Assembly: GCF_001612765.1 (NCBI RefSeq)
Contig: NZ_BDBB01000008.1
Location: forward strand, 124,001-188,000
DNA length: 64,000 nucleotides
DNA from: Nocardia arthritidis NBRC 100137
Lineage (GTDB): Bacteria; Actinomycetota; Actinomycetes; Mycobacteriales; Mycobacteriaceae
Direction of reading: 5' to 3'
Shown in pieces: positions 1-64,000 of the stretch (position 1 is its first letter; the number at the start of each line of letters is the position of its first letter). The translations under genes were made by a program, and so were the position numbers. Under the pieces are notes generated by a model that ran no database searches, was not told where the DNA came from, and saw only the letters and a program-made list of their open reading frames with translations.

Positions 1-1503
1 CACCCAGCAGACCGGGGTTTCGCACGCGGCGGCCGCGGCGAACAACGTAGGAAGCGTGTCGAGGGTGCGGGCGGGGCCGAGTCGAGGCGCGAGCGTGAGT
101 CTGCCCGGCAGCCTCCGCGGATTCAGCGCTCGGCACAGGCGCTCGACGTCGTGCGGGGTGGTCGTGGGACCGAGCGCTACCGCGACGGGGTTGCCGACAC
201 CCGCGGCGAACCGCACACGTTCCCGCGCGGGATAGCCGATCCACACCAGGTGTGCCGAACGATCCCACCATCGCCCGTCCGGCCCCGGCCGCGTCGATGC
301 GGCAGGGTTCGGCAGCGTCGGCTCGCGCGAGATACACGGGGGCGCAATCGAATTGTGCAGTTCGTGAGCGCCCGGCGGGGCGATCGCGGCGATGGGCAGC
401 AGTCCGCCGACCGTGCGGAGCAGATCGCGTCGCACCGGGTCGGGGCACCGATCCGCGGCCTGGTGCAGCACGCTCACGCACAGCGTGAGCGGCAGGCGGT
501 CATCGGGCCACTCGCCGAGTCCCTGGGCGGCGCGGAGGTTTCCGGGATGCCGCCTGGGCGCTCGTTCTATGGTGACGGACGTTTCGCCCAGCACATGCGC
601 CATGATCGCCGCTGCGGCATGCGTCAGCGCCCGGCGGTCTGCGACCGCCCGAGTTTCGCCTCCTGACGATGTGCCGTTCCGCCCGCCGAGGTGCAGCACG
701 AAACCCTCTCCGCGTGCCGCCATCGCCAAACTGGTTGTGAGCGCGTCACATTCGTCCGGGTGATTCAGTGTGGGCATCGGCCGCGAACGCCGCGCACCGT
801 TCGGCGGGGTTGCGGATTCCTCGGCGTACCGCTCGCTGCCCCGGAGATCGTGCATGGGGAATAGTTGTCTCGGAATTCCGGACGATGCCGCCCGCGCGAG
901 CACCGGTTCATCGGCCCAAGGCTGATCGTCGCCGGTTGTGGCGGCGAAGTCAGGGGGAATGACGTCGGGATTGAACGACTCCCGGATATAACAGAGCGGC
1001 TGGTCTCCGAGCAGCATGACGTAGGCGCGCGCCGCGCACACCCGACCGTCCGGCCACGTCGTCACGCCGGTCCGCAAGAGGCGCCGCCGCTGGGATAGCC
1101 CACGGGAGATCAGGCCGGATCCGATCGGCATGCCCACGTCGTCCAACCCCGAAGCGGCCGCGCTCGAGCGCCCGGCGACGACGTAGTTGACGGACGCGGT
1201 GACCAAGTCGGCGTTGACCAGGCAGGAGTGGCGCACGAGGACGCGATCGGTACCGGACACGCGCAGGGCATCGGTGACGGTGTTCGGCAGCAGCCCGGCC
1301 GCGACAGCGTCCTGTCGCAACACCCGCACCTGGAGGTCGGTGCCCAATATCGCCGACAGGGCGGGCGTGGTGAATCCGTCGCTCGCCAGCAGCATCCTGG
1401 TCAGGGGGTGGCCGAATCGCCTTATTTCGCTGTGGTTTCGGAAACCCGAACCACCGGGCGGGCAGTCACCCGGTGGTTCGGGGCCGGTGTGCGTGATCGT
1501 CAC
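1..1503 (-). CDS. Chorismate lyase-like domain fused to a degenerate class II DAHP-synthase-like domain (partial, runs off left edge)
   Basis: The frame is open from a GTG at 1503 to base 1 (501 codons, no stop). A GGAG lies 6 nt before the GTG; an ATG at 1395 (codon 37) is an alternative start. Residues about 20-180 resemble chorismate pyruvate-lyase of the Rv2949c/DUF98 type (LLASDGFTTPALSAILG, then GDQPLCYIRESF), which makes 4-hydroxybenzoate from chorismate. From about residue 240 the protein follows class II DAHP synthase: SAHLVWIG, GVGNPVAVALGP, LNPRRLPGRLTLAPRLG. Several positions that bind metal or substrate in the mycobacterial enzyme have changed: GDCAE reads GGRNG, WIGERTR reads WIGYPAR, and the lysine of VKLGP is alanine. 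The lyase part may be active; the synthase part is probably not a normal DAHP synthase. It starts 49 bp after the halogenase stop, so the two are probably cotranscribed. Confidence 0.75.
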   Translation of the reverse strand, partial: MTITHTGPEPPGDCPPGGSGFRNHSEIRRFGHPLTRMLLASDGFTTPALSAILGTDLQVRVLRQDAVAAGLLPNTVTDALRVSGTDRVLVRHSCLVNADLVTASVNYVVAGRSSAAASGLDDVGMPIGSGLISRGLSQRRRLLRTGVTTWPDGRVCAARAYVMLLGDQPLCYIRESFNPDVIPPDFAATTGDDQPWADEPVLARAASSGIPRQLFPMHDLRGSERYAEESATPPNGARRSRPMPTLNHPDECDALTTSLAMAARGEGFVLHLGGRNGTSSGGETRAVADRRALTHAAAAIMAHVLGETSVTIERAPRRHPGNLRAAQGLGEWPDDRLPLTLCVSVLHQAADRCPDPVRRDLLRTVGGLLPIAAIAPPGAHELHNSIAPPCISREPTLPNPAASTRPGPDGRWWDRSAHLVWIGYPARERVRFAAGVGNPVAVALGPTTTPHDVERLCRALNPRRLPGRLTLAPRLGPARTLDTLPTLFAAAAACETPVCWV

Positions 1504-1552
1504 GACCGGCTCCGTGCACTGACTATCACGAGAGATCCGTACGAGACCGGCA

Positions 1553-3028
1553 CTAGAGGATGGGCGCGCCGGCTGTGGTCGGTGGGAGTACGGGCCGGGC
1601 CACGGCTTCGATTTCCTCGTCCGTCCTGGGTCGATCGGTCAGGCCGAGCACCGGTTCGGTCGTGATTCGCAGTTCGCCGGTGGTGGTGTCGGCCAAGGGG
1701 TCGCGCCAGTGATCCCACACCACGGACATGTCGAGGTGACCCATGTATTCGAGATTCGCCGACTCCGCGTGGAGATGTTCGGCCGCGGAGATGATGGTTT
1801 CGGTCGCGGTGCGCTGTTGCGCTCCCGAGGACTCGTCCATGTCGGTCAGGCCCGCCATGATCTCGGTGAACTGGGCCTGCTTCGTGTCGCCGCTGTGCCC
1901 GGTGGTGAGCGTGCCCGCATGCGCGAAGTATTCCTCCGAGCCGACGTACTGCTCGTACATGCGCGAGACCAGGACGAGGAATCGCGTGTAGGCCCGGCGA
2001 TAGGCGTGCTCGTAGAAGGCCAGAGCGGCGGCCTCGCTCAGTTCGCCGCGCGAGACCGTCGCGATCGCCGCGGCGGCGACCAGTCCCGAGTACGTCGCCA
2101 GATGCACGCCGCTGGACAGCAGCGGATCGAGGAAGCAAGCCGCGTCGCCGACGACGACCCAGCCCGGGCCGCTGAACCGGTCGGAGGTGTAGGAGTAGTC
2201 CTGCTCCGCCTTGACTCCCGCGACCTGCTTCGCGCCCGCGAGCAGCTTGCCCATCGCCGCGCTGTCGCCGATGGTCTCCAGGTAGTACGCCTCTCGGCCT
2301 TGTTCCCGAAGTTTCGGCGCGGCTTTGCGCGCGGAAACGACGTAGCCGACGCTGTGGCGGCCGTCCGAGAGTGGAATGTTCCAGAACCAGCCGCCCTCGG
2401 GCGTGGACACCACATTGATCGCACCCTCCGGGCTGTCCGGATGTAGTTGCGCGCCTTCCCAATACGACCAAACGGCCACATTGCGGAAGGCCGGGTGCTG
2501 CTGGCGCTCCACGACTTGGTGTTTGGCCAGTACGCCGGCCCGCCCGGAGGCGTCGACGAGGAAGTCGACCCCGGTGGTGTGGATTCGGTCGTCACCCTCG
2601 ACGGTCCACTCGACGGCCGTCGGCCGCTCGCCCTCGAACAGGACGTTGGTGACCGTCGCCCGCTCGATCACCTCCGCGCCCTGCTCCGCGGCGTTGCGCA
2701 GCAGCAGTTCGTCGAAGACGTCGCGCTCGACCTGCCACGACCAGGCTTCCGCGTCCACCAGCTTGGACCAGTCCAGCAGCCAGTTGTCGTTCTGCCACTG
2801 GAAGTGGCCTCCTCGTTTGACCTGGAAGCCATGCGCGGCCACCGCGTCGTAGGCGCCGGAGAGACGCAGGGTCGACAGCACCGACGCCAACAGGCTCTCG
2901 CCGATGTGATAGCGCGGGAACTTATCTCGTTCCAGGAGGGTCACCCGTACCCCCGATTTTGCGAGCAGGGCTGCGGTGGTGGACCCGGCTGGGCCGCCTC
3001 CGATGACCAGAACGTGCGGATTGTCCAT
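1553..3028 (-). CDS. Flavin-dependent halogenase
   Basis: A 491-residue FAD protein. It has the dinucleotide-binding GGGPAG at 10-15, PRYHIGES at 38-45, a lysine at 71 in the region of the catalytic lysine, DASGR at 159-163, the halogenase hallmark WxWxIP as WFWNIP at 214-219, and GDAACFLDPLLSSGV at 294-308. Such enzymes use FADH2, O2 and chloride or bromide to make HOX, which travels to the lysine and halogenates a phenol, pyrrole or carrier-bound ring. The family position looks nearer the phenol/pyrrole type than the tryptophan type. ATG at 3028 was chosen because AGGGAG sits 6 nt upstream and the FAD motif starts at once; the longer open frame upstream is promoter. The next gene downstream encodes a chorismate lyase fusion, which points to an aromatic acid as substrate or substrate precursor. 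Confidence 0.88.
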   Translation of the reverse strand: MDNPHVLVIGGGPAGSTTAALLAKSGVRVTLLERDKFPRYHIGESLLASVLSTLRLSGAYDAVAAHGFQVKRGGHFQWQNDNWLLDWSKLVDAEAWSWQVERDVFDELLLRNAAEQGAEVIERATVTNVLFEGERPTAVEWTVEGDDRIHTTGVDFLVDASGRAGVLAKHQVVERQQHPAFRNVAVWSYWEGAQLHPDSPEGAINVVSTPEGGWFWNIPLSDGRHSVGYVVSARKAAPKLREQGREAYYLETIGDSAAMGKLLAGAKQVAGVKAEQDYSYTSDRFSGPGWVVVGDAACFLDPLLSSGVHLATYSGLVAAAAIATVSRGELSEAAALAFYEHAYRRAYTRFLVLVSRMYEQYVGSEEYFAHAGTLTTGHSGDTKQAQFTEIMAGLTDMDESSGAQQRTATETIISAAEHLHAESANLEYMGHLDMSVVWDHWRDPLADTTTGELRITTEPVLGLTDRPRTDEEIEAVARPVLPPTTAGAPIL

Positions 3029-3136
3029 AGCGAACTCCCTGGAACTGCCGACAACGGAACGTGCACGCACTTCAGTGGCGGAGAACTCCGGGCGACCCCC
3101 ACGGTCTTGGGTGAGCCAGGACGTATATTGCCGCTG

Positions 3137-3192
3137 GTTAGCTAGGCTAACGGTGCACGATCTGAGTGTAGCAATTGATAGCGAAACTGCAA
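3137..3192 (-). promoter_or_regulatory. Halogenase promoter with a 15-bp palindromic operator
   Basis: On the minus strand TTGCAG (3192-3187) and TACACT (3170-3165) form a sigma-70-like pair with a 16-bp spacer. About 13 nt downstream of the -10 lies GTTAGC TAG GCTAAC (3137-3151), a perfect inverted repeat around a 3-bp centre, placed where a repressor would block initiation. The core GGCTAAC also occurs in iron boxes, but only about 12 of 19 positions of the IdeR consensus match, so iron control is not supported. Confidence 0.5.
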
Positions 3193-4208
3193 GATATGCA
3201 ACGCATTTGACAACCTCCAGCAGATCGGCATTTGGATTGCTACAGGGATGCCAAAATCCCCGCACGGGCCTCTCTGCCGATTCGCCGTCACTCGGACCGA
3301 CCGGTGGCGCCAAACTGATCGGGTGCCGATGGCGGCATGAAAACCGTTGCGGGGAAGACTGTTTCGCGGCCGATACGCGTCCGCCGCTGATGATGGGGGA
3401 TGTCTGGGGTAGGCGGGGGCGGCACACCTCGTCTGGTCATCACCCCGCTTTCCCTACGGATTCAGGATACGGGGGACAGTCCGGCCGCACGAGCCGTTCA
3501 CCCAGAGTTACCTCGCCGGTGGTCTCGTCGCGGTGCCGGCCAACTCCGGGCGACAACCCGGCCGGGTGGATCACGTTGCGGCGCGGTTAATTTGCCGGGC
3601 TGTGTGACCTGCGCAGTAAGGAATTTGGAGGTGTCGGTGGATGTGACAATCGGGCAGGCTCTTTCGGCGCCTGTGTGGTGGAAGTCGTATCCGCGCTGCT
3701 CCTCGAAACCGACAAGGGCTCGCGTGGTAGCGGTGCGCTGGGTGTTCTTCGAGACGGTCGCGAACGGCGACAGTCGATGGACGAATTCGTCTTCTCGGCC
3801 GATCGAGCTCGCGCCCGATCTTCCTCAGCGGAGGCCAACGGGAAAAGGATCGGGCTGAGCAGGTAGCGGCGGCGACGCGGGATCCTGCGTCGGCCAGGTG
3901 TGGCGGCGCTGTCCGCGCCGACAGTGCGTTGACGGCTGCGCAGTGCCCCGGCCATGGGCTTTCCGGGGGTGCTGACGTTTGCCATCCGTCCCGGTGTGAT
4001 CTCGAATCGACCCGCTTGCCCAGGTGCGGAGAACGGAACTGGAGCGAATGGATCTCGTTTCCATCTCAGGCCGGGAAACTTGTCCGCTTCGCGCGCCGGT
4101 CCCGGCTGTGCGTGGTAGGACGGTGGTTCGGATTTGTCTTCAGAAGTGCAGGACGATCCGGCTTCGGAGCGCGCCGCGCGGGTGCGCTCGGACCGAATCG
4201 GGAGCGTC
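3193..4208. other. Intergenic stretch without a convincing gene
   Basis: Frames on both strands here lack the G/C third-position bias of neighbouring genes and show no recognisable domain. A short + frame (3675-3866) has no supporting start signal. The bases nearest the halogenase are AT-rich and hold its promoter. Confidence 0.5.
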
Positions 4209-4760
4209 ATGGAGTCTCCAGTCGAACCCCGCCCGTACGACCGCGAGCGGGCGCCCGCATCGAACAAGAACGTCGATCCGCGGACGCGGTTGTCCAGCAG
4301 TCTGCGAAGGCAGGGCCCGGCGGTGGTGATGTCGACCCGGGGCACGGCCGACGCGTTCACCCTGACCGTGTGGTGCCAGGACATCCGCCGGGCGATCGAA
4401 TGCGCGGAAGCTTCCTCCTGCGGCTTGGTCGTCGACACGACCAAGTTGGATTTCCTGTCCTGTCGCGCGTTGCTGGCACTGGCCCGCGAAGCCGTCCGCA
4501 GCCGTGGTCACGCCACCGTGGTGAGCCTGGTCAGCCCGAGCCGGACCATCGCCAGGATCGCTTCCGCCGATCCGGTGATCGCACGGTTGCCGGTCCACTC
4601 GACCGTGGTCAGCGCCCTCACCGCGCTCCGGCTGCACCCACCCCACCGAGCGCTACCGCGAACCGCGCGGACGACCACGCCGTCGAAGCCCGGCGCGTTG
4701 GGAGCCGCCTTCCGGCCCGCACCGGATATGGATCCCACGGCATACCGGGTTACCGAGTGA
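4209..4760 (+). CDS. STAS-domain protein (anti-sigma antagonist-like)
   Basis: A 183-residue protein with an STAS core: GLVVDTTKLDFLSCRALLAL then HATVVSLVSP. STAS proteins usually control partner-switching with serine kinases and anti-sigma factors. The usual phospho-acceptor serine (DSSG in SpoIIAA) aligns with Cys in FLSCRALL, so classical phosphorylation there is doubtful. ATG at 4209 has GGGAG 5 nt upstream; an earlier in-frame start at 4134 has no clear ribosome site. A Pro/Arg-rich tail of about 40 residues follows the domain. The gene overlaps the convergent nitroreductase gene by 11 bp. A second STAS protein of the same subtype lies at 53098-53550. Confidence 0.75.
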   Translation: MESPVEPRPYDRERAPASNKNVDPRTRLSSSLRRQGPAVVMSTRGTADAFTLTVWCQDIRRAIECAEASSCGLVVDTTKLDFLSCRALLALAREAVRSRGHATVVSLVSPSRTIARIASADPVIARLPVHSTVVSALTALRLHPPHRALPRTARTTTPSKPGALGAAFRPAPDMDPTAYRVTE

Positions 4761-5184
4761 CCGGTGTCAGCACGACAAGGGGGATCGTTCGGGTGGTCTT
4801 CTTCTGGTAGTCGGCGTAGCCGGTGTGGGCTGCGACGACATCGGGCCAGAGCTCGTTCCGTTCCGCGGGCGGCAGGACACGTGCGGTCATCGACCGGGGC
4901 TGACCGTGCTTGACCGACACTTCGACCGCGGGATTCGCGCGCAGATTGTGCAGCCACGCGGGGTCCGTCGGGTCGCCGCCGCGCGAAGCGACGACCACGA
5001 TCGTGTCCCCCTCGATGATCGGCGCGGTGAGGATGACGGTGTGCGGACGGCCGGACTTGCGGCCGATGGTGGTGAGCGCGATCGTCGGCATGCCTTTGAA
5101 GGTTGTGCCGAAGATCCCGCCGCTGAGTTCGATGATGCGGCGGTGGACGGCGTTGCAGGTCTTGAGCTGGAAATCGCTGGGCAT
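4750..5184 (-). CDS. F420-dependent nitroreductase/quinone reductase family protein (Ddn-like)
   Basis: A 144-residue protein of the Ddn family, which uses reduced deazaflavin F420 to reduce quinones or nitroaromatics. Family features are TFKGMPTIALTTIGRKSGRPHT, giving the GRKSG phosphate-binding loop, then PAWLHNLRANPAVEV and the C-terminal YADYQKKTTRTIPLVVL. ATG at 5184 gives the usual Ddn length; the longer open frame upstream is unrelated sequence. F420 use fits mycobacteria, nocardiae and streptomycetes. Its tail overlaps the STAS gene tail by 11 bp. It is 58 bp downstream of the SARP-type regulator gene on the same strand and could be cotranscribed with it. Confidence 0.88.
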   Translation of the reverse strand: MPSDFQLKTCNAVHRRIIELSGGIFGTTFKGMPTIALTTIGRKSGRPHTVILTAPIIEGDTIVVVASRGGDPTDPAWLHNLRANPAVEVSVKHGQPRSMTARVLPPAERNELWPDVVAAHTGYADYQKKTTRTIPLVVLTPVTR

Positions 5185-5242
5185 GGGTTCCGCTTTCTTC
5201 TCCGTCGGCGAGTGAAATCGGCCTCCAGCCTGCCGAACGCCG

Positions 5243-8200
5243 CTAGTAATCGGCTTGTGAATCGCTTCTGCCGCGCGCCGCGGTGATCCACTCCTGGCAT
5301 CCGCAACGGCGCGCGAGTCGTTCCGCCGCGGCATAGTGCCCAGCCGCTCGGCCGGGCTCCCCGAGCAGTGCCGCTAGATCGCCGAGCACGGTGTCGACCG
5401 GCCCCGCCGCGAACGCGCCGGTGTCCGCGCCTGCGATCTGCCCGGAATAGGTGCGCAACTGCTCGTACACCGGCAACGCTTCGGCGCGTTGCCCGAGGCC
5501 GACGACAGCCATGCCGCGCACGGTGAGGAACAGCGAACGGAAGAAGTCCGCGCGCAATGGGCGGCGAGCGCGCGCGGCTTCTCGTGCCTCTTGCCGATCG
5601 CCCGTCGCCAGCAGGGCCAACACGAGCGGATCGACGACGAGTTCGGTATCCGAACGTGCGAGTTCGACGAACACCGAAGCGAGTTCGCCGACGCGATTCT
5701 GGGTCAGACGGACGGTGAACAGGGCGATCAGCACGACGCCGTCGGCGTCGAGGACGTGGTACCGCGTGAACAACTCGTGGGCTCGGTGGTAGTGCCGTTC
5801 GGCCGCTTCGATGTCGCCGGTGACGTGGGCGAGCATCCCGAGGCCCATGGTGTTCGCGGCCTGAGCCTGGCGCCACAGGTAACGGTCGGCCAGCGACGTC
5901 GCGGCGGCGAGTTCTTCCCGAGCGCGCTCGATGTCGCCGCTCGCCGCGGCTACCTGCAGCGCCGCGTTCCTGCCGAGCAGTGCGAAGGACGGGAGATCGT
6001 TGTTCTCGCCGACGCCGATCAACTCGGCGGCGAGGCGTTGCCGATCGCCGAGCGGAACAGTGGTGTCATAGACCGACGTCCTGGCCTCCAACGCCAGTCC
6101 GAGCAGCCCAGGATCCGCGAGGCCGCGGGCGAGTGCCTCGGCTTCCCCGGCCGCCTCGCGTGCGCGCTCGTTCAGCTCGCCGCCGATCTCGCGGACGAGC
6201 GCGACGAGCAATCGGCACCGCGCCTCGGAGGTGAGTCCTGGCGTCCGTAGCGCTCGGTCGATCGACGCGACCGCCCGCTGGTCTACCGTGCCGTACGCGC
6301 GGTTGAGCCAGGGAGTCGCCGTATCCCAGGCCGTGAGCGCCTCGACGAGCAGTTCCGGTGTGTCGGCCGCCGACACCGCTCGGTCGCGCGCGTCGCGAGC
6401 CGGCATGCCCGCGCCGGCGGCGAGGTGGCTTCTGCTCATGCGGGACAGCGCGGTTACCCGCTCCGCCGTCGTGTCCGCGCCGGGGACCCGTTCGAGTGCG
6501 GCGACGGCGCGGCCGTAGGACTGGGCGGCGACCTCGTGCGCGAATCGGCGTTCGGCCTGTTCGGCGGCGGCGAGGGCGTAGTCGGCGGTCCGCCGGGCAG
6601 TCGCCGGCGTGAGTGCCTCGCCGAAATGGTGCGCCAGCGCCGAGAGGTCTCCTGGTCTCGTTCGCTCGATCGACTCGGCGACGCGCAGATGCCAGCGGTG
6701 GCGCCGTACGCGGGACAAGTCGCCGAGCAGGGCATCGCGGACGAGCACGTGTGTGAAGCGCGCTGTGCCCGGGCCGGGTTCGTCGAGCAGTCCGGCGAGC
6801 ACTCCCGCTTCGACCGCGTCGAGCACGGTGTCCTCATCCACCTCCGCCGCGCCGATCAGCACATCGATGTCGAATTCGCGGCCGATCACGGCCGCGAGGC
6901 GGAGGAGGGACACGGTGATTTCCGGCAGCCGGGCGAACCGACGGCGCAGCACATCGCGAACACCTTCCGGCACTTCCGACGTCGCCACGAGCGCACCCTC
7001 GCTGCCGAGTAGTCGCGCGCTTTCGATGAGGTAGAACGGATTGCCGCCCGTGCGCTCGGCCAATGCCTCGAGCGTGGCTCGATCGGGATCGCGCCCGGAT
7101 GCCGAACGGACGAGGGCGGCGGCGTCGTCGAATGCCAGGCCGCGCAGGTGGACGCGCACCGCCGTCGTGGGGGCCAGCGAGGCGAGCGCGTCCTCCAGGT
7201 GGACGCCCATCTCTTCTGGGCGGTAGGCGATCACGATCAGGACTGCCGCGGATTTCGCCACGCTGGCGAGCAGAGCGGCGGTCTCGGAGTCGCCGCGGTG
7301 CAGGTCGTCGAAGAACACCGCGAGCGGCTGCCGCCGCGCTGCCTCGTCCAGGTACCCGCCGACGGCGCGATGCAGCAGGAAGCGCCCGAAGGAGACATCC
7401 GTGCCGGTTTCGTCGCGCCGGTCGGCGAGCAACGGCTCCAGCGGCTCGGCGAATTCGCCGGGATCGACCTCGCGCACCAGTTCGCGCAGTGCTTCCACCC
7501 AGGCCCACGCGGGTGGCGCACCGTCCTCCTCGGGACAGCGGCCGGTGACCACGCACCAGCCGTCGGCTCGCAGCTCGGTTCGTAACCGTCGCAGCAGAGT
7601 TGATTTTCCGCTTCCGGTTTCCCCGATCACGGTCGCCACGCGGGGCCCGGCACCCACCTGTGCCGCATTGCGCAGTTGATCGAGTTCTTCTGTGCGCCCC
7701 ACGAATTCGCTATGAGGTGGTGCGGGAATCGCCCTCGGTGCGGGAAACGCGGCCGCGGCGGGCAGCGCCACGGGAATACGCTGCGCCAAAAGATCCGCTT
7801 CGAGCTGCACCAGGGCCGGACCCGGGTCGATCCCGAGTTCGTCCGCGAGGACCTGTCGCGCGGCTCGCAACGCCGCCAGCGCGTCCGCTTGCCTTCCCGC
7901 GTGAAACCGCGCAAGCGCCGAGATCCGCCACGCCTCCTCACGGAGGGGGTGCGTGCTGGTCACCGCGTCCGCTTCCGCAGCGGCGGCAGCCAGGTCGCCG
8001 AGTTCGACCAGCGTCGCGGCCAAGCGCTCGCGCGCGGCCAGGCGCAATTCGTCGAGCCGGTTCGCCTCCGGCCGCGCCCACGACTCGTCACCGAACTCCG
8101 CGAACGCCGGACCGTGCCATCGGCCGAGTGCGCGTTCGAGTCGCTGCCGGCGTTCTTCGGGATCGCGCGGCACGGTCCGTACTTCCGCTTCGAACTGCCA

Positions 8201-8515
8201 TGCGTCCACGGCCTCGGCGTCGAGCCGCAACGCGTAGCCAGGAGCCTGGCTCACCAGCACCGTGGCCGGCGAACGCGGTGGGCGGTCCGGCTCGAGCAGC
8301 TTGCGCAGATGCGATATATAGGCCTGTAACGCGCCCAGCGCGCGGGGCGGCGGCTCGCCGCGCCACAGGTCGTCGATCAGGCGGTCGACCGGTACGACCG
8401 CACCGCGCGCCACCAGCAGAAGGGCAAGCACCCCCCGCTGCCGTGGGCCGCCGAGTTCGATGCTGCCGCGCTCGTTCGCCGCCGTAAGCGAGCCGAGCAC
8501 CTGGATTCGTACCAT
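5243..8515 (-). CDS. SARP-family transcriptional regulator with AAA ATPase and TPR domains
   Basis: A 1090-residue AfsR/SARP-type regulator. Residues 1-95 form an OmpR-like winged helix (VRIQVLGSL, GPRQRGVLALLL), 100-245 the bacterial activator domain (BTAD, ending ELGIDPGPALVQLE). A STAND-type AAA domain starts at EFVGRTEEL (about 270) with Walker A GETGSGKST near 300. A long alpha-solenoid/TPR region runs to the end, without a LuxR-type C-terminal helix-turn-helix. Such proteins often activate antibiotic clusters. ATG at 8515 is used because the DNA-binding domain begins there; no Shine-Dalgarno is visible. It is divergent from the hemerythrin gene with 55 bp between starts. Its nearness to the halogenase makes it a candidate cluster regulator, which is inference. 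Confidence 0.88.
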   Translation of the reverse strand: MVRIQVLGSLTAANERGSIELGGPRQRGVLALLLVARGAVVPVDRLIDDLWRGEPPPRALGALQAYISHLRKLLEPDRPPRSPATVLVSQAPGYALRLDAEAVDAWQFEAEVRTVPRDPEERRQRLERALGRWHGPAFAEFGDESWARPEANRLDELRLAARERLAATLVELGDLAAAAAEADAVTSTHPLREEAWRISALARFHAGRQADALAALRAARQVLADELGIDPGPALVQLEADLLAQRIPVALPAAAAFPAPRAIPAPPHSEFVGRTEELDQLRNAAQVGAGPRVATVIGETGSGKSTLLRRLRTELRADGWCVVTGRCPEEDGAPPAWAWVEALRELVREVDPGEFAEPLEPLLADRRDETGTDVSFGRFLLHRAVGGYLDEAARRQPLAVFFDDLHRGDSETAALLASVAKSAAVLIVIAYRPEEMGVHLEDALASLAPTTAVRVHLRGLAFDDAAALVRSASGRDPDRATLEALAERTGGNPFYLIESARLLGSEGALVATSEVPEGVRDVLRRRFARLPEITVSLLRLAAVIGREFDIDVLIGAAEVDEDTVLDAVEAGVLAGLLDEPGPGTARFTHVLVRDALLGDLSRVRRHRWHLRVAESIERTRPGDLSALAHHFGEALTPATARRTADYALAAAEQAERRFAHEVAAQSYGRAVAALERVPGADTTAERVTALSRMSRSHLAAGAGMPARDARDRAVSAADTPELLVEALTAWDTATPWLNRAYGTVDQRAVASIDRALRTPGLTSEARCRLLVALVREIGGELNERAREAAGEAEALARGLADPGLLGLALEARTSVYDTTVPLGDRQRLAAELIGVGENNDLPSFALLGRNAALQVAAASGDIERAREELAAATSLADRYLWRQAQAANTMGLGMLAHVTGDIEAAERHYHRAHELFTRYHVLDADGVVLIALFTVRLTQNRVGELASVFVELARSDTELVVDPLVLALLATGDRQEAREAARARRPLRADFFRSLFLTVRGMAVVGLGQRAEALPVYEQLRTYSGQIAGADTGAFAAGPVDTVLGDLAALLGEPGRAAGHYAAAERLARRCGCQEWITAARGRSDSQADY

Positions 8516-8570
8516 GACGTGCCAAGCGTATTGCAAGCCCGCTACAAGTGGCTCGACGGACAGTGGGTTC

Positions 8571-9245
8571 ATGAACACCGCCACCCAGACCGCCGAACGC
8601 CCCGATACCACCGAGATGGTGCTCGTCCACAACGCCTTCCGGCGCCACTTCGCCGGCCTGCCCGGCCTCGTCGGCGGCGTCGCCGACGGCGACATCGCCC
8701 GTGCGGCCCGCATCGCCGGCTTCCTCACCGAACTCGACACCGGGCTGCGCCATCATCACAGCGCCGAGGACGAGCTGATGTGGCCGTTGCTGCTCGAGCG
8801 GGCGGAGACCGACAGCACGCTGATCCTGCGGATGGAGGAGCAGCACGAGCGGATCGCGGAACTGATCGAGCGCGCCGACGGGCAGGCCGCGCGGTTCGCC
8901 GCGTCGGCGCATCCGCAGACGCGTGCCCAGCTCGCGGCCACGCTGCGGTCGCTGGCCGCCGCACTCGACGAGCACATGGCCGAGGAGGAGGCGCACATCC
9001 TACCTCTCGTCGAACGGGTCATGACCGTTCCGGAATGGGAGGCGCTCGGTGAGCGCGGCCGCGCGGCCGTGCCGAAAGACCGGCAGTTGATCTTCCTCGG
9101 GTTCATCCTGCAAGGCGTGCCTGCGGTGGAGCGGCGAAAGTTTCTCGCCGCCATGCCGTTTCCGGCCAGGCTCGCGTGGTGGCTGCTCGGCCGGCGTGCC
9201 TTCGCCGAGGAGTACCGCTCGATCTACGGCACGGATCCCGCCTGA
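8571..9245 (+). CDS. Hemerythrin HHE-domain protein
   Basis: A 224-residue four-helix protein with metal-ligand spacing of hemerythrin-like domains: H near FRRHFAGL, the HHHSAEDELMWPLL block, EEQHERI and DEHMAEEEAHILPLVE. Such proteins hold a non-haem diiron site and bind O2, sense redox state or protect iron. A C-terminal hydrophobic stretch (FPARLAWWLLGRRAF) follows. ATG at 8571 starts just before the domain; the longer open frame overlaps the divergent regulator gene. It may share regulation with the SARP gene. The monooxygenase 230 bp downstream lies on the same strand. Confidence 0.85.
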   Translation: MNTATQTAERPDTTEMVLVHNAFRRHFAGLPGLVGGVADGDIARAARIAGFLTELDTGLRHHHSAEDELMWPLLLERAETDSTLILRMEEQHERIAELIERADGQAARFAASAHPQTRAQLAATLRSLAAALDEHMAEEEAHILPLVERVMTVPEWEALGERGRAAVPKDRQLIFLGFILQGVPAVERRKFLAAMPFPARLAWWLLGRRAFAEEYRSIYGTDPA

Positions 9246-9475
9246 CCGCTCCGGGGGGTCCGAGAGCGTCCCGCAAGGTCCTGACCGGGTCCTCGGCGCG
9301 GCGTCTCGCGACCTCGCCGCGCGATCGGAGATCGGCTGATCCGCACCCCGCCGGGCTAGGCGCGCGGAGTCGCCCGGTGCGCGGAGACTCGGTCGTCCTC
9401 GCGGTGGACGCCGTCGCCGCGAGGCGCAAGTGGCGTGCAAGTGCGGCGCAATGAAGCCGCCGCACAGTGGTTCTC

Positions 9476-11008
9476 ATGAACGAGACACGTGAAGTAGTGG
9501 TGGTCGGTGCCGGGCCGGTCGGGCTCATGCTGGCCTGCGAGCTGCGGTTGGGCGGGGTGGACGTGCTGGTGGTGGAGCGTCTCGCGGAGCCGGATCGCAC
9601 CATCAAGGCGGGGGCGATCAATGTGCCGACCGCCCAGGCCATGTATCGCCGCGGACTGCTCCCCGAACTGCGCGCCGAGCAGGAGACCGCACTCGCGCGG
9701 TTCGCGCAGTTCCGCCGCGACGGCGGAATGCCGCTGTTCACCGATGGGCGGCGGCCGGCGGCAGGGCATTTCGCGGGCATCATGCTGGACGTGGACGCCA
9801 TCGACTTCGACGCCCCGCGATTCGCCGAACTCGGTCCCGCCGCCGAGGTCTTCCTGGTGGCACAGCAGTCCATCGAGGCGATACTCGCTCGCCGCGCCGC
9901 CGACCTCGGCGTGGAGATCCGGCGCGGGACGCAGGTGGTCGGGTTCTCCGACGACGGCGAGGGCGTCACCGTCGATTGCGGAGACCACACGGTGCGCACC
10001 GGCTGGCTGGTCGGCTGTGACGGCGGGCGCAGCATCGTGCGCAAACTCGCCGGCTTCGAGTTCCCGGGCGTGGGTCCGGAGATCACCGGCCATCAGGCGA
10101 TCGTGGACATGACCGGCGCCGAGGACCTTCGAATGGGCTGGAACACGACCCCTTCCGGCATCTACACCTACGGACCCATGCCCGGCCGTGTACTCACGGT
10201 CGAACTGGACGGGCCGCCCGCCGACCGCGAAACACCCGTGACGGCGGCCGAACTCCAACAGAGCATCCGCACCGTGTCCGGAGTCCCGGTGGTGGTCACG
10301 GCCGTGCATTCGGCCACCCGCTTCACCGACAACACCCGTCAGGTTCCCGACTACCGCAAGGGCCGGGTGCTGCTGGCCGGTGACGCCGCGCACGTGCACT
10401 CGCCTTTCGGCGGACAGGGCCTGAACCTCGGGGTCGGTGATGCGGTCAACCTCGGCTGGAAGCTGTCCGGTGTAGTGCGCGGCTGGGCGCCCGAAGGGCT
10501 GCTCGACACCTACACCGCCGAACGCCATCCCGTCGGCGCATGGGTGCTGGAGTGGACGCGGGCGCAGGTCGCGCTGATGCGCACCGATGCCCGCAGCCGC
10601 GCCCTGCGCGCCGTCATCGCCGAACTGCTGGCCTCTCGCGACGGTGCGACCGGCGTGTTCGAGAAGATCTCCGGTGTGCAGCACCGCTACGACCTCGGCG
10701 GGGGACATCCACTGATCGGAGCGGCCACTCCCGATATCGAATTGGCCGACGGCACCCGCCTCGGTACGCATTTCACCGGCGCCGAGGCCGTCCTGCTCGA
10801 CCTCACCGATTCCGCTGATCTGCGATCCCGAGTTGCGGGATGGTCCGGGCGGGTGCGCGTCGTCACGGCGAAACCTACGCAGCCGCAGAAGCTCTCGGCT
10901 CTGTTGGTCCGTCCCGACGGCTGCGTTGCCTGGGCTGCCGACGGCGGCGACCTGGACGGCCTCGAGGAATCGCTGGGCCGTTGGTTCGGCGCTCGGTCAG
11001 CTCAGTAG
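9476..11008 (+). CDS. Class A FAD-dependent aromatic monooxygenase
   Basis: A 510-residue flavoprotein hydroxylase of the PHBH/rifampicin-monooxygenase class. It shows VVVVGAGPVGLMLACELRL (FAD Rossmann loop), the DG motif as GCDGGRSIVRKL, and GDAAHVHSPFGGQGLNLGVGDAVNLGWKL (second FAD motif). The C-terminal thioredoxin-like domain ends ALLVRPDGCVAWAADGG. These enzymes add one oxygen to phenols, polyketides or rifamycins using NAD(P)H. It resembles nocardial Rox in architecture, but no rifamycin-associated element precedes it, so another aromatic substrate is as likely. ATG at 9476 was chosen over a GTG at 9467. Its 3' end overlaps the next, convergent gene by 12 bp. Confidence 0.88.
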   Translation: MNETREVVVVGAGPVGLMLACELRLGGVDVLVVERLAEPDRTIKAGAINVPTAQAMYRRGLLPELRAEQETALARFAQFRRDGGMPLFTDGRRPAAGHFAGIMLDVDAIDFDAPRFAELGPAAEVFLVAQQSIEAILARRAADLGVEIRRGTQVVGFSDDGEGVTVDCGDHTVRTGWLVGCDGGRSIVRKLAGFEFPGVGPEITGHQAIVDMTGAEDLRMGWNTTPSGIYTYGPMPGRVLTVELDGPPADRETPVTAAELQQSIRTVSGVPVVVTAVHSATRFTDNTRQVPDYRKGRVLLAGDAAHVHSPFGGQGLNLGVGDAVNLGWKLSGVVRGWAPEGLLDTYTAERHPVGAWVLEWTRAQVALMRTDARSRALRAVIAELLASRDGATGVFEKISGVQHRYDLGGGHPLIGAATPDIELADGTRLGTHFTGAEAVLLDLTDSADLRSRVAGWSGRVRVVTAKPTQPQKLSALLVRPDGCVAWAADGGDLDGLEESLGRWFGARSAQ

Positions 11009-11665
11009 CCGCTGTTCGAGTTGAGCGAGGACGGATCGGTTGCGCTGGGCATCCAGGGCCAGGGCTGCGGCCCAGACGTGCGCCGAGATGACTCCGGTCT
11101 GGACACGGTCGATCCAGTCGTGGATGGTGCTGCGCCGGTCGAGGGTGTCGTCGTCGAAGGTGATCGCTTCGAGTTCGGGCATGTGCACGTAACGCAGCTG
11201 GGTGGTTTCCCTGCCGCGGGCGTCGAAAATGCTTGCCGCCCAAACTTCCTCGGTGGTGGACTGTTCGTCCGGCGGTGTGCCGGCAATCGTGTCGGGCTGG
11301 TTGTCGATCCCGTGCACGACGGCGTCCGCGGCGGCACGGTGGGCCAGCCCGAATCCCCACAGGCGGCCGTGCATCCCCGCCATCATCCGCCCGGCGATGT
11401 CCAGGATCGGAGAGCCCGCGACCGTGGGGCTGTCGTCGGGTGAGAATTCCGCGAAACCCGCCGCGCTCGAAGTGTCGTCGTCCCCGGTGCCGGTGAAACC
11501 CCAGATGTGTACGAGGCCGAGGTCGGTACCGGGCGCACTGCTGCGGCGCGAGATCATGGCCGGTAGCAGAGTGTCGATGATGGACCGGGCCGGATATCGG
11601 ATCGCCGGCACGATCTCGGATCGACGGATGCTGCTGGAGCGCTTAGGATTTCGTCGGCCGGACAT
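10997..11665 (-). CDS. Conserved-looking hypothetical protein
   Basis: A 222-residue soluble protein without a domain I can name. The N-terminus is basic (MSGRRNPKRSSSIRRSE); the rest is acidic and looks well coded, with strong G/C at third positions. A His/Asp-rich segment (FDDDTLDRRSTIHDWIDRV) could bind metal, but no catalytic motif is clear. An in-frame start 105 bp further upstream is possible. It converges on the monooxygenase with a 12-bp overlap. Confidence 0.5.
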   Translation of the reverse strand: MSGRRNPKRSSSIRRSEIVPAIRYPARSIIDTLLPAMISRRSSAPGTDLGLVHIWGFTGTGDDDTSSAAGFAEFSPDDSPTVAGSPILDIAGRMMAGMHGRLWGFGLAHRAAADAVVHGIDNQPDTIAGTPPDEQSTTEEVWAASIFDARGRETTQLRYVHMPELEAITFDDDTLDRRSTIHDWIDRVQTGVISAHVWAAALALDAQRNRSVLAQLEQRLLS

Positions 11666-12115
11666 AGGCTTCTCCGTCGCGGTGTGGTTTTCGGACAAGG
11701 CATCGACCCGGTTGCAGTCAGCGTTGTCAGTGTAGAGAGGCCACCGGTGACGTTGTCGGCAACGGCTCATACTCGCGCGCGACGTGTGTGGTGAATGCGG
11801 GGGGTCGGTTGCCGTCCGTCGTCACCGTGCGGATCGGAGGCCGCGGCCCGCCGGCGGGTTGTTCGTCCAGGTCCACGCCGCAGTCGGCGATGCGTCGAAC
11901 CGGTTCCGCGGCGCGGATTCCGGCCTCCGCGCGCGGCGCCGGGCATCAGGACGCATTGACAAAGCGGGACTGTGCGGCGGTGTCCTCCTAGGGCGGAGGG
12001 TGGAACAGCTCGTGCGTGAGGACGATCGGAAACCAGTCGCTGCCTTCTCGGCCGGGCAGCCGAGCGGTCAGCCGAAGAGCGCGAAATTCTCTGACTGGCC
12101 GCCCCGGGTGGGTGG
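11666..12115. other. Intergenic stretch
   Basis: No frame here shows the codon bias of its neighbours. A minus-strand frame directly after the MpaB gene (11988-12115, reading DWFPIVLTHELFHPPP near its end) could be a worn-out coding tail, but it has no start of its own. Confidence 0.35.
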
Positions 12116-13339
12116 TCAGGCGGTTCGGTCCAGTCGCGGCGCGGAGTGGCCGATCGTGGCGCTGGTTTCGCCGATCAGGCGTTGCAGGAAGGCTTCCTGC
12201 TGCTTGCGGCCGTGGATGGCGGCGCGGTCGAGTCCGCCGGGGGTCAGGTGTATGTAGGCAGTGCGTACGAGGTTGACGGGGATGCGCAACGCGGGGTACC
12301 AGGGCGGGACGTACGCGGGCAGACCGAGGACGCGCATCGCCTTGGGGCCGAGGAAGGCGCTGCTGACCGATAGGTGCTGGGCGCGGGCGAGGCGGCCTCG
12401 GAGACCGGGCAGGCCGGGGTAGGACCAGTGCAGTGGATCGTCGGCCATGGGACGGGCGAGTTGGCGGCTGGTCTCGTCGGGATTGGTGATGGCGGTCAGG
12501 CAGTGGTCGAGGATGGCGATGCCGTCGCGGAAGCCGTTGGGCAGCCAGTGTTCTTCGACGCCGATGAGCCAGCCGACGTAGCGGGTGAGGTGGGCTGCGG
12601 CGGCCAGCTCGCGAGGGGAGAGGATCGCACCGAGCGCCATGCCGCCGACGACGGGTGCGAGCAGGGCGCCGACCAGGGTGGCGGCCATGTCGGTCTGGTT
12701 GATCGGCAGCCCCCATTCGTCGGTGCGCCAGTCGGGCATGGCGGCGACGTGCCTGCGGACCAGGGAATGGATCAGCCGCACATGCAGGGTGGAGCGGTAG
12801 CCGACACCGTAACGGTCCATGCCGTTCTCGGTGGAGACGTCCATCGCCCATTGCAAGGTTTCGGCGAACCGGCGGGCAGGGCCTTTCTCCAGGGCGCCGG
12901 TGCGCAGGAGGGTCTTGTTGAACCCGGAGGCCAGGTAGCCGCCGATGAAAGACACGTCGCGCGCGAAATACAGCCCGTCGTTGCCGCCGGATCGGAACAC
13001 CCGCTCGCCCTCGCGCAACAGGTCCGGGTCGACCCACGCCGGGGTGTCCTCGACGACGGTGAAGAAGTCCCGCAGCGGCGAGGGAGCGCCGGGGATGCTG
13101 TCGATGCCCGACCGGAGTGCCCGCTCGAACAACGGCCGCGTGGCAGCCATGCCTTCGGCGTACATCCACTCGACGAGGCGGTCCATCGGCTCGTCGCCGA
13201 CGAGCAGTGATTCTCCGAGCAGCCGCCAGCGTTGCGGGGACGGTTTCCCGATGCGCAGCAGCGCGGCGAACGGGCCGAGACCGGGTGCTTTACGGGGCCG
13301 GTCGGGGTGCCGAGCCGGGATGGTCGCGGACGTGGTCAT
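12116..13339 (-). CDS. MpaB/rubber oxygenase-family (DUF2236) protein
   Basis: A 407-residue protein of the family that includes fungal MpaB and latex-clearing protein: alpha-helical, haem-binding, and able to cleave isoprenoid or other olefinic chains with O2. Family-like segments are FFTVVEDTPAWVDP, YFARDVSFIGGYLASGF, TRFAETLQWAMDV-like helices, RSTLHVRLIHSLVRRHV and DEWGLPINQTDMAATLVG, where the conserved Arg/His cluster lies. The TetR gene upstream overlaps its 5' end by 50 bp, so repressor and oxygenase form one transcript. A second family member with its own TetR gene lies at 47700-48992. Substrate is unknown; a terpenoid or lipid is a reasonable guess. Confidence 0.82.
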   Translation of the reverse strand: MTTSATIPARHPDRPRKAPGLGPFAALLRIGKPSPQRWRLLGESLLVGDEPMDRLVEWMYAEGMAATRPLFERALRSGIDSIPGAPSPLRDFFTVVEDTPAWVDPDLLREGERVFRSGGNDGLYFARDVSFIGGYLASGFNKTLLRTGALEKGPARRFAETLQWAMDVSTENGMDRYGVGYRSTLHVRLIHSLVRRHVAAMPDWRTDEWGLPINQTDMAATLVGALLAPVVGGMALGAILSPRELAAAAHLTRYVGWLIGVEEHWLPNGFRDGIAILDHCLTAITNPDETSRQLARPMADDPLHWSYPGLPGLRGRLARAQHLSVSSAFLGPKAMRVLGLPAYVPPWYPALRIPVNLVRTAYIHLTPGGLDRAAIHGRKQQEAFLQRLIGETSATIGHSAPRLDRTA

Positions 13340-13952
13340 GGGTGGGCTCCTCGTCGGGGCGGGCGATGCCGTGTTTCATCAACGGCACGATGGTGGTGCG
13401 GACAAAGGCGCGGGCGCGGGCGTCGTCGGTGAAGTCGACGCTGCCGCCGCCGGGGGTGAGCATCAGCGAGTGGGCGAGGCGGGCGACGAGTTCGGCGACC
13501 GGGCGCGGGTCGTAGTCGTCGACGAGGCCCGCGGCCTGGGCATGGGTGAGCATGCCGACGATGTACTCGATTCCGATGGACACCAGGCGTTCGCCCTGCA
13601 CGGTGGAAAAGCGCAACGCCTCGTCGGGCGCGACCCGCAGCAGCTGGGTGACCAGCCGGTGGATGCGGGTCTGCAGCAGGACGTACAGCATCGTGTTCTC
13701 GATCTGGGCGTCCACGTCGGCGGTGGTGGCCGCGATCGCGGTGACCTCGGCGAGCATGCGGCGGGTCTCGCGGGCGAGTACCGCCTCGATCAGGTTGTCC
13801 TTGCCCGCGAACCTGCGATGGATGGTGATCCGGCTGAGTTCGGCCATGCGGGCGATGTCCTCGAGGCTGGCCCGGCGGATCCCGACCTGCAGAATGCGTT
13901 CCAGCGCGGCGTCCATGATTCGCTCGTCGACGCCGTCGCTGCCCTCGCTCAT
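13290..13952 (-). CDS. TetR-family transcriptional regulator
   Basis: A 220-residue TetR-type repressor. The N-terminal helix-turn-helix reads RIMDAALERILQVGIRRASLEDIARMAELSRITIHRRFAGKDNLIEA, shown here by its parts: ASLEDIARMAEL and TIHRRFAGKDNL. The ligand-binding part follows. ATG at 13952 (MSEGSDG) is preferred; the upstream ATG at 13979 would add an AT-rich leader with the sequence of a promoter. It is first in a two-gene unit with the MpaB gene and most likely represses it until a hydrophobic inducer binds. Confidence 0.88.
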   Translation of the reverse strand: MSEGSDGVDERIMDAALERILQVGIRRASLEDIARMAELSRITIHRRFAGKDNLIEAVLARETRRMLAEVTAIAATTADVDAQIENTMLYVLLQTRIHRLVTQLLRVAPDEALRFSTVQGERLVSIGIEYIVGMLTHAQAAGLVDDYDPRPVAELVARLAHSLMLTPGGGSVDFTDDARARAFVRTTIVPLMKHGIARPDEEPTHDHVRDHPGSAPRPAP

Positions 13953-13954
13953 GA

Positions 13955-13980
13955 TGCAAAAGTACAAAGATTGTTTCATT
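13955..13980 (-). promoter_or_regulatory. AT-rich promoter with short inverted repeat upstream of the TetR-MpaB unit
   Basis: An AT-rich patch just upstream of the TetR start contains ACAAAGATTGT (13964-13974), an inverted repeat ACAA-N3-TTGT. Its place and base composition suit an autoregulatory operator. The arms are only 4 bp, so this is tentative. Confidence 0.3.
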
Positions 13981-14162
13981 GAGTCAATGGCTCGCGAGAT
14001 CTTCTCCGCCGCCGAACCGCCCGGCCGCGTCCGTCGGCCTACCGTGGGAGGGAAAAGTCGCGGGCGTGCCGCGACATGGCTCTCGCGTCGCCGGCCCCGA
14101 ATACGATTGCGGCGAAAGCGCGCTCACGATGTGTGCGGCCGCAGGGACTGTGGGAGGCGACG

Positions 14163-14750
14163 ATGACCGGACTGCGCAGGCCGGCCGCCGCACTGCGCTG
14201 GTCCGCCGCGCTCGCGGTGGCGGTTTCGACGGGCGGATGCGCCACCCTGCTCGGTGAGCCCGCCCCGCCCCCGTCCCCCGAGGAGATCGCCGCTGCGACA
14301 GCCGAATTGGCCGGTTTGCCGTCTTCGGAGACAGCGGAACATCAGGTGGCGGCAGTGGTCGAGCAGATCGCGGCCGCTGCCTCGGCGATCGAACCGGCGC
14401 TGCGGTGGACCCGCAGCGAGGAGCGAGCCCTGGGCCCTTGTTACGGCCTCTATGAGCACACCGGAGGCAGGCGTGTCGTCCTGCCGCGCTACCGAGCCGA
14501 CGGCTCGCTGCCCGAGGGAGCGTGGCCGGGGTTTCAGGAGACGGCCCGCGCGCCGGCCGCGTCGGTGGGCGCGACGGACGTGCTGCCCGGTGGTGGTTCC
14601 TCGCCGGACCGGCATGTCACGTTCGAGGGGGCCGATGGTGCGGAGTGGGACAGCAATACCGAGCTGTCGGTCTTCGCCGACACCCGGTCGATGACGATCA
14701 CCGCGACCGTGGGCTGCCGGCTGCCCGCAAGCGAGCGCCCGGTGGGGTGA
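14163..14750 (+). CDS. Secreted lipoprotein, LppA/LpqN-like
   Basis: A 195-residue exported protein. The signal peptide has RR at 5-6, a hydrophobic core (AALRWSAALAVAVS) and a cysteine at 26 in STGGCA, a slightly atypical lipobox. A Pro-rich linker follows (EPAPPPSPEE), then an alpha/beta domain with conserved-looking cysteines (ALGPCYGLYEH and VGCRLP) that may form a disulfide. Mycobacteria and nocardiae carry many such small envelope lipoproteins of unknown role. ATG at 14163 has GGGAGG 5 nt upstream. It is alone between the TetR and GlxA-type genes. Confidence 0.7.
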   Translation: MTGLRRPAAALRWSAALAVAVSTGGCATLLGEPAPPPSPEEIAAATAELAGLPSSETAEHQVAAVVEQIAAAASAIEPALRWTRSEERALGPCYGLYEHTGGRRVVLPRYRADGSLPEGAWPGFQETARAPAASVGATDVLPGGGSSPDRHVTFEGADGAEWDSNTELSVFADTRSMTITATVGCRLPASERPVG

Positions 14751-14895
14751 ACCTGCATTCCCGCGCCGTCCGCGGTGCCGGGACCCGCTCCAACGCAGCT
14801 CTTTCCGGGCCGAGCCCGCTGTGCGCCGACCTCGTCTTCCGTCAGTCTGTGCCGGCCGGCCGGGCGGTGACGGTGTCGAAGGGGATCTCCGTGCC

Positions 14896-15831
14896 CTACG
14901 GGCTCCGGAACGCGCGCCGGTAGGCTCCCGGGGTGGTACCCACCTGGGCGCGGAAGCGGCGGCGCAGATTCACCGCCGAGGTGAGGCCGACGCGTGCCGC
15001 GATCGCCTCCACCGGCAGCTCGGTTTCCTCCAGCAGAAGGCGCGCCTCGGCCACCCGGCGTGACAGCAGCCAGGCGCCAGGGCTCGTGCCGAGCTGATCG
15101 GCGAAGCGCCGGGCCAGCGTGCGGGGTGAGACGCTGAGCTGCGCGGCCAGATCGCTCACCGACAGCGGTGTTCCGAGGCGCGCTCCGGCCCATTCGAGAA
15201 GGCCGTCCAGCGCGTCGGCGGGCGGTGGGGGCGGCGCGTACTGTAGCTGGCCGCCTTCGCGGTGCGGGGGCATCACCATGTGCCGCGCGATGAGCGCGGC
15301 GTGGGCGGCGCCGTGGTCCTGCCGGACCAAGTGCAGGCACAGGTCGATACCCGCGCCCGCACCGGCGCTCGTAGCGACATCGCCGTGGTCCACGTAGAGC
15401 ACATCCGGCTCCACGCGAACCTCGGGAAACTCCCGTGCCAGCTGGGCGGCGCGTGCCCAATGTGTTGTCGCCGAACGCCCGTCCAGCAGTCCCGTGCGCG
15501 CCAGCGCGAACACCCCGGAGCAGATCGTGACGAGCCGTGCCCCGCGAGCGTGCGCCCGCAGCAGCGCGCGGCGCACGCGGTCGGGCAGCGGTGCGTCCAC
15601 CGGCGCCCAACCGGGGATGAGCACGGTGTCCGCGGAGGCCAGCGCCGACAGTCCCCGCGACACCGACAGTGCGTAGCCGGACGTCGTAGCGACCGGGCCC
15701 GGCCTCTCCGCGCACACCTCGAACTCGTAGTACTGCGGCACGCCGGCCCGTTCGGTCCCGAATACTTCGGCGGCGCAGCCGAGTTCGAACGTCGACTGCA
15801 GCGGCCGCACCAGGGCCACCACACGATGCAT
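14896..15831 (-). CDS. GlxA-family transcriptional regulator (DJ-1/PfpI + AraC HTH)
   Basis: A 311-residue regulator. Residues 1-170 form a class I amidotransferase-like DJ-1/PfpI domain with the nucleophile-elbow cysteine in LVTICSGVFALA. Residues about 210-311 carry the double AraC helix-turn-helix (LSVSDLAAQLSVSPRTLARRF, shown in part, and LPVEAIAARVGLTSAVNLRRRF). Such proteins act as activators of small-molecule metabolism genes. It is divergent from the cupin gene with about 70 bp between starts, which makes the cupin gene its likely target. Confidence 0.9.
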   Translation of the reverse strand: MHRVVALVRPLQSTFELGCAAEVFGTERAGVPQYYEFEVCAERPGPVATTSGYALSVSRGLSALASADTVLIPGWAPVDAPLPDRVRRALLRAHARGARLVTICSGVFALARTGLLDGRSATTHWARAAQLAREFPEVRVEPDVLYVDHGDVATSAGAGAGIDLCLHLVRQDHGAAHAALIARHMVMPPHREGGQLQYAPPPPPADALDGLLEWAGARLGTPLSVSDLAAQLSVSPRTLARRFADQLGTSPGAWLLSRRVAEARLLLEETELPVEAIAARVGLTSAVNLRRRFRAQVGTTPGAYRRAFRSP

Positions 15832-15902
15832 GGCAGAAAAATACCCTGTGATGACTGACCGGACACTTACCCGGCATCGCCGCGCGCGGCACCGTGGGAG
15901 GC

Positions 15903-16238
15903 ATGCACCCCGAGATCCTCGCCCAGGAGGGCTACACCTCCGTCTCTGTCACCGAATCACCGGTCCGCGAACTCTTCCCCGGCATCCGGCTACGTCACCT
16001 CTGGAAAGGCCCCTCCGGAGCACAGGCCAACGTGCTGGAGATGGACCCGGGTACCTCGTGGCCGCGCCGCGATGTCCACGAGCCCGGCCCGGAGGAGGTC
16101 TACGTGGTCGCTGGCACGTTCAACGACGGCGCACGCGACTACCCGGCCGGGACCTTTCTGCACGCCCCGGCCGGGTCGTGGCATGTGCCCGCGACCACGA
16201 CCGGCTGCACATTGTTCGTCTTCTACCCGGAAGGGTAG
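15903..16238 (+). CDS. Single-domain cupin protein
   Basis: A 111-residue single cupin barrel. The first motif reads GTSWPRRDVHEPGPEEVYVV, and the second is PAGTFLHAPAGSWHVP; His and Glu in these are the usual metal ligands. It resembles ChrR-type or dioxygenase-like cupins that bind Zn, Fe or Mn, but the substrate cannot be told. ATG at 15903 is used; a GTG at 15894 in frame is nearly as good because GGGAGG lies only 2 nt before the ATG. It is divergent from the GlxA-type regulator and overlaps the end of helR by 16 bp. Confidence 0.75.
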   Translation: MHPEILAQEGYTSVSVTESPVRELFPGIRLRHLWKGPSGAQANVLEMDPGTSWPRRDVHEPGPEEVYVVAGTFNDGARDYPAGTFLHAPAGSWHVPATTTGCTLFVFYPEG

Positions 16239-18448
16239 GAGTGCGAAAGGTCTCCGCTCGGGCGGTTGCGGCCGCCCGCCGCGCCGTATTCGGCGAGTCC
16301 GGTCAGAACCTGCGGCAATGGCCCCTGGTGCAGGACGCCCAGACGCTGGGTGGCGCGGGTGAGGGCGACATAGAGCTCGGCCGCGCCGCGCGGTCCTTCG
16401 GCGAGGATCCGTTCCGGTTCCACGACCAGGACGGCGTCGTATTCCAGGCCTTTGGTCTCCGACGCCGCCACCGCGCCCGGCACATCCGGCGGACCGATCA
16501 CGACGCTGGTACCTTCGCGACCGGCTTCCTCGCGTACGAAATCCGCGATGGCCGTGGCTGATTCGTGCTCGGTGACCCGCCTGGACCACGGCTGGACGCC
16601 GCACGCGCGAACCGACTCCGGTGGTTGCACCCCGGGCGCGAACTCGGCGAGCAGCGCGGCGGCGACGGACATGATCTCGGCCGGGGTGCGGTAGTTCACC
16701 GACAGTGACCGGTAGACCCACCGGCCGGGCACGTACGGCTCGAGCATCGTGTGCCACGAGGTCGCTCCGGCGACCGACCGGCGTTGGGCGAGGTCGCCGA
16801 CCACCGTGAAGGAGCGGCCGGGGCAGCGCCGCATCAGCACTCGCCAGTCCATTTCGGACAGCTCCTGGGCCTCGTCGACCACGACGTGCCGGTAGGTCCA
16901 GTCCCGGTCCGCGGCGGCGCGTTCGGCGAGCTCGCGAGTGTCGCGCTCGAGGAAGCGATCGGCCAGATCGTGCCCGTAGAGCATGTCCTGGGCGAGCAGG
17001 TGGTCCTCGTCGTCCATCAGGTCCTCACGGCTGACGAGGAGGTCCAGCACGCCGGCCGCGTACGCGGCCTCGGCGTGCTGTTCCCGCTCTGCCGCGCGGT
17101 CGTCCGACTTGTCGCGGCCGAGCAGATCGACCAACTCGTCGAGCAGCGGCACATCCGAGACCGTCCAGGCGTCGCCGTCGGCGCGCCACAGCGCCGCGTC
17201 GGCGCCTGCCGCCGCCAAGCGCTCCGGGGACTCGTACAGCCGCGCCAACAGAGTTTCCGGCGTCAGGATCGGCCAGAGTTCGTCGAGTGCGGCGGTGAAC
17301 TGGTCGTTGTCCGCGAGTTCGGCGATGAGGTCGGCGCGCAGGTTCTCCCATGCGTCGCGCTCCTGCCGAGTCAGCCAGCCGCGGCCGATCCGGGCTATCG
17401 CCCGTTCGGTGAGCACCCAGGTGACGATCTCGCGGAACACCGCACGGGCTTCGTTGTGCGGCTGCCCGCTCGCGCGCGCCTCTTGCCTGGCCCACTCCGC
17501 GGTCTCGGCGTCGATGCGCACGGTGACGTCGGTCAGTTCGATCGGCAGCGGCTGCTCCGGCAGCCGCTGCCGATCGGCCACCGCTGCCGCCAGCACGTCC
17601 AGGATCTGCAGCGCGCCTTTGAGCCGGGCGGCCTCCGGGGTGTCCTCGGCGGTGACGCGCAGACCGGGCACCAGGTCGCCGGTGGTCATGAACACGACGT
17701 TCGTCTCACCCAGCGATGGTAGAACGCGGCTGATGTGATCGAGGAACGCCGGGTTGGGGCCGACCACGAGAACACCGTTGCGTTCCATCCGCTCCCGCTG
17801 GGTGTAGAGCAGGTACGCGACTCGGTGCAGCGCCACCACCGTCTTCCCGGTGCCGGGGCCGCCCTCGATCACCAGCACACCGGGGTGGTCGAGCCGGATG
17901 ATCTCGTCCTGCTCGGCCTGGATCGTCGCCACGATGTCGCGCATGCCGGTACCGCGCGGCGCGTTGACCGCCGCGAGCAGCGCCGCGTCGCCTCGCTCGC
18001 CGCCACCGGGGCGGCCGAGCACCTCGTCGGTGAAATCGACCACTCCGCGCCCGCGAGTATGGAACTGGCGGCGTCTGCGCATGTTCTCCGGGCTGGCGGC
18101 GGTGGCGACGTAGAACGCGCGCGCGGCAGGCGCCCGCCAATCGAGCAACAGCGGTTCGTACTCGTTCTCCTCGTCGAAAAGGCCGATCCGGCCGATGTAG
18201 GAGTGTTCGCCCGAGAGGGTGTCCAAGCGGCCGAAACACAGCCCGTTGTCCGCGACGTCCAGCCGCTTCGCCTCCTTGGCCAGCGCGCGCACCTCGACAT
18301 CACGTTCCATCGGCGTCCCGCCGGTTCCCCGCAACGCCGCGGCGTAGCGACCCTTCACTCGCGCGCGCTCGGCATCGAGCCGCGTGTAGAGCCCGGCCAC
18401 GTAGGTGCGCTCGGACCGCAATTCGTCTTCGTACCCCTGAGCCGACAC
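16223..18448 (-). CDS. helR: HelR/HelD-like RNA polymerase recycling ATPase
   Basis: A 741-residue UvrD/Rep-like superfamily 1 protein. An N-terminal coiled-coil arm (YEDELRSERTYVAGLYTRLDAERARV, shown in part as AGLYTRLDAERARV) precedes Walker A in GGPGTGKTVVALHR, motif II-like VVDEAQELSEMDW, and the C-terminal ETKGLEYDAVLVVEP and YVALTRATQRLGVLH. This is the layout of HelD, which opens and clears stalled RNA polymerase, rather than of a DNA helicase. GTG at 18448 is chosen because AGAGGTGGGA precedes it and the coiled coil starts at once. A 19-bp rifamycin-associated element lies 125 bp upstream, which identifies it as the HelR branch that displaces rifamycins from RNA polymerase. Confidence 0.88.
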   Translation of the reverse strand: MSAQGYEDELRSERTYVAGLYTRLDAERARVKGRYAAALRGTGGTPMERDVEVRALAKEAKRLDVADNGLCFGRLDTLSGEHSYIGRIGLFDEENEYEPLLLDWRAPAARAFYVATAASPENMRRRRQFHTRGRGVVDFTDEVLGRPGGGERGDAALLAAVNAPRGTGMRDIVATIQAEQDEIIRLDHPGVLVIEGGPGTGKTVVALHRVAYLLYTQRERMERNGVLVVGPNPAFLDHISRVLPSLGETNVVFMTTGDLVPGLRVTAEDTPEAARLKGALQILDVLAAAVADRQRLPEQPLPIELTDVTVRIDAETAEWARQEARASGQPHNEARAVFREIVTWVLTERAIARIGRGWLTRQERDAWENLRADLIAELADNDQFTAALDELWPILTPETLLARLYESPERLAAAGADAALWRADGDAWTVSDVPLLDELVDLLGRDKSDDRAAEREQHAEAAYAAGVLDLLVSREDLMDDEDHLLAQDMLYGHDLADRFLERDTRELAERAAADRDWTYRHVVVDEAQELSEMDWRVLMRRCPGRSFTVVGDLAQRRSVAGATSWHTMLEPYVPGRWVYRSLSVNYRTPAEIMSVAAALLAEFAPGVQPPESVRACGVQPWSRRVTEHESATAIADFVREEAGREGTSVVIGPPDVPGAVAASETKGLEYDAVLVVEPERILAEGPRGAAELYVALTRATQRLGVLHQGPLPQVLTGLAEYGAAGGRNRPSGDLSHSYPSG

Positions 18449-18572
18449 AGATCCCACCTCTTTCCGGCTCGACGATCCTGCGTAGTTCACGCGGACACTG
18501 CTTTCGTCCCGAATTTCGCTACTCCCATTTCCGCAGGTTCTGGCCACGGCCAGCGATTCTGCGGCATGACCC

Positions 18573-18591
18573 GGGTCTTGCCGCAAGCCCC
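18573..18591 (-). promoter_or_regulatory. Rifamycin-associated element (RAE) upstream of helR
   Basis: On the minus strand the 19 bases read GGGGCTTGCGGCAAGACCC, a near-perfect inverted repeat with a single mispaired position. It agrees with the RAE found upstream of rifamycin-resistance genes (arr, rph, rox, helR) in actinomycetes, as I remember that consensus. The TTGCGG inside it could serve as -35, with CAGAAT 19 bp further on as a weak -10. It should make helR inducible by rifamycins. Confidence 0.8.
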
Positions 18592-18634
18592 CCGGTGCGC
18601 TATAGATTGGGAGTGGAAAGAGGTTGACCGCCTT

Positions 18635-19618
18635 CTACCGGATCAGCTTCTCGCTCTTCAGCCAGTCGTAAGCGACGTCGGCCGGATCCTCACCATCGAT
18701 GTCGACGCGGCCATTGAGGTCCTGCATCAGTTCGTCGGTGAGGTGGTCGGAAATCGTTCCGAGCAGAGTGCGTAACTGCGGATAGCGGTCGATGATCGCG
18801 CCGCGCACGACCGCCGTGCCGCTGTAGGGCAGGAAGAACTTCTCGTCGTCGTCGAGCACGACCAGATCCAGGTTCTTCACCCGGCCGTCGGTGGTGTAGA
18901 TCATGCCGAAATTGCACGGGGCGCTCTTGGCCGTGGCCGTGTAGACGACACCGGCGTCCATCCGTGTGACGTTGCCGGACGGCACACCGTTCGGATCGTT
19001 GTAGGGGATCCCGTACTTCCGCAGCATCGGAATGAAACCGTCCGAGCGGCTGAAGAATTCGTCGTCGACGCAGAACGTCCGATCAGGGACCGGGAGCGCC
19101 GCCACGTCCGACAGCGACCGGACCTTCAGGCGTTCGGCGGTCGGCGCCGACGCGCCGAACGCATAGGTGTCGTTGAACTCGGCCGGCGGCAGCCACTCCA
19201 GGTCGTGGTCGCGCTTCTCGATGTCGTGGACGCGCTGCCAGAGTTCGTTCGGGTCCGAGATCGTCTCGGTCTGGTTGTGGTAGTTGACCCAGCCGGTGCC
19301 GGTGTACTCCCAGAGCACGTCGGCGTCACCGTTGAGCTGGGCCTGCCGAGACGAGGCGGAACCCGGCGCCCCGGTCAGGTCGGTGACCTCCGCGCCCGCC
19401 GCGGCCAGGTAGGTCGCGGTGATCTTGCCCAGTAGCACGCCCTCGGTGAAGCTCTTCGAGGTGACGACCAGCTTTGCCCCGTCCAGCGGCCGCTCACCGT
19501 CCGGCAGACGCGCGTCGTGGAAGGTTCCCGACGAGCTCACCAGGCCGCACCCGGCGAGCATCGCCGCTACGACGAGCGCGGACAGCGCCGTGACCACCCG
19601 TGCTCGTGGCGATCTCAT
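18635..19618 (-). CDS. Glycine betaine/osmoprotectant ABC transporter substrate-binding lipoprotein
   Basis: A 327-residue OpuAC/ProX-type binding protein. The signal peptide ends in the lipobox AMLAGCG, so it is lipid-anchored outside the membrane. The body has the family's VVTSKSFTEGVLLGKI start, DVLWEYTGTGWVNYHN (the aromatic cage region) and the C-terminal DEL..DLNGRVDIDGEDPADVAYDWL. It binds quaternary ammonium osmolytes such as glycine betaine, choline or carnitine. The ATG overlaps the TGA of the permease gene by 4 bp (ATGA), and it is last in the four-gene operon. Confidence 0.92.
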   Translation of the reverse strand: MRSPRARVVTALSALVVAAMLAGCGLVSSSGTFHDARLPDGERPLDGAKLVVTSKSFTEGVLLGKITATYLAAAGAEVTDLTGAPGSASSRQAQLNGDADVLWEYTGTGWVNYHNQTETISDPNELWQRVHDIEKRDHDLEWLPPAEFNDTYAFGASAPTAERLKVRSLSDVAALPVPDRTFCVDDEFFSRSDGFIPMLRKYGIPYNDPNGVPSGNVTRMDAGVVYTATAKSAPCNFGMIYTTDGRVKNLDLVVLDDDEKFFLPYSGTAVVRGAIIDRYPQLRTLLGTISDHLTDELMQDLNGRVDIDGEDPADVAYDWLKSEKLIR

Positions 19619-20352
19619 GAGATACCTCGTGGGGTCGCGGCCAGTTCCACCAATCTGCCGAGCCAGTCGATGAGCAAGGCCAGGAGCCCGACCAGAACCG
19701 CGCCGGAGACGAGCAGTTTCGGCAGGAAGAGGGTGACGCCGGTCGTGATCAGCGTGCCGAGGCTGGTCGCGCCGATGAACGTGCTCAGCGTCGCGGTGCC
19801 GACCAGGATCACCAGCGCGGTGCGCACCCCGTTGAGGATCACCGGCACCGCGAGGGGTAGCTCGACCTGGAACAGGGTCCGCGAAGCCGAATAACCGATG
19901 CCCCGCGACGCCTCGATCGTGCGCTGATCGACCTGCCGAAGCCCGACGATCGTGTTCTGCAGGATCGGCAGCACCGCGTACACGACGAGACCGACGATCG
20001 CCGTGCGGAATCCGGTGCCCAGCCAGAAGGTGAACAAGACGAGCAGGCCGACGGCAGGTGCGGCCTGGCCGACATTGGCGATATTGACGGCGATGGGCTC
20101 GAGCCGTTGAAACGCGGGCCGGGTCAGCGCGATGCCCAGCGGGATCGCGACGACCACCACGATCACCGTGGCCACCACGGTCAGCTTCACGTGCTGAAGG
20201 ATCGTGGTCTGTAGGTTGACCCAACCGAGGGACGCCTTCTCCGTCGGCGTGAACGTCGTCGAGCGATACCAGATGGCGTATCCGACGCCGATGACCAGAA
20301 TGATGATCGGTTCGAACCATACGTCGAGCGGGACGCGGCGCAGGCGGCTCAT
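19615..20352 (-). CDS. Osmoprotectant ABC transporter permease (second)
   Basis: A 245-residue inner-membrane permease of the OpuAB/ProW type with about six transmembrane helices. The EAA loop reads EASRGIGYSASRTLFQVELPLAVP, shown here as EASRGIGYSASRTLF. ATG at 20352 overlaps the ATPase stop by 4 bp, and its own TGA overlaps the binding-protein ATG in the same way, which implies translational coupling. The longer open frame upstream runs inside the ATPase gene and is not coding. Confidence 0.92.
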   Translation of the reverse strand: MSRLRRVPLDVWFEPIIILVIGVGYAIWYRSTTFTPTEKASLGWVNLQTTILQHVKLTVVATVIVVVVAIPLGIALTRPAFQRLEPIAVNIANVGQAAPAVGLLVLFTFWLGTGFRTAIVGLVVYAVLPILQNTIVGLRQVDQRTIEASRGIGYSASRTLFQVELPLAVPVILNGVRTALVILVGTATLSTFIGATSLGTLITTGVTLFLPKLLVSGAVLVGLLALLIDWLGRLVELAATPRGIS

Positions 20353-21632
20353 GACTGCCCGGCCGATCCGGGTTCGTCGTCGGCGGCGACCACCGGGGTC
20401 GGCGCCGGGTCGGTTCCGTCGACGTAGGTCGTGTAGGAGAGGTCCTCCTCGTCGGCGCGCCCTTCGGCGAGTTTGTTCCGGATCACCTCCGTGACCGTGC
20501 CGATGCCAAGCGAGCCGAGGACCGCGCCGCGACCGTCGGTGACGAGCGCGGCGCCCTGGCTGGTGGCGAGCATGGCGTCGAGCGCGTCGTTGAGGGTCGA
20601 GGATCGTGCGACGACGGGCAATCGCCGATCGAGGTAGTCGGAGACCTCCGGTTTGGTCGCCAATTCGTCGAGCGAGGGCCACGACCGCGGCCGTCCGGCC
20701 GAGTCGACGACCACGACCCAGGTCTGTCCGGCGGTCTTCGCGCGCTCGATCACGCTGTGCGCCGGCTCGCCGACGCGCGCGGTGATCACCTCGTCGTAGG
20801 CGACGTCGCGCACCCGCGACACGGTCAGATATGCCAGCTTCGCGCCGGAGCCCACGAACTCCTCCACGAACGGCGTGGCCGGATCGGTGAGGATCTCCTC
20901 GGGGCTCGCGTACTGCTCGACGTGACCCCCCTCGGACAGGATGAGCACCTTGTCGCCGAGCTTGGTTGCCTCCTCGAAGTCGTGGGTGACCAGCACGATG
21001 GTCTTACCGAGTTCGTGCTGGATCGCGATCAGGCTGTCCTGCAGGCGAACCCGGGTGATCGGGTCGACCGCGCCGAACGGCTCGTCCATGAGCAGCACCG
21101 GCGGGTCCGCCGCGAGCGCGCGCGCGACGCCGACCCGCTGCTGTTGCCCGCCGGACATGTCCTTCGGCAGCCGGTCGGCGAAGATGCCCGGGTCGAGACC
21201 GACCAGATCGAGCAGGTACTCGGTGCGTTCGGCGATCCGCTTCTTGTCCCACCCGAGCACCCGCGGGATGGCGCCGACGTTCCTGGCGACCGTCCAATGG
21301 GGGAACAGGCCGCCGGACTGGATCACATACCCGATCGACTGCCGCAGCTTGTCGGGGTCCTCCCTGGTGACGTCGCGGCCGCCGATGAAGATCCGGCCCT
21401 CGGTCGGCTCGATCAGCCGGTTGATCATCTTGAGGGTGGTCGTCTTGCCGCACCCGGACGGGCCGACGAACGCGACGATGTCGCCCGCCTCGATCTCCAG
21501 GTCGAGGCGTTGCACCGCCGGCTTCTGCTGGCCCTTGTAGCGCTTGACGACCGAGTCCAGCTGGATGGACGCACCGGTGACGTTGCGCTCCGGTGCAGGC
21601 GGTACGGGCCGACTGGTCACATCGTCGGTCAT
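20349..21632 (-). CDS. Osmoprotectant ABC transporter ATPase with CBS domains
   Basis: A 427-residue ProV/OpuAA-type ATPase. Walker A is GPSGCGKTT, the signature is MSGGQQQRVGVARAL, Walker B is VLLMDEPFGAVD and the switch histidine is in VLVTHDF. After the nucleotide-binding domain two CBS modules occupy the C-terminal 150 residues (VRDVAYDEVITARVG, then LPVVARSSTLNDALDAML). In OpuA such CBS domains gate transport by ionic strength or cyclic di-AMP. ATG at 21632 overlaps the upstream permease stop by 4 bp. The acidic Pro-rich tail has no known role. Confidence 0.93.
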   Translation of the reverse strand: MTDDVTSRPVPPAPERNVTGASIQLDSVVKRYKGQQKPAVQRLDLEIEAGDIVAFVGPSGCGKTTTLKMINRLIEPTEGRIFIGGRDVTREDPDKLRQSIGYVIQSGGLFPHWTVARNVGAIPRVLGWDKKRIAERTEYLLDLVGLDPGIFADRLPKDMSGGQQQRVGVARALAADPPVLLMDEPFGAVDPITRVRLQDSLIAIQHELGKTIVLVTHDFEEATKLGDKVLILSEGGHVEQYASPEEILTDPATPFVEEFVGSGAKLAYLTVSRVRDVAYDEVITARVGEPAHSVIERAKTAGQTWVVVVDSAGRPRSWPSLDELATKPEVSDYLDRRLPVVARSSTLNDALDAMLATSQGAALVTDGRGAVLGSLGIGTVTEVIRNKLAEGRADEEDLSYTTYVDGTDPAPTPVVAADDEPGSAGQS

Positions 21633-22273
21633 GACAGTCCCTTTGCGATCGTGAGGCGTCCGAGCAGGACGAGGAGCGCGTCGAACACCAGCGCGATGAT
21701 GACGATGAGGATGGTGCCGGTCAGTGCCATCTCCAAGGCGTTCGCGCCACCGAGGCGGGAAAGGCCGTTGAAGATCAGCGATCCGAGGCCGGGTCCGAGG
21801 ACATAGGCGACGATGGCGGCGACACCCACGATCATCTGGGTGGACACCCTGATGCCGGTGAGGATCACCGGCCAGGCGATCGGCAATTCGACGGTCAGCA
21901 GAATGCGCCATCGCGAAAAGCCGATCCCGCGCGCGGATTCGACGACCGAGGCGGGCACCGACCGCAAACCCACGATCGCGTTGCCGATCACCGGCAGCGC
22001 CGCGAAGAACGCGAGCATCACGAAGGACGGGACCACGCCCAGTCCGAACGGGACCAGCAGGATCGCCAGCAGTGCCAGCGACGGGATCGTCAGCGCCACC
22101 CGGCTGGAGGTCAGCGAAAGCGCGGACAACAGCGGGAGCCGATATACGGCCACCGCGACGAGGACGGCGACGACCGTTCCGACCAAGACCGTCTGGAACG
22201 CCAGGGAGGCATGCTGATACGTGAGGAACGCAAGAACTTCGCCCCGCCCTCGGATGTAGTTCCAAAAATTCAC
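21629..22273 (-). CDS. Osmoprotectant ABC transporter permease (first gene of operon)
   Basis: A 214-residue permease with about six membrane helices and an EAA loop (ESARGIGFSRWRILLTVELP). It pairs with the second permease to form the transport channel of a glycine-betaine-type importer. GTG at 22273 has GGGA 6 nt upstream. It heads the operon permease-ATPase-permease-binding protein, all joined by 4-bp overlaps. The promoter must lie in the 480-bp gap upstream, but I do not see a convincing -10/-35 pair. Confidence 0.9.
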   Translation of the reverse strand: MNFWNYIRGRGEVLAFLTYQHASLAFQTVLVGTVVAVLVAVAVYRLPLLSALSLTSSRVALTIPSLALLAILLVPFGLGVVPSFVMLAFFAALPVIGNAIVGLRSVPASVVESARGIGFSRWRILLTVELPIAWPVILTGIRVSTQMIVGVAAIVAYVLGPGLGSLIFNGLSRLGGANALEMALTGTILIVIIALVFDALLVLLGRLTIAKGLS

Positions 22274-22753
22274 GGCATTCCCATCGTCAGCCGAAGATCA
22301 GGCCGTGCCTGTCTGCGATCGGTCGTCCGGGGGCGCGAGCCGTCAAAGAGTAATCGATGCCGCGCGTTCGACTCCCGACGGCGCGCGGAAGGCAAATCGC
22401 GGGATAACACGGTCCTTCATCACAGAGCCTTTCGCGAATCCGACGATCGGCTCAGAGAAAACCACGCTCACCCTCGCCCGGCCAGCATTACGGTCAGCCA
22501 GATCGAAATAGGCGAGCTCCGCGAAATCTATGCCGGGGACTCGGTGCGGTGTCCGGGCTCCCGGGGGGCGTGAGATCGAGGGCGTGGCGGGTGACCCCAG
22601 CCTGTGGATTCGAGGCGGGTGAGGGAGCCGCCGATGCGGTGGCGTTGCTTGCTCCAGTCGACGCGGAAGCGGTAGAGGCGTCGAGCAGGTCTCGGGAGCG
22701 CGTCGGAGTCCCGGGGGAGTGAGCGCCCGGTGCTGCCCGCGTGTGGTCAGGGC
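22274..22753. other. Intergenic stretch, possible worn coding remnant
   Basis: The part next to the osmoprotectant operon should hold its promoter. Minus-strand bases around 22570-22680 read LYRFRVDWSKQRHRIGGS in one frame, which looks protein-like, but the frame has no start and soon loses sense. It may be a decayed gene; I cannot name it. Confidence 0.3.
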
Positions 22754-23320
22754 TCAGGGGCGGGGACGTAAGCCGTCGACGAGCAGGTCGAGCAGGCGGC
22801 CCGCCTGTTCCCGGCGTTCCGCGTTCTCGGTGGCGAGCGAGACGCCGCTGAGGCCGACGAGCACGTCGTCGGGCGCGACGTCCGACCGCAGCGTTCCGGC
22901 CGACGCGCCGGCTCGGAGCAGGGTGGTGACCGCGGCGGTCAGGCGGTCGCGACTTTCGGAGAACGGGTTGCCACCGGAGGCGATGAGTGCGCGCAGGGCG
23001 TCGCCCATCCCGCGTTTGGCGGTCATGTAGTCGACGAAACGGTCCATCCACGTGCGCAACGCCTGGTCCGGCGGGAGGGCGGCCAGAAGATCGTCGACCG
23101 AATCGCACAGCCGGGCGAGTTCGTTGCGGTAGGCGGCGTCGATGAGGGCCTCCCGGGTGGGGAAGTGGCGGTACAGCGTGCCGATGCCGACGCCCGCTTC
23201 TCTGGCGATGGCTTCGAGCGTGACCTCCGGTCCCTCGTGGGAGAACGCGCGCACGGCGACCTCGAGCAACCGGTCTCGATTGCGTCGCGCGTCGGCGCGC
23301 AGCGGGCGTGCGGATGTCAT
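22754..23320 (-). CDS. TetR-family transcriptional regulator
   Basis: A 188-residue TetR repressor with a standard helix-turn-helix: VTLEAIAREAGVGIGTLYRHFPTRE, shown in part as AREAGVGIGTLYRHF. Its C-terminal domain (FVDYMTAKRGMGDALRALI) is of the type often found beside short-chain dehydrogenase genes. It is divergent from an SDR gene, and two matching palindromes sit in the 89-bp space between the starts, so it very probably represses both itself and the SDR gene. Confidence 0.92.
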   Translation of the reverse strand: MTSARPLRADARRNRDRLLEVAVRAFSHEGPEVTLEAIAREAGVGIGTLYRHFPTREALIDAAYRNELARLCDSVDDLLAALPPDQALRTWMDRFVDYMTAKRGMGDALRALIASGGNPFSESRDRLTAAVTTLLRAGASAGTLRSDVAPDDVLVGLSGVSLATENAERREQAGRLLDLLVDGLRPRP

Positions 23321-23341
23321 CGAGTCCTCCCGGGAACAAAG

Positions 23342-23384
23342 CGGAGGATCCTCCGGTTACAGGAGTACCGGAGTGTCCTCCGGT
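23342..23384. promoter_or_regulatory. Two tandem TetR operator candidates
   Basis: Site 1 (23342-23355) is CGGAG GATC CTCCG, and site 2 (23367-23384) is ACCGGAG TGTC CTCCGGT. Both are perfect inverted repeats with a 4-bp centre and the same CGGAG/CTCCG arms; their centres are 27 bp apart. They lie between the divergent TetR and SDR starts, where binding would shut off both promoters. Confidence 0.7.
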
Positions 23385-23409
23385 TCAAGTCTACGAGATG
23401 GGACCTGTC

Positions 23410-24348
23410 ATGACCGACCGGATCATCACCCCGTTCACCGCCGAATCGACCGCCGCGGAGGTGATCGCGGGGATCGACCTCACCGGGCGGCGGGCCATCG
23501 TCACCGGCGGCTCGTCCGGGATCGGCATCGAGACGGCGCGCGCACTGGCCGGGGCCGGTGCCGAGGTGACCCTCGCCGTCCGCAACCTCGAGGCGGGGCG
23601 ACGCACCGCGGCCGACATCGCCGGCACCACCGGAAACGAGCGGGTGCTGGTCGCTTCGCTCGATCTGTCCGATCAGGCGTCCGTCGCGGCGTTCGTGGCC
23701 GGATGGGATGGACCGCTGCACATGCTGATCAACAACGCCGGTGTGATGGCCGCGCCGCTGACGCGCACACCGCAGGGCTGGGAGATGCAGTTCGCCACCA
23801 ACCACCTCGGCCACTTCGCGCTGGCCACCGGCCTGCACGGGGCCCTGGCCGCGGCGGGCGGTGCGCGCGTCGTGTCGGTGAGTTCCAGTGCGCATCACCG
23901 GTCACCGGTCGTTTTCGACGACATCCACTTCGAGCGCCGCCCCTATGATCCGTGGTCTGCCTACGGGCAGTCCAAGACGGCCAACGTGCTGTTCGCCGTG
24001 GAAGCGACCCGGCGATGGGCCGAAGACGGCATCACGGTCAACGCGCTGATGCCCGGCGGAATCCGCACCAATCTGCAGCGCCACGTGTCCGACGAGGAAC
24101 TCGCGCAGCTCCGGGCGGCCGCTGGCGGGGCGCGCATGATGTGGAAGACGCCGCAGCAGGGCGCGGCCACGTCCGTTCTGGTCGCGACCTCGCCCTTGCT
24201 CGAGGGCGTCGGGGGACGCTACTTCGAGGACTGCGGCGAAGCCGAGGTCGGCGTGCTCAGCGCCCGCAACGGAGTCGCCGCGTACGCGCTCGATCCCGAC
24301 GCCGCCGCCCGGCTGTGGCGGGTATCGAGCGAGATGCTGGTCGCCTGA
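23410..24348 (+). CDS. Short-chain dehydrogenase/reductase
   Basis: A 312-residue classical SDR, close to the retinol dehydrogenase/protochlorophyllide reductase-like subgroup. The cofactor loop reads VTGGSSGIGIETARAL, NNAG is in MLINNAGVMAAPLT, and the catalytic residues are Ser in VVSVSSSAHH and Tyr/Lys in SAYGQSKTANVLF. The residues after the glycine loop (VRNLEAGRR) favour NADP(H). ATG at 23410 has GGGA upstream; an ATG 12 bp earlier is possible. Substrate is unknown. The two TetR-type sites overlap its promoter region. Confidence 0.92.
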   Translation: MTDRIITPFTAESTAAEVIAGIDLTGRRAIVTGGSSGIGIETARALAGAGAEVTLAVRNLEAGRRTAADIAGTTGNERVLVASLDLSDQASVAAFVAGWDGPLHMLINNAGVMAAPLTRTPQGWEMQFATNHLGHFALATGLHGALAAAGGARVVSVSSSAHHRSPVVFDDIHFERRPYDPWSAYGQSKTANVLFAVEATRRWAEDGITVNALMPGGIRTNLQRHVSDEELAQLRAAAGGARMMWKTPQQGAATSVLVATSPLLEGVGGRYFEDCGEAEVGVLSARNGVAAYALDPDAAARLWRVSSEMLVA

Positions 24349-24393
24349 GGGCACGCCTTCGGCGGTTGCGGGCTGCGCATAGGGCGCGGGCAC

Positions 24394-26169
24394 TCAGGGC
24401 CGATCGACGCGTTCGAGGGCGAAGCGGGCCAGATTGGTGGAGATGATCTCCGGTTGCCCGCCGGATTGTCTCGCGGCGGCGGTGAGCACGTCGATGTGGT
24501 GGTAGCCGGGGGCGGTCATCGTCTCGCCGTGACCACGCGCCCCGGCCGCGACGACCACCCCTGCGCCGCCGATCAGGTTGATGGTGGGATTGGCGAAGAC
24601 GCCGCCGAGGTGCATGCGGTGCCGCGTGAGTTCGGGTGCCTGCGACTGGAAGACGTCGAACGCGAGTCTCATCGGGAAATACCACTCGGTGAAGTCCAGC
24701 GGTTGCGCCGCCAGGCTGCGCGAGAGGTCCGCGATGTCGGTGACCTCATGGGTGGCGTCGGTGAACGGTACGCCGTGGCGGTCCGCCGCGCCTGCGGCCA
24801 CGGCCGGGTCGTCGTAGTCGCGCCAGGTGTAGAGCGGGCCGTTCGGCTGATCCGGGATGGCTTTGCGATCCGGGCCGAACAACATGCCGGTGAGCCCGCG
24901 CAGCGCCGGTACCGCGGAGACGTCACCGGGAAGCGGGAAGTCCTTGTCCACTATGGTGCCGCCGTCGAAGAAGCCGAATCCGGCTTGCAGCAGCGCCAGC
25001 GGCTGAGAGTTGGCGTCGAGGAACGCTCCGAGTGCGGCGGCATTGGTGATCCGGAAATCGCGCACCGACGGCGAGCCGGTGACGGCGGCCGCCACATTCC
25101 GCGATACCAGGACGCGGTAGGTGGCTTCCTGGTTGAGGCTGCTGGGAACGTAAGCCGCCAGATCGGATTCGGTGTCGGGCGCGAGATACGCGGCAAGCCC
25201 CGCGATGCCGAGCAGGTTCATCGTCTCCGGATTGATGACCGCGGGCAGGGCCAGTACGCGGGGGATCACACCGCCGTCGAGCGCGGCATCGGCCGCGGCG
25301 GAGCCGATGCCGCCGACGGAGAGGTCGAGGATGTCCGGGATGCCGTTGAGGGCGGACAGCGAGGTGTCTATCGAGGAGTCGAGGGCGAAGTAACCGGCGC
25401 ACTGGTCGGCGCCCGCGACACCGCCGAAATCCCATTCGGCGAAGAACGCGGTGAGGACTCCGCCCAGGGAATGGCCGCCGCACAGCGTCTTTCGCTTGCG
25501 CGATTCCGGATCCGGCAGTTCGGCGGTGAGCAGATCGTATTGGTCCTGCACCGTTTGCGCCACACCGACCCGACCGAGCCACCCGAGCTGCTCGTTCGGC
25601 ACCACGCCGCCGAAGCGGCGGCCGTCGACATCGGCGCCGCGATAGTAATAGTCGATCGCGAGGTGCACGTCGCGCGATGCGAGACCGGCCTGCATGCCGA
25701 GATGGTCCTCCAGGCAGTTGGAGCGGCGATCCAACGCCCAGAACTCCAGATGCCTGCCCTGCTTCGCCGCCGCGGCAACGGTATTGCGCGCGACGCTGTC
25801 GAACGCGCCCGCGCCTTCGAAGATCCCCGGTTGCGCCACCAGAACGGCGTCGGCGTCCGCCGAGCGGGCCGGACCCGCGGCATCCCGATAGCGCAGATAC
25901 GACAGCCGGTCACAGGTGGATGGATGCGGCCCGACCGAATCCGGTAAGGGAATTCGAAGGGTGACAACCGATTCCGTCACGGTTGTGATCGGCGATGAGG
26001 AAGCGACCGCTGTCTCGGTACGTTCCGGCCCGTTCGGCTGCGCCGTCGCACTCGGCGCCGCGATCGCGACGACCAGCGCGGTGGTCACCATGCCGGATTT
26101 CAGGAAACGCAGAACACCGTCACGATGTCTGCCGAACCGACTGTGGCTCGTCAACGATTGTGCCGACAT
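24394..26169 (-). CDS. Secreted alpha/beta-hydrolase
   Basis: A 591-residue exported hydrolase. The signal peptide has an extended basic start, then GMVTTALVVAIAAPSATAQP. The nucleophile elbow is GGHSLGGVL, with the serine typical of lipases and esterases. A late histidine (GYHHIDVLTAA) and intervening acidic residues could complete the triad. The size is larger than common esterases, and similar long proteins occur in nocardiae and mycobacteria with unknown substrates. ATG at 26169 has AGAGGT 6 nt upstream. It converges on the SDR gene with 45 bp between the stops. Confidence 0.8.
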   Translation of the reverse strand: MSAQSLTSHSRFGRHRDGVLRFLKSGMVTTALVVAIAAPSATAQPNGPERTETAVASSSPITTVTESVVTLRIPLPDSVGPHPSTCDRLSYLRYRDAAGPARSADADAVLVAQPGIFEGAGAFDSVARNTVAAAAKQGRHLEFWALDRRSNCLEDHLGMQAGLASRDVHLAIDYYYRGADVDGRRFGGVVPNEQLGWLGRVGVAQTVQDQYDLLTAELPDPESRKRKTLCGGHSLGGVLTAFFAEWDFGGVAGADQCAGYFALDSSIDTSLSALNGIPDILDLSVGGIGSAAADAALDGGVIPRVLALPAVINPETMNLLGIAGLAAYLAPDTESDLAAYVPSSLNQEATYRVLVSRNVAAAVTGSPSVRDFRITNAAALGAFLDANSQPLALLQAGFGFFDGGTIVDKDFPLPGDVSAVPALRGLTGMLFGPDRKAIPDQPNGPLYTWRDYDDPAVAAGAADRHGVPFTDATHEVTDIADLSRSLAAQPLDFTEWYFPMRLAFDVFQSQAPELTRHRMHLGGVFANPTINLIGGAGVVVAAGARGHGETMTAPGYHHIDVLTAAARQSGGQPEIISTNLARFALERVDRP

Positions 26170-26359
26170 CGACGACCTCTCGTCACGACAGCGGAGCAGT
26201 TGTATCACCGGCACATCGCGCCGGCGCGATGAAACATAGGGCGACCCCCACCGGCTGTCAACATCAGCCGAAGCGCCTACGAAACCTCCCAATTTGCCAC
26301 GGTCCTGCGGACCGAACCGCAAGAAGCCAGATATTCCGGCCGTGGCACCGCCTTCGGGA

Positions 26360-26713
26360 CTACACCTGATTCCACGCGAGGCGCAGTGCGCCGTTGACGA
26401 GATAGCAGGTGAACAGGACTGCGGCCGGCGGCAGGGAGGTGGCGCCGTAGAGCGCCACCGCACCGGCGCCGAACCACGCCAGTTCGAAGAGCATCCGAGC
26501 TGGGCCGTGCAGCGGGAAGCTGGCATTGGTCCCGCCGCCGGCGGCGAACAGCCCCCACAGCACCCCCAGTAGCACCGGGGCGCCGATGCCCGCCGCCACC
26601 TTGATCGGCCATTGCGCATTCTCGGTGAAACCCCAGTATCCGGCACTCGCCAGCACGCTCAGTTCCAGGAAGAACATCAGGACGGCATTGAGCGCTTTGA
26701 CCGTGCCGAACAC
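26360..26713 (-). CDS. YrdB-like (DUF2568) small membrane protein
   Basis: A 117-residue integral membrane protein with four predicted helices, starting at VLMFFLELSVLASAGYWGF and ending AVLFTCYLVNGALRLAW. The motif FFLELSVLASAGYWGF followed by GAPVLLGVLWGLFAAGG and RMLFELAWFG marks the YrdB/DUF2568 family, whose function is unknown. An operator-like palindrome cluster lies 22-45 bp upstream of its ATG, so it is probably controlled by a TetR-type protein encoded elsewhere. Confidence 0.82.
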   Translation of the reverse strand: MFGTVKALNAVLMFFLELSVLASAGYWGFTENAQWPIKVAAGIGAPVLLGVLWGLFAAGGGTNASFPLHGPARMLFELAWFGAGAVALYGATSLPPAAVLFTCYLVNGALRLAWNQV

Positions 26714-26734
26714 AGCTACCTCCAGTGACTGACG

Positions 26735-26758
26735 TGCTCTTTAGAGAGCAGTGCTCTC
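26735..26758 (-). promoter_or_regulatory. Overlapping palindromes, TetR-type operator candidate
   Basis: The sequence holds TGCTCT TTAG AGAGCA (26735-26750) overlapping GAGAGCA G TGCTCTC (26744-26758). Both share the GAGAGCA/TGCTCTC arm, an arrangement common for TetR-family operators in actinomycetes. It lies just upstream of the YrdB-like gene and overlaps the stop of the hypothetical gene at 26741. Confidence 0.5.
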
Positions 26759-27127
26759 ATCTGGCAGTAGGCAGGTCAAGCGGTCGAGTCCGAAGCGGGT
26801 CGCCAGAAGGAAGCGGCGGTGTCCGAGCCCCCATACTTCCCGGACATGCCTCTCCGAGTCTGTTTCGAACAGATCGCAGCATCCGGCGTTTGCTCGGCCG
26901 AAGGCCGCGAAGGCCAGTCCGTAGCCGGCGTCGAGGAGAAGGCCGATGACGCAGACCTGCCACAGTTCGTCGTGAGCGAATACCAATGCGGCGGAGGAGA
27001 TCTTGCCCGCCATCGCGCCTGCCCGCACCGAGAGTCGTCCGCCGTGCCGTGGCGATGGCGGGGACGCGACCAGCAGCGCCGCGACCATGGGCCGCAGCGC
27101 GATCGAACTCGATCCGACGCTGTCCAT
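26741..27127 (-). CDS. Hypothetical protein
   Basis: A 128-residue frame that keeps strong G/C third-position bias (start MDSVGSSSIALRPMVAALLV). It contains a mostly hydrophobic middle (LWQVCVIGLLLDAGYGLAFAAFG) and a Cys pair. I recognise no family. The start is uncertain, as the frame continues upstream into the methyltransferase gene. It could be a shortened relic of a membrane protein. No ribosome site is obvious. Confidence 0.35.
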   Translation of the reverse strand: MDSVGSSSIALRPMVAALLVASPPSPRHGGRLSVRAGAMAGKISSAALVFAHDELWQVCVIGLLLDAGYGLAFAAFGRANAGCCDLFETDSERHVREVWGLGHRRFLLATRFGLDRLTCLLPDESTAL

Positions 27128-27267
27128 GGGGTCGTTTGTGTTGCGGCGCAGGAGATTGCAGCGAAGTCGGCCGAGTACGTCGGGATGGCCGATGTGCCGC
27201 GCCGAGCCGAGCCCAGGGCTGTTCCGCGGCTCGTCGGGTGGGACGGCCCTGGGCGTGCTGGTGCCGA

Positions 27268-28119
27268 TCAAGTCGTCGCGATGACGATCTGCTCCGATTC
27301 GGCCGGCCGCAGGCCGTCGGTCCGGTCGGCGAAGTAGCGGGTGGTCAGCTCGGCGGACGAGATGTGCCGGGCGGCGGCGAAGCCGGCGTCTTCGGCCAGT
27401 TTCACCAATTCCTCGGGCCGGAAGAAGCTGAGGAACGGGGTGCCTGACCGGCGGGCGCCCTCTTCGGCGAACCGGCGTAGTCGTTGCTCGTCGGCGTCGA
27501 CGAGTTCGACTGGCAGCAGGAATGTCGCGGCCAGGGTGGAGCCCGCCGCGAGCTTCGAAAGTTGTCGCAGCGTCGCGATGTTCGCCTCGCGGGTGAGGTA
27601 CATCGAGACCCCGGCGGAGGCGACCAGCGCCGGGCGAGTGGGGTCGAAGCCGGCCTCGATCAGCCGCAGCCACCACGCGTCCACCTCGAAATCGACCGGC
27701 ACCAGCCGCAGCCACGGCGGGATGTCGAGACCGAGTTCGGTGAGACGCTGCCGTTTCCACGCCTGGGGACCGGGCTGATCGACCTCGAAGACGGTGAACC
27801 GTGCGGCGAGGGCGGGCCTGCGCTGAACGAAGGTGTCCAGCCCCGCGCCGAGTACGACGTACTGATCCACGCCGCGCTCGGCTTGCTCGGCGAGGAGATC
27901 CTCGAGAAAGCGGGCACGGGACACGATGCCTGCGCGCATCGGTGCGGTGGTCTGCGGATCCATGTCCGGCCGGCGCCGCCAGCCTTCCTCGGGCGCGGCC
28001 AGGCGCAGGCCGGTGAGATCGTCGAATACGTGCGGGGGCGGGTCGTCCAGGACGTGCACGGCACGCCACAGCGCTACCCGGACGGCGGTGCTGTCCGGCG
28101 TGATCGTCTCGTGTGCCAC
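27268..28119 (-). CDS. Class I SAM-dependent methyltransferase (LCM/TIGR00027-like)
   Basis: A 283-residue protein of the leucine carboxyl methyltransferase-like family, abundant in mycobacteria and nocardiae. It shows the motif I sequence YVVLGAGLDTFVQRRP, the acidic motif II FEVDQPGPQAWKRQRL, and the downstream ASAGVSMYLTREANIATL. These enzymes methylate small molecules; targets are mostly unknown. Four bases separate it from the VOC gene stop, so it is the third gene of a regulator-VOC-methyltransferase operon. Confidence 0.9.
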   Translation of the reverse strand: MAHETITPDSTAVRVALWRAVHVLDDPPPHVFDDLTGLRLAAPEEGWRRRPDMDPQTTAPMRAGIVSRARFLEDLLAEQAERGVDQYVVLGAGLDTFVQRRPALAARFTVFEVDQPGPQAWKRQRLTELGLDIPPWLRLVPVDFEVDAWWLRLIEAGFDPTRPALVASAGVSMYLTREANIATLRQLSKLAAGSTLAATFLLPVELVDADEQRLRRFAEEGARRSGTPFLSFFRPEELVKLAEDAGFAAARHISSAELTTRYFADRTDGLRPAESEQIVIATT

Positions 28120-28123
28120 TGCC

Positions 28124-28465
28124 TCACTCCTCGCCCGGCGCCTGCAGGCTCCACAGTCGCCCGTCCGGGTCGCGGACGGTCATCTCCTGGGTGCCGTAGT
28201 GGGTCGGTTCGAAGCCGGTGACGATCTCCACGCCGTCGCCAGGAGGTTCCTGCGAACTCGGAACCTTCAGCATCAGTCGGGTGCGCGATTGCTGCGTCGG
28301 CGGGACCTCGGCGACGAAGACGTACGGCCCGTCGCCGTTGCGGAACTGGCCGGAGTGGTGATCGGTCTCGAACTCCACGGCGAAACCCAATCCCTGCAGG
28401 AACTTCGCCATTCTGCCCCAGTTGTGGGTCTCCAGGAATACGGCCTCGATGCCCTCGGTCGTCAT
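28124..28465 (-). CDS. VOC-superfamily (glyoxalase/bleomycin-resistance-like) protein
   Basis: A 113-residue single VOC module: [21 protein letters not shown] at the start, FVAEVP in the middle, [15 protein letters not shown] at the end. VOC proteins bind metal for isomerisation or dioxygenation, or bind drugs without metal. The ATG overlaps the stop of the upstream ribbon-helix-helix gene (ATGA), which implies translational coupling and joint control. Confidence 0.88.
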
Positions 28466-28635
28466 TGTCGATCCTCTCCAGACGGTGACTGCGGGTGCTC
28501 ATCGGCGAGGTAGGCGCGCAGCGCGTCGGTGACCAGGGCCGACAACGACATCTCCGACTCGATCGCCCGGTACTTGACCTGCTTGATCAGCTCGACCGGC
28601 AGATAGACGTTGAACTGCTTCACTTCCTCGCCCAT
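28462..28635 (-). CDS. Ribbon-helix-helix (CopG-like) regulator
   Basis: A 57-residue protein. The beta-strand [20 protein letters not shown], then [19 protein letters not shown], is the ribbon-helix-helix pattern of CopG/Arc-type DNA-binding proteins. The ATG at 28635 lies 8 bp from three tandem 8-bp repeats. Its TGA overlaps the VOC gene ATG. It has no toxin partner in sight; the operon instead carries a VOC protein and a methyltransferase, so this looks like an autoregulator of a small metabolic or resistance operon. Confidence 0.85.
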
Positions 28636-28642
28636 GGATCAA

Positions 28643-28666
28643 TGCTAGCAAGTTAGCATGCTAGCA
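28643..28666 (-). promoter_or_regulatory. Triple 8-bp direct repeat, RHH operator candidate
   Basis: On the minus strand three adjoining octamers read TGCTAGCA, then TGCTAACT, then TGCTAGCA. The outer two are perfect palindromes. Ribbon-helix-helix dimers bind short direct or inverted repeats cooperatively at about one turn or less, so this array 8 bp before the regulator's start is a natural autoregulatory operator. Confidence 0.75.
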
Positions 28667-28762
28667 GCAACTCGATCGACCGGTCGCGCAGCGCCGGGAC
28701 GCTGCTGTCACACGACGGTCAGGCCTGGATTCGGAGTGATGAGGGCTCGACGACGGTCGCGT

Positions 28763-30250
28763 CTACGCACCCACACGGACCGGCTCGGTTTCCCGGCTCT
28801 CGCCGAGGGGCGGCTCGGCGACCGGGCGCACTCGATGCAGCGCCGCGTATCCCAGCGCGGCAAGGACAAGGGCGACGAAGATGCCGAGGTTGCTGCTGCC
28901 CAGGCCGCTCGCTCGGGCGGCGGGGGTGAACAGATATCCCAGAAGCGGGCCGATGTGCGGATCGGGGGAAGTGATCAGCCCGAACCCGACTATCACAGCC
29001 ACGCAGAGACAGCCGATTCCTGCGCGGTTCACCCCGCCGTAGCCGCCGACCGGACTGAACAGCGCAGTCCGGTCGTATCCGACGCGGCGGCGCTGCCAGA
29101 GGTCGACCACGAAGATCCCGGACCAGGCGGCCATGACGACCGCCGTAGTGGTCAGAAATGCTTGGAACGGAGCGAAGAAGCCCGGAGCGGCGAAAACGAC
29201 ATATCCGCCGGCGCAGCCGATCAGAACCGCGTCGATCAGCACGGTGTAGTGCCGAGGCATCCGCACGCCCAAGGTCTGCAGCGCGAGCCCTGAGGAGTAC
29301 AGGCCGATGGTCGAGCCGGACACGAAGCCGACCAATGCCAGGATCAGGTACGGCACCAGGAACCACGTGGGCAGATGTGCCGACAACGCGCTGATCGGGT
29401 CGGTCTCGGCGAGGACCGCGACTTCCGGGTCGCCCGCCGCCAGCAGCGTCCCGAATCCCATCAGCACTACCGCGGGGGCGGTGCCGCCGAAGGTGACCCA
29501 TCCCACCAGTGCGCGTTTGCTGGTCTCGCGAGGCAGATACCTGGTGTAGTCGGCCGCGCAGTTGACCCAGCTGAGACCGAGCAAGCTGGCGATCAGCAGG
29601 ACTCCGCCCGCGAATGTGCCCAGGCCGCCATGGCCATGGGTGGCGAACGAGATCCTGGGCAGGGTCAGCGCGATGTAGACGATGGTGAGGGCGGTGAACG
29701 TCAGGGCGAACCACTTCTGGATCCGCAGAATCACATGACAGCCGTAGATTCCGAGGGCCGTGCTCACCGCGATGACGGTGAGGAGAGTGAAGACCATCAG
29801 CGGCCTGGTATCCGCGGCTGGGGCGAGTCGACGCATCACGGTGCGAGCGGCGAGCGTCGCCAGGACGGCCGAGAAGGTCTCCCATCCGACCAATGCCAGA
29901 TAGCTGATCGCGGTCGGGACCTTGTTGCCATGGAATCCGAACGCCGCCCGTCCGGCCACCATGGTCGCCGCCCCGCCCTGCTGTCCGGCCAATGACACCA
30001 GAGCTAGCAGCAGGAAGGAAAGGGCCGCGCCGATCGCCGCGGCCAGAGCGGCCAGATGCCAGTCGAGACCGAGCGCCGTCACGTACGGACCGAACGACAC
30101 CAAGAGCACGTTGCAGCTGGTGCCGGCCCACGGCCAGAAGAGGGTCCGGGGTTTGCCTCGTCGCTCTTCATCGGTGACCCACTCGGTGCCTTTGCGCTCG
30201 AAAGACCAGTCGGAAGATTTCGCCGAAACCGCCACCATGTCGATATCCAT
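28763..30250 (-). CDS. NCS1-family nucleobase/cation symporter
   Basis: A 495-residue permease with about twelve membrane helices, of the purine-cytosine permease/NCS1 family. The start is hydrophilic (SDWSFERKGTEWVTDEERRG) and is followed by LFWPWAGTSCNVLLVSFGPYV, GRAAFGFHGNKVPTAISYLA and WVNCAADYTRYLPRET, the sodium- or proton-binding and substrate regions. It imports a nucleobase, hydantoin, allantoin or vitamin; the exact substrate is not readable. ATG at 30250 is chosen; a second ATG lies 12 bp downstream. A 16-bp palindrome 47 bp upstream probably controls it. Confidence 0.9.
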   Translation of the reverse strand: MDIDMVAVSAKSSDWSFERKGTEWVTDEERRGKPRTLFWPWAGTSCNVLLVSFGPYVTALGLDWHLAALAAAIGAALSFLLLALVSLAGQQGGAATMVAGRAAFGFHGNKVPTAISYLALVGWETFSAVLATLAARTVMRRLAPAADTRPLMVFTLLTVIAVSTALGIYGCHVILRIQKWFALTFTALTIVYIALTLPRISFATHGHGGLGTFAGGVLLIASLLGLSWVNCAADYTRYLPRETSKRALVGWVTFGGTAPAVVLMGFGTLLAAGDPEVAVLAETDPISALSAHLPTWFLVPYLILALVGFVSGSTIGLYSSGLALQTLGVRMPRHYTVLIDAVLIGCAGGYVVFAAPGFFAPFQAFLTTTAVVMAAWSGIFVVDLWQRRRVGYDRTALFSPVGGYGGVNRAGIGCLCVAVIVGFGLITSPDPHIGPLLGYLFTPAARASGLGSSNLGIFVALVLAALGYAALHRVRPVAEPPLGESRETEPVRVGA

Positions 30251-30296
30251 TCGTCGAGGGCGGCGAACGGGCCGTTCACGCGCACCTGGATAACGT

Positions 30297-30312
30297 GCCG
30301 TTATATAACGGC
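30297..30312 (-). promoter_or_regulatory. 16-bp perfect palindrome upstream of the NCS1 gene
   Basis: GCCGTTATATAACGGC is fully self-complementary over 16 bp. Its TATA-rich centre could be part of the -10 element, so a dimeric repressor bound here would block transcription of the permease gene. Confidence 0.6.
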
Positions 30313-30531
30313 TCAGTGTAAGCGTGAAGACTTCGATGCGGAACCTTCGATGACGAGACAAGTTATTCGGCCACATAAGCGCCTGCAGACTGCCGTTGCG
30401 CAGGCAAGGCTGAGGCGATGTCCAGCTGTAGGCCCCTTCGATCCAGCGTTCTCCGCACGTCTAATGACCTACATGATGGCTCATTGACTGACGGGATAAT
30501 GCGGCTAGGACAGGCGTACCTGCCCGCGATG

Positions 30532-32985
30532 TCAAAGCCTCGGGCGGCGGGCGCCGCGGCGACGCGGGCGCAACTGGTACAGGCGATACCAAGCCAGAGC
30601 GAGGAAGGCGGCCCCCAGGCCGGCCACGACTCCCATATCGACGAGCCAGGTGCCGAGGGTGTTCTTCCACAGCGGGTCGGGTGCGCCCGTGTGCGGTGAG
30701 AGGGTGTCGAGGTCGAGGGTGGCGGCTCCCGCGCCGAACCCCCAGCGGGACGGCGAGATGTAGGCCAGTTGCTCCAGAACGGGCGTGCCGGGGAGTCGCA
30801 CCAGCCCGCCCGTGAGCACCAGTTGCGCCATCGAGAGCACGATCAGCAGTGGCAGCGTCTTCTCCGAGGTGTCAACCGCCACCGACACCAGCAAGCCCAG
30901 AGCCAGCGACGCGATGCCCAGCATCGCCATCGCGAGGATCAGCTCCAGCTCGACGGAGGTGAACAGCCCTTTCGGTGGCATGCTCACCCCGATGGTGCCG
31001 ACCAACACCAGCACCGCCGCCTGCAGGGTGGTGATCACCCCCAGGACCAGCAGTTTCGACATCAGATAGACCCCCGCCGACAAACCCGCGGCGCGTTCTC
31101 TGCGGTAGATCGTCTGCTCCTTGACGATCTCGCGAATCGAGTTGCCGGTGCCGACGAAGCATGCGGCGAAGGCCAAGACCATGAGCTTGGTCGGAGCATC
31201 GACGTTGGTGCCCGGCGCCCCGCTGAACCCCTCGCCCGACGGCACCGCGGCGATCAAGCCGCCCAGCAGTACGGGCATCACACCGAGGAGCGCCAAATAG
31301 CTGCGATCCGAGGCGATCACCGCCAGATATCGCCTGCACAACGTGCTGAGCTGGCTGAACTTGGACTGTGGCGCGGGCGGCGGCGCCGGGGCGTGCACTT
31401 GCGCGGGGCCGACATCGTCGGTCGGTGCGACCGCCGCGTACTGCTCGAAGCGCGGCGAAGCCTGGAATTCACCGGCCCAGTCGTGGTCCTCATCGCGGTC
31501 GAATGCTTGGAAGACCTCGGCCCAGGTGCGCTTCCTGAACTGCTGCAAACCCTCGGCCGGCGGTCCGTAATAGGCCAGTTTGCCGCCGGGCACCAAGACC
31601 AGCAGACGGTCGCAGGAATCGAGGTTCGCCACGCTGTGCGTGACGACGATGACCGTCCGCCCGTCGTGTGCCAGTTCGGACAGCATTTCCATGACCGTCT
31701 TGTCCAGCCCGGGGTCCAGACCGGAGGTCGGTTCATCGAGGAACAACAGCGATGGTTTGGTCAGCAACTCGAGCGCGACGCTCACCCGTTTGCGCTGCCC
31801 GCCCGAGAGCTTGTCGATGCGGGTGTCCGCGTGCCGTGCCAGGCCCAGTTCTTCGAGGACCTCGTCGACCCGCTGCTCGCGCTCCTCGCGTCCCGTGTCA
31901 CCGGGGAAGCGCAGCTCGGCCGCGTAGAGCAGCGCGCGCCGCGTCGGAAGCTGGTTGTGCAGGATGTCCTCCTGCGGGACCAGTCCGATCCGGTGCCGAA
32001 GCTCGTCGTAATCGGTGTACAGGTCGCGTCCGTCGTAGCGGACCGTCCCTTCCGTCGCGGGCCGCAATCCGGTGACCGCGCCGAGCAGCGTCGACTTGCC
32101 CGCCCCGCTCGGCCCGATGACCCCGACGAGCGAGCGCTGCGGGATGGGGAACCCCACCCCGTCCAGGAGCACTTTGCCCTCCGGTGTCCTTACCGTGAGG
32201 TTCTGCACCGAAACCGACACCTCACCGGTGTCGACGGACTCGCGCAGCTCGTCGCCGACCAGTCGGAAGGTGGTATGCCCCAAACCGATCGAATCGAAGT
32301 CGGCGAGATCCGCGGTCTCGACTCGGGAGCCATTGACATAGGTGCCGTTGTGGCTGCCGAGGTCGACGATCTGGTACTTACCCACGCCGATCGTGCGCAG
32401 CTCGGCGTGATGGCGGGAGACCATGAGATCGGGGGTGACGATGTCGTTGTCGGCGGCCCGCCCGATCCGGAGCGTGGGCTCGGTGATCCGGACGACTGCG
32501 GTGGGGTGAACAGTCGGAGGCGAAACTCGCCGGGGGAGACCGGGAAGGAACTTCGTAACCGTGGCTTCGTCGTCGAGGTCGTACCCGGGATCGGAGACGA
32601 GCACCGTGTCTCCACCGGCGTCACCACCGGCCTCGGGGGCAGGTCGCCCGTCTTGTCCTTCCAGGGAACAGGCCAACTGCTCGCCGTTGACGGCGTGACC
32701 CAGCTGGAACGTCTCGTCGTGGTCGATCACCATCTCCTCGACGCGGTGACCGTCGAAAAACGTTCCGTTCAGACTGCCCGCGTCCTCGATTTTCCAACCT
32801 TCCGCATCCCGTTCCAGAACGGCATGCAAGGTAGATACGCGCGGATCGGTCACGACAACGTCGGCCTCTGGATCCCGGCCGACATTATATGCGCCCCCGG
32901 CGCGTAACCGATAGACGCGTTCCCTGGTCTGCACCACGAGAACCGGCGCATCGGGAAATTCGGTGGAGGACGATTCATCCGCCAT
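30532..32985 (-). CDS. FHA-domain ABC transporter (Rv1747-like)
   Basis: An 817-residue half-transporter. Two N-terminal FHA domains (GRDPEADVVVTDPRVSTLHA with GSLNGTFFDG; GRAADNDIVTPDLMVSRHHAEL, in part SRHHAEL, with GSHNGTYVNG) bind phosphothreonine. The linker holds Thr-rich stretches (DTVLVSDPGYDLDDEATVTK). The ATPase has Walker A GPSGAGKST, signature LSGGQRKR and Walker B LLFLDEPTSGLD. A six-helix ABC2 membrane domain ends the protein. M. tuberculosis Rv1747, a phosphatidylinositol-mannoside exporter controlled by PknF, has the same order and nearly the same length. ATG at 32985 is preferred, and a -10 box directly before it suggests a leaderless message. No kinase gene is adjacent here. 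Confidence 0.93.
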   Translation of the reverse strand: MADESSSTEFPDAPVLVVQTRERVYRLRAGGAYNVGRDPEADVVVTDPRVSTLHAVLERDAEGWKIEDAGSLNGTFFDGHRVEEMVIDHDETFQLGHAVNGEQLACSLEGQDGRPAPEAGGDAGGDTVLVSDPGYDLDDEATVTKFLPGLPRRVSPPTVHPTAVVRITEPTLRIGRAADNDIVTPDLMVSRHHAELRTIGVGKYQIVDLGSHNGTYVNGSRVETADLADFDSIGLGHTTFRLVGDELRESVDTGEVSVSVQNLTVRTPEGKVLLDGVGFPIPQRSLVGVIGPSGAGKSTLLGAVTGLRPATEGTVRYDGRDLYTDYDELRHRIGLVPQEDILHNQLPTRRALLYAAELRFPGDTGREEREQRVDEVLEELGLARHADTRIDKLSGGQRKRVSVALELLTKPSLLFLDEPTSGLDPGLDKTVMEMLSELAHDGRTVIVVTHSVANLDSCDRLLVLVPGGKLAYYGPPAEGLQQFRKRTWAEVFQAFDRDEDHDWAGEFQASPRFEQYAAVAPTDDVGPAQVHAPAPPPAPQSKFSQLSTLCRRYLAVIASDRSYLALLGVMPVLLGGLIAAVPSGEGFSGAPGTNVDAPTKLMVLAFAACFVGTGNSIREIVKEQTIYRRERAAGLSAGVYLMSKLLVLGVITTLQAAVLVLVGTIGVSMPPKGLFTSVELELILAMAMLGIASLALGLLVSVAVDTSEKTLPLLIVLSMAQLVLTGGLVRLPGTPVLEQLAYISPSRWGFGAGAATLDLDTLSPHTGAPDPLWKNTLGTWLVDMGVVAGLGAAFLALAWYRLYQLRPRRRGARRPRL

Positions 32986-32991
32986 ATTTCG

Positions 32992-33022
32992 AGTATACGA
33001 CCTGGCCGTACTACCACCGCAA
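32992..33022 (-). promoter_or_regulatory. Promoter of the FHA-ABC gene, probably leaderless
   Basis: On the minus strand TTGCGG (33022-33017) and TATACT (32997-32992) are 19 bp apart. Only 6 nt separate the -10 from the ATG at 32985, so the transcript would start at or next to the start codon. Confidence 0.5.
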
Positions 33023-33033
33023 GAGTTGTTCAT

Positions 33034-33757
33034 CGCCGGGGCACCAGGGCGAGATCCGTCGCTTCGGGCCCGCCCGTGTCACTCAGCTATCCAACCGGAC
33101 CCGGCTTGAACAGCGCATACCAATCGGGCTAGCAAAAGAGCTACCGCATCCGTGCCCGTGCGAACCCCGGCGGATGATCTGGCGGGTTCTCGTCACTCGG
33201 TGATATCTGGCGAAGGTGACATCACGCGGGTCCGAAATGTCGACGTGGGCTGGAAGATACGGTTTCGCTGCGAGAGGAGGAAGCGAACTCCAACCATTGG
33301 GAAATCCCGGAACTTTGTGCTGCGAGCGGTTCTACTGCTATAACTCCGCCTGTTGGATGTCGAAATGGGATCGCGCCGCATACGGTCCTCGAATTCGTCG
33401 ACGCATCACCCACTGGCGCTACTCGACGATCTTCGGATGGAACGACGAATTCGTGTCCCGGAGGCATTTCGGTCTCGACCGGACCGGTTCCGGGGAGCAC
33501 CGCTTTCGAGCAGAGTCCTTGCGAAGGTGCCTGATACAGCCGGGCTCGACACCAGATCCACTGGCGATCAGGCGCTCCCGATTCCTCAGCGAGGATACTT
33601 TCGAGCGTCGCCGCGGGGGTGGTCGCCTCAACTGTGCGCGGGAACATCGGGTACAGCGGAACGAAGCACAAGGCTGCGAACGGCGGGATGCCCGCTGTCG
33701 CCGTCACGGTAGCAAGTTGCGCAGGCCCTTCACGCAGGTGCCGGTGTCACCGGGCGC
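33034..33757. other. Long intergenic stretch, lower GC
   Basis: About 720 bp with visibly lower GC than the genes around it. Several frames are open, but none has the local codon bias or a recognisable domain. It may be foreign or decayed DNA. Confidence 0.4.
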
Positions 33758-34345
33758 TCAGCCGGCGAACGGGGGCAGGGCCGCGAATTGCGGGGCCAGC
33801 CGGGCGGTGGGGACGGTGTGCGCGATCCAGCGGCGGGCACGGCTGAGCGGATGGCCGGGAAATCTCGCGTCCCATCGGATGTCGTCGGCCACGTTGAACG
33901 GCAGCCGCCCCTGCACCTCGGGCGCGTAGGGATGCGGCGGATACATGTTGTCGAAACCTATCTCCGTCGCGAGCGCGGCCTCGCGCAGACCGGTGGTGCC
34001 GGTCTCGGGGCAAAGGATCTGTAACACCGCGCTGCTGTCGGCCTTCGGGACGATCACGGACGCGGCGAACACCAAGCCTTGCGGCTGGTTCGGCAACGGC
34101 AGCTTCTCCATTCGCAACAGCGCGGGCTGAGCGTCCAGCCACACCACGAAAGCTTCGATCAGGCAGCCGTTCTCGGCGCTTCGCTCGGCCAGGCGACGAC
34201 GCAGAGTCGTCAGATCCTCGAGCGGCGCGGGCAGGTCCGGGACGAGGCCGAAGTACGTCACGTTCACCATGTCACCGGTCCGGGGGTCCCGCCAGGTCGC
34301 GTTGTCGACCTGCTGCATCTGGCCGGTGTCGAACGAAATAGGCAC
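33758..34345 (-). CDS. Conserved-looking hypothetical protein
   Basis: A 195-residue soluble protein with good codon bias. It begins PISFDTGQMQQVDNATWRDP and has the distinct segments DMVNVTYFGLVPDLPAPL and AENGCLIEAFVVWLDAQPAL. I recognise no family; the pattern suggests an alpha/beta protein, possibly of a family limited to mycolata. GTG at 34345 is the likely start; the frame upstream of it loses codon bias. TACTCT 8 nt before the GTG could be the -10 of a leaderless transcript. Confidence 0.55.
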   Translation of the reverse strand: MPISFDTGQMQQVDNATWRDPRTGDMVNVTYFGLVPDLPAPLEDLTTLRRRLAERSAENGCLIEAFVVWLDAQPALLRMEKLPLPNQPQGLVFAASVIVPKADSSAVLQILCPETGTTGLREAALATEIGFDNMYPPHPYAPEVQGRLPFNVADDIRWDARFPGHPLSRARRWIAHTVPTARLAPQFAALPPFAG

Positions 34346-34858
34346 CGGGTCAGAGTATCCGCGATGACGTCCGTAACCACTCGGTGAGCGTTGTGAAGTC
34401 CGTATAGAGCAGACCCAGAACGCCGTCGACACGATGCAGGAGCGCGCGGCCGTGGTGGTTGCCGCAGACCCAGGTCGAATCCTGCTCCCTGATCTCGTCA
34501 TCGATCCAGATGAAGGTTGCTCCGAAGTGGGAGCATTTACCGAACTACGACGCGGGTCGGGCACCTCGGATTCCGTCGCCGTCACCTTATCGGCGGGGCG
34601 CTCGACCCGTCCACGGCTGTCGCTTCGCGGACAGGCAGCACGGTGCAGCGGAGCCGTCCGGCGGACGAAACCTCACCCGGCGCCACCGGAATCCTGCTGC
34701 CCGAGACCGGTAGTAGCGCTCGGCCCAGAAGGTCGAGTTCGGGTCCAGGGTGGTCGCCGTTGTCGGCTGTGCTGACATTCGGGGTGAATCCTTTGGTGAT
34801 GTCCGGTCCTCTCATAGGTGTGCCGGCAACCAGGTCGGCAGGAATCGAGGAGGTTGTC
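34346..34858. other. Intergenic stretch before the sigma-factor operon
   Basis: No coding frame here carries the local codon bias. It should contain the promoter of the small membrane protein-sigma factor operon, but no clear -35 GAAC-type ECF promoter was recognised. Confidence 0.4.
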
Positions 34859-34948
34859 GTGATCGTTGGCGCCATCGCCGTGGTGACCGTGCTGGTGGGC
34901 TGGTGTAGCGTTGCCGTGCTTCGCCGCTGGAGCCGCTCGCGTGGCTGA
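34859..34948 (+). CDS. 29-residue single-span membrane peptide upstream of an ECF sigma gene
   Basis: GTG at 34859 has GAGGAGG 5 nt upstream, one of the best ribosome sites in the window. It encodes one hydrophobic helix (VGAIAVVTVLVGWCSVAVL) and a basic end (RRWSRSRG), so the C-terminus should face the cytoplasm. It overlaps the start of the sigma-factor gene by 8 bp, which suggests coupled translation. It could be a leader that sets sigma-factor expression or a membrane partner. Confidence 0.5.
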   Translation: MIVGAIAVVTVLVGWCSVAVLRRWSRSRG

Positions 34949-35507
34949 CCACACCTGGCCTGACGAGCGTTTGATCGCTGCGGCGCGTGAAGGCGACGCC
35001 GCGGCGATCACCGCGCTGGTATCCGGCTCGTACCCGCATGTGCGCCGGTTCGCCCACACACTGTGCGCCTCCGCCGAAGATGCGGAGGACGCCGCACAAG
35101 AAGCGCTGATCATCCTCTACCGCAAGATCGGAACTTTGCGGGCCTCCGGTGCGCTGGCGTCGTGGATGTTCCGCATCGTCCGCAACGAGTGTGTGCGGCA
35201 GTGGCGTGCGGTGACAAGGCAATTCGAGCCGATGCCCGATTCCGCCGTGGCGTCGGCCGAGGACGAGGCCGTGCAGCGGCTCGAGGCCGCCCGGGTGGCG
35301 GCGGTGATCGCTGCGCTGCCTGCCGATCAGCGGCGAGTGCTGATCATGCGAGACGTTCAGGGGTACAGCGGCCGGATGGTCGCGGGCATGCTCGGCCTGA
35401 GTGTCGCGGCGATGAAGTCTCGGCTGCACCGCGCCCGGGCAACGGTGCAGCACCAGCTGCGGAATACACCGCACCCAACTCCGGAAATGAGCGGACAGAA
35501 TGACTGA
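34941..35507 (+). CDS. ECF RNA polymerase sigma factor
   Basis: A 188-residue sigma-70 of the ECF type. Region 2 runs from ITALVSGSYPHVRRFAHTLC through AEDAAQEALIILYRKI to SWMFRIVRNECVRQWR. Region 4 covers AALPADQRRVLIMRDVQGYSG and MLGLSVAAMKSRLHRARA. GTG at 34941 (VADHTWPDE) has GGAG 8 nt upstream and overlaps the preceding small gene. Its stop overlaps the next gene by 8 bp. It has no classical anti-sigma with a zinc HRC motif next to it, but the following Cys-containing membrane protein is a candidate regulator. Confidence 0.9.
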   Translation: MADHTWPDERLIAAAREGDAAAITALVSGSYPHVRRFAHTLCASAEDAEDAAQEALIILYRKIGTLRASGALASWMFRIVRNECVRQWRAVTRQFEPMPDSAVASAEDEAVQRLEAARVAAVIAALPADQRRVLIMRDVQGYSGRMVAGMLGLSVAAMKSRLHRARATVQHQLRNTPHPTPEMSGQND

Positions 35508-35799
35508 TGAGCAGAACTTCGCCAGCGCCTCGGTGCCCCGGCACCTGGTCCGCGGCGTCGCGGGATTCGGCGCGTTGATCGGCGCGATCGCGTTGCTGCC
35601 CGTATTCGGGATGTTCGGCTTGCTGCTCGCACCGGTCGGTCTGCTCGCACTGCGCGGGTGCCCGGCCTGCTGGGCGATCGGTCTGATGCAAACCGTCTCG
35701 CGGGGCCGGCTGCAACGTTCCTGCGTCGACGGTCAGTGTCGCCTGACCAGCGCCGAGCGCCTCCGGTCCGGACACGGCGAGAGGCACGCGGGCGCCTGA
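35500..35799 (+). CDS. Small membrane protein with CxxC motif, cotranslated with the sigma factor
   Basis: A 99-residue protein with one long or two short hydrophobic helices (GVAGFGALIGAIALLPVFGMFG then LLLAPVGLLAL, given in parts). A CPAC motif follows in GCPACWAIGL, and a late CVDGQC pair. Four cysteines in a small membrane protein fused by overlap to an ECF sigma gene suggest redox or metal sensing, perhaps as an anti-sigma; this is inference. ATG at 35500 overlaps the sigma stop by 8 bp. No known family is recognised. Confidence 0.65.
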   Translation: MTDEQNFASASVPRHLVRGVAGFGALIGAIALLPVFGMFGLLLAPVGLLALRGCPACWAIGLMQTVSRGRLQRSCVDGQCRLTSAERLRSGHGERHAGA

Positions 35800-36206
35800 T
35801 TCGTCGGCGCTGGTCGTGCCTCGACCAGATGAGGCCCTGGGACACCTTCGCGGTGCCCGTCATCGGATCGGTTCGGCGCGGCCTTCGAGATCGGATCTCG
35901 ATCGGAGTGACAGCGGCCGGCGGAGGCGCGGCGGCAACGTGCGACGAGCGTCACACCCAGGAGATGGCGCCGTCTTGTAACGCTGGGCGCTGCGGTGCCG
36001 AATAACAGACGGGTACAGATGTTTTGGTCACCACTGGGGGTGGCCGGTGCCCGCTGTCGGATACGCGCGCTGCCGCCGGACCAAGCACTTTCCCCCTGCC
36101 CGGCGGCAGCGTCGGCTGGTGCGAGTCCTCACATGCTGCTCGTTGAGCCGGGCCGGCTCGAATTCGGCGGCTACCGAACGCCGACGGCACGTGGACGGGA
36201 TGGTCG
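35800..36206. other. Intergenic stretch
   Basis: About 400 bp between convergent genes. No frame with local codon bias and no clear terminator hairpin was seen. Confidence 0.4.
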
Positions 36207-36485
36207 TCAGTGGTGCGGCGGGTGGGTGGTGGCTTTGAACAGCACGCGATCCAAGGATTCTCGTAGCGCTTCCATGTCTTGGGGTGCGCCGATCTCGGGG
36301 AGTTCCTCGACCACCGCGGCCGCGATGTCGCGGAGTTTGACGTTGGTGTCCTGGGAGGCGGCTCGCAGGATCGCGAAAGCGTGGTCGGCGTCGACGCTGT
36401 AGACCAGCATCACCGCACCCTTCGCCTGCTCGATCACCTGTCGCGCGGCGGCGACCGCTGCCTCATCGACACCGTTAGGCGGCAT
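36207..36485 (-). CDS. Stand-alone ANTAR-domain protein
   Basis: A 92-residue protein that is essentially one ANTAR domain: AARQVIEQAKGAVMLVYSVD, then HAFAILRAASQDTNVKLRDI and AAAVVEELP. ANTAR domains bind paired hexanucleotide-loop RNA hairpins and prevent termination. Most actinobacterial members carry a GAF sensor; this one has none, so it may need a partner such as an STAS or sensor protein. ATG at 36485 has GGGAG upstream; an ATG at 36503 is an alternative. Confidence 0.78.
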   Translation of the reverse strand: MPPNGVDEAAVAAARQVIEQAKGAVMLVYSVDADHAFAILRAASQDTNVKLRDIAAAVVEELPEIGAPQDMEALRESLDRVLFKATTHPPHH

Positions 36486-36820
36486 GTTTCCCACTCCCGG
36501 CATCTACCCCGTCTTCCGGCATCGAAACGGTCTCGGGGCGTCGGTGGAGCGGGGCAGCGCACGATGCTGCGGCAGCGGTGGCACCCTGATCGCGTTCTCG
36601 CACCCCGCTGCACACCGCAGAGGCGGTCCTCGAGCCCCGGCTCGTGTAGAACCCCGCAGTGTCCACCAACGCGCCGCTGACTCACAGCGCCCTCAGGTGA
36701 GGGCGGGCGGGACATCGCGCCAGGCCCGTGCGCCACGGTGACGGCAAACCGCGCGGCCGCCACCGTGGTGGTGCTACTTCCGGACCGTTGTCCCGCTGCG
36801 CGACTGGATGATCGCCGCCT
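36486..36820. other. Intergenic stretch
   Basis: About 335 bp between two minus-strand genes with no coding bias and no obvious signal. Confidence 0.4.
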
Positions 36821-37822
36821 TCAGTGCGCGCCGAGCGTATCGAGGATCATCGGACGCGCAGTCGCGAGCGCCTGCTGCCAATAGGGCCACGTATGTGTTC
36901 CGTCGATGATGTCGATGCGGGCGTCGATGCCGAGTTCGGCGATCCGATCACGGAACATCTGGGCGGAAGTGATCGTCATCGTCTCGAGCCCCATCGCGTT
37001 GACGGTGTTCCCGAGTCCGAACGGCACATCGAGCGGGCCGGGCAGGCCATTGCCGCTCGAGACGTAGATCGGCAGTCCGCGCAGCAATTCCGCCTGCTCG
37101 GTGGCATCGTTGCGGCTCCAGGCGGGATCCCCGGCCGGGCCCCACATGTCGTCGACGTTGAAGTTGCCCTCGTCCCACATGGCGGCGCGCATCGCTTCGT
37201 TCCAGAGCGGGAACGTCGGGTGCAGGAATCCGGAGAAGGATCCGGCGAACTTGAACTGATTGCGGTGGAAGGCGGCCAGCGTCAGGGCGGCGTTGCCGCC
37301 CATGGACGCCCCGACGATGGCGTTGTTGGTGCGCGATACTCCGTACCCCGCCAGATAGGCGGGCAATTCCTTGGTGAGGAAGGTTTCCCATTTGTACGTC
37401 GTCGCTTGACCGTTGGTGCTACTGGATCGGTACCAGTCGGTGTAGAAGCTCGAGTGGCCACCGACCGGGAACACCACTGTGACGTTGTCGTCCGCGAACT
37501 GGCGCAGGGCGTCGGTATCGGTCGTCCACTGACTGTGGTCGGCCGGGGCACGTAAGCCGTCGAGGACATAGAGCGCCGCGCTCCCGCCGCGGGCCGCCCA
37601 TTGGACCTGGACTTTGATCGGCCCCATGCTGGATGGCACGGATAGCTCCGTGTATCCGCCTACCGGTGCGCGCGCTATCGGTGCATGGATCGGCGCGGCC
37701 GTTGCCACGGTCGCCCCGATCGACGACATGAGCACGGCTGTCGCCATGACAGCGCCGGTTTTTCTCAGCCGACCACGAACAACCCGCTGCTTCCCAGATC
37801 GCGCTGCCGAGCCCACCCGCAT
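36821..37822 (-). CDS. Secreted mycolyltransferase (antigen 85-like)
   Basis: A 333-residue exported esterase-fold enzyme. After a basic start the signal core reads AVMATAVLMSSIGATVATAA. The mature part has the family's PSSMGPIKVQVQW, YVLDGLRA, nucleophile GASMGGNAAL and the histidine of DGTHTWPYWQ. Antigen 85 proteins transfer mycolic acids between trehalose esters and to arabinogalactan, in the cell wall. ATG at 37822 is chosen; the frame extends upstream without hydrophobic sequence. A second, more diverged member lies at 53698-54759. Their presence places the host among mycolic-acid bacteria. Confidence 0.9.
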   Translation of the reverse strand: MRVGSAARSGKQRVVRGRLRKTGAVMATAVLMSSIGATVATAAPIHAPIARAPVGGYTELSVPSSMGPIKVQVQWAARGGSAALYVLDGLRAPADHSQWTTDTDALRQFADDNVTVVFPVGGHSSFYTDWYRSSSTNGQATTYKWETFLTKELPAYLAGYGVSRTNNAIVGASMGGNAALTLAAFHRNQFKFAGSFSGFLHPTFPLWNEAMRAAMWDEGNFNVDDMWGPAGDPAWSRNDATEQAELLRGLPIYVSSGNGLPGPLDVPFGLGNTVNAMGLETMTITSAQMFRDRIAELGIDARIDIIDGTHTWPYWQQALATARPMILDTLGAH

Positions 37823-38433
37823 CCCTCCTACCTCTCCGGGTTCGATGACCGAAGAATTCCGATTCGTTCGTCGTCGAGAGCATTCGTTCCCTCCGCGTTT
37901 GCGGCCCACCGTGCCCGGATCGGGAAGATCATCGTAGGTCGCGCCACAGCGGCTCCGGAGAGCCGAACTTGTCAGGTCTGGGAAAACCGGTCCTGACGAC
38001 TTGTGCGAGTGACGGGGGCGGCCTGCCGGCTCCGGGCCGCTGCCGACCAGGTCGAGGGATGCGGATCACCGGCTGGAAACCATCGCTGAACGTGCATTTG
38101 CCAGATGGTAGCCGGAATGTCCGCTTCGTGGCCCGGCCTGCGGCACCGATCGGGTATGCGGCGGGTCACCGGCTGATCTCGGTCGAGTCGCCTCCTCCAC
38201 CGGCCCGGCCGTCACCCCGCCCCAGCACTCACAACCGCCTCCCCGGACCTGATGTTTCGATCACCGAGCCGCCACGCCGCGAGCCGCCACTGAGCCCCAC
38301 CAACGTCTACGAATTCGCATGGCGAGCATCACCGCACGGCCTCGACGTCCCCTTCGATGGGTTCGCAGATGACGACATCACGAGTGTGGGCGGAACCTCT
38401 CTCTGAACCCGGCCGACGGGTGGGGGTCCGTGT
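37823..38433. other. Intergenic stretch
   Basis: About 610 bp. The part near 37823 should hold the mycolyltransferase promoter. Open frames on the + strand (for example 37969-38406) are rich in Pro, Arg and Ser and look like chance frames. Confidence 0.4.
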
Positions 38434-39594
38434 TCATGCGCGCGCGTCACGCAGCAGGTTGCCACCGATGATGAGCTTCTGGATCTCGCTGGTGCCTTCG
38501 TAGAGGCGCAGCAGCCGGACGTCGCGGTAGATGCGTTCGACGGGGACTTCCCGCATGTACCCGGTGCCGCCGTGGACCTGCACCGCGAGATCGGCGACCT
38601 TGCCCGCCATCTCGGTGCAGAACAATTTCGCGGCCGACGGGGCCAGACGGCGGTCCGCACCGGAGACGTACTTGGCGGCGGCGTCCCTGACCAGCGCGCG
38701 GCCCGCCGACACGCCCGTGTACTGCTCGGCGAGCATCGCCTGCACCAGCTGATGGTCTCCGATCGGGACGCCGCCCTGGGTGTTGGCGGCAGCGTAGGCG
38801 ACCGATTCGTCGAGTGCGCGCTGCGCCTGGCCTACGGCAAGCGCCGCGATGTGCACGCGGCCGCGCACGAGCGACACCATCGCCGCCTTGTAGCCGACCT
38901 CCTCGGCGCCGCCGACGAGCGCCGAATTCGGCACCCGCACACCGTCGAAGTGGACGTCGGCGGTCCACGCGCCCTCCTGGCCCATTTTCGCGTCCTTGGG
39001 GCCGACGGTGACCCCCTGCGTGTCGGCGGGCACGAGGAACACGGCGATGCCGGGGTGACCCTTGGTCGCCTCACGGGTACGGGCGAAGGTGACGAACAGG
39101 TTCGCGAGCGGGGCATTGGTGATGAACCGCTTCTGGCCGTCGATCACCCAGTCGTGGCCGTCCCGGCGCGCGTGAGTGCGCAGGCCCGCCGGGTTGGAGC
39201 CCGCGCCGGGCTCGGTGAGGGCGAACGAGGCCACCACCTCGCCGGAGGCGATCCGCTCGAGCCACTCCTTCTTCTGCGCGTCCGTGCCGTAGTTGACCAG
39301 CACCTGACCGGCGATGCCGTTGTTGGTGCCGAACATCGACCGCAAGGCCAGCGTGGTGTAGCCGAACTCCATCGCCAGCTCGACGTCCTGGCTCAGGTTC
39401 AGGCCGAGGCCGCCCCATTCGGCGGGGATCGCGTATCCGTACAAGCCCATCCGCGCGGCCGCGTCGCGGATGTCGTCGGGCATCCGGTCGGCCGCCATGA
39501 TCTCGGTTTCCCGGGGCACGACCACGGTGCGGACGAACCGTTTGACCTGGGCGAGGATGTCTGCGAAGTCCTCGTCGTCGACTGTGTTGCTCAT
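38434..39594 (-). CDS. Acyl-CoA dehydrogenase
   Basis: A 386-residue FAD enzyme of standard length. Family motifs include ASFALTEPGAGSNPAGLRT, the FAD region, VQVHGGTGYMREVPVER, and the catalytic glutamate in LYEGTSEIQKLIIGG. It oxidises acyl-CoA to 2-enoyl-CoA in fatty acid or branched-chain degradation; chain specificity is not readable. ATG at 39594 (MSNTVDDEDF) fits the usual start. It stands alone; a fragment of an SDR gene lies just upstream on the other strand. Confidence 0.93.
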   Translation of the reverse strand: MSNTVDDEDFADILAQVKRFVRTVVVPRETEIMAADRMPDDIRDAAARMGLYGYAIPAEWGGLGLNLSQDVELAMEFGYTTLALRSMFGTNNGIAGQVLVNYGTDAQKKEWLERIASGEVVASFALTEPGAGSNPAGLRTHARRDGHDWVIDGQKRFITNAPLANLFVTFARTREATKGHPGIAVFLVPADTQGVTVGPKDAKMGQEGAWTADVHFDGVRVPNSALVGGAEEVGYKAAMVSLVRGRVHIAALAVGQAQRALDESVAYAAANTQGGVPIGDHQLVQAMLAEQYTGVSAGRALVRDAAAKYVSGADRRLAPSAAKLFCTEMAGKVADLAVQVHGGTGYMREVPVERIYRDVRLLRLYEGTSEIQKLIIGGNLLRDARA

Positions 39595-39612
39595 GCAACC
39601 GATTCTTCGGCC

Positions 39613-39874
39613 GTACGGCGGCCGCGTCCACTGTGGCGCCTTTGCCGCCGTGCTGGACCGGGAGGCCGCTCTCGACTTCCCGGCTGAGATGCTCATGCGC
39701 GGTACGCCGGCCGGACGTGCGGGCCATCCTGACGCCATCGCCGCCGCGGCCGTTTACCTGGCCTCCGACGACGCGGCCTTCGTGCACGGAATCGTCGTCG
39801 ACGTCGATGGCGGACGCACCACCGTCGCGGTCGGCGCGGGGCGAACTCGCTGTCGCCGGGTGAAAGTGGGCTGA
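39613..39874 (+). pseudogene. SDR C-terminal remnant
   Basis: The + frame reads DFPAEMLMRGTPAGRAGHPD followed by AIAAAAVYLASDDAAFVHGI and VVDVDGG. That is the typical last 60 residues of a classical SDR (P-x-G-R-x-G, then LASD...G...VDGG). No cofactor loop or catalytic Tyr/Lys precedes it; upstream lies the acyl-CoA dehydrogenase start. It is a decayed end of a lost dehydrogenase gene. Confidence 0.65.
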
Positions 39875-39986
39875 GCGCTGGTGACGCGCGGCGGATCCGG
39901 TCACGAAGCGCTGTGCCGCGGGCGTGCGACGCGTCGGCGACACAGTTTCGGGTATGTTCGAAACGGTCGACACGACAGGAGAATTA

Positions 39987-40748
39987 ATGGCTGCGGTGCG
40001 GGGAAGTTCGGTCGACGTTCGGACGCCCGATGGTGTCGCTGACGCGTATGTCGCCTGCCCCGACGATGGCGCCGCCCATCCGGGAGTACTGGTGATTCAG
40101 GACGGGTTCGGACTGCGGCCCAGTCTGCGATCGCTGGCCGATCGTATCGCCGCCCACGGCTACACCGTTCTGATGCCGAACGCCTACTACCGGCACGGGC
40201 GTGCGCCGGTGATCGAGCTGCCGGACTTCATCGACCCGGCGGAGCGTCCGGAGATCTTCCAGCAAGTCTTCCCGATGATCCGCGAGCTGACGCCGGAGCT
40301 CCTGCGCTCCGATACCGGCGCCTACCTCGAGTGGCTGGCGATGTCGCCGCGGGTCGCGGAGGGGAAGGTCGGCCTCACCGGTTACTGCATGGGTGCGCGG
40401 CTGGCGGTGCTGGCCGCCGCTATGTTCCCCGATCGGGTCGCGGCGGTGGCCGGATTCCACGGCGGACCGCTCGTCACCGACGGCCCGGACAGCCCGCACC
40501 TGACCGTCGGAAACATCACGGCGGAGCTGTATTTCGCCCACGCAGGCGAGGATCAGCACATGACGCCGGAACACATCGCCCAGTTCGACAAGGCGCTCGA
40601 TGCCGCCGGCGTCCGCCACCGCACCGAGGTCTACGCGGGGGCCCAGCACGGCTACACTCAGGCCGATACTTCCGCCTACGACGCCGAGGCGGCCGAACGG
40701 CATTACCGCGAACTGCTGGCCCTGTTCGACCGCAATTTGCACCGGTAG
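39987..40748 (+). CDS. Dienelactone hydrolase-family protein
   Basis: A 253-residue alpha/beta hydrolase. The nucleophile is the cysteine in GLTGYCMGARLAVL, as in dienelactone hydrolases. Other family marks are VLVIQDGFGLRPSLRSLADR, the acidic residue in YFAHAGEDQHMTP, and the histidine in AGAQHGYTQ. Relatives open cyclic dienelactones in chloroaromatic breakdown or hydrolyse other esters. ATG at 39987 has AGGAGA 6 nt upstream. Confidence 0.9.
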   Translation: MAAVRGSSVDVRTPDGVADAYVACPDDGAAHPGVLVIQDGFGLRPSLRSLADRIAAHGYTVLMPNAYYRHGRAPVIELPDFIDPAERPEIFQQVFPMIRELTPELLRSDTGAYLEWLAMSPRVAEGKVGLTGYCMGARLAVLAAAMFPDRVAAVAGFHGGPLVTDGPDSPHLTVGNITAELYFAHAGEDQHMTPEHIAQFDKALDAAGVRHRTEVYAGAQHGYTQADTSAYDAEAAERHYRELLALFDRNLHR

Positions 40749-41026
40749 CTCGCTCGGCCGAGCCGGGGTCGTCACGTGCCCGAATCGATCGGTCAGGCGG
40801 CCGGCCCTCACGACGTCTAACCCGTAAAGACCTTCGGACAGAGGGCAGCGCGGTCACGTGCGGTCGCTTCCTCTTACCGCACCACACCAGCGTCGCAACG
40901 GTAAACCTTGCCGCCGGCGTCAAGGCAAGTCCTGGCGCGGTGGAATCGTCGTCGCCGATGCGGACCCGGCCGTAGTGTGAAGCCCGCCGCTCGAACGGCC
41001 TCGGGCCGCGCTCGCCTCGCCGCGTG

Positions 41027-41356
41027 TCATCTGGCGCGGCCGCCTCTCGCGGTCATGCGCAGACCCCAGATCGCCAAGGCCGCCGCAATGCCCAGGTATT
41101 GCAGGTAGGCGGCGATCACCAGCCACGGGCCGTAGTCGTGCAGCCATGCGCGTAACGGCAGCAACGCCACGAGGCCCAGGCAGATCATCAGCGTGCCCAC
41201 CACCAGCGCAGGGATTCTCAGCGGCGCGAGTTGCTCGTCGAAGCCGCGCGGGGACCGCGCCGGGTCCGCAGTGGCACTCCGGCTCGAACGGGCGGCAGGG
41301 GGAACACCGGTACCGGCCTTATCGAACGAGCTGGGCATGGACGCTGGGATAGCCAT
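41027..41356 (-). CDS. Small membrane protein
   Basis: A 109-residue protein. A hydrophilic, Pro/Arg-rich first half is followed by two to three hydrophobic segments (IPALVVGTLMICLGLVALLP and WLVIAAYLQYLGIAAALAIW) and a basic end. ATG at 41356 has GGAG 6 nt upstream. No family is recognised. A palindrome 142 bp upstream may belong to its control region. Confidence 0.6.
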   Translation of the reverse strand: MAIPASMPSSFDKAGTGVPPAARSSRSATADPARSPRGFDEQLAPLRIPALVVGTLMICLGLVALLPLRAWLHDYGPWLVIAAYLQYLGIAAALAIWGLRMTARGGRAR

Positions 41357-41837
41357 AACGTTCTCCGGGCCGACGCTCCGATCGACCGAGGTAGCGATTG
41401 AATGTGCAATAGGACGCGAACCTCGGTCGCCGTTGCCCGGCTAGCGAGGCGTCGGAGGAGGCGGCACTACCGCCGCTCCACGACGTTCATGAGGCTAACT
41501 ATCAGTTACCGATAGTGTGGCGGTAATCCCAGAAGGAGGAAAGGCCGGTTTTCTTCTACGACCAGGAGTGGCCGCGCGTGATCAAAACGTGACCTGGCGT
41601 CGGAATGGGGGCGTGAGCGCGGAGAAGCTATGTCCCTCGCGGAGCGGCCTGCTGCTTGTCCGGCAGTGCTCGGACCCACAAGGGTTACCGGACCGATATC
41701 TGGCGCGGCGGAGGAACTCGCCGGATCGGACGATTTCGGACCGGGCGGGAGCGAACGGCGACGGCCTGAGCTACGCCGCACTCCGATCAGGCTGCCCGGG
41801 TGACGCGGCGACCGCGGGCGTCCCATGTTCCTCTGTG
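41357..41837. other. Intergenic stretch with one palindrome
   Basis: No frame with the local codon bias. The only visible structure is the inverted repeat at 41498-41516. Confidence 0.4.
41498..41516. promoter_or_regulatory. Inverted repeat, operator candidate
   Basis: ACTATC AGTTACC GATAGT has perfect 6-bp arms around 7 bp. Its core ATCGGTA (read on the minus strand) also occurs near 49549 upstream of the frameshifted gene beside the TetR gene at 49732. Which gene it controls is unclear. Confidence 0.35.
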
Positions 41838-42390
41838 TCACATCGAGGCCGTGCGATATGACGCAATCAGCGCGCGGACGGCCGAGTTGATGTCAGCAGG
41901 CAATGGAGTGGAGTTCAGAATGTCCTGCAGTGGTGCCGCCGCTGCCGTGCCGGCCGATGTCCGGTGTGGTTCCTCGAACCTACGGAAGCCCTCGTGCGAG
42001 TTCGCGCGCCTTCCGGCGGTAGATGCCCCCGAGAATCGAATGAGCTTCCGCGTCTTCGCGGTCCAAGGTGACAGCCTGACGGACGGAATCGACTGCGATG
42101 TCGAGCGCCCCGTTTCGGCTTTGCGCGACACCGAGTTCCCGCCAGGCCGGGGCGAATGATGGATCGAGGCGCGTCGCCTCTGTCATGTACCGGATGGCGT
42201 CGTTGTATTCGCTTGCCGCGATAGCCGATTCGCCCAGCAAGAAATACGCCCGGGCATTGGCTGGATTGACTTCGACTGCCGGCCACTCGGTGAGGATTAC
42301 GAGCGCACCGGCGTCCTTGGCCACCAGATACGGGTCGTCCACCACCCGAACGCCGTCGAGGCCGGGGGTGGCCGCCGGGCGTTCCGGCGG
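41838..42390 (-). pseudogene. Chimeric remnant: nucleotide-sugar dehydrogenase tail joined to TPR repeats
   Basis: The frame from about 42390 reads GLDGVRVVDDPYLVAKDAGA then LVILTEWP, which is the C-terminal domain start of a UDP-glucose/GDP-mannose dehydrogenase. It passes at once into TPR sequence (ARAYFLLGESAIAASEYNDA, PSFAPAWRELGVAQSRNGAL, EDAEAHSILGGIYRRKA). An in-frame GTG at 42345 and a stop at 41980 leave 121 residues. Past a probable frameshift the sequence keeps coding-like character to 41838 (HEGFRRFEE, APLQDILNSTPLPADINSAV). Both parents are truncated, which indicates a deletion joining two genes. Confidence 0.6.
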
Positions 42391-42452
42391 CGCAGCTCGC
42401 CGCGCAGTCGGTGCCAGCAGGCGGCCGGTGGGATGAGCGCGCTGGTCACCGT

Positions 42453-42609
42453 CATCCGGTCAGCTCCCCGCCCCGTGGCCGATCGTCCACCACGATGATC
42501 TCTCGCGGCTTCGGACCCGACGCGGCGGCCAGCGACTCGGCAGCAGTCGAAGGCTTTCCCGGCCGGTAGTCGGGATCACGATGCTGTAGTCCACGGTGTG
42601 GCCGTTCAT
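42453..42609 (-). pseudogene. Glycosyltransferase family 2 N-terminal remnant, frameshifted
   Basis: ATG at 42609 overlaps the carbamoyltransferase stop (ATGA). The first frame reads DYSIVIPTTGRESLRLL, the opening of a GT-A glycosyltransferase. After a shift near 42545 the neighbouring frame gives SLAAASGPKPREIIVVDDRP then a stop after RGGELTG. DYSIVIPT...EIIVVDD is the donor-binding start of family 2 enzymes; the remaining 200 or more residues are missing. Confidence 0.7.
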
Positions 42610-44228
42610 GAGCGGCGGACCACGAACGAGCCGAGGGCGAGCAGATCGATCGGGGCGGAACCGAAGCACTCGAGAGCGTCGCGTGGCGAGTCGACCATCG
42701 GCCTGCCCGCGGTGTTCAAGCTCGTGTTGATCACCACGGGCAAACCCGTGCGCTTGTCGAACTCCGACAACATCTTCGCCAAGACCGGGTTGTCCGCGGG
42801 ATCGACGGTTTGCGCCCGGGCGGTGCCGTCCACATGTGTCACGGCGGGGATCCGCTCCCGCCACGCGGGATCGACGTCGTGGACGAAAAGCATGTAAGGG
42901 CTCGGCAACGGCCCGCGCCCAAAGATCTCGGCCGCTCGGTCGGCGAGCACCATCGGTGCGAGCGGCCGGAACTGTTCGCGGCCCTTCACCTCGTTGAGGC
43001 GTTCGAGATTCGCCGACCGGCCGGGATGCGCCAGCAGCGAACGGTGCCCGAGGGCGCGCGGGCCGAATTCGGCCCGGCCCTGGAACCAGGCCACCACGTG
43101 GTCGTCCGCGAGCGCTTGCGCCACTTCGGCCGCGACGTCCTCGGATCTGGTGTATTTGACCTTCGCCGCGCGGAGAATGGCCTCCAGTTCCGGGTCGGTC
43201 CACTCACGGCCGAGGGCGGCCCCCTGCATCGGGGTGGCGCGCTCACCGAACTCGGTCGCCAATTGCAGCGCGGCGCCCAGCGCGGTGCCCGCGTCACCGG
43301 CTGCCGGCTGCACCCAGATCCGTTGGTAGGGGCCCTCGGCGTGCAGCCGGCTGTTGGCCACGCAGTTCAGTGCGATGTCACCGGCCAGCGTGAGGTTCTG
43401 CTGTCCGGTCTGGCGATGCAGCCAGGCGCTCAGCTCCAGCAACACGTCCTCGAGTCGCCGCTGGACACTCGCGGCGAGGTCGGCATGGTCCCGGCCGAGC
43501 CCGCCGCCGGTCACGGCGGGAGCGAATTCCTCCCAGTCCACCGGTTCGGTGTGGAAACCGCCGTCCCGGACGGAATACAGCAGTTCGCGGAATCGGTCGA
43601 GGAACCGGGGCGTGCCGTAGGAGGCGAGAGCCATCACCTTGTATTCGTTGCTCGACCGGGTGAACCCGAGATGTTGGGTGAGGTCCTCGTACATCAGCCC
43701 GAGTGAGTGCGGCAGCCGCTGTGACGCCAACTCGACGAATTTGCCGTCCCGATATTCTCCGGCGAGATAGGAATGGCTTTCGCCGCGGCCGTCGGCCACG
43801 AGGACCGCGGAGTCGCCGAAAGGGGCCGCGAGAGCCGCGGACGCGGCATGGGCCAGATGATGACGCACGAAGCGCACGATCGAGGGATCCAGGCCGGGCA
43901 ACGCGGCGGCGAGGAATGCGGGCGCGCGGAACGCGTAATCCGTCCGAGTCAGTTCGCTGTTCAGATCGAGACCGCCGAGCGAATGATCGACCAGATTCGG
44001 GTCATAGGAATACCCCACCGCGTCGAGCTGATCGGGACGTAATCTCGCTCGCTCCAGGCACCATGCGGCTGCTTGTTCGGGCAGCTCCCACGCGGAGAAC
44101 GGCACCGGTCGCTTGCCGTGTCTGCGCTGGGTGAACCGCTCTTCCTCGGCCGCCGCGACGATTTCTCCGTCCACGATCAGGGCGGCAGCGGGGTCGTGGA
44201 ATACCGTGTTGATTCCGAGAATGCGCAC
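42606..44228 (-). CDS. Carbamoyltransferase (NodU/CmcH family)
   Basis: A 540-residue O-carbamoyltransferase. The N-terminal Kae1-like domain begins RILGINTVFHDPAAALIVDG and has the metal-binding FVRHHLAHAASAALAAPF. The C-terminal YrdC-like domain has WFQGRAEFGPRALGHRSLLA, REQFRPLAPMVL and NTSLNTAGRPMVDSPRDAL. It moves the carbamoyl group of carbamoyl phosphate, through carbamoyl-AMP, to a hydroxyl of a sugar or natural product. GTG at 44228 has AAAGGCGG upstream and starts exactly at the conserved RILGIN. All motifs are intact. The genes downstream are remnants of a glycosyltransferase and a nucleotide-sugar dehydrogenase, so it once served a glycan or glycoside pathway. Confidence 0.9.
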   Translation of the reverse strand: MRILGINTVFHDPAAALIVDGEIVAAAEEERFTQRRHGKRPVPFSAWELPEQAAAWCLERARLRPDQLDAVGYSYDPNLVDHSLGGLDLNSELTRTDYAFRAPAFLAAALPGLDPSIVRFVRHHLAHAASAALAAPFGDSAVLVADGRGESHSYLAGEYRDGKFVELASQRLPHSLGLMYEDLTQHLGFTRSSNEYKVMALASYGTPRFLDRFRELLYSVRDGGFHTEPVDWEEFAPAVTGGGLGRDHADLAASVQRRLEDVLLELSAWLHRQTGQQNLTLAGDIALNCVANSRLHAEGPYQRIWVQPAAGDAGTALGAALQLATEFGERATPMQGAALGREWTDPELEAILRAAKVKYTRSEDVAAEVAQALADDHVVAWFQGRAEFGPRALGHRSLLAHPGRSANLERLNEVKGREQFRPLAPMVLADRAAEIFGRGPLPSPYMLFVHDVDPAWRERIPAVTHVDGTARAQTVDPADNPVLAKMLSEFDKRTGLPVVINTSLNTAGRPMVDSPRDALECFGSAPIDLLALGSFVVRRS

Positions 44229-44331
44229 GGGCCGCCTTTCTATTGGAGACGCGGGACCTGTCGGTCTGCCCGCCGACATACGGGTGGCGCTACCCGCTGA
44301 AGTCACCACTAAACCGATTCATGCGCGTCGG

Positions 44332-45315
44332 CTATCGTTGCAGCGACTTCTCGGCTGACTCGTTCGCGCGCCCGGCGAACCAGTCGATCGTGCGGCGCAG
44401 TCCCTCCGCTCTACCGACCGATGGCGCCCAGCCCAGTGCCCGCCGGGCCAGCGTGATGTCCGTACAGCGCCGCTTCGGATCATCGATCGCGCCGTCGACA
44501 TAGGTCACCACCGACCGGCTGCCGGTTACCGATCGGATCTCCTCGGCGAGGCGGCGCGCACTGCTGGACACCCTCGCGCACATGACCACGCGCCGGGCCG
44601 GTCCGTTCCCGGCGCCACCCCACGGCAATTGCGGAGATGTGACCGGGCGGTTGTATACCCATTGAGCGACGGCGGTGACGGCCGAGCCGAGCGAGGTGAT
44701 GCCCGCGAGCAACGGCCAATGGGTGAGTCCGGCGGTGTCGTAGGAGACCTGCCGGATTCCCGGTGCGATAAGACTGCCGGTGCCGAACGCCCAGCTCGTC
44801 ACCATTCCGATCTGCCCACCGAGGTCGGTGCTGCGGGCGAGCATGGCGCGCAACTCGGGAGCCTTGCTGTTGATGTAGAGCACCGTGAGCAGGACGAGGG
44901 CGGCGGTGGTCACCGTGGAGACCGTCGCCGCGTGCGACAGGGTGTCGGTGCGAAGCCGCAGATTCGCCGCCACCAAGCAGACCGTGAGGACGATCGCGCC
45001 GGCGGAAAGTATCGCCAGGGTGCCACTGATACGCGCCGTGGGCGGTTGCGCGGACGACCAGGTGTTCAGGTACGAGGTGGTCGCGGTGATCCGGCCGAAG
45101 GCATTGGCGCTGGCCTTGCCGTCGGCGCCGGCGGCCCTGAGCCACGGCTGGAACAGCAGGATCAGCGTGACGGCGCTGCCTCCCACGGCGCTCAGATAGC
45201 CCCAGTGGCCGTGAAACGCCGACAGGTCCGCGCGGAAACCGGCGAGTCGTCCCGGCACAGTGCTCGGTACTCGTTCGAGCCGAGTGTCTCTCGCTGACCA
45301 CGGGGTTGGCTGCAC
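44332..45315 (-). CDS. Chimera: four-helix membrane protein fused to the C-terminus of a nucleotide-sugar epimerase/decarboxylase
   Basis: A 327-residue frame from GTG 45315. Residues 1-235 form a membrane protein with four helices (YLSAVGGSAVTLILLFQPWL, GTLAILSAGAIVLTVCLVAA, VTTAALVLLTVLYI, LLAGITSLGSAVTAVAQWVY). From about 250 the sequence is the tail of an extended SDR of the UDP-glucuronate decarboxylase/4,6-dehydratase type: RRLAEEIRSVTGSRSVV, DDPKRRCTDITLARRALGW, EGLRRTIDWF. The Rossmann and catalytic part is missing. Coding looks good across the junction, so a deletion fused two genes in frame. The stop lies 103 bp before the carbamoyltransferase start. Confidence 0.7.
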   Translation of the reverse strand: MQPTPWSARDTRLERVPSTVPGRLAGFRADLSAFHGHWGYLSAVGGSAVTLILLFQPWLRAAGADGKASANAFGRITATTSYLNTWSSAQPPTARISGTLAILSAGAIVLTVCLVAANLRLRTDTLSHAATVSTVTTAALVLLTVLYINSKAPELRAMLARSTDLGGQIGMVTSWAFGTGSLIAPGIRQVSYDTAGLTHWPLLAGITSLGSAVTAVAQWVYNRPVTSPQLPWGGAGNGPARRVVMCARVSSSARRLAEEIRSVTGSRSVVTYVDGAIDDPKRRCTDITLARRALGWAPSVGRAEGLRRTIDWFAGRANESAEKSLQR

Positions 45316-45887
45316 TTCGCTCCGAAATCAAGATGGATCGGTATCGAGAACCGAGGCGGATATGGCAGTCCCCGACCGCTGTCGTCCGGACGTACGATTC
45401 GGCAGACGGGGTATCCGAACAGTAGGAGGCGCAGTACCTTCGGTGAATGATTGCGATCAGCGCGATCCGATGTCCGGCACCGGCATGCCGCGCCCGTCGT
45501 CGAGACACGGCCGTGGCGGACCCGCCGGGCGGACAGAGACATATCGACAATTCCGGCCGGTGCGCGACGGACCGACCCTACGGGGCTCGTTTCATCGACT
45601 CCATCCCAAAAGCTCCGCGCCCGTGCATATCTGCGCACTCACACGCGCGTTGCGAATCGAAAGCACCGGCGAGGCACTCTTTTTGGAGTGTCGATAACGT
45701 TTCATGTCCGACCGCGCAGTGGACCTGGACCGTCCGGAGTCGAGGAAGAACTGAAACCCGTTGCGGCGCAGCGGCCCACCTGCGGTCGAGAAGGTCGGCG
45801 ACTCGCCGGAGGCCGCAACGCCGATCGATCGGCCGGACGAACAGCCGAAAGATGATTCCGAAGAGGTAGGGGAGATACAGTACGGCC
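45316..45887. other. Intergenic stretch between divergent genes
   Basis: About 570 bp. It should contain promoters for the chimeric gene and for the SLATT gene. No frame shows the local codon bias. Confidence 0.4.
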
Positions 45888-46487
45888 GTGACAGAGCACC
45901 GATCGCCCATCGGCGGGGATCGCTCGCAGGACCTCGGAGTGCCGCCTTCGCTGGACCTCCGATCCGCCGACTGGTCGAGTTCCGATGAGACCCTTGCCCG
46001 GCTGTTCCAACGTGTCGAGGCGTATGCCATAGACGCGCGCGATTGGTACTCGAGGGACAGCCTAACGAAGCGGCGAACCAGCCTGGCCCTCACCGCGACC
46101 ACGCTCGTTCTGGGCCTACTCGGAATATTGGTGCCGTTACTGACGACCGCCGGAGTTCACGCCATCGACCCGAGCTGGGGATACGTCCTGCTCGCTTGCG
46201 CCGCCGGAGGCGCCGGATTCGACCGCTTCTTCGGCGTCTCCACCGCGTGGATGCGCGACCTCCGCAGCGCGCAGTCGATCAACGCGATGCTGTGCGACTT
46301 CCAACTGGAATGGGCATCTGTCTCCCGGGCTGCCGCCAATTCCAATGGTGAGATAGACCGCCGGATGGGACTGCTGCGGGACTTCTCCTACCGAGTCAAC
46401 GAGGTGATCGCACACGAAACGGATAGCTGGGCCGGTCAATCGCAACCCTCGGTCACCGCGCGGATGGGCAGATTCGATCGGAGGTGA
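45888..46487 (+). CDS. SLATT-domain membrane protein (predicted pore-forming effector)
   Basis: A 199-residue protein with the SLATT pattern: an N-terminal helix (LARLFQRVEAYAIDARDWYS), a basic stretch (DSLTKRRTS), two closely spaced membrane helices (LALTATTLVLGLLGILVPLL and WGYVLLACAAGGAGFDRFFG), then a long amphipathic C-terminal helix (STAWMRDLRSAQSINAMLCD). SLATT proteins are predicted effectors in nucleotide-signalling and other conflict systems, acting by membrane damage. GTG at 45888 is the only good start. No SMODS, SLOG, reverse transcriptase or other sensor gene is adjacent, so its activator is unknown. Confidence 0.75.
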   Translation: MTEHRSPIGGDRSQDLGVPPSLDLRSADWSSSDETLARLFQRVEAYAIDARDWYSRDSLTKRRTSLALTATTLVLGLLGILVPLLTTAGVHAIDPSWGYVLLACAAGGAGFDRFFGVSTAWMRDLRSAQSINAMLCDFQLEWASVSRAAANSNGEIDRRMGLLRDFSYRVNEVIAHETDSWAGQSQPSVTARMGRFDRR

Positions 46488-46552
46488 CCCCCAGGCGTCA
46501 CCGACGGTGGAGCGCGCGACGGCCGAGGTCTGCCACATCGAACCCGGCCGGA

Positions 46553-47617
46553 TCAGGCCAGGGCGACCAGTTCGTGCAATGTGGAGCCGGTGCGCGTCTC
46601 GATGCCGGTCCCGGTGTGGACGATCAGTTCGAACGACGACTCGAACCGGAAGTAGCCGGGATGGCCGACCAGCCGATGCACCAGCGGTTTGATCAGTCGT
46701 GATCGAGCGACGGGGACGTCATCGAGCAAATCGTGGGCATGGATGACCTTCTCGACGACCAGGCGCAGATCCACGCTTCCCGGCACGCGCAGTTCGATCC
46801 ATTCCGGATAGGTGCGACCGGCGACCGGGTGGAATCGCGCCGGACCTTCGGTGAGCACCGTCTCGCCGGTGGACAACACGATGTCGCCGTGATGGGCGAG
46901 CATCAGCGGACCGATCTCGTGCCCGCCCTGCCGTCGCTGGGTCAGCACCGAGGCATAGAGCAGCGAATAGTCCTCGACGTAGAGCCGCCCCCAATGCCAG
47001 CGGTCGATGATCTTCTTCATATCACCGACGCCCCAGTTGTGGTCGTGATATCCACGCCCGGTGACTTCGTGGCGGATGCCGTCGAGTTCGATGGCGCCGC
47101 TCACCCGGGCGCGCGGCGCCGCGACCACCCACCCGAACGAATCCCGCGTCCCGAATCGGGTCTCGCCCTTGCCCGGCATCCAACTGGGAGTCTCGTTGTG
47201 GAATCGCAGGTCGAAGACCAAGCCGTCCTCGGCCATGTGCAGGTGGTGAATCGGCAGCCCGTCCGCCGGGTACTCGGTGTGCGCGTGATTGGCGCCGATG
47301 CGCACGTCGCAGGTGTCGGCGGAGAACGTCGCGGCCGCCCGCGGGTACCGCCGCGACACCTGGCGGCGGGTGCCGTCCGGGGCGTACACCATCATCTCCA
47401 CCCATGGTCTGGCGTTGGGCAGATCCTCCGGTCGCCGTTTGGTCAGGAATCCGATTACCACGTGCCCGGTGTCGAGGTGAGCGTCGAAGTACCAGTGCTC
47501 GAACGCCAGTCTGCTCGGCGACGGGTGAAGCCCGTTGTGCTGGGGCTCAACGGAAGTCAGCACCCCGTCGCGGCGGCCGGGCCCATTCCACACTTCGACG
47601 ATTTCTGCGGTGCTCAT
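46553..47617 (-). CDS. CrtC-like (hydroxyneurosporene synthase/lipocalin-fold) protein
   Basis: A 354-residue protein resembling the CrtC/AttH-type double lipocalin fold: LAFEHWYFDAHLDTGHVVIG near the start, then GRGYHDHNWGVGDMKKIIDR and WHWGRLYVEDYSLLY. CrtC hydrates isoprenoid double bonds in carotenoid synthesis, and related proteins act as hydratases or cyclases. The HDHNWG and WHWG segments hold the likely catalytic His/Asp. It lies 82 bp after the MpaB-type gene, so the two probably act on the same isoprenoid or steroid-like compound. Confidence 0.75.
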   Translation of the reverse strand: MSTAEIVEVWNGPGRRDGVLTSVEPQHNGLHPSPSRLAFEHWYFDAHLDTGHVVIGFLTKRRPEDLPNARPWVEMMVYAPDGTRRQVSRRYPRAAATFSADTCDVRIGANHAHTEYPADGLPIHHLHMAEDGLVFDLRFHNETPSWMPGKGETRFGTRDSFGWVVAAPRARVSGAIELDGIRHEVTGRGYHDHNWGVGDMKKIIDRWHWGRLYVEDYSLLYASVLTQRRQGGHEIGPLMLAHHGDIVLSTGETVLTEGPARFHPVAGRTYPEWIELRVPGSVDLRLVVEKVIHAHDLLDDVPVARSRLIKPLVHRLVGHPGYFRFESSFELIVHTGTGIETRTGSTLHELVALA

Positions 47618-47699
47618 GACTGCTTTCGGTGTCGGTGGACACGACGGTGGCGCATCGGGTCCGGGATCGGCGCGGCCGCGGCGGCGCGCAGCGCGAGGG

Positions 47700-48992
47700 T
47701 CATCGGCGTAGCGCCCCGCTGGCGTCGAAAGCCGCTTCGCGGCCCTGCATCTGGGCGCGATACCAGTTCTCGCGGTGCCAGAGCATGAGCTTCTCGTGCG
47801 CCCGTGCGAAGGGCGGGAATGTTCTGCGCAGGATCTCCATCACCGTGATGAGGGGGAAACGCAGAAGTGGGATGGCGATGTACGGGAACGCCGGGGGCAT
47901 GGTGTACCGGCGCCGGGTCCAAGGAGCCATGTACATCGCGGAGTACACGGAGTTGATGCGAAAGTTGTACGCCTCACGCAGTCGCGTGAGCCCGCGGTGG
48001 CCGTCGCGCGGCGCGAACGCCACCGGGTAGGACTCGATCAACTCCGCGCCGTGCTTACCGGCGTCGTAGGAGCGGGACGCGATGGTCATGGCGAGAACAC
48101 GCAGCGAGTCGAGGACCGTTTCGGGGTACCAGCGCAGCCGCACACCGAGCAGGTATCCCATGTACTTCTGGAAATGCAGCAGCGCGCGGATTTCCGAAGG
48201 TGTGGTCTGATAGCCGAGTGCCCACAATCCGAGGCCGGGGGTGACGCTGCCGCCCAGGAGCGTCAGCATCTGGTAGGTCTGGCTGATCGGCAGGCCCCAC
48301 CTGTCCATGTCCCATTCCGGATGACCCGCGACCTTCGCGCGGATCGAGACGTGCATGATGCGCACCTTCAGTGCCGTGGCACGTCCCGCCGAGCCCGGAG
48401 TCAGCAGTGCGCGGGGCTCGGAGACATCGATCCAGAAGCGGGTGGTCTCCAGGAAGCGGCGCAGTGCGCTGTCCCCGGCGTAGCCGCCGGCCAGCGACAA
48501 CGGGGTCGCGACAGCGGCCTCGGTGTACATCTCCAGTGTTTCCGCGCCGGCGAAGCTGAACAGCATCGTGCCCCACCGTCGCCAGATCGCCGCGCCTTGC
48601 TCGACCAGTTCGGGCACCACCCACTCGGGCACCGTCTCGAATTCCTCGAACAGCGCGCGCATCGATTCCGGCGCGTCCGGTAGGGCGTCGATGCCGGCGG
48701 CGAGGGCGGTTTCCAGCATCCGTCGTCCGGCCCGGGGGCCGGCCGCACCATGCATCACCTCCGCGACGAACCGTTCCGCGACCGGATCGCCGGTGAACAA
48801 GTCCTCGCACAACGCGACTGCTTGCGCGTCGGTGGGAAACAGCTCCTTCCCGGTGACTCGCACGAACAGACGCTCGAGGAGCTGAACTTTGGGGGACCGG
48901 CGCGCTTCCCAGTACCGGAACGCGGTCGGGCACTTCACCGACGGCTGTTGCGCGGCAGCCTCCGCGCCCGCGGGCGGGACTTCCACTGACAT
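47700..48992 (-). CDS. MpaB/rubber oxygenase-family (DUF2236) protein
   Basis: A 430-residue member of the haem oxygenase family of MpaB and latex-clearing protein. Corresponding segments include EEFETVPEWVVPELVEQGAA, GAETLEMYTEAAVATPLSLA, KVRIMHVSIRAKVAGHPEW and MDRWGLPISQTYQMLTLLGG, which match the same places in the other family member at 12116-13339. The ATG at 48992 has AGGAGAAAG upstream. It is the second gene of an operon headed by a frameshifted unknown gene and followed by the CrtC-like gene, divergent from a TetR gene that probably controls all three. Confidence 0.82.
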   Translation of the reverse strand: MSVEVPPAGAEAAAQQPSVKCPTAFRYWEARRSPKVQLLERLFVRVTGKELFPTDAQAVALCEDLFTGDPVAERFVAEVMHGAAGPRAGRRMLETALAAGIDALPDAPESMRALFEEFETVPEWVVPELVEQGAAIWRRWGTMLFSFAGAETLEMYTEAAVATPLSLAGGYAGDSALRRFLETTRFWIDVSEPRALLTPGSAGRATALKVRIMHVSIRAKVAGHPEWDMDRWGLPISQTYQMLTLLGGSVTPGLGLWALGYQTTPSEIRALLHFQKYMGYLLGVRLRWYPETVLDSLRVLAMTIASRSYDAGKHGAELIESYPVAFAPRDGHRGLTRLREAYNFRINSVYSAMYMAPWTRRRYTMPPAFPYIAIPLLRFPLITVMEILRRTFPPFARAHEKLMLWHRENWYRAQMQGREAAFDASGALRR

Positions 48993-49010
48993 GGGTGACT
49001 TTCTCCTAGT

Positions 49011-49516
49011 ATCCGATGCGGTCCGGGTCGTTCGGCCCGACCTGCTCCTCCCACCAGCTCACGCCGGACCAGCCCGGACCGCGAGTGCTCGATGATCTGC
49101 CCGAGCACCTGGGGCTGGTCGACCGAGTAGTGGGTGAGATGGGGCATTTCGTTCAGCTCTGCGCGCGGATCGGCGCCGGCGTTCGCCTCATCGCACCCTC
49201 GGTACCTCAGCATCATGTCGTGGTCTTCGTGATCGAGCAGCGACAGGAACATCCCGGCGCGTCCGGCGTAGACGTTCGCCCGGGTGATGCCCGCGCGCAC
49301 CACCGGTAGCCGGGGTAGTTCATCGACGAACGGTTCGACCCTCGGCGAATGAAACAGCAGCGGGCTGTCCATGCCGGGCGGCAGCAGCGGCTCGGCGACA
49401 CCTCGTGTCCGGACCAGCATCGACCCGGCGAAGCCCGCACACACGCCGTGCAGAAACTTCGGCGCCCGATCCGCAGTCTCATCGTCCAACCCTTCTCGGG
49501 CGGCGTCGTCGCGCAC
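49011..49516 (-). pseudogene. Unknown gene, apparently frameshifted near its 3' end
   Basis: From GTG 49516 the frame has strong coding bias (FLHGVCAGFAGSMLVRTRGV, ELPRLPVVRAGITRANVYAG, NEMPHLTHYSVDQPQVLGQI, then IEHSR). After about 49073 this frame loses sense and runs 58 bp into the MpaB gene. The +1 frame takes over with GWSGVSWWEEQVGPNDPDRI and stops at a TAG that overlaps the MpaB ribosome site, as an intact operon gene would. One base has probably been lost or gained. I do not recognise the family. It might also be a programmed shift or a sequencing error. Confidence 0.55.
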
Positions 49517-49532
49517 CCCACGCCGGTGACCA

Positions 49533-49700
49533 TACCATCGAGTATAGTTATCGGTACCATTTTGAATGGAAGGATCGGGTCCGCTCGGCATCATCGTGAA
49601 AGGAGTTCGGTGACGGGCAGATACGGCACCATCGCCGGAGGGGTGCAGTGGACAGTCGCCGCGCTGAAGCTGCCCCGTAACGGGGTCACCTACCATCGAG
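49533..49700. promoter_or_regulatory. Control region between the MpaB operon and its TetR gene
   Basis: TACCATCGAG occurs twice (49533-49542 and 49691-49700), once near each divergent start. On the minus strand TATACT near 49545 is a -10 candidate for the operon. CCCCG TAA CGGGG (49673-49685) is a short perfect palindrome. These are the plausible operators for the TetR-type repressor. Confidence 0.4.
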
Positions 49701-49731
49701 AGGTGATTTCCACCGACGCGGGGCCGCCCCG

Positions 49732-50409
49732 ATGACAGCCGACCGGCCGCCGGCCGGCGACAGCATCCGGCCCCCTGACGTGGACGCCACGAACTCCGCA
49801 CCGCGGCGCTCCCGGAAAGCGGCGGCGCAGCAACGCAGCAACAGCCGCGCTCCGCGGCTGTCGTACGAGGCATGGGTCGACGGCGCTCTGGCACTGCTCG
49901 CCCGAGAAGGCGTCTCCGCGATCAAGATCCCCCGGCTGTGCCAGGAACTCGGCGTCACCAAAGGCAGTTTCTACTGGCATTTCGACGATATCGAACAGCT
50001 CATGGAGGCGATGGCCGACCGCTGGAGCGCGCTGCAGACCGAGATCATCCGCGCACTCGGCGCGATCGAGTCCGTTCCGGTCGAGCAGCGCATCGCCAAC
50101 ATGGCCGCCAATCTCATCGACCAAGGCACCTGGGCCACCGAAGCCACCGTGCGCGAATGGGCACGAAGCGATGAGAAGGTGGCCGCGACGGTGCGCGCCT
50201 TGGACCAACAGATCTTCGAAACGGTGCAGAAAGCGATGCTGGAACTGGGCTTCGGACCGGAGGAAGCACGGCTGCGCGCCGGTGCGATGGTGTACTTGGG
50301 CATCGGCTTCATCCACGGTCGCGGCAGCCTGCCCACGCCGACCGCGGAGCAGGCTCGAGCGATTCTCGGCCTGTTGACCATTCCCGCCCCGAAAGAAGAT
50401 CGGTCGTAG
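49732..50409 (+). CDS. TetR-family transcriptional regulator
   Basis: A 225-residue TetR-type regulator with a 40-residue basic, Ser/Arg-rich leader. The helix-turn-helix reads VSAIKIPRLCQELGVTKGSF then YWHFDDIEQLMEAM. The C-terminal domain is of the kind seen in regulators of lipid and steroid genes. It is divergent from the operon with the MpaB-type and CrtC-like genes, with repeats in the space between, and is likely its repressor. A later start would trim the leader. Confidence 0.88.
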   Translation: MTADRPPAGDSIRPPDVDATNSAPRRSRKAAAQQRSNSRAPRLSYEAWVDGALALLAREGVSAIKIPRLCQELGVTKGSFYWHFDDIEQLMEAMADRWSALQTEIIRALGAIESVPVEQRIANMAANLIDQGTWATEATVREWARSDEKVAATVRALDQQIFETVQKAMLELGFGPEEARLRAGAMVYLGIGFIHGRGSLPTPTAEQARAILGLLTIPAPKEDRS

Positions 50410-50745
50410 CCAACGGTCGTAGCCGGTGATGCCGCGAATCCAGCATCGAGGACCTGCGAGATCATGACGCCACCAGCCTTCGGGTCGCTCCGTAATGCTT
50501 CTGTCGACGATGGCGAGCGCGACCCCGTCGATGAGGCATCGGGCCGCGTCGACGCAGCGACGATATGGTCAGCACTACCCTGGCCGCTGCTGTTCATACA
50601 CCGTGTCGACGCCGGTAGCGAATACGCAGCACGTGCCGCGACGGAGCTGGTCGACCTGCCGCGAGGTTTCCGAGACCCGGTCGGGCAGGCTGACCGGAGC
50701 CGTGTTCCGGGCGGCCGTGCCGACCCGGCTACGTAGACTTCCGGC
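50410..50745. other. Intergenic stretch
   Basis: No frame with local codon bias; nothing else recognised. Confidence 0.4.
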
Positions 50746-50976
50746 GTGACCGATCTCGCGGACTTCGCCCGGCTGATCACCGGCGACCACGGCCTCTGTG
50801 TGATCTCCACCCTGCGAGCCGACCGCACGATGCAATCGTCCGTGGTCAACGCGGGTGTGCTGCGGCATCCGGCGACCGGCGCGGACGAGGATTGGGCCGA
50901 GTACGACAGAGTGATGGCCGCCGAGCGCAGGGCAGTGGTTTTGGTCCTGCCGGACCGTGTCTACGGCAACGGCTGA
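50746..50976 (+). pseudogene. F420-dependent PPOX-family gene with an internal deletion
   Basis: The 76-residue frame starts TDLADFARLITGDHGLCVIS and SSVVNAGVLRHPATG, the N-terminus of TIGR03618-type split-barrel proteins. It then jumps to DEDWAEYDRVMAAERRAVVL and DRVYGNG, their C-terminus. The roughly 70 central residues with the F420-binding strands are missing and the junction is in frame. The protein cannot form the normal barrel, so it is probably dead. Confidence 0.72.
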
Positions 50977-51114
50977 GATTCCCCGCGGCCGCCCGCGAAC
51001 CGGCCGACGAGCCCGGGCTCGATCGGAGTCTCGGCTCGGTGCGGCGTTCGGAAGAAGTCGAGCGGAGTTTCTCCGCCCAGGGTTCCGGGCGGTCGGGCGT
51101 TGGTCACCAGTGCG

Positions 51115-51342
51115 CTAAGCGTGGGGCGCGACGTCCAGGACATACTCGAGGTCCTTGATTTCGTCGGCGGTCTCCTGGGAACAGGAGATGACGACGCGAT
51201 CTGCGCCGCAGAGCTCGACGACCTCGGCGTCGTCGGTTTGCAACCAGTCGAGAAACTTCCCGCGCGCACCTTTCGGTGTCGCACTCTCGCCGCGCCGGGA
51301 GGGGTCGAGGCGGACGAGGTAGGTGCGGTGTCGGACCGGCAT
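51115..51342 (-). CDS. Small (75-residue) protein of unknown function
   Basis: ATG at 51342 is preceded by AAGGAGG at ideal spacing, a strong sign of real translation. The protein reads MPVRHRTYLVRLDPSRR at the start, has DWLQTDDAEVVELCGADRVV in the middle and ends in DEIKDLEYVLDVAPHA. The beta-alpha-beta pattern recalls ferredoxin-like folds such as protease propeptides (inhibitor I9), but this is a guess. The longer open frame upstream lacks codon bias. Confidence 0.6.
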   Translation of the reverse strand: MPVRHRTYLVRLDPSRRGESATPKGARGKFLDWLQTDDAEVVELCGADRVVISCSQETADEIKDLEYVLDVAPHA

Positions 51343-51800
51343 GACGCCTCCTTCGATCTCCGGGCCGTAGCCGAGGTGCGGCAGTTTGCGCCGCGTTCGG
51401 GTGCTCGTGCACGTGCGATGGTCGCTGTGCGAGCGTGATACCCGGCTTGGGCGACCGCACGCGATATCGAGGGATATTCGCGGCAGAACTCGTCGGGGTC
51501 CGAGTGGGAGCAGGGACAGCGGATCGCGGTTCTGGTCACCGGTGCGGGTCCGAGGTATACGGGTGCGCAAGGTGGCGGCCAGGCATGACATGTGACGAGC
51601 GCCGGTGGCTGCGCACGATGCGCGGGGCGGCGAACTCCGGTCTGTTGAAGTGGTTCATTGGTTTGGAGACGGGTAATTCGGTATCAACCGCAATCTTCGA
51701 GATCAGCCACCGCGGTGAGCCCCCACGGTCGAGGTTCTATCGGGAGGTTGTTGTCGGTGGTGGTATGCGTGGTGTGTCCACACGGCGAGGACGACGGATC
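51343..51800. other. Intergenic stretch between divergent small genes
   Basis: About 460 bp. The frame of the beta-trefoil gene is open far upstream (to 51435), but that part lacks codon bias. Confidence 0.4.
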
Positions 51801-52235
51801 ATGGCTGAGTTGAGCGAGGGTGTTTATCGGATCGTCAACGTCGGCACGGGTCATGTGCTGGCGCTCGACAGCGCTGACCAGGTCACGGTAGTGGGTGAGG
51901 CGAGTGTGGAGGACGGCTGGCAGCATTGGCTGTTGTCGACCGCGCCGGAATTCGGCGAAGGGATCTGGTACATCACCAACGGGCGCACCGGGACCCGGCT
52001 CGGACTCGGCGACGGTCTGGTGTCCGAGGGGGTTCATGTCGAATGCAGCGGGACGCCGATGGGATGGCAGATCAGCACCGACGAAGCTCATCCCGCCTGC
52101 TACCGTATCGCCGTTTGGCCCGCCGCTGAGTTCGTTCTGGCCCTGCCGGGCCATGAGATCGGCACCGAGCAGATCGGGTTGACGCGCTTCGCGGCCACCA
52201 GCGATATCCAGCAGTGGCAGTTCCACCGCCCATGA
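51801..52235 (+). CDS. Beta-trefoil protein (ricin-like/protease inhibitor I66-like)
   Basis: A 144-residue protein starting EGVYRIVNVGTGHVLALDSA, with repeats of a hydrophobic strand pattern (GIWYITNGRTGTRLGLGDGL; CYRIAVWPAAEFVLALPG) and a final QQWQF. That periodicity and the Q-x-W end are typical of beta-trefoil lectins and of I66-type serine protease inhibitors. There is no signal peptide, so it should be cytoplasmic unless exported otherwise. ATG at 51801 is chosen because the domain begins there. Confidence 0.65.
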   Translation: MAELSEGVYRIVNVGTGHVLALDSADQVTVVGEASVEDGWQHWLLSTAPEFGEGIWYITNGRTGTRLGLGDGLVSEGVHVECSGTPMGWQISTDEAHPACYRIAVWPAAEFVLALPGHEIGTEQIGLTRFAATSDIQQWQFHRP

Positions 52236-52364
52236 CCAGGTCCGATATACGGACTTTGCGCGGCACCACTCTCGATAGTGCGCGCGATCGACTCGTCGCT
52301 CGTTTCCTCGCCGACGATGATCTCACCACTAGTTGTGCGTCGGTGGGTCGATGCGCCCGCGTCG

Positions 52365-52967
52365 CTACGGCTCGGCGGGGCGGTGCTGTTCGATGAGCAT
52401 GCGCGCCATGAGCTTGGCCCGGTGGGCCGCCAGCAGATCTCCCTCGGCAGCGGAGATGATCGAGCCCTTCATCAGGATATGCCAGGACCGGGCGAAATCA
52501 TCCGGGTCACACAATCCCGCCGCCTCGGCCCGGCCGCGGACGATGGCCCGGATATTGTCCAGGTATCCGATGCTGGCCTGCCCGGCCGGATGCGCGGCGC
52601 CGAGCTCGAGCAGGACATTGATGAACGAGCAGCCGTCGAAATCCTCCCGCTTCTGGAACCAGTCGTGGAAGACGTCGAAAATCGCCAGCAACTGTTCTTC
52701 GGGTGTGTTGCCGCGCGCGCGAGACTGGGTTTCGACCAGGCCGAGCGTCCACAGCTGCTCGCGACGCTGCAGCACGGCGAGCACGAGATCGTCCTTGGAC
52801 GGAAAATGCCTGTACAACGTGGCCTTGGCCACACCGGACATCGCGATCACTTCGTCAGTGCCCACCGCTCGGACGCCGCGACGCGTGAACAACGCGTAGG
52901 CGGTGCTGAGGATTCGCTCGCGCGCGGGTGCGGCGGGTGCGATGCGTGGAGGGTTCGGCGTTTCCAT
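52365..52967 (-). CDS. TetR-family transcriptional regulator (AcrR-like)
   Basis: A 200-residue TetR-type repressor: RILSTAYALFTRRGVRAVGT, DEVIAMSGVAKATLYRHFPS, then KDDLVLAVLQRRE. The C-terminal half (FHDWFQKREDFDGCSFINVL) is that of the AcrR-like group found beside detoxification genes. ATG at 52967 is chosen. Two near-identical palindromes lie 25-66 bp upstream, between it and the divergent STAS gene, so it probably represses itself and perhaps the STAS gene. Confidence 0.9.
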   Translation of the reverse strand: METPNPPRIAPAAPARERILSTAYALFTRRGVRAVGTDEVIAMSGVAKATLYRHFPSKDDLVLAVLQRREQLWTLGLVETQSRARGNTPEEQLLAIFDVFHDWFQKREDFDGCSFINVLLELGAAHPAGQASIGYLDNIRAIVRGRAEAAGLCDPDDFARSWHILMKGSIISAAEGDLLAAHRAKLMARMLIEQHRPAEP

Positions 52968-52991
52968 CTCCCTGTCACCATAGCGCTGTAC

Positions 52992-53033
52992 AGACAGGCC
53001 TGTCTCTGTTAGTAAAGAGAGACAGGTCTGTCT
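52992..53033. promoter_or_regulatory. Two matched TetR operator candidates
   Basis: AGACAGG CCTGTCT (52992-53005) is a perfect 14-bp palindrome. AGACAG GT CTGTCT (53020-53033) repeats it with one centre change. Their centres are 28 bp apart, and both lie between the TetR start and the STAS start. Confidence 0.75.
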
Positions 53034-53097
53034 TGAGGATGCAGGGTGGGCCCGACTGTCGAGCGCCCTAGGCGCGAAACGAATCGAGTGTGCCCAT

Positions 53098-53550
53098 ATG
53101 AGCACAGCACTGCACGGTCTCAGCAACCCCACCCAACCACCGGCCGATGAGCCGGAAGACGCCCGCCCCGGATTGAACGCGACCGTCGAACGTCGGGGCA
53201 ACGCGGCCATCGTCCATGTCCACGGCGAGGTCGACGCCTACACTCTGCCGACGTGGCGCAGACTGCTGCGGGAGGTCGTCACAGCGACCGCGGCGCCGGG
53301 CCCCATCGTGATCGACACCAGCGGCCTCGGCTTCATGGCCTGCCGTTCCATGCTGGCCTTGGCCGAGGAGGCCGAGGCATGCAGGCTCCGGGATGTGCGG
53401 CTGTGCGTGGTCGGCAGCCCGTTGGTCGTGACCCGCATCGTGGCCCTCCTCGACCTCGATGCTCTCCAGCCCATCTACGCCTGCGTCGAGGACGCACTGG
53501 CCGGTTCCGTGCCGAGCGGGGGTTCCTTGGGAGGCCGGGTCGCGGGATAG
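53098..53550 (+). CDS. STAS-domain protein (anti-sigma antagonist-like)
   Basis: A 150-residue protein with a Pro-rich start and an STAS domain: AAIVHVHGEVDAYTLPTWRR, VIDTSGLGFMACRSMLAL and DVRLCVVGSPLVVTRIVALL. As in the protein at 4209-4760, Cys-Arg stands where the phosphorylated Ser of SpoIIAA-type proteins would be (FMACRSML). The two belong to one subtype. It probably joins a partner-switching circuit, but no kinase or anti-sigma gene is near. The TetR sites upstream may control it. Confidence 0.82.
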   Translation: MSTALHGLSNPTQPPADEPEDARPGLNATVERRGNAAIVHVHGEVDAYTLPTWRRLLREVVTATAAPGPIVIDTSGLGFMACRSMLALAEEAEACRLRDVRLCVVGSPLVVTRIVALLDLDALQPIYACVEDALAGSVPSGGSLGGRVAG

Positions 53551-53697
53551 CCGAGCGAAGACGGGTTGCGGCCCGGCGGAGCGGTGATCAATGTCGGCTC
53601 GATCGGCGCGGAATACACTGCGGGATCCTACGGCGCTCGGCGACCTGGTCTTCGACGGAGACTGGCGCTCCTAGATCGAACCGAGCGGCTTCGGTCG

Positions 53698-54759
53698 CTA
53701 GGACGTGCCGAGTGCGGCGGCGAACACGGGCCATGAGCTGTGCAGGTCTTCCTGCCAGTAAGACCAGGAATGGGTGCCGTTGCCGCGCAGCTCGAAGGTG
53801 GCGGGAATGGCCAGCTGATCAAGCCTTTCGCGCAGCTGACGGGTGCAGCGTTCGGCGAATGTCTCCAGGGCGCCGCCGATGAGAAGCTGGTCGATCAGCT
53901 TGCCGGGGTTGTGCTCGATCCCGGCACTGTCGAGGGTGTCGTATGGACCGGGCGCGCCGGTCCCGCTCGCGACATAGATCGCGGTGCCGCGCAGCTCGTC
54001 CGCGTGCAGATACGGGTCGTTGGCCGCCCACGCGGGATCCGTCGGCGGACCCCACATGTTCACCACGTTGCCCCGGCGTCCACTCACCACCACGCTCACG
54101 ATCACTTGACCCTGCGGATCGCTGGTGCGCACACACCCGGAATACGAGCCGATGGCCCGATACAACCCCGGTGCGGCCAAGGCCAGCTGAAACACCGACG
54201 TGCCCGCCATCGAGATGCCCGCGATCGCGTTGGACCCGTTGCCTCCGAACGCCGCATCCACGATCGGGGGCAGTTCCCGAGTCAGGAACGTGGCCCACCG
54301 CTGGCGTCCCAGCATCGGATCATCCGCACGCCAATCCGTGAAATAGGAGCTGGCGCCGCCGAACGGGATCACCACGTTGACTTGCTTGTCCCGGAAGAAC
54401 TCCACCACATCCGTGCGGCCGAGCCAGTTGCCGTCTGCGCCGCCGTCGATCCCGTTCAGCAGGTACAGGGTGGGCGCCGGAACCGATCGGTCGGCGGCAG
54501 GCAGGACGCGGACGGTCACCTCGTTCGCCATCGCGGCGGAGTGGACCGTCAGCTCCACCAGCCGTCCCGGGCCGGACGTCGCACCGGCGATATGCGGTCG
54601 ATCGGGCGGCATGCCGATCGGCGACGGGAGTTCCGGTTGGGCGCTCCCCGGGCCGGCCACACCGGTCGCGAACCCCAGGGCGACGATGCTCAGCGCCGCC
54701 ACCAGCCGTGCGGTCCGCGCCACGCCACGGGGGTAAGACGGCGGGACGGGGGAATGCAC
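53698..54759 (-). CDS. Secreted mycolyltransferase-like esterase (antigen 85 family)
   Basis: A 353-residue exported protein. The signal peptide is RTARLVAALSIVALGFATGV ending near GSAQP. The mature part has PTLYLLNGIDGGADGNWLGR, GGASSYFTDW, a nucleophile elbow GISMAGTSVFQLAL and the histidine in GNGTHSWSYWQ. It is a paralogue of the enzyme at 36821-37822 with the elbow changed from GxSMGG to GxSMAG. GTG at 54759 has GGAAGG 6 nt upstream; GTG 54723 is an alternative. It should act on trehalose mycolates in the cell envelope. Confidence 0.88.
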   Translation of the reverse strand: MHSPVPPSYPRGVARTARLVAALSIVALGFATGVAGPGSAQPELPSPIGMPPDRPHIAGATSGPGRLVELTVHSAAMANEVTVRVLPAADRSVPAPTLYLLNGIDGGADGNWLGRTDVVEFFRDKQVNVVIPFGGASSYFTDWRADDPMLGRQRWATFLTRELPPIVDAAFGGNGSNAIAGISMAGTSVFQLALAAPGLYRAIGSYSGCVRTSDPQGQVIVSVVVSGRRGNVVNMWGPPTDPAWAANDPYLHADELRGTAIYVASGTGAPGPYDTLDSAGIEHNPGKLIDQLLIGGALETFAERCTRQLRERLDQLAIPATFELRGNGTHSWSYWQEDLHSSWPVFAAALGTS

Positions 54760-54944
54760 ACACGGCCTTCCTGAGGAGGCTGGACGAAACAGGCCCACGG
54801 TATGCCGCGCATGCCTCGGCGGGCAAGGCGACGTCGCGCTTGTTGGGGTCGATAGCCACTGCGGTTGGGGTTTCGCTGGGAACAGCCACAAAAACGCCGT
54901 CGCCTGGACCGAGCCTCCCGAATGCCGCTGGCGAGGGGCCGGGG

Positions 54945-55430
54945 TCAGTAGTCGGTGATCCAGGTGTCGGTGAACTCCGCCTCGGTGGCCAGCATGTCGA
55001 GTAACCGGGCCACGATGGCTGCCTCGATCCTCTTGCCGAACAACGGGATACCGACTTCGGCGGCACCGGCCACCACCGCCTCGGCCGCGGTATCGCTCTC
55101 GGTGAGCCGGACGGTGCCGCTCACCTGGGCGGGCACACCTTCGACGCGGGCTTCGAAACTGCCGCCCTCGCGGGTGTAGGTCTCGGAGCGGGTGATGACC
55201 AGGCCTTCGGGCCGCACCGCGGTGATGGCGCTGGGCAGCGCCGCCGCCGGAACGGTCTGCACCATCCGCACGTGCAGGCGGTCCTCGGCGGCGTCGAACT
55301 CGACGAGCTGTGCGTCGGCCCCGCCGACCTCCTCGATGCGGTCTTTCCAGTACCGCTCGTCGGCCAGCGCCGCACGAAGCGCGTCGGCCGAATGGGAGTA
55401 GGTGGCCGTGTACGCCAAGGGGGTCGCCAT
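54945..55430 (-). CDS. DUF2505 family protein
   Basis: A 161-residue protein typical of the actinobacterial DUF2505 family: PLAYTATYSHSADALRAALA, DAAEDRLHVRMVQTVPA and the later GTVRLTESDTAAEAVVAGA. The predicted fold is a helix-grip (SRPBCC-like) ligand-binding domain; no function is established. It lies 185 bp upstream of the mycolyltransferase gene on the same strand. Confidence 0.82.
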   Translation of the reverse strand: MATPLAYTATYSHSADALRAALADERYWKDRIEEVGGADAQLVEFDAAEDRLHVRMVQTVPAAALPSAITAVRPEGLVITRSETYTREGGSFEARVEGVPAQVSGTVRLTESDTAAEAVVAGAAEVGIPLFGKRIEAAIVARLLDMLATEAEFTDTWITDY

Positions 55431-55655
55431 ACCGGCACACGCTACCTGCTGCCACGCGCTTCACCGCCGGTGAACCGCCGACGCCACGACGCCGGACACC
55501 CACTGAATCGCGCTGGGAAACAAGAGGTTCGATAGCAGACTGCCAGCGGATCGGTGTCCGCGGCCCGGTCGAGGACGAGAGTGATTGCGATCAACCGGTG
55601 CCGCCGCGGGCAGCGATAGTACAAGCCGATTTTGCTATCACCGATTGGGTGGCGC

Positions 55656-55970
55656 TCAGATCGGGCAGCCGCCCGCTGTGCTGGAGGGGGCCGCGAAAAT
55701 GTCCAGCGCGAATTTGCGGTGAGAGCGGACGAGTTTCTCGTATTGCAAGCGGTTGTAGGCCAGCGGGAGCAGCAACAGCCGATCCGGCAGCAGGCGCCAC
55801 GCCCTGCCGCCGTCGATCTGGCGCAAAGTGGCGAACAGATCTGCCGGGGGCGCCGCGACGTAGGCGCCCGCCACGTCGATCTCGGGGGCGTAGGTGGGGC
55901 GAGCTCGGCTGCGGGTGCTGAACCGCCACGGCCTTGGGAGTGCCTCGGCGTGGTCCAGATCGTCGCGCGG
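55656..55970 (-). pseudogene. Unidentified gene remnant lacking its start
   Basis: The frame reads DDLDHAEALPRPWRFSTRSR, TYAPEIDVAGAYVAAPPADL, RAWRLLPDRLLLLPLAYNRL and YEKLVRSHRKFALDIFAAP, with good codon bias over about 100 codons. It has no ATG or GTG until 55874, in the middle of the coding-like part, so the 72-residue translatable piece is N-terminally cut. I do not recognise the family. Confidence 0.4.
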
Positions 55971-55998
55971 GCTACCCCGCCGGCCGCGGGGACAGCCT

Positions 55999-56205
55999 TC
56001 AGGGAAGACGCATCAGCTGCCGGGAGAGCGTGAACAGACGGCGGGCGAGTCTGATGACCGGGATGCCCAGTGGAAGCAGGAGGATCGTCACGCACAGCAC
56101 CGCGCCGACGAGCCACAGCACAGCGGCGACCAGCCCCAGTACCGTGCCGAGCACGGCGGTGAGGATCCCCAGTATCGGACCGAGTAGACCCTGTAGCAGT
56201 CGCAT
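55999..56205 (-). CDS. Small hydrophobic membrane protein
   Basis: A 68-residue protein with two membrane helices (GLLGPILGILTAVLGTVLGL and AVLWLVGAVLCVTILLLPLG) and a basic C-terminus (RLARRLFTLSRQLMRLP). Short proteins of this kind are common in actinobacteria, often in stress operons, with unknown function. Confidence 0.65.
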   Translation of the reverse strand: MRLLQGLLGPILGILTAVLGTVLGLVAAVLWLVGAVLCVTILLLPLGIPVIRLARRLFTLSRQLMRLP

Positions 56206-56348
56206 GATGACCTTCCGGTTTCCATTCTGCGCTTCTTCGGGTCGGTGTGCATCAGACGATTTCCACCGGCGAGTCCGAGCGCACCGCGAGTCCTTTGTGT
56301 CGTCGTGCCCCGGGCGACTCGGTGCCCTGCGCGGGTACCGTCCCTGGT

Positions 56349-57020
56349 ATGAGCCGAGCGATCGTGGAGCTGTCCCATCCTGTCTCGGACGGCATGCTCA
56401 TCGATCCGAGCCTGCCCGCACCGCGTGTCACCACGGCGGTGGCACGTGACCGATCGCCGCTGATCGGCATGGGCTACCACATCGCGCGCGTGGATATGGT
56501 CGGTCCCACGGGCACCTACATCGACGCGCCTTTCCATTTCCACGCCGGCGGCGCCGACATCGCCGAGCTGCCGTTGGAGCGGTTGTTGAACGTGCCGATC
56601 GTGATGATACGTGCGCCGGGCCGCCGCGCGGTGGGGCCGGACGTGCTGGGCGATCCCGCGCGGTTGTGGGGCAAAGCGGTGCTCGTGCACACCGGCTGGT
56701 CGGGCAAATGGGGATCGTCCGCGTACCGAGAGCCCGGACATCCGTTCCTGGTCGGCGAGGTCGCCGAGGCGCTGATCGCCGCCAATGTGGCGCTGGTGGG
56801 AATCGACTCGTCCGACGTCGACGACACGTCCTTGCCGACGCGGCCGTGCCACCACACGCTGCTCGGTGCGGGCATTCCGATCATCGAGCAGATGACGAAT
56901 CTGGACGCGGTCCCCGACACCGGCGCCAGGCTGGTCGCGCTTCCTGCGCCGGTGCGTGGGACGGGCTCGTTTCCGCTGCGCGCCGTGGCGTGGACCGAGC
57001 ACGGCGCAGTGGGCAACTGA
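56349..57020 (+). CDS. Cyclase-family (kynurenine formamidase-like) hydrolase
   Basis: A 223-residue protein of the cyclase/KynB family: VELSHPVSDGMLIDPSLP at the start, GTYIDAPFHFHAGGADIAEL, and SDVDDTSLPTRPCHHTLLGA near the end. The family signature HxGTHxDAPxHF, which supplies metal ligands, reads GPTGTYIDAPFHF, so the first and second histidines are replaced while Asp and the last His remain. It may still bind metal with other ligands (CHH). Possible substrates are formamides or lactones. ATG at 56349 starts exactly at the family's N-terminus. Confidence 0.83.
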   Translation: MSRAIVELSHPVSDGMLIDPSLPAPRVTTAVARDRSPLIGMGYHIARVDMVGPTGTYIDAPFHFHAGGADIAELPLERLLNVPIVMIRAPGRRAVGPDVLGDPARLWGKAVLVHTGWSGKWGSSAYREPGHPFLVGEVAEALIAANVALVGIDSSDVDDTSLPTRPCHHTLLGAGIPIIEQMTNLDAVPDTGARLVALPAPVRGTGSFPLRAVAWTEHGAVGN

Positions 57021-57075
57021 GGAAATTTCGATTCGGTATCCGTCGTCGACCGAATCGCGCACCTCGGATCGCCTT

Positions 57076-57640
57076 CTACAACCGAGGATCTCGAGGCCGG
57101 AACGGCGGGACCGCCAGATCGTCGCCGAAGATGTCCGGGAGGTCGCGGTCGACGCTGTCGGAGAATCGGGCGGGCCGCTTCTCCAGGAAGGCCGTCACGC
57201 CTTCCCTGGCGTCGGCGGCGGCGCCCGGTGGTAGATGCCGCGAGATTCGATGCGGCGGGCGATCATCGGATGCTCGGCTCCGAGGTTGCGCTACATTATC
57301 TGCCGAGACAGCGCCACCGACACGGGCGCGGAATGCTCGGTAACCCGGCGGGCGAGCGCGCGAGCCTCGTCGACCAGTGTGTCCGCGGGATGCAGCGCGG
57401 AGGACAATCCCGCGTCGAGCGCTTCGCCCGCTTCGACGAGACGGCCCGAGTACACCCAGTCCAGCGCGGTCTGCTTCGGTACCAGGCGGCGCAGGAACCA
57501 ACTGGAACAACGATGCCGCGGCGATTGAAGACAAACCCGATGCGGGCGTTGTCGACGGCCAGCCGGAAGTCCGCCGCGAGCGTCACGGTGATGCCCACGC
57601 CGACGGCGGGGCCGTTCACGGCGGCGATGACGGATTGCGG
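57076..57640 (-). pseudogene. Enoyl-CoA hydratase pseudogene
   Basis: Parts of one crotonase-family protein are spread over frames: NGPAVGVGITVTLAADFRLA and NARIGFVFNRRGIV (57619-57509); then SSWFLRRLVPKQTALDWVYS and PADTLVDEARALARRV (57507-57294). A TAG stands where the family has Trp after SRQIM, followed by RNLGAEHPMIARRIESRGIY. Another shift leads to DAREGVTAFLEKRPARFSDS (about 57200). The N-terminal third is absent. Confidence 0.78.
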
Positions 57641-57659
57641 GAGTCGAACATGCGTTCGA

Positions 57660-57810
57660 ATTCACGCCGGAGGTGGTGAGGCGATGTCCGCAGGCGAGCC
57701 GGTTCAGCTCGGTCACCGTCGCGTGGGTGGCGGCGAGCATGATGCTGTCGCCTCCGGCGGTGCGGTCGGCCAGCCACCCGGCGAACGCGGCGTCGGCGAT
57801 GGCGGCGGTA
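57660..57810 (-). pseudogene. Relaxase/helicase fragment (MobF/TrwC-like)
   Basis: A short minus-strand frame reads IADAAFAGWLADRTAGGDSI then MLAATHATVTELNRLACGHR. This matches the helicase part of actinobacterial MobF relaxases, where a similar LAATxxxVxELN segment occurs. Nothing else of a relaxase is present. It suggests that a plasmid or integrative element was once here. Confidence 0.45.
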
Positions 57811-57912
57811 CAGATCGCAAGGAGAGATCGAACGGGCCGGAACGGACTCCCTAGGGCGTAAGGTCTTCGGCCTCGCCACCGCAGGCGTCCGTCTCGCTTG
57901 ACCTCTTGCGCG

Positions 57913-58815
57913 TCAGTCCGGCAGCCAGTGCAGCTCGTGCGCCAGGGTTTTGGCGACGGCACGGATGCGGCGGTGTAGCGGCGACTGCTCGCGTGGGAGG
58001 ACCAGGTGGATCGTCAGGCTGGGCGCGCCCCGCAGCGGTCGCCAGGTGAGACCGGCCGGTTGTGTCGTGACCGCGGCTTCACCGGCCGGGGCGAGGGTGA
58101 GCCCGTCGTGTAGGTCGCGCTGAGACATGTCGAAAGAGACTGCGGGCGTGCGGAATCGGGGGATCGGCCGGGTGTCGCGGAACAGTGCGGACAGCTGATC
58201 GTGGATCACGGGGTTGGCCGTACGGTCGGGGAGTCGCAGCGGATACGCGGCCGCGTCGGCGATCTCGATCTCCGGGTGTTCGGCCAGCGGATGATGCTGC
58301 GCCAGCTGGACCCCGACGCGCTGACGCCGCAGCAGGAACCGGCGTACGCCACGCCCCGGCTGTTCACCGCGGGTGATCCCCGCATCGATGCGGCCGTCGG
58401 CGACCGCGGGGGAGATCTCCGGTGTCGCCATCGGGACCGCGCCGACCTCGAGTCCCGGGCTGCTGCGAATGAGCCTGTCCACCAGGGCCGGTGCCGTCCC
58501 GGCCCCGGCGCTGAGACTGTATCCGATGCGCAGCGTGCCCAGTTCACCGGCCCCCGCGCTCCGGGCGGTGTCCCATGCCCGGTCCAGCGCCGCCAGCGCG
58601 GGCGCCGCGGACTCCGCCAAAGCCGCACCGGCCGTGGTCAATACGACGCTACGCGTGTTGCGAACCAGCAGGGCCGTACCGAGTTCCGCCTCCAATCGGC
58701 GCATCCGGGCGCTGAGCGCGGGCTGTGCGATACCGATCCGTGCGGCGGCGCGGGTGAAGTTCAACTCCCGCGCCAGCACCAGGAAGTACCGCAGGCTCAC
58801 CGTATCCGGCGCCAC
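57913..58815 (-). CDS. LysR-family transcriptional regulator
   Basis: A 300-residue LysR protein: winged helix at the N-terminus (LRYFLVLARELNFTRAAARI, IAQPALSARMRRLEAELG) and a periplasmic-binding-like effector domain (LGTLRIGYSLSAGAGTAPAL). It is divergent from a DUF1330 gene about 190 bp away, its possible target. Confidence 0.92.
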   Translation of the reverse strand: MAPDTVSLRYFLVLARELNFTRAAARIGIAQPALSARMRRLEAELGTALLVRNTRSVVLTTAGAALAESAAPALAALDRAWDTARSAGAGELGTLRIGYSLSAGAGTAPALVDRLIRSSPGLEVGAVPMATPEISPAVADGRIDAGITRGEQPGRGVRRFLLRRQRVGVQLAQHHPLAEHPEIEIADAAAYPLRLPDRTANPVIHDQLSALFRDTRPIPRFRTPAVSFDMSQRDLHDGLTLAPAGEAAVTTQPAGLTWRPLRGAPSLTIHLVLPREQSPLHRRIRAVAKTLAHELHWLPD

Positions 58816-59003
58816 GTGCCCTCCCTATCGATTGATAACGATCCGTTCTGAGTCTATCGCGTACCGGTCTTTCCCTCGACCGCACATCAAGCCCTAGCCT
58901 GCGCATATGACGATTCAACTGACCGCAGTGCCCGTCGCCGGGACCGATCGATCTGAGTGTCAATTCGAAGTCGGACGTGTCCGGCCGAACACGGGAGGTT
59001 TCC

Positions 59004-59297
59004 ATGGCTAAGGGCTACTGGGTCAGCGTCTACCCCGCCATTTCCGACCCTGAGAGGCTGACTGCCTACAACGAGCTGGCCCGTCCGGCTGTCCAGGCTG
59101 GGGGAGGGCGCGTCCTGTCGCGTGGCGGTCGAGTCGTCGCCCACGAGGCCGGAATCACGCAACGCGTCGTTCTGATCGAGTTCGACAGCTTTGAACAGGC
59201 CGTCGCGGCATACGAGAGCGAGGCATACCAGAAGGCGCTGGTGGCCCTCCCCGACGGCGTCGAGCGCGACTTCCGCATCGTCGAAGGCATCGACTGA
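59004..59297 (+). CDS. DUF1330 family protein
   Basis: A 97-residue protein with the DUF1330 dimeric alpha/beta-barrel pattern: GYWVSVYPAISDPERLTAYN, RVVLIEFDSFEQAVAAYESE and AYQKALVALPDGVERDFRIV. Function is unknown; relatives resemble small-molecule-binding dimers. ATG at 59004 has GGGAGG 5 nt upstream, which settles the start. Confidence 0.9.
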   Translation: MAKGYWVSVYPAISDPERLTAYNELARPAVQAGGGRVLSRGGRVVAHEAGITQRVVLIEFDSFEQAVAAYESEAYQKALVALPDGVERDFRIVEGID

Positions 59298-59442
59298 CCG
59301 CCGGGGCCCAGTTCCCGCGGTGTCTTTGCGTCATCGGATAGCGCAGATGAAGAGCATGCTGTCGGTTCTGCGACGACCTGTTCTGCCACATGCTGGTTGC
59401 CGATGTTCAGCCGCTGGACCCGCTCTCAGCGCGGTGTCCGGG

Positions 59443-60540
59443 TCAACGGCCGGTGGGGAAGTGCTGGGTCAGAGGGACTGCCAGGCGGGTGAGTTCGGTG
59501 CACAGGGCGTCTCGGTCGCCCGAGGTTTCGGTCGATGCCCGCACCTCGACGACGCCGGTCTTGATGCCATCCTGTGTGCCCTGGGGGATGTCGAACAGGA
59601 GGCAGCAGAACTCACCGGGTACGTCGCTGGGCACGGCGAGCAGGGCACGCCGATCGCCCACCATGACCGGCCGGGGTTGGGTGAAGACCTCGTAGGCCCA
59701 GTCCGTGAACCGACTGTCCCGAGTGAATACGGCCACATAGTACGTTGGGCCGGTCCACCGGCACTGTTTCGCCTCCGGGTACGGGGTGTCCGTCTTCTTC
59801 GACTGTGGATTCAGGCCCACCGCCGCGACGTCGGCGTCGGGGATCGTACACGGATCCCAGACCGGTTGGGGCGCAGTCGGTGTCGTGAGGTCCGGGGCCG
59901 TGGTAACAATGGAAGCGGAGGTGGTCGCGGACTCGGGCCGGAACGTCTTGCGTGGCAGGCTCGCCGAAAGACTGTGGATGAGCGCGGCCGCGATGGATTC
60001 GGCGCCGGAGGCGAGGTCGTTACGCAATCCCGGTGAGTCACCGGTGGGCGGAGTGCCACTTGACCCGGACCAGTTCAGTCCTCGGGTGTGGACGTTGACG
60101 GCGAGGTTCCCGAGCCTGGTTTGCACCGTCACCGCAACCTGGTTCTTCCCCACGGGCAGGGTCACGATGTCGGCGTGATCGCCGATGCCGCGTATGGGTG
60201 CCGGAGCTCCACTTGCCGAGGTGGGTTCGGCCGTGGTGGACGTCGTGGTCTGCCCGACCACGGCTGGGGTTTTCCACACCCAGAGATCGATCCTCGCCGT
60301 GCGCGAAAGAGGCTCGGGCGTGGACACCTTGTCGAGGTGCGGAATCGGATCCTCGTAGGTGACCGTGCAGGTGAGCGTCTGCCCGGCCGCGTTGTCGAGC
60401 TTGGATGTGGTGACAGGCTGCGCACCCCCCGTCGGCAGAGCGCCCGCGAATTGGTGCAGCGCATCGCCCGCCGCGGTGCCGACCTCAGCGCACGATGTAG
60501 GTAGTGCCGAGTATCCGGACGGGTACTGCGGCCCGGTACC
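59443..60540 (-). pseudogene. DUF3558-type envelope protein gene lacking its N-terminus
   Basis: The DUF3558 part is clear (VWDPCTIPDADVAAVGLNPQ, AKQCRWTGPTYYVAVFTRDS, DALCTELTRLAVPLTQ). Coding-like sequence continues upstream of the first in-frame start (GTG 60327): [20 protein letters not shown] and AAGQTLTCTVTYEDPIPHLD. That upstream part has no ATG or GTG and ends against an IS3 transposase remnant at about 60540. DUF3558 proteins normally begin with a lipoprotein signal, which is missing here. The 294 residues from GTG 60327 could be made but would stay in the cytoplasm. Confidence 0.65.
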
Positions 60541-60542
60541 GC

Positions 60543-60636
60543 GCGACGCATGACTCCGGCTCCCTGTTCGAGTTGCCGGATCCGTTTGTGGGCCTCGCGC
60601 AGCTCAGTGGACTCGTCCGGGGCGGCTATATCGTCG
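60543..60636 (-). mobile_element. IS3-family transposase OrfA remnant
   Basis: The minus strand reads [20 protein letters not shown] then [12 protein letters not shown]. This corresponds to the leucine-zipper end of IS3-family OrfA (DExAELRxLxKRxRxLExExxVLRRAA). The rest of the element, including OrfB and inverted repeats, was not seen. It directly abuts the cut end of the DUF3558 gene. Confidence 0.6.
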
Positions 60637-60798
60637 ACTCGGATGAGAATGGCTGTTTACTTAATCCTCTGTGGACGGTTAGCCTGTCGCCGTGTGCCGA
60701 TTGGTCACGACGCCTGGCTCCCCGTCCCGGGGTGGCAGCGGAAACCGGTCGGCCGACGTTTCGCGCCGTTGTTCGGCAACCCGGAGAAGAGGAGTGGG

Positions 60799-61560
60799 AT
60801 GGAGATCAGCAACGCGGTCGCTGCGGTGACCGGTGGTGCGTCGGGACTCGGCTTGGCGACCGTGCGGGAGCTGCACGGCAAGGGCGCGAAGGTCGTGATC
60901 GTCGACCTGCCGTCGTCCTCCGGCGAGGCCGTCGCCAAGGAACTCGGCGACGGCGTGGTCTTCGCCGCGGCCGACGTCACGAACGAAGAGCAGGTCTCCG
61001 CCGCACTCGATGCCGCGCAAGAGCTGGGCGACCTGCGCATCGCGGTGAACTGCGCGGGCATCGGTAACGCCATCAAGACCGTGGGCAAGAACGGGGCATT
61101 CCCGTTGGCGGACTTCACCAAGGTGATCAACGTCAACCTGGTCGGCACCTTCAACGTGATCCGGCTGGCCGCCGAACGGATCGCCAAGACCGATCCGGTG
61201 GGCGAGGAGCGGGGTGTCATCATCAACACCGCGTCGGTGGCGGCGTTCGACGGCCAGATCGGGCAGGCGGCGTACTCGGCGTCCAAGGGCGGGATCGTGG
61301 GCCTGACCTTGCCGGTGGCGCGTGACCTCGCGGCGATCAAGATCCGGGTGGTGACCATCGCGCCGGGACTTTTCCACACTCCGCTGTTCGCCACGCTGCC
61401 CGACGAGGCCATCGCATCCCTGGGCGCGCAGGTCCCGCACCCTTCGCGACTCGGTGACCCGGCCGAATACGCCGCGCTCGCGCGGCACATCGTGGAGAAC
61501 CCGATGCTCAACGGCGAGACCATCCGTCTCGACGGTGCCATCCGGATGGCGCCGCGCTGA
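60799..61560 (+). CDS. SDR, 3-hydroxyacyl-CoA dehydrogenase (HSD10)-like
   Basis: A 253-residue SDR close to human HSD17B10 and mycobacterial relatives: [34 protein letters not shown] (Asp after strand 2, so NAD-preferring), [28 protein letters not shown] with catalytic Ser and Tyr, then [19 protein letters not shown]. The HSD10 mark [14 protein letters not shown] is present. It oxidises 3-hydroxyacyl-CoA or hydroxysteroids. ATG at 60799 has AGAGGAG upstream; the longer open frame runs through unrelated sequence. Confidence 0.92.
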
Positions 61561-61611
61561 GGTCGTGCGAAAGGGCGTGAACCGGGCGAGTGCGCCGTAC
61601 CTCTCGCTCGG

Positions 61612-62598
61612 TCAGCGGGTTCGTTTGGGGCCGGGTGATATACGGATACCGACGACGGTGATGACCGTGACCACCAATACCGTCATGAGCCTCATGAGGT
61701 TCCATACCTCAGGGTCTCGGGGCGGTTCGGCGGCTTGTACGTCCTTTCCCCGTTGACGGCTGGGCGGGGACGAGGGCAGCGCGGGGAGGGGGCCTTCGGC
61801 CTGGAGTGGTATCTGCGTCGCGATGGCGGCCGGTGACGGAACGATACGGAATTCGGGGATGGGCGGGCCGAGTTCGAGTGGGGTCATGGGCACCGGCGGC
61901 GGGGTGGGAAGCAGCAGCAAGCAGGTCAGCAATGCGCTGCCGGAGAAGGCGCTGCCGACGCCCGCGCTGCCGAGGGCCGATCCGCTCGACCCCGGCCCGA
62001 CGAGGCTCGATCCCGGGCCGATGAGGCTGGATCCGAAGGAGCCGAAACCGCTGCCGGTCGCGAGCCCGAGCAGGAGTAATGCGCTGCCCGTCGCGGCGCT
62101 GCCGGCACATGCCGACTGGACGCTGCCCGTGTCGAGTTGCAGCGTCTCGGCCGGACTGCCCGCCATGACGTCCGGGTGGGCCGTCGTGTCCGCCGTGCGG
62201 GATGTGCCGTCGCCGGGTTGCCCACGGCCGGTGGCGAGAGGGCCGCCACGAGCTCCGCCGACTTCGGCGCTGCCGGTTGCTGAAAGACCGGCGCTGCCGG
62301 AAGGTAACCGAACCGGACCGAGAGCCAAAGACCCACCGCTGGTCGCGCCCTCGGCGTCGAGACCCGAGGCGCTGCCGGACGATGGGGTGCCTGCGTCGGG
62401 GCTGGAACCATTGCCGGTGTTCACGATATCGGAGCCGGGGGCTGCGCCCGAACTCCCCGTCGCCAGGTCGCCGAGGGGCAGCCAGGGCAGCGGGTCTGCT
62501 GATGCTTCCAGCGGTCGAGCCGTGAGTGCCGCGAGGGTCAGCGGCAGCATCGCGGTGGCCAATCCTCGTGCCAACCGATGTGTTCGAGTTGCTCGCAT
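61612..62598 (-). CDS. Secreted Gly/Ser/Ala-rich membrane-anchored protein
   Basis: A 328-residue protein. A signal peptide (RLARGLATAMLPLTLAALTA, cleavage near EASAD) is followed by about 190 residues very rich in Gly, Ser and Ala with imperfect repeats such as SSLIGPGSSLVGPGSS and GSALGSAGVGSAF. Then come a Pro-rich stretch, a basic KR-type linker and a C-terminal helix (LMRLMTVLVVTVITVVGIRI) that would anchor it in the membrane. It looks like a surface-exposed envelope protein. No family is recognised. Confidence 0.65.
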   Translation of the reverse strand: MRATRTHRLARGLATAMLPLTLAALTARPLEASADPLPWLPLGDLATGSSGAAPGSDIVNTGNGSSPDAGTPSSGSASGLDAEGATSGGSLALGPVRLPSGSAGLSATGSAEVGGARGGPLATGRGQPGDGTSRTADTTAHPDVMAGSPAETLQLDTGSVQSACAGSAATGSALLLLGLATGSGFGSFGSSLIGPGSSLVGPGSSGSALGSAGVGSAFSGSALLTCLLLLPTPPPVPMTPLELGPPIPEFRIVPSPAAIATQIPLQAEGPLPALPSSPPSRQRGKDVQAAEPPRDPEVWNLMRLMTVLVVTVITVVGIRISPGPKRTR

Positions 62599-62637
62599 AT
62601 GCAGTCGCCTCGTCGTAGTCGAAACCGGTCCGGAAGG

Positions 62638-63399
62638 TCACGTGGTGTGCTGATACCGGGACAGAGCGAGTTCGAAGGCTTCCTTCGGGACCACGTTCCC
62701 GCCGGAGAACGGCTCGTCGAGGTTGTAGATCGCCCGGATCACCACCCCGACGATGGCGCCGAGCAGCGCGGTGGTCACGACACTGCGCTTGGTGATCTGC
62801 ACGCCGGAGAGGACCACGCTGAACAGCAGGAGGACCGTGCAGATCCACATGGCCAGATAGAGAAAGCCGGGAACCCGGTAACCGGCGTCCAGCGCACGGT
62901 CGGCGCGCGCTTGGGCCACGGCGTCGAGGCTGGTCAGAGCGCTGGCACGAAGCGAGTCGACCTCGGCGTCCGCGGTGTCCACCGCGGCCACCGCGTCGCG
63001 CAGGGTGTCGAGGGTGTCCTGGGTGGACTGACTGAGATGCCCGTCGTCGGCCATAACGGTCCATTCCCGGGTGAGGACTTGCTCGGTGTAATCGCGCACC
63101 AGGCCCTGGATTCGCGTGTGGTCGGACTCGGGCATTCCGTGCGCGGCCCAGTACGTATCGATGAGCGCCTTGGCTTCGGCGATGGTGTGATTGCGCGCGT
63201 TGTCGTACTGCTGCCAGGCGATCACCACGATGAACGCCACCACCGCCATGAAGATCGTGTTGATCAGGTTGAGCACCAACGCGCCGACCGTGTCGTCGTC
63301 GGTCTGCCGCCAGGTCTTCGGATGTAGGCGATCCCCGGCCAGGAAGACGACCACCGCAACGAGCGCGGTGAGAGCAGGCACGAGAAATTCGAAGGCCAT
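62638..63399 (-). CDS. DUF4239 (bestrophin-like) membrane protein
   Basis: A 253-residue membrane protein. Two N-terminal helices (FLVPALTALVAVVVFLAGD; NLINTIFMAVVAFIVVIAW), a long charged helical middle and two C-terminal helices (LYLAMWICTVLLLFSVVLSG; VVTTALLGAIVGVVIRAIYN) give the DUF4239 layout, distantly like bestrophin ion channels. The end NLDEPFSGGNVVPKEAFELA is the family's usual closing segment. ATG at 63399 starts at the first helix. It lies 39 bp upstream of the Gly/Ser-rich protein gene and may be cotranscribed with it. Confidence 0.83.
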   Translation of the reverse strand: MAFEFLVPALTALVAVVVFLAGDRLHPKTWRQTDDDTVGALVLNLINTIFMAVVAFIVVIAWQQYDNARNHTIAEAKALIDTYWAAHGMPESDHTRIQGLVRDYTEQVLTREWTVMADDGHLSQSTQDTLDTLRDAVAAVDTADAEVDSLRASALTSLDAVAQARADRALDAGYRVPGFLYLAMWICTVLLLFSVVLSGVQITKRSVVTTALLGAIVGVVIRAIYNLDEPFSGGNVVPKEAFELALSRYQHTT

Positions 63400-64000
63400 G
63401 CGGGGACTCCGTTCTGTCTGAGAGGTTCTCGCGACCGCCGCGTCGGCGACGTTCCGCAGGCCTGTCGCACTACGGGGGTTGGTGCATGGGTGTGTCTCGA
63501 GCACCGCGGGGCAGCCGGTATCCGAGCTCGGAGGGTGCGCCGGTCCTCAGTTGTTCTGGGTCGGTGCGAATCCCACGTGCGGGATCGTCTCGGAGCTGAA
63601 CGGGTGCTCGGTCCTGCGGGGTCGGGCATGGGGTGATCCCGCGAACTCGTCGAGACGCGCATCAGATATCGGTCAGGAGACGAGCCGGGACTGTCTCGAC
63701 CGGGCGCTCCGATGGTCATGCGTGGCCCTCACCCCCGAGATGGATTCCGAGACCGTCGACGATGGAGCTGTCGAGGGTCTGCGTTCGTTCGGATCAGATC
63801 TGTGGTGCACAGCAAATCGATACGCGACACGGTGCCCGTGCGAACCAGGCGCCGTGGAAATCTTCCACCCAGCAAGTCATTCTGGACGACATTGATGTTA
63901 GACCGCGAATCAACCTGCGTGTGGCGAAATTTCGGAGATAGGTCATGGCAGTGCGGATGGCCGGGAACGTCGCGTGCTTCTCCATAGCGTGGGAACATCA
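63400..64000. other. Right edge without a convincing gene
   Basis: The last 600 bp have no frame with the local codon bias. The final 150 bp are richer in A/T and may be a promoter region for a gene beyond the edge. Confidence 0.4.

Follow-up and report, generated by a model that had tools for sequence, protein, structure and literature searches.

Among described rifamycin defences, the closest counterparts of the locus considered here are the helR/helD genes of mycobacteria and of N. farcinica. In Mycobacterium abscessus, rifampicin resistance needs the tip of the PCh loop of HelR (E484 and D485 in M. smegmatis numbering), and induction requires the rifamycin-associated element (RAE), a 19-bp palindrome found upstream of the gene (PMC10719064). 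In M. smegmatis, the -35 element of promoter P2 overlaps the RAE (PMC10719064). Both a 2022 review and a paper of January 2026 treat rifamycin sensing via the RAE in actinobacteria as an unsolved question. We describe below a conserved module around the RAE of a Nocardia helR gene which provides both bases to mutate and a transcript to look for, and hence makes the sensing question directly testable. The DNA analysed (the window) is a stretch of 64,000 nucleotides from Nocardia arthritidis NBRC 100137, whose relevant features are collected in Table 1.

Table 1. Features of the helR locus, in window coordinates (strand: +, forward; -, reverse;., none assigned).
Feature	Position	Strand	Remarks
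helR, class II HelD/HelR, 741 aa	16223..18448	-	GTG start at 18446-18448; protein and profile matches
Codons of PCh-loop tip, E481-D482	17003..17008	-	Equivalent to M. smegmatis E484-D485, by alignment
Inverted repeat CTGGCCACGGCCAG	18540..18553	.	Just after sense -10, near predicted sense start
Sense -10-like element, CAGAAT	18556..18561	-	11 bp from RAE; CAnnnT conserved there
Degenerate third RAE half-site, GGGTCATGCCGCA	18560..18572	-	Abuts RAE on gene side, overlaps sense -10
RAE, 19-bp palindrome	18573..18591	.	+ strand GGGTCTTGCCGCAAGCCCC; gene (-) strand GGGGCTTGCGGCAAGACCC
Antisense -35-like element, TTGCCG	18578..18583	+	Inside RAE; 19-bp spacer; mirrors sense element
Sense -35-like element, TTGCGG	18581..18586	-	Inside RAE; 19-bp spacer; published P2 -35 overlaps RAE (PMC10719064)
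Antisense -10-like element, TAGATT	18603..18608	+	11 bp from other RAE edge; TAnnnT conserved there
Predicted antisense start, GG (+1/+2)	18615..18616	+	GG conserved; 7-bp stems peak at +1

The helR gene, its RAE and other rifamycin defences

Gene family, key residues, RAE and module anatomy can all be read directly from the DNA. The original prediction assigned a HelD/HelR layout to the gene behind the 19-mer, and family scores, PCh-loop tip and motifs bear this out. The product is similar over its full length to actinobacterial HelD (M. smegmatis HelD 6yxu_H: 1230 bits, 77.1% identity, aligned from residue 1) and exceeds the curated cut-offs of both NCBIfam HelD_MYCSM (1520.7, cutoff 1051) and NCBIfam motor_HelR_2 (1410.3, cutoff 1100), which places it in class II HelD/HelR. 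It contains the motifs DWRAP (103), GGPGTGKT (Walker A, 196) and DEAQ (525), the E-D tip of the PCh loop is present as E481 and D482, and the RNAP-contacting Q490 of the M. smegmatis protein is matched by Q487. Of the named organisms matched in the helR search, Nocardia gamkensis comes closest (96%). TTG at 18586, where the longest open reading frame begins, is unlikely as the helR start, with GTG at 18448 fitting the start of M. smegmatis HelD residue by residue. In itself, helR is a typical and well-made representative of a resistance factor that is already known, and by analogy with the work on M. abscessus and S. venezuelae (PMC10719064) it would be expected to be induced by rifamycins and to protect against them in this strain.

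Two neighbours frame the gene. A ChrR-type cupin gene (15894-16238, + strand) converges on the end of helR (16223, - strand), with a 3' overlap of 16 bp, and upstream, on the same strand as helR, lies an ABC uptake operon (18635-22273, - strand) that looks like an osmoprotectant (Opu/ProU) system. A distance of 186 bp separates the last stop codon of this operon from the helR start, and the antisense RNA predicted below overlaps the operon.

The 19-mer agrees with the pattern GGGNCTTGCSGCAAGNCCC at every position. Its identification as an RAE, judged here against the palindrome described in PMC10719064 and 157 gathered sites, stands: a gene for rifamycin resistance is preceded by a palindrome of 19 bp, and the same element recurs before rox, arr, rgt, rph and helR. 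Its position and orientation before the gene are likewise as originally described, and a second genomic RAE at rox adds further agreement. A search of the window allowing up to three mismatches gave two matches against 0.44 expected in shuffles, the RAE being the sole perfect one and the other carrying three mismatches, while the 7.12 Mb genome holds exactly two perfect RAEs, at helR and at rox (C54:4063-4081). A candidate third genomic RAE, on contig C46, has two mismatches and lies inside an ABC-F coding sequence, and was set aside as a chance match. Across the phylum, the exact pattern was found in 41 among 396 genomes, with one match for the reversed control pattern, and Nocardia relatives usually carry one to five copies per genome (one mismatch allowed).

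The rox gene behind the second RAE encodes a rifampin monooxygenase (NF033145 (rif_monoox) equivalog, 848 bits, cutoff 800), and a search of the 7.12 Mb assembly for arr found none. A second rpoB is known from many Nocardia. Two distinct rpoB N-termini lie at contig ends of the assembly (G000:C24:1-213 and G000:C32:62722-62931), which suggests a duplicate rpoB lost in assembly, and the rifampicin regions of the strain's own rpoB genes were not found in it. Relatives have a second rpoB whose rifampicin region is altered; one of them (G002) has two full rpoB genes, the rifampicin region being the usual DQNNPLSGLTHKRRLS in one and DERNPLASLTNKRRLS in the other. The two N-termini and the two genes of G002 make a second rpoB probable here also, and helR would then be one of several protections. 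Since rox and the probable second rpoB may influence susceptibility too, the effect of deleting helR alone could be small.

Mirror-image elements around the RAE

Around the RAE, the upstream regions of helR relatives can be aligned for about 60 bp rather than just 19. We collected 197 distinct RAE sites, selected by an RAE with at most one mismatch and not by their flanks, and reduced them to 163 by limiting flanks to at most 80% identity; 157 of these were oriented solely by downstream protein similarity (helR 80, rox 45, rgt 18, arr 7, rph 7). On the gene side, 151 of the 157 sites (96.2%) have CAnnnT at a distance of exactly 11 bp from the RAE and none has TAnnnT there; on the other side, read on the opposite strand, TAnnnT occurs at exactly that distance in 153 (97.5%) and CAnnnT in none. 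At other offsets within 40 bp neither hexamer exceeds 8%, and the five gene families share the offset-11 pattern. Sigma flips out A(-11) and T(-7), and these two bases are conserved at 97-100% on either side of the RAE. Resemblance to a -35 element is limited to TTG, the spacer is long (19 bp), and plain sigma-70 and terminator scans of 18400-18750 returned neither a promoter nor a terminator. A TATA upstream of the RAE was considered as a gene-side promoter and rejected, its position 6 being C in 97% of helR sites; read on the opposite strand it becomes TAnnTT, with T in 96-97%. Because CAnnnT and TAnnnT flank it at exactly 11 bp, the RAE appears to serve two divergent promoters, mirror images of each other, as a common -35/operator core. 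Searched genome-wide with up to three mismatches, the composite ANNNTA-N11-RAE-N11-CANNNT recovers the helR and rox sites alone, both with no mismatch in the gene-side orientation and with no control matches. As a genome query for the rifamycin response it discriminates better than the 19-mer by itself.

Further features accompany the core. The degenerate third half-site forms an inverted repeat with the second half of the RAE, and in each of the five gene families it agrees with GGGNCTTGCSGCA at 8.3-9.1 of 12 positions, against 4.5-6.3 elsewhere. Its end lies in the opening bases of the gene-side -10, and the invariant C at -12 may therefore be there for a DNA-binding protein, to keep the promoter weak, or for both reasons. 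The inverted repeat CTGGCCACGGCCAG is partly conserved in relatives. On the opposite strand, the predicted +1/+2 GG is conserved in 94/91% of the 157 sites, and a 7-bp stem begins at +1 in 38% of sites, compared to 7% in controls. The frequency of such stems peaks exactly at +1, they end near +26, their sequences vary, and the sequence beyond them is T-rich and A-poor. This pattern points to a short, self-terminating opposite-strand RNA at many RAE sites; at the helR locus of N. arthritidis the antisense stem is not perfectly paired in the stretch shared with the end of the upstream gene.

The module also bears on loci where helR appears to lack an RAE. Among 80 helR loci, 49 have an RAE of their own, 13 have a module-oriented RAE further upstream, and 18 have no such RAE within the flank examined. 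At most of the 13, rgt lies between RAE and helR, and in one case a monooxygenase gene does, so that a helR without its own RAE may be the second gene of an RAE operon. The RAE of N. brasiliensis has been reported missing (PMC8655204); at the locus of this species (L077) rgt lies between RAE and helR, the gap being 29 bp, and this RAE-rgt-helR arrangement may explain the report. An RAE-driven glycosyltransferase (rgt) gene is interposed in this manner at L077, L013, L018, L019, L022, L026 and L037. Elsewhere, complete modules with one RAE mismatch precede alpha/beta hydrolase genes in two Nocardia genomes (L176:3022-4005 in G017; L191:1997-2995 in G011). The products are most like macrolide esterases (NF052610, 180-190 bits, below the cut-off of 420), and the two genes are candidates for new rifamycin-response genes. 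Another locus of G017 (L177, G017:C1:95163-102745) carries two RAEs 1.6 kb apart, one facing helR and the other, whose opposite-strand hexamer is shifted by one base, facing no recognised gene start.

A possible switch between two promoters

The explanation that, overall, we think best and fairly probable is that helR is controlled by the RAE within a bidirectional module, where a rifamycin-responsive factor blocks the gene-side promoter. At rest, helR would be weakly transcribed. The RAE would form the centre of two divergent, mirror-image and mutually exclusive promoters, the gene-side one kept weak by the C at -12 and the opposite-strand one better, its short transcript often terminating by itself. 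A putative dimeric DNA-binding factor, directly or indirectly responsive to rifamycins, would occupy the RAE palindrome together with the third half-site, and from the latter, which overlaps the gene-side -10, it would block the gene-side promoter, while the opposite-strand promoter would serve as the default landing site for RNA polymerase. Entry of a rifamycin into the cell would tip the balance towards the gene side and increase transcription from the promoter with its -35 in the RAE; HelR would then bind RNA polymerase, its PCh loop would displace the drug, and the enzyme would be released from stalled promoters. In this scheme we infer promoter activity, direction of regulation, factor identity, induction and protection. 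We know of no RAE-binding protein, and no linked regulator was recognised among the downstream products of grouped RAE sites. Deleting half the RAE of M. abscessus abolishes induction (PMC10719064), which would not be the simplest outcome for a pure repressor, but the deletion also takes out the -35. A bolder proposal, advanced tentatively and with less expectation that it will hold, is that the RAE lies at the heart of a bidirectional promoter switch found throughout the phylum, in which the gene side is crippled by the invariant C at -12 and an opposite-strand, self-terminating RNA of about 30 nt holds polymerase until rifamycin alters promoter choice; if this holds, it would add a new architecture to those known for antibiotic sensing.

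The main competing explanation is that RNA polymerase could itself be the sensor without a dedicated factor, overlapping promoters competing for it and the rifampicin-bound enzyme shifting their usage. The strict two-promoter anatomy, with an opposite-strand promoter that is closer to consensus and often self-terminating, suggests that the act of initiation matters, and helD and pps of Bacillus subtilis do run on promoter interference without a regulator (PMC12802891). Yet the RAE promoters are divergent and overlapping rather than convergent, and induction was abolished when the B. subtilis promoters were moved to the distance at which polymerases clash (PMC12802891). Moreover, stalling of polymerase on the opposite strand would block the gene side too, and the GGG...CCC of the RAE is unnecessary for sigma contacts, all of which leads us to regard a polymerase sensor as unlikely. 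The near-invariance of the palindrome across the 157 sites would also suit an activator that recruits polymerase both ways, leaving the opposite-strand promoter as a by-product of symmetry, and symmetric sites often give bidirectional promoters. Such an activator would fit the need of the RAE for induction (PMC10719064), but we give it a small chance: a by-product would not stay at 97% with a -10 better than that of the useful promoter, nor keep a +1 GG or a stem anchored at +1, and activators seldom bind with their centre at about -33, where that of the RAE lies.

If transcription began at the upstream P1 of M. smegmatis, the palindrome could fold in the transcript, and the RAE might then act as an RNA hairpin in the leader, by attenuation or as a riboswitch. 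This is highly improbable: RAE positions 4 and 16 show no pairing, being complementary in 18.5% of the 157 sites (16.1% expected, p 0.18) and mostly G-G or G-A; P1, besides, is lineage-specific, and the predicted start on the gene side is downstream of the RAE. A riboswitch or attenuator was accordingly rejected, for want of compensatory stem changes. HelD also recycles stalled polymerase when no drug is present (PMC8655204), and N. arthritidis has rox and probably two rpoB genes, so the gene could be a housekeeping recycling factor for RNA polymerase with an RAE inactive in this strain; the full composite module, free of mismatches, and the intact PCh tip make this very doubtful.

Relation to described systems

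The helR/helD genes of M. smegmatis (MSMEG_2174), M. abscessus (MAB_3189c) and N. farcinica (NFA_44160) (PMC10719064, PMC8655204) have in common with the locus of N. arthritidis the protein family and the PCh-loop tip, as also an upstream RAE on the same strand and a sense promoter with its -35 in the RAE. The gene-side element here agrees with M. smegmatis P2. P1 of that species corresponds to a TACCCT that precedes the RAE by 27-32 bp in the close relative L215; it is not conserved in Nocardia and was rejected for that reason as part of the general module. The RAE-controlled inactivation genes rox, arr, rph and rgt share the same 53-bp composite and differ in their products, which are drug-modifying enzymes. 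The mirror opposite-strand element, present in Nocardia and in helR/helD loci of the M. smegmatis type alike, is undescribed in the open literature, where only sense promoters are described at the RAE, and we provisionally regard it as new. The helD/pps alarm of B. subtilis (PMC12802891) likewise places a gene-side promoter and a stronger opposite-strand promoter before rifampicin-protection genes. Its promoters, however, converge, their starts are separated by 39 bp and an RAE is absent, whereas those of Nocardia are divergent and overlap on the RAE palindrome. An alarm of the B. subtilis type, with two convergent promoters about 39 bp apart, is thus not what the Nocardia locus contains: its two -10 elements are directed outwards from the RAE.
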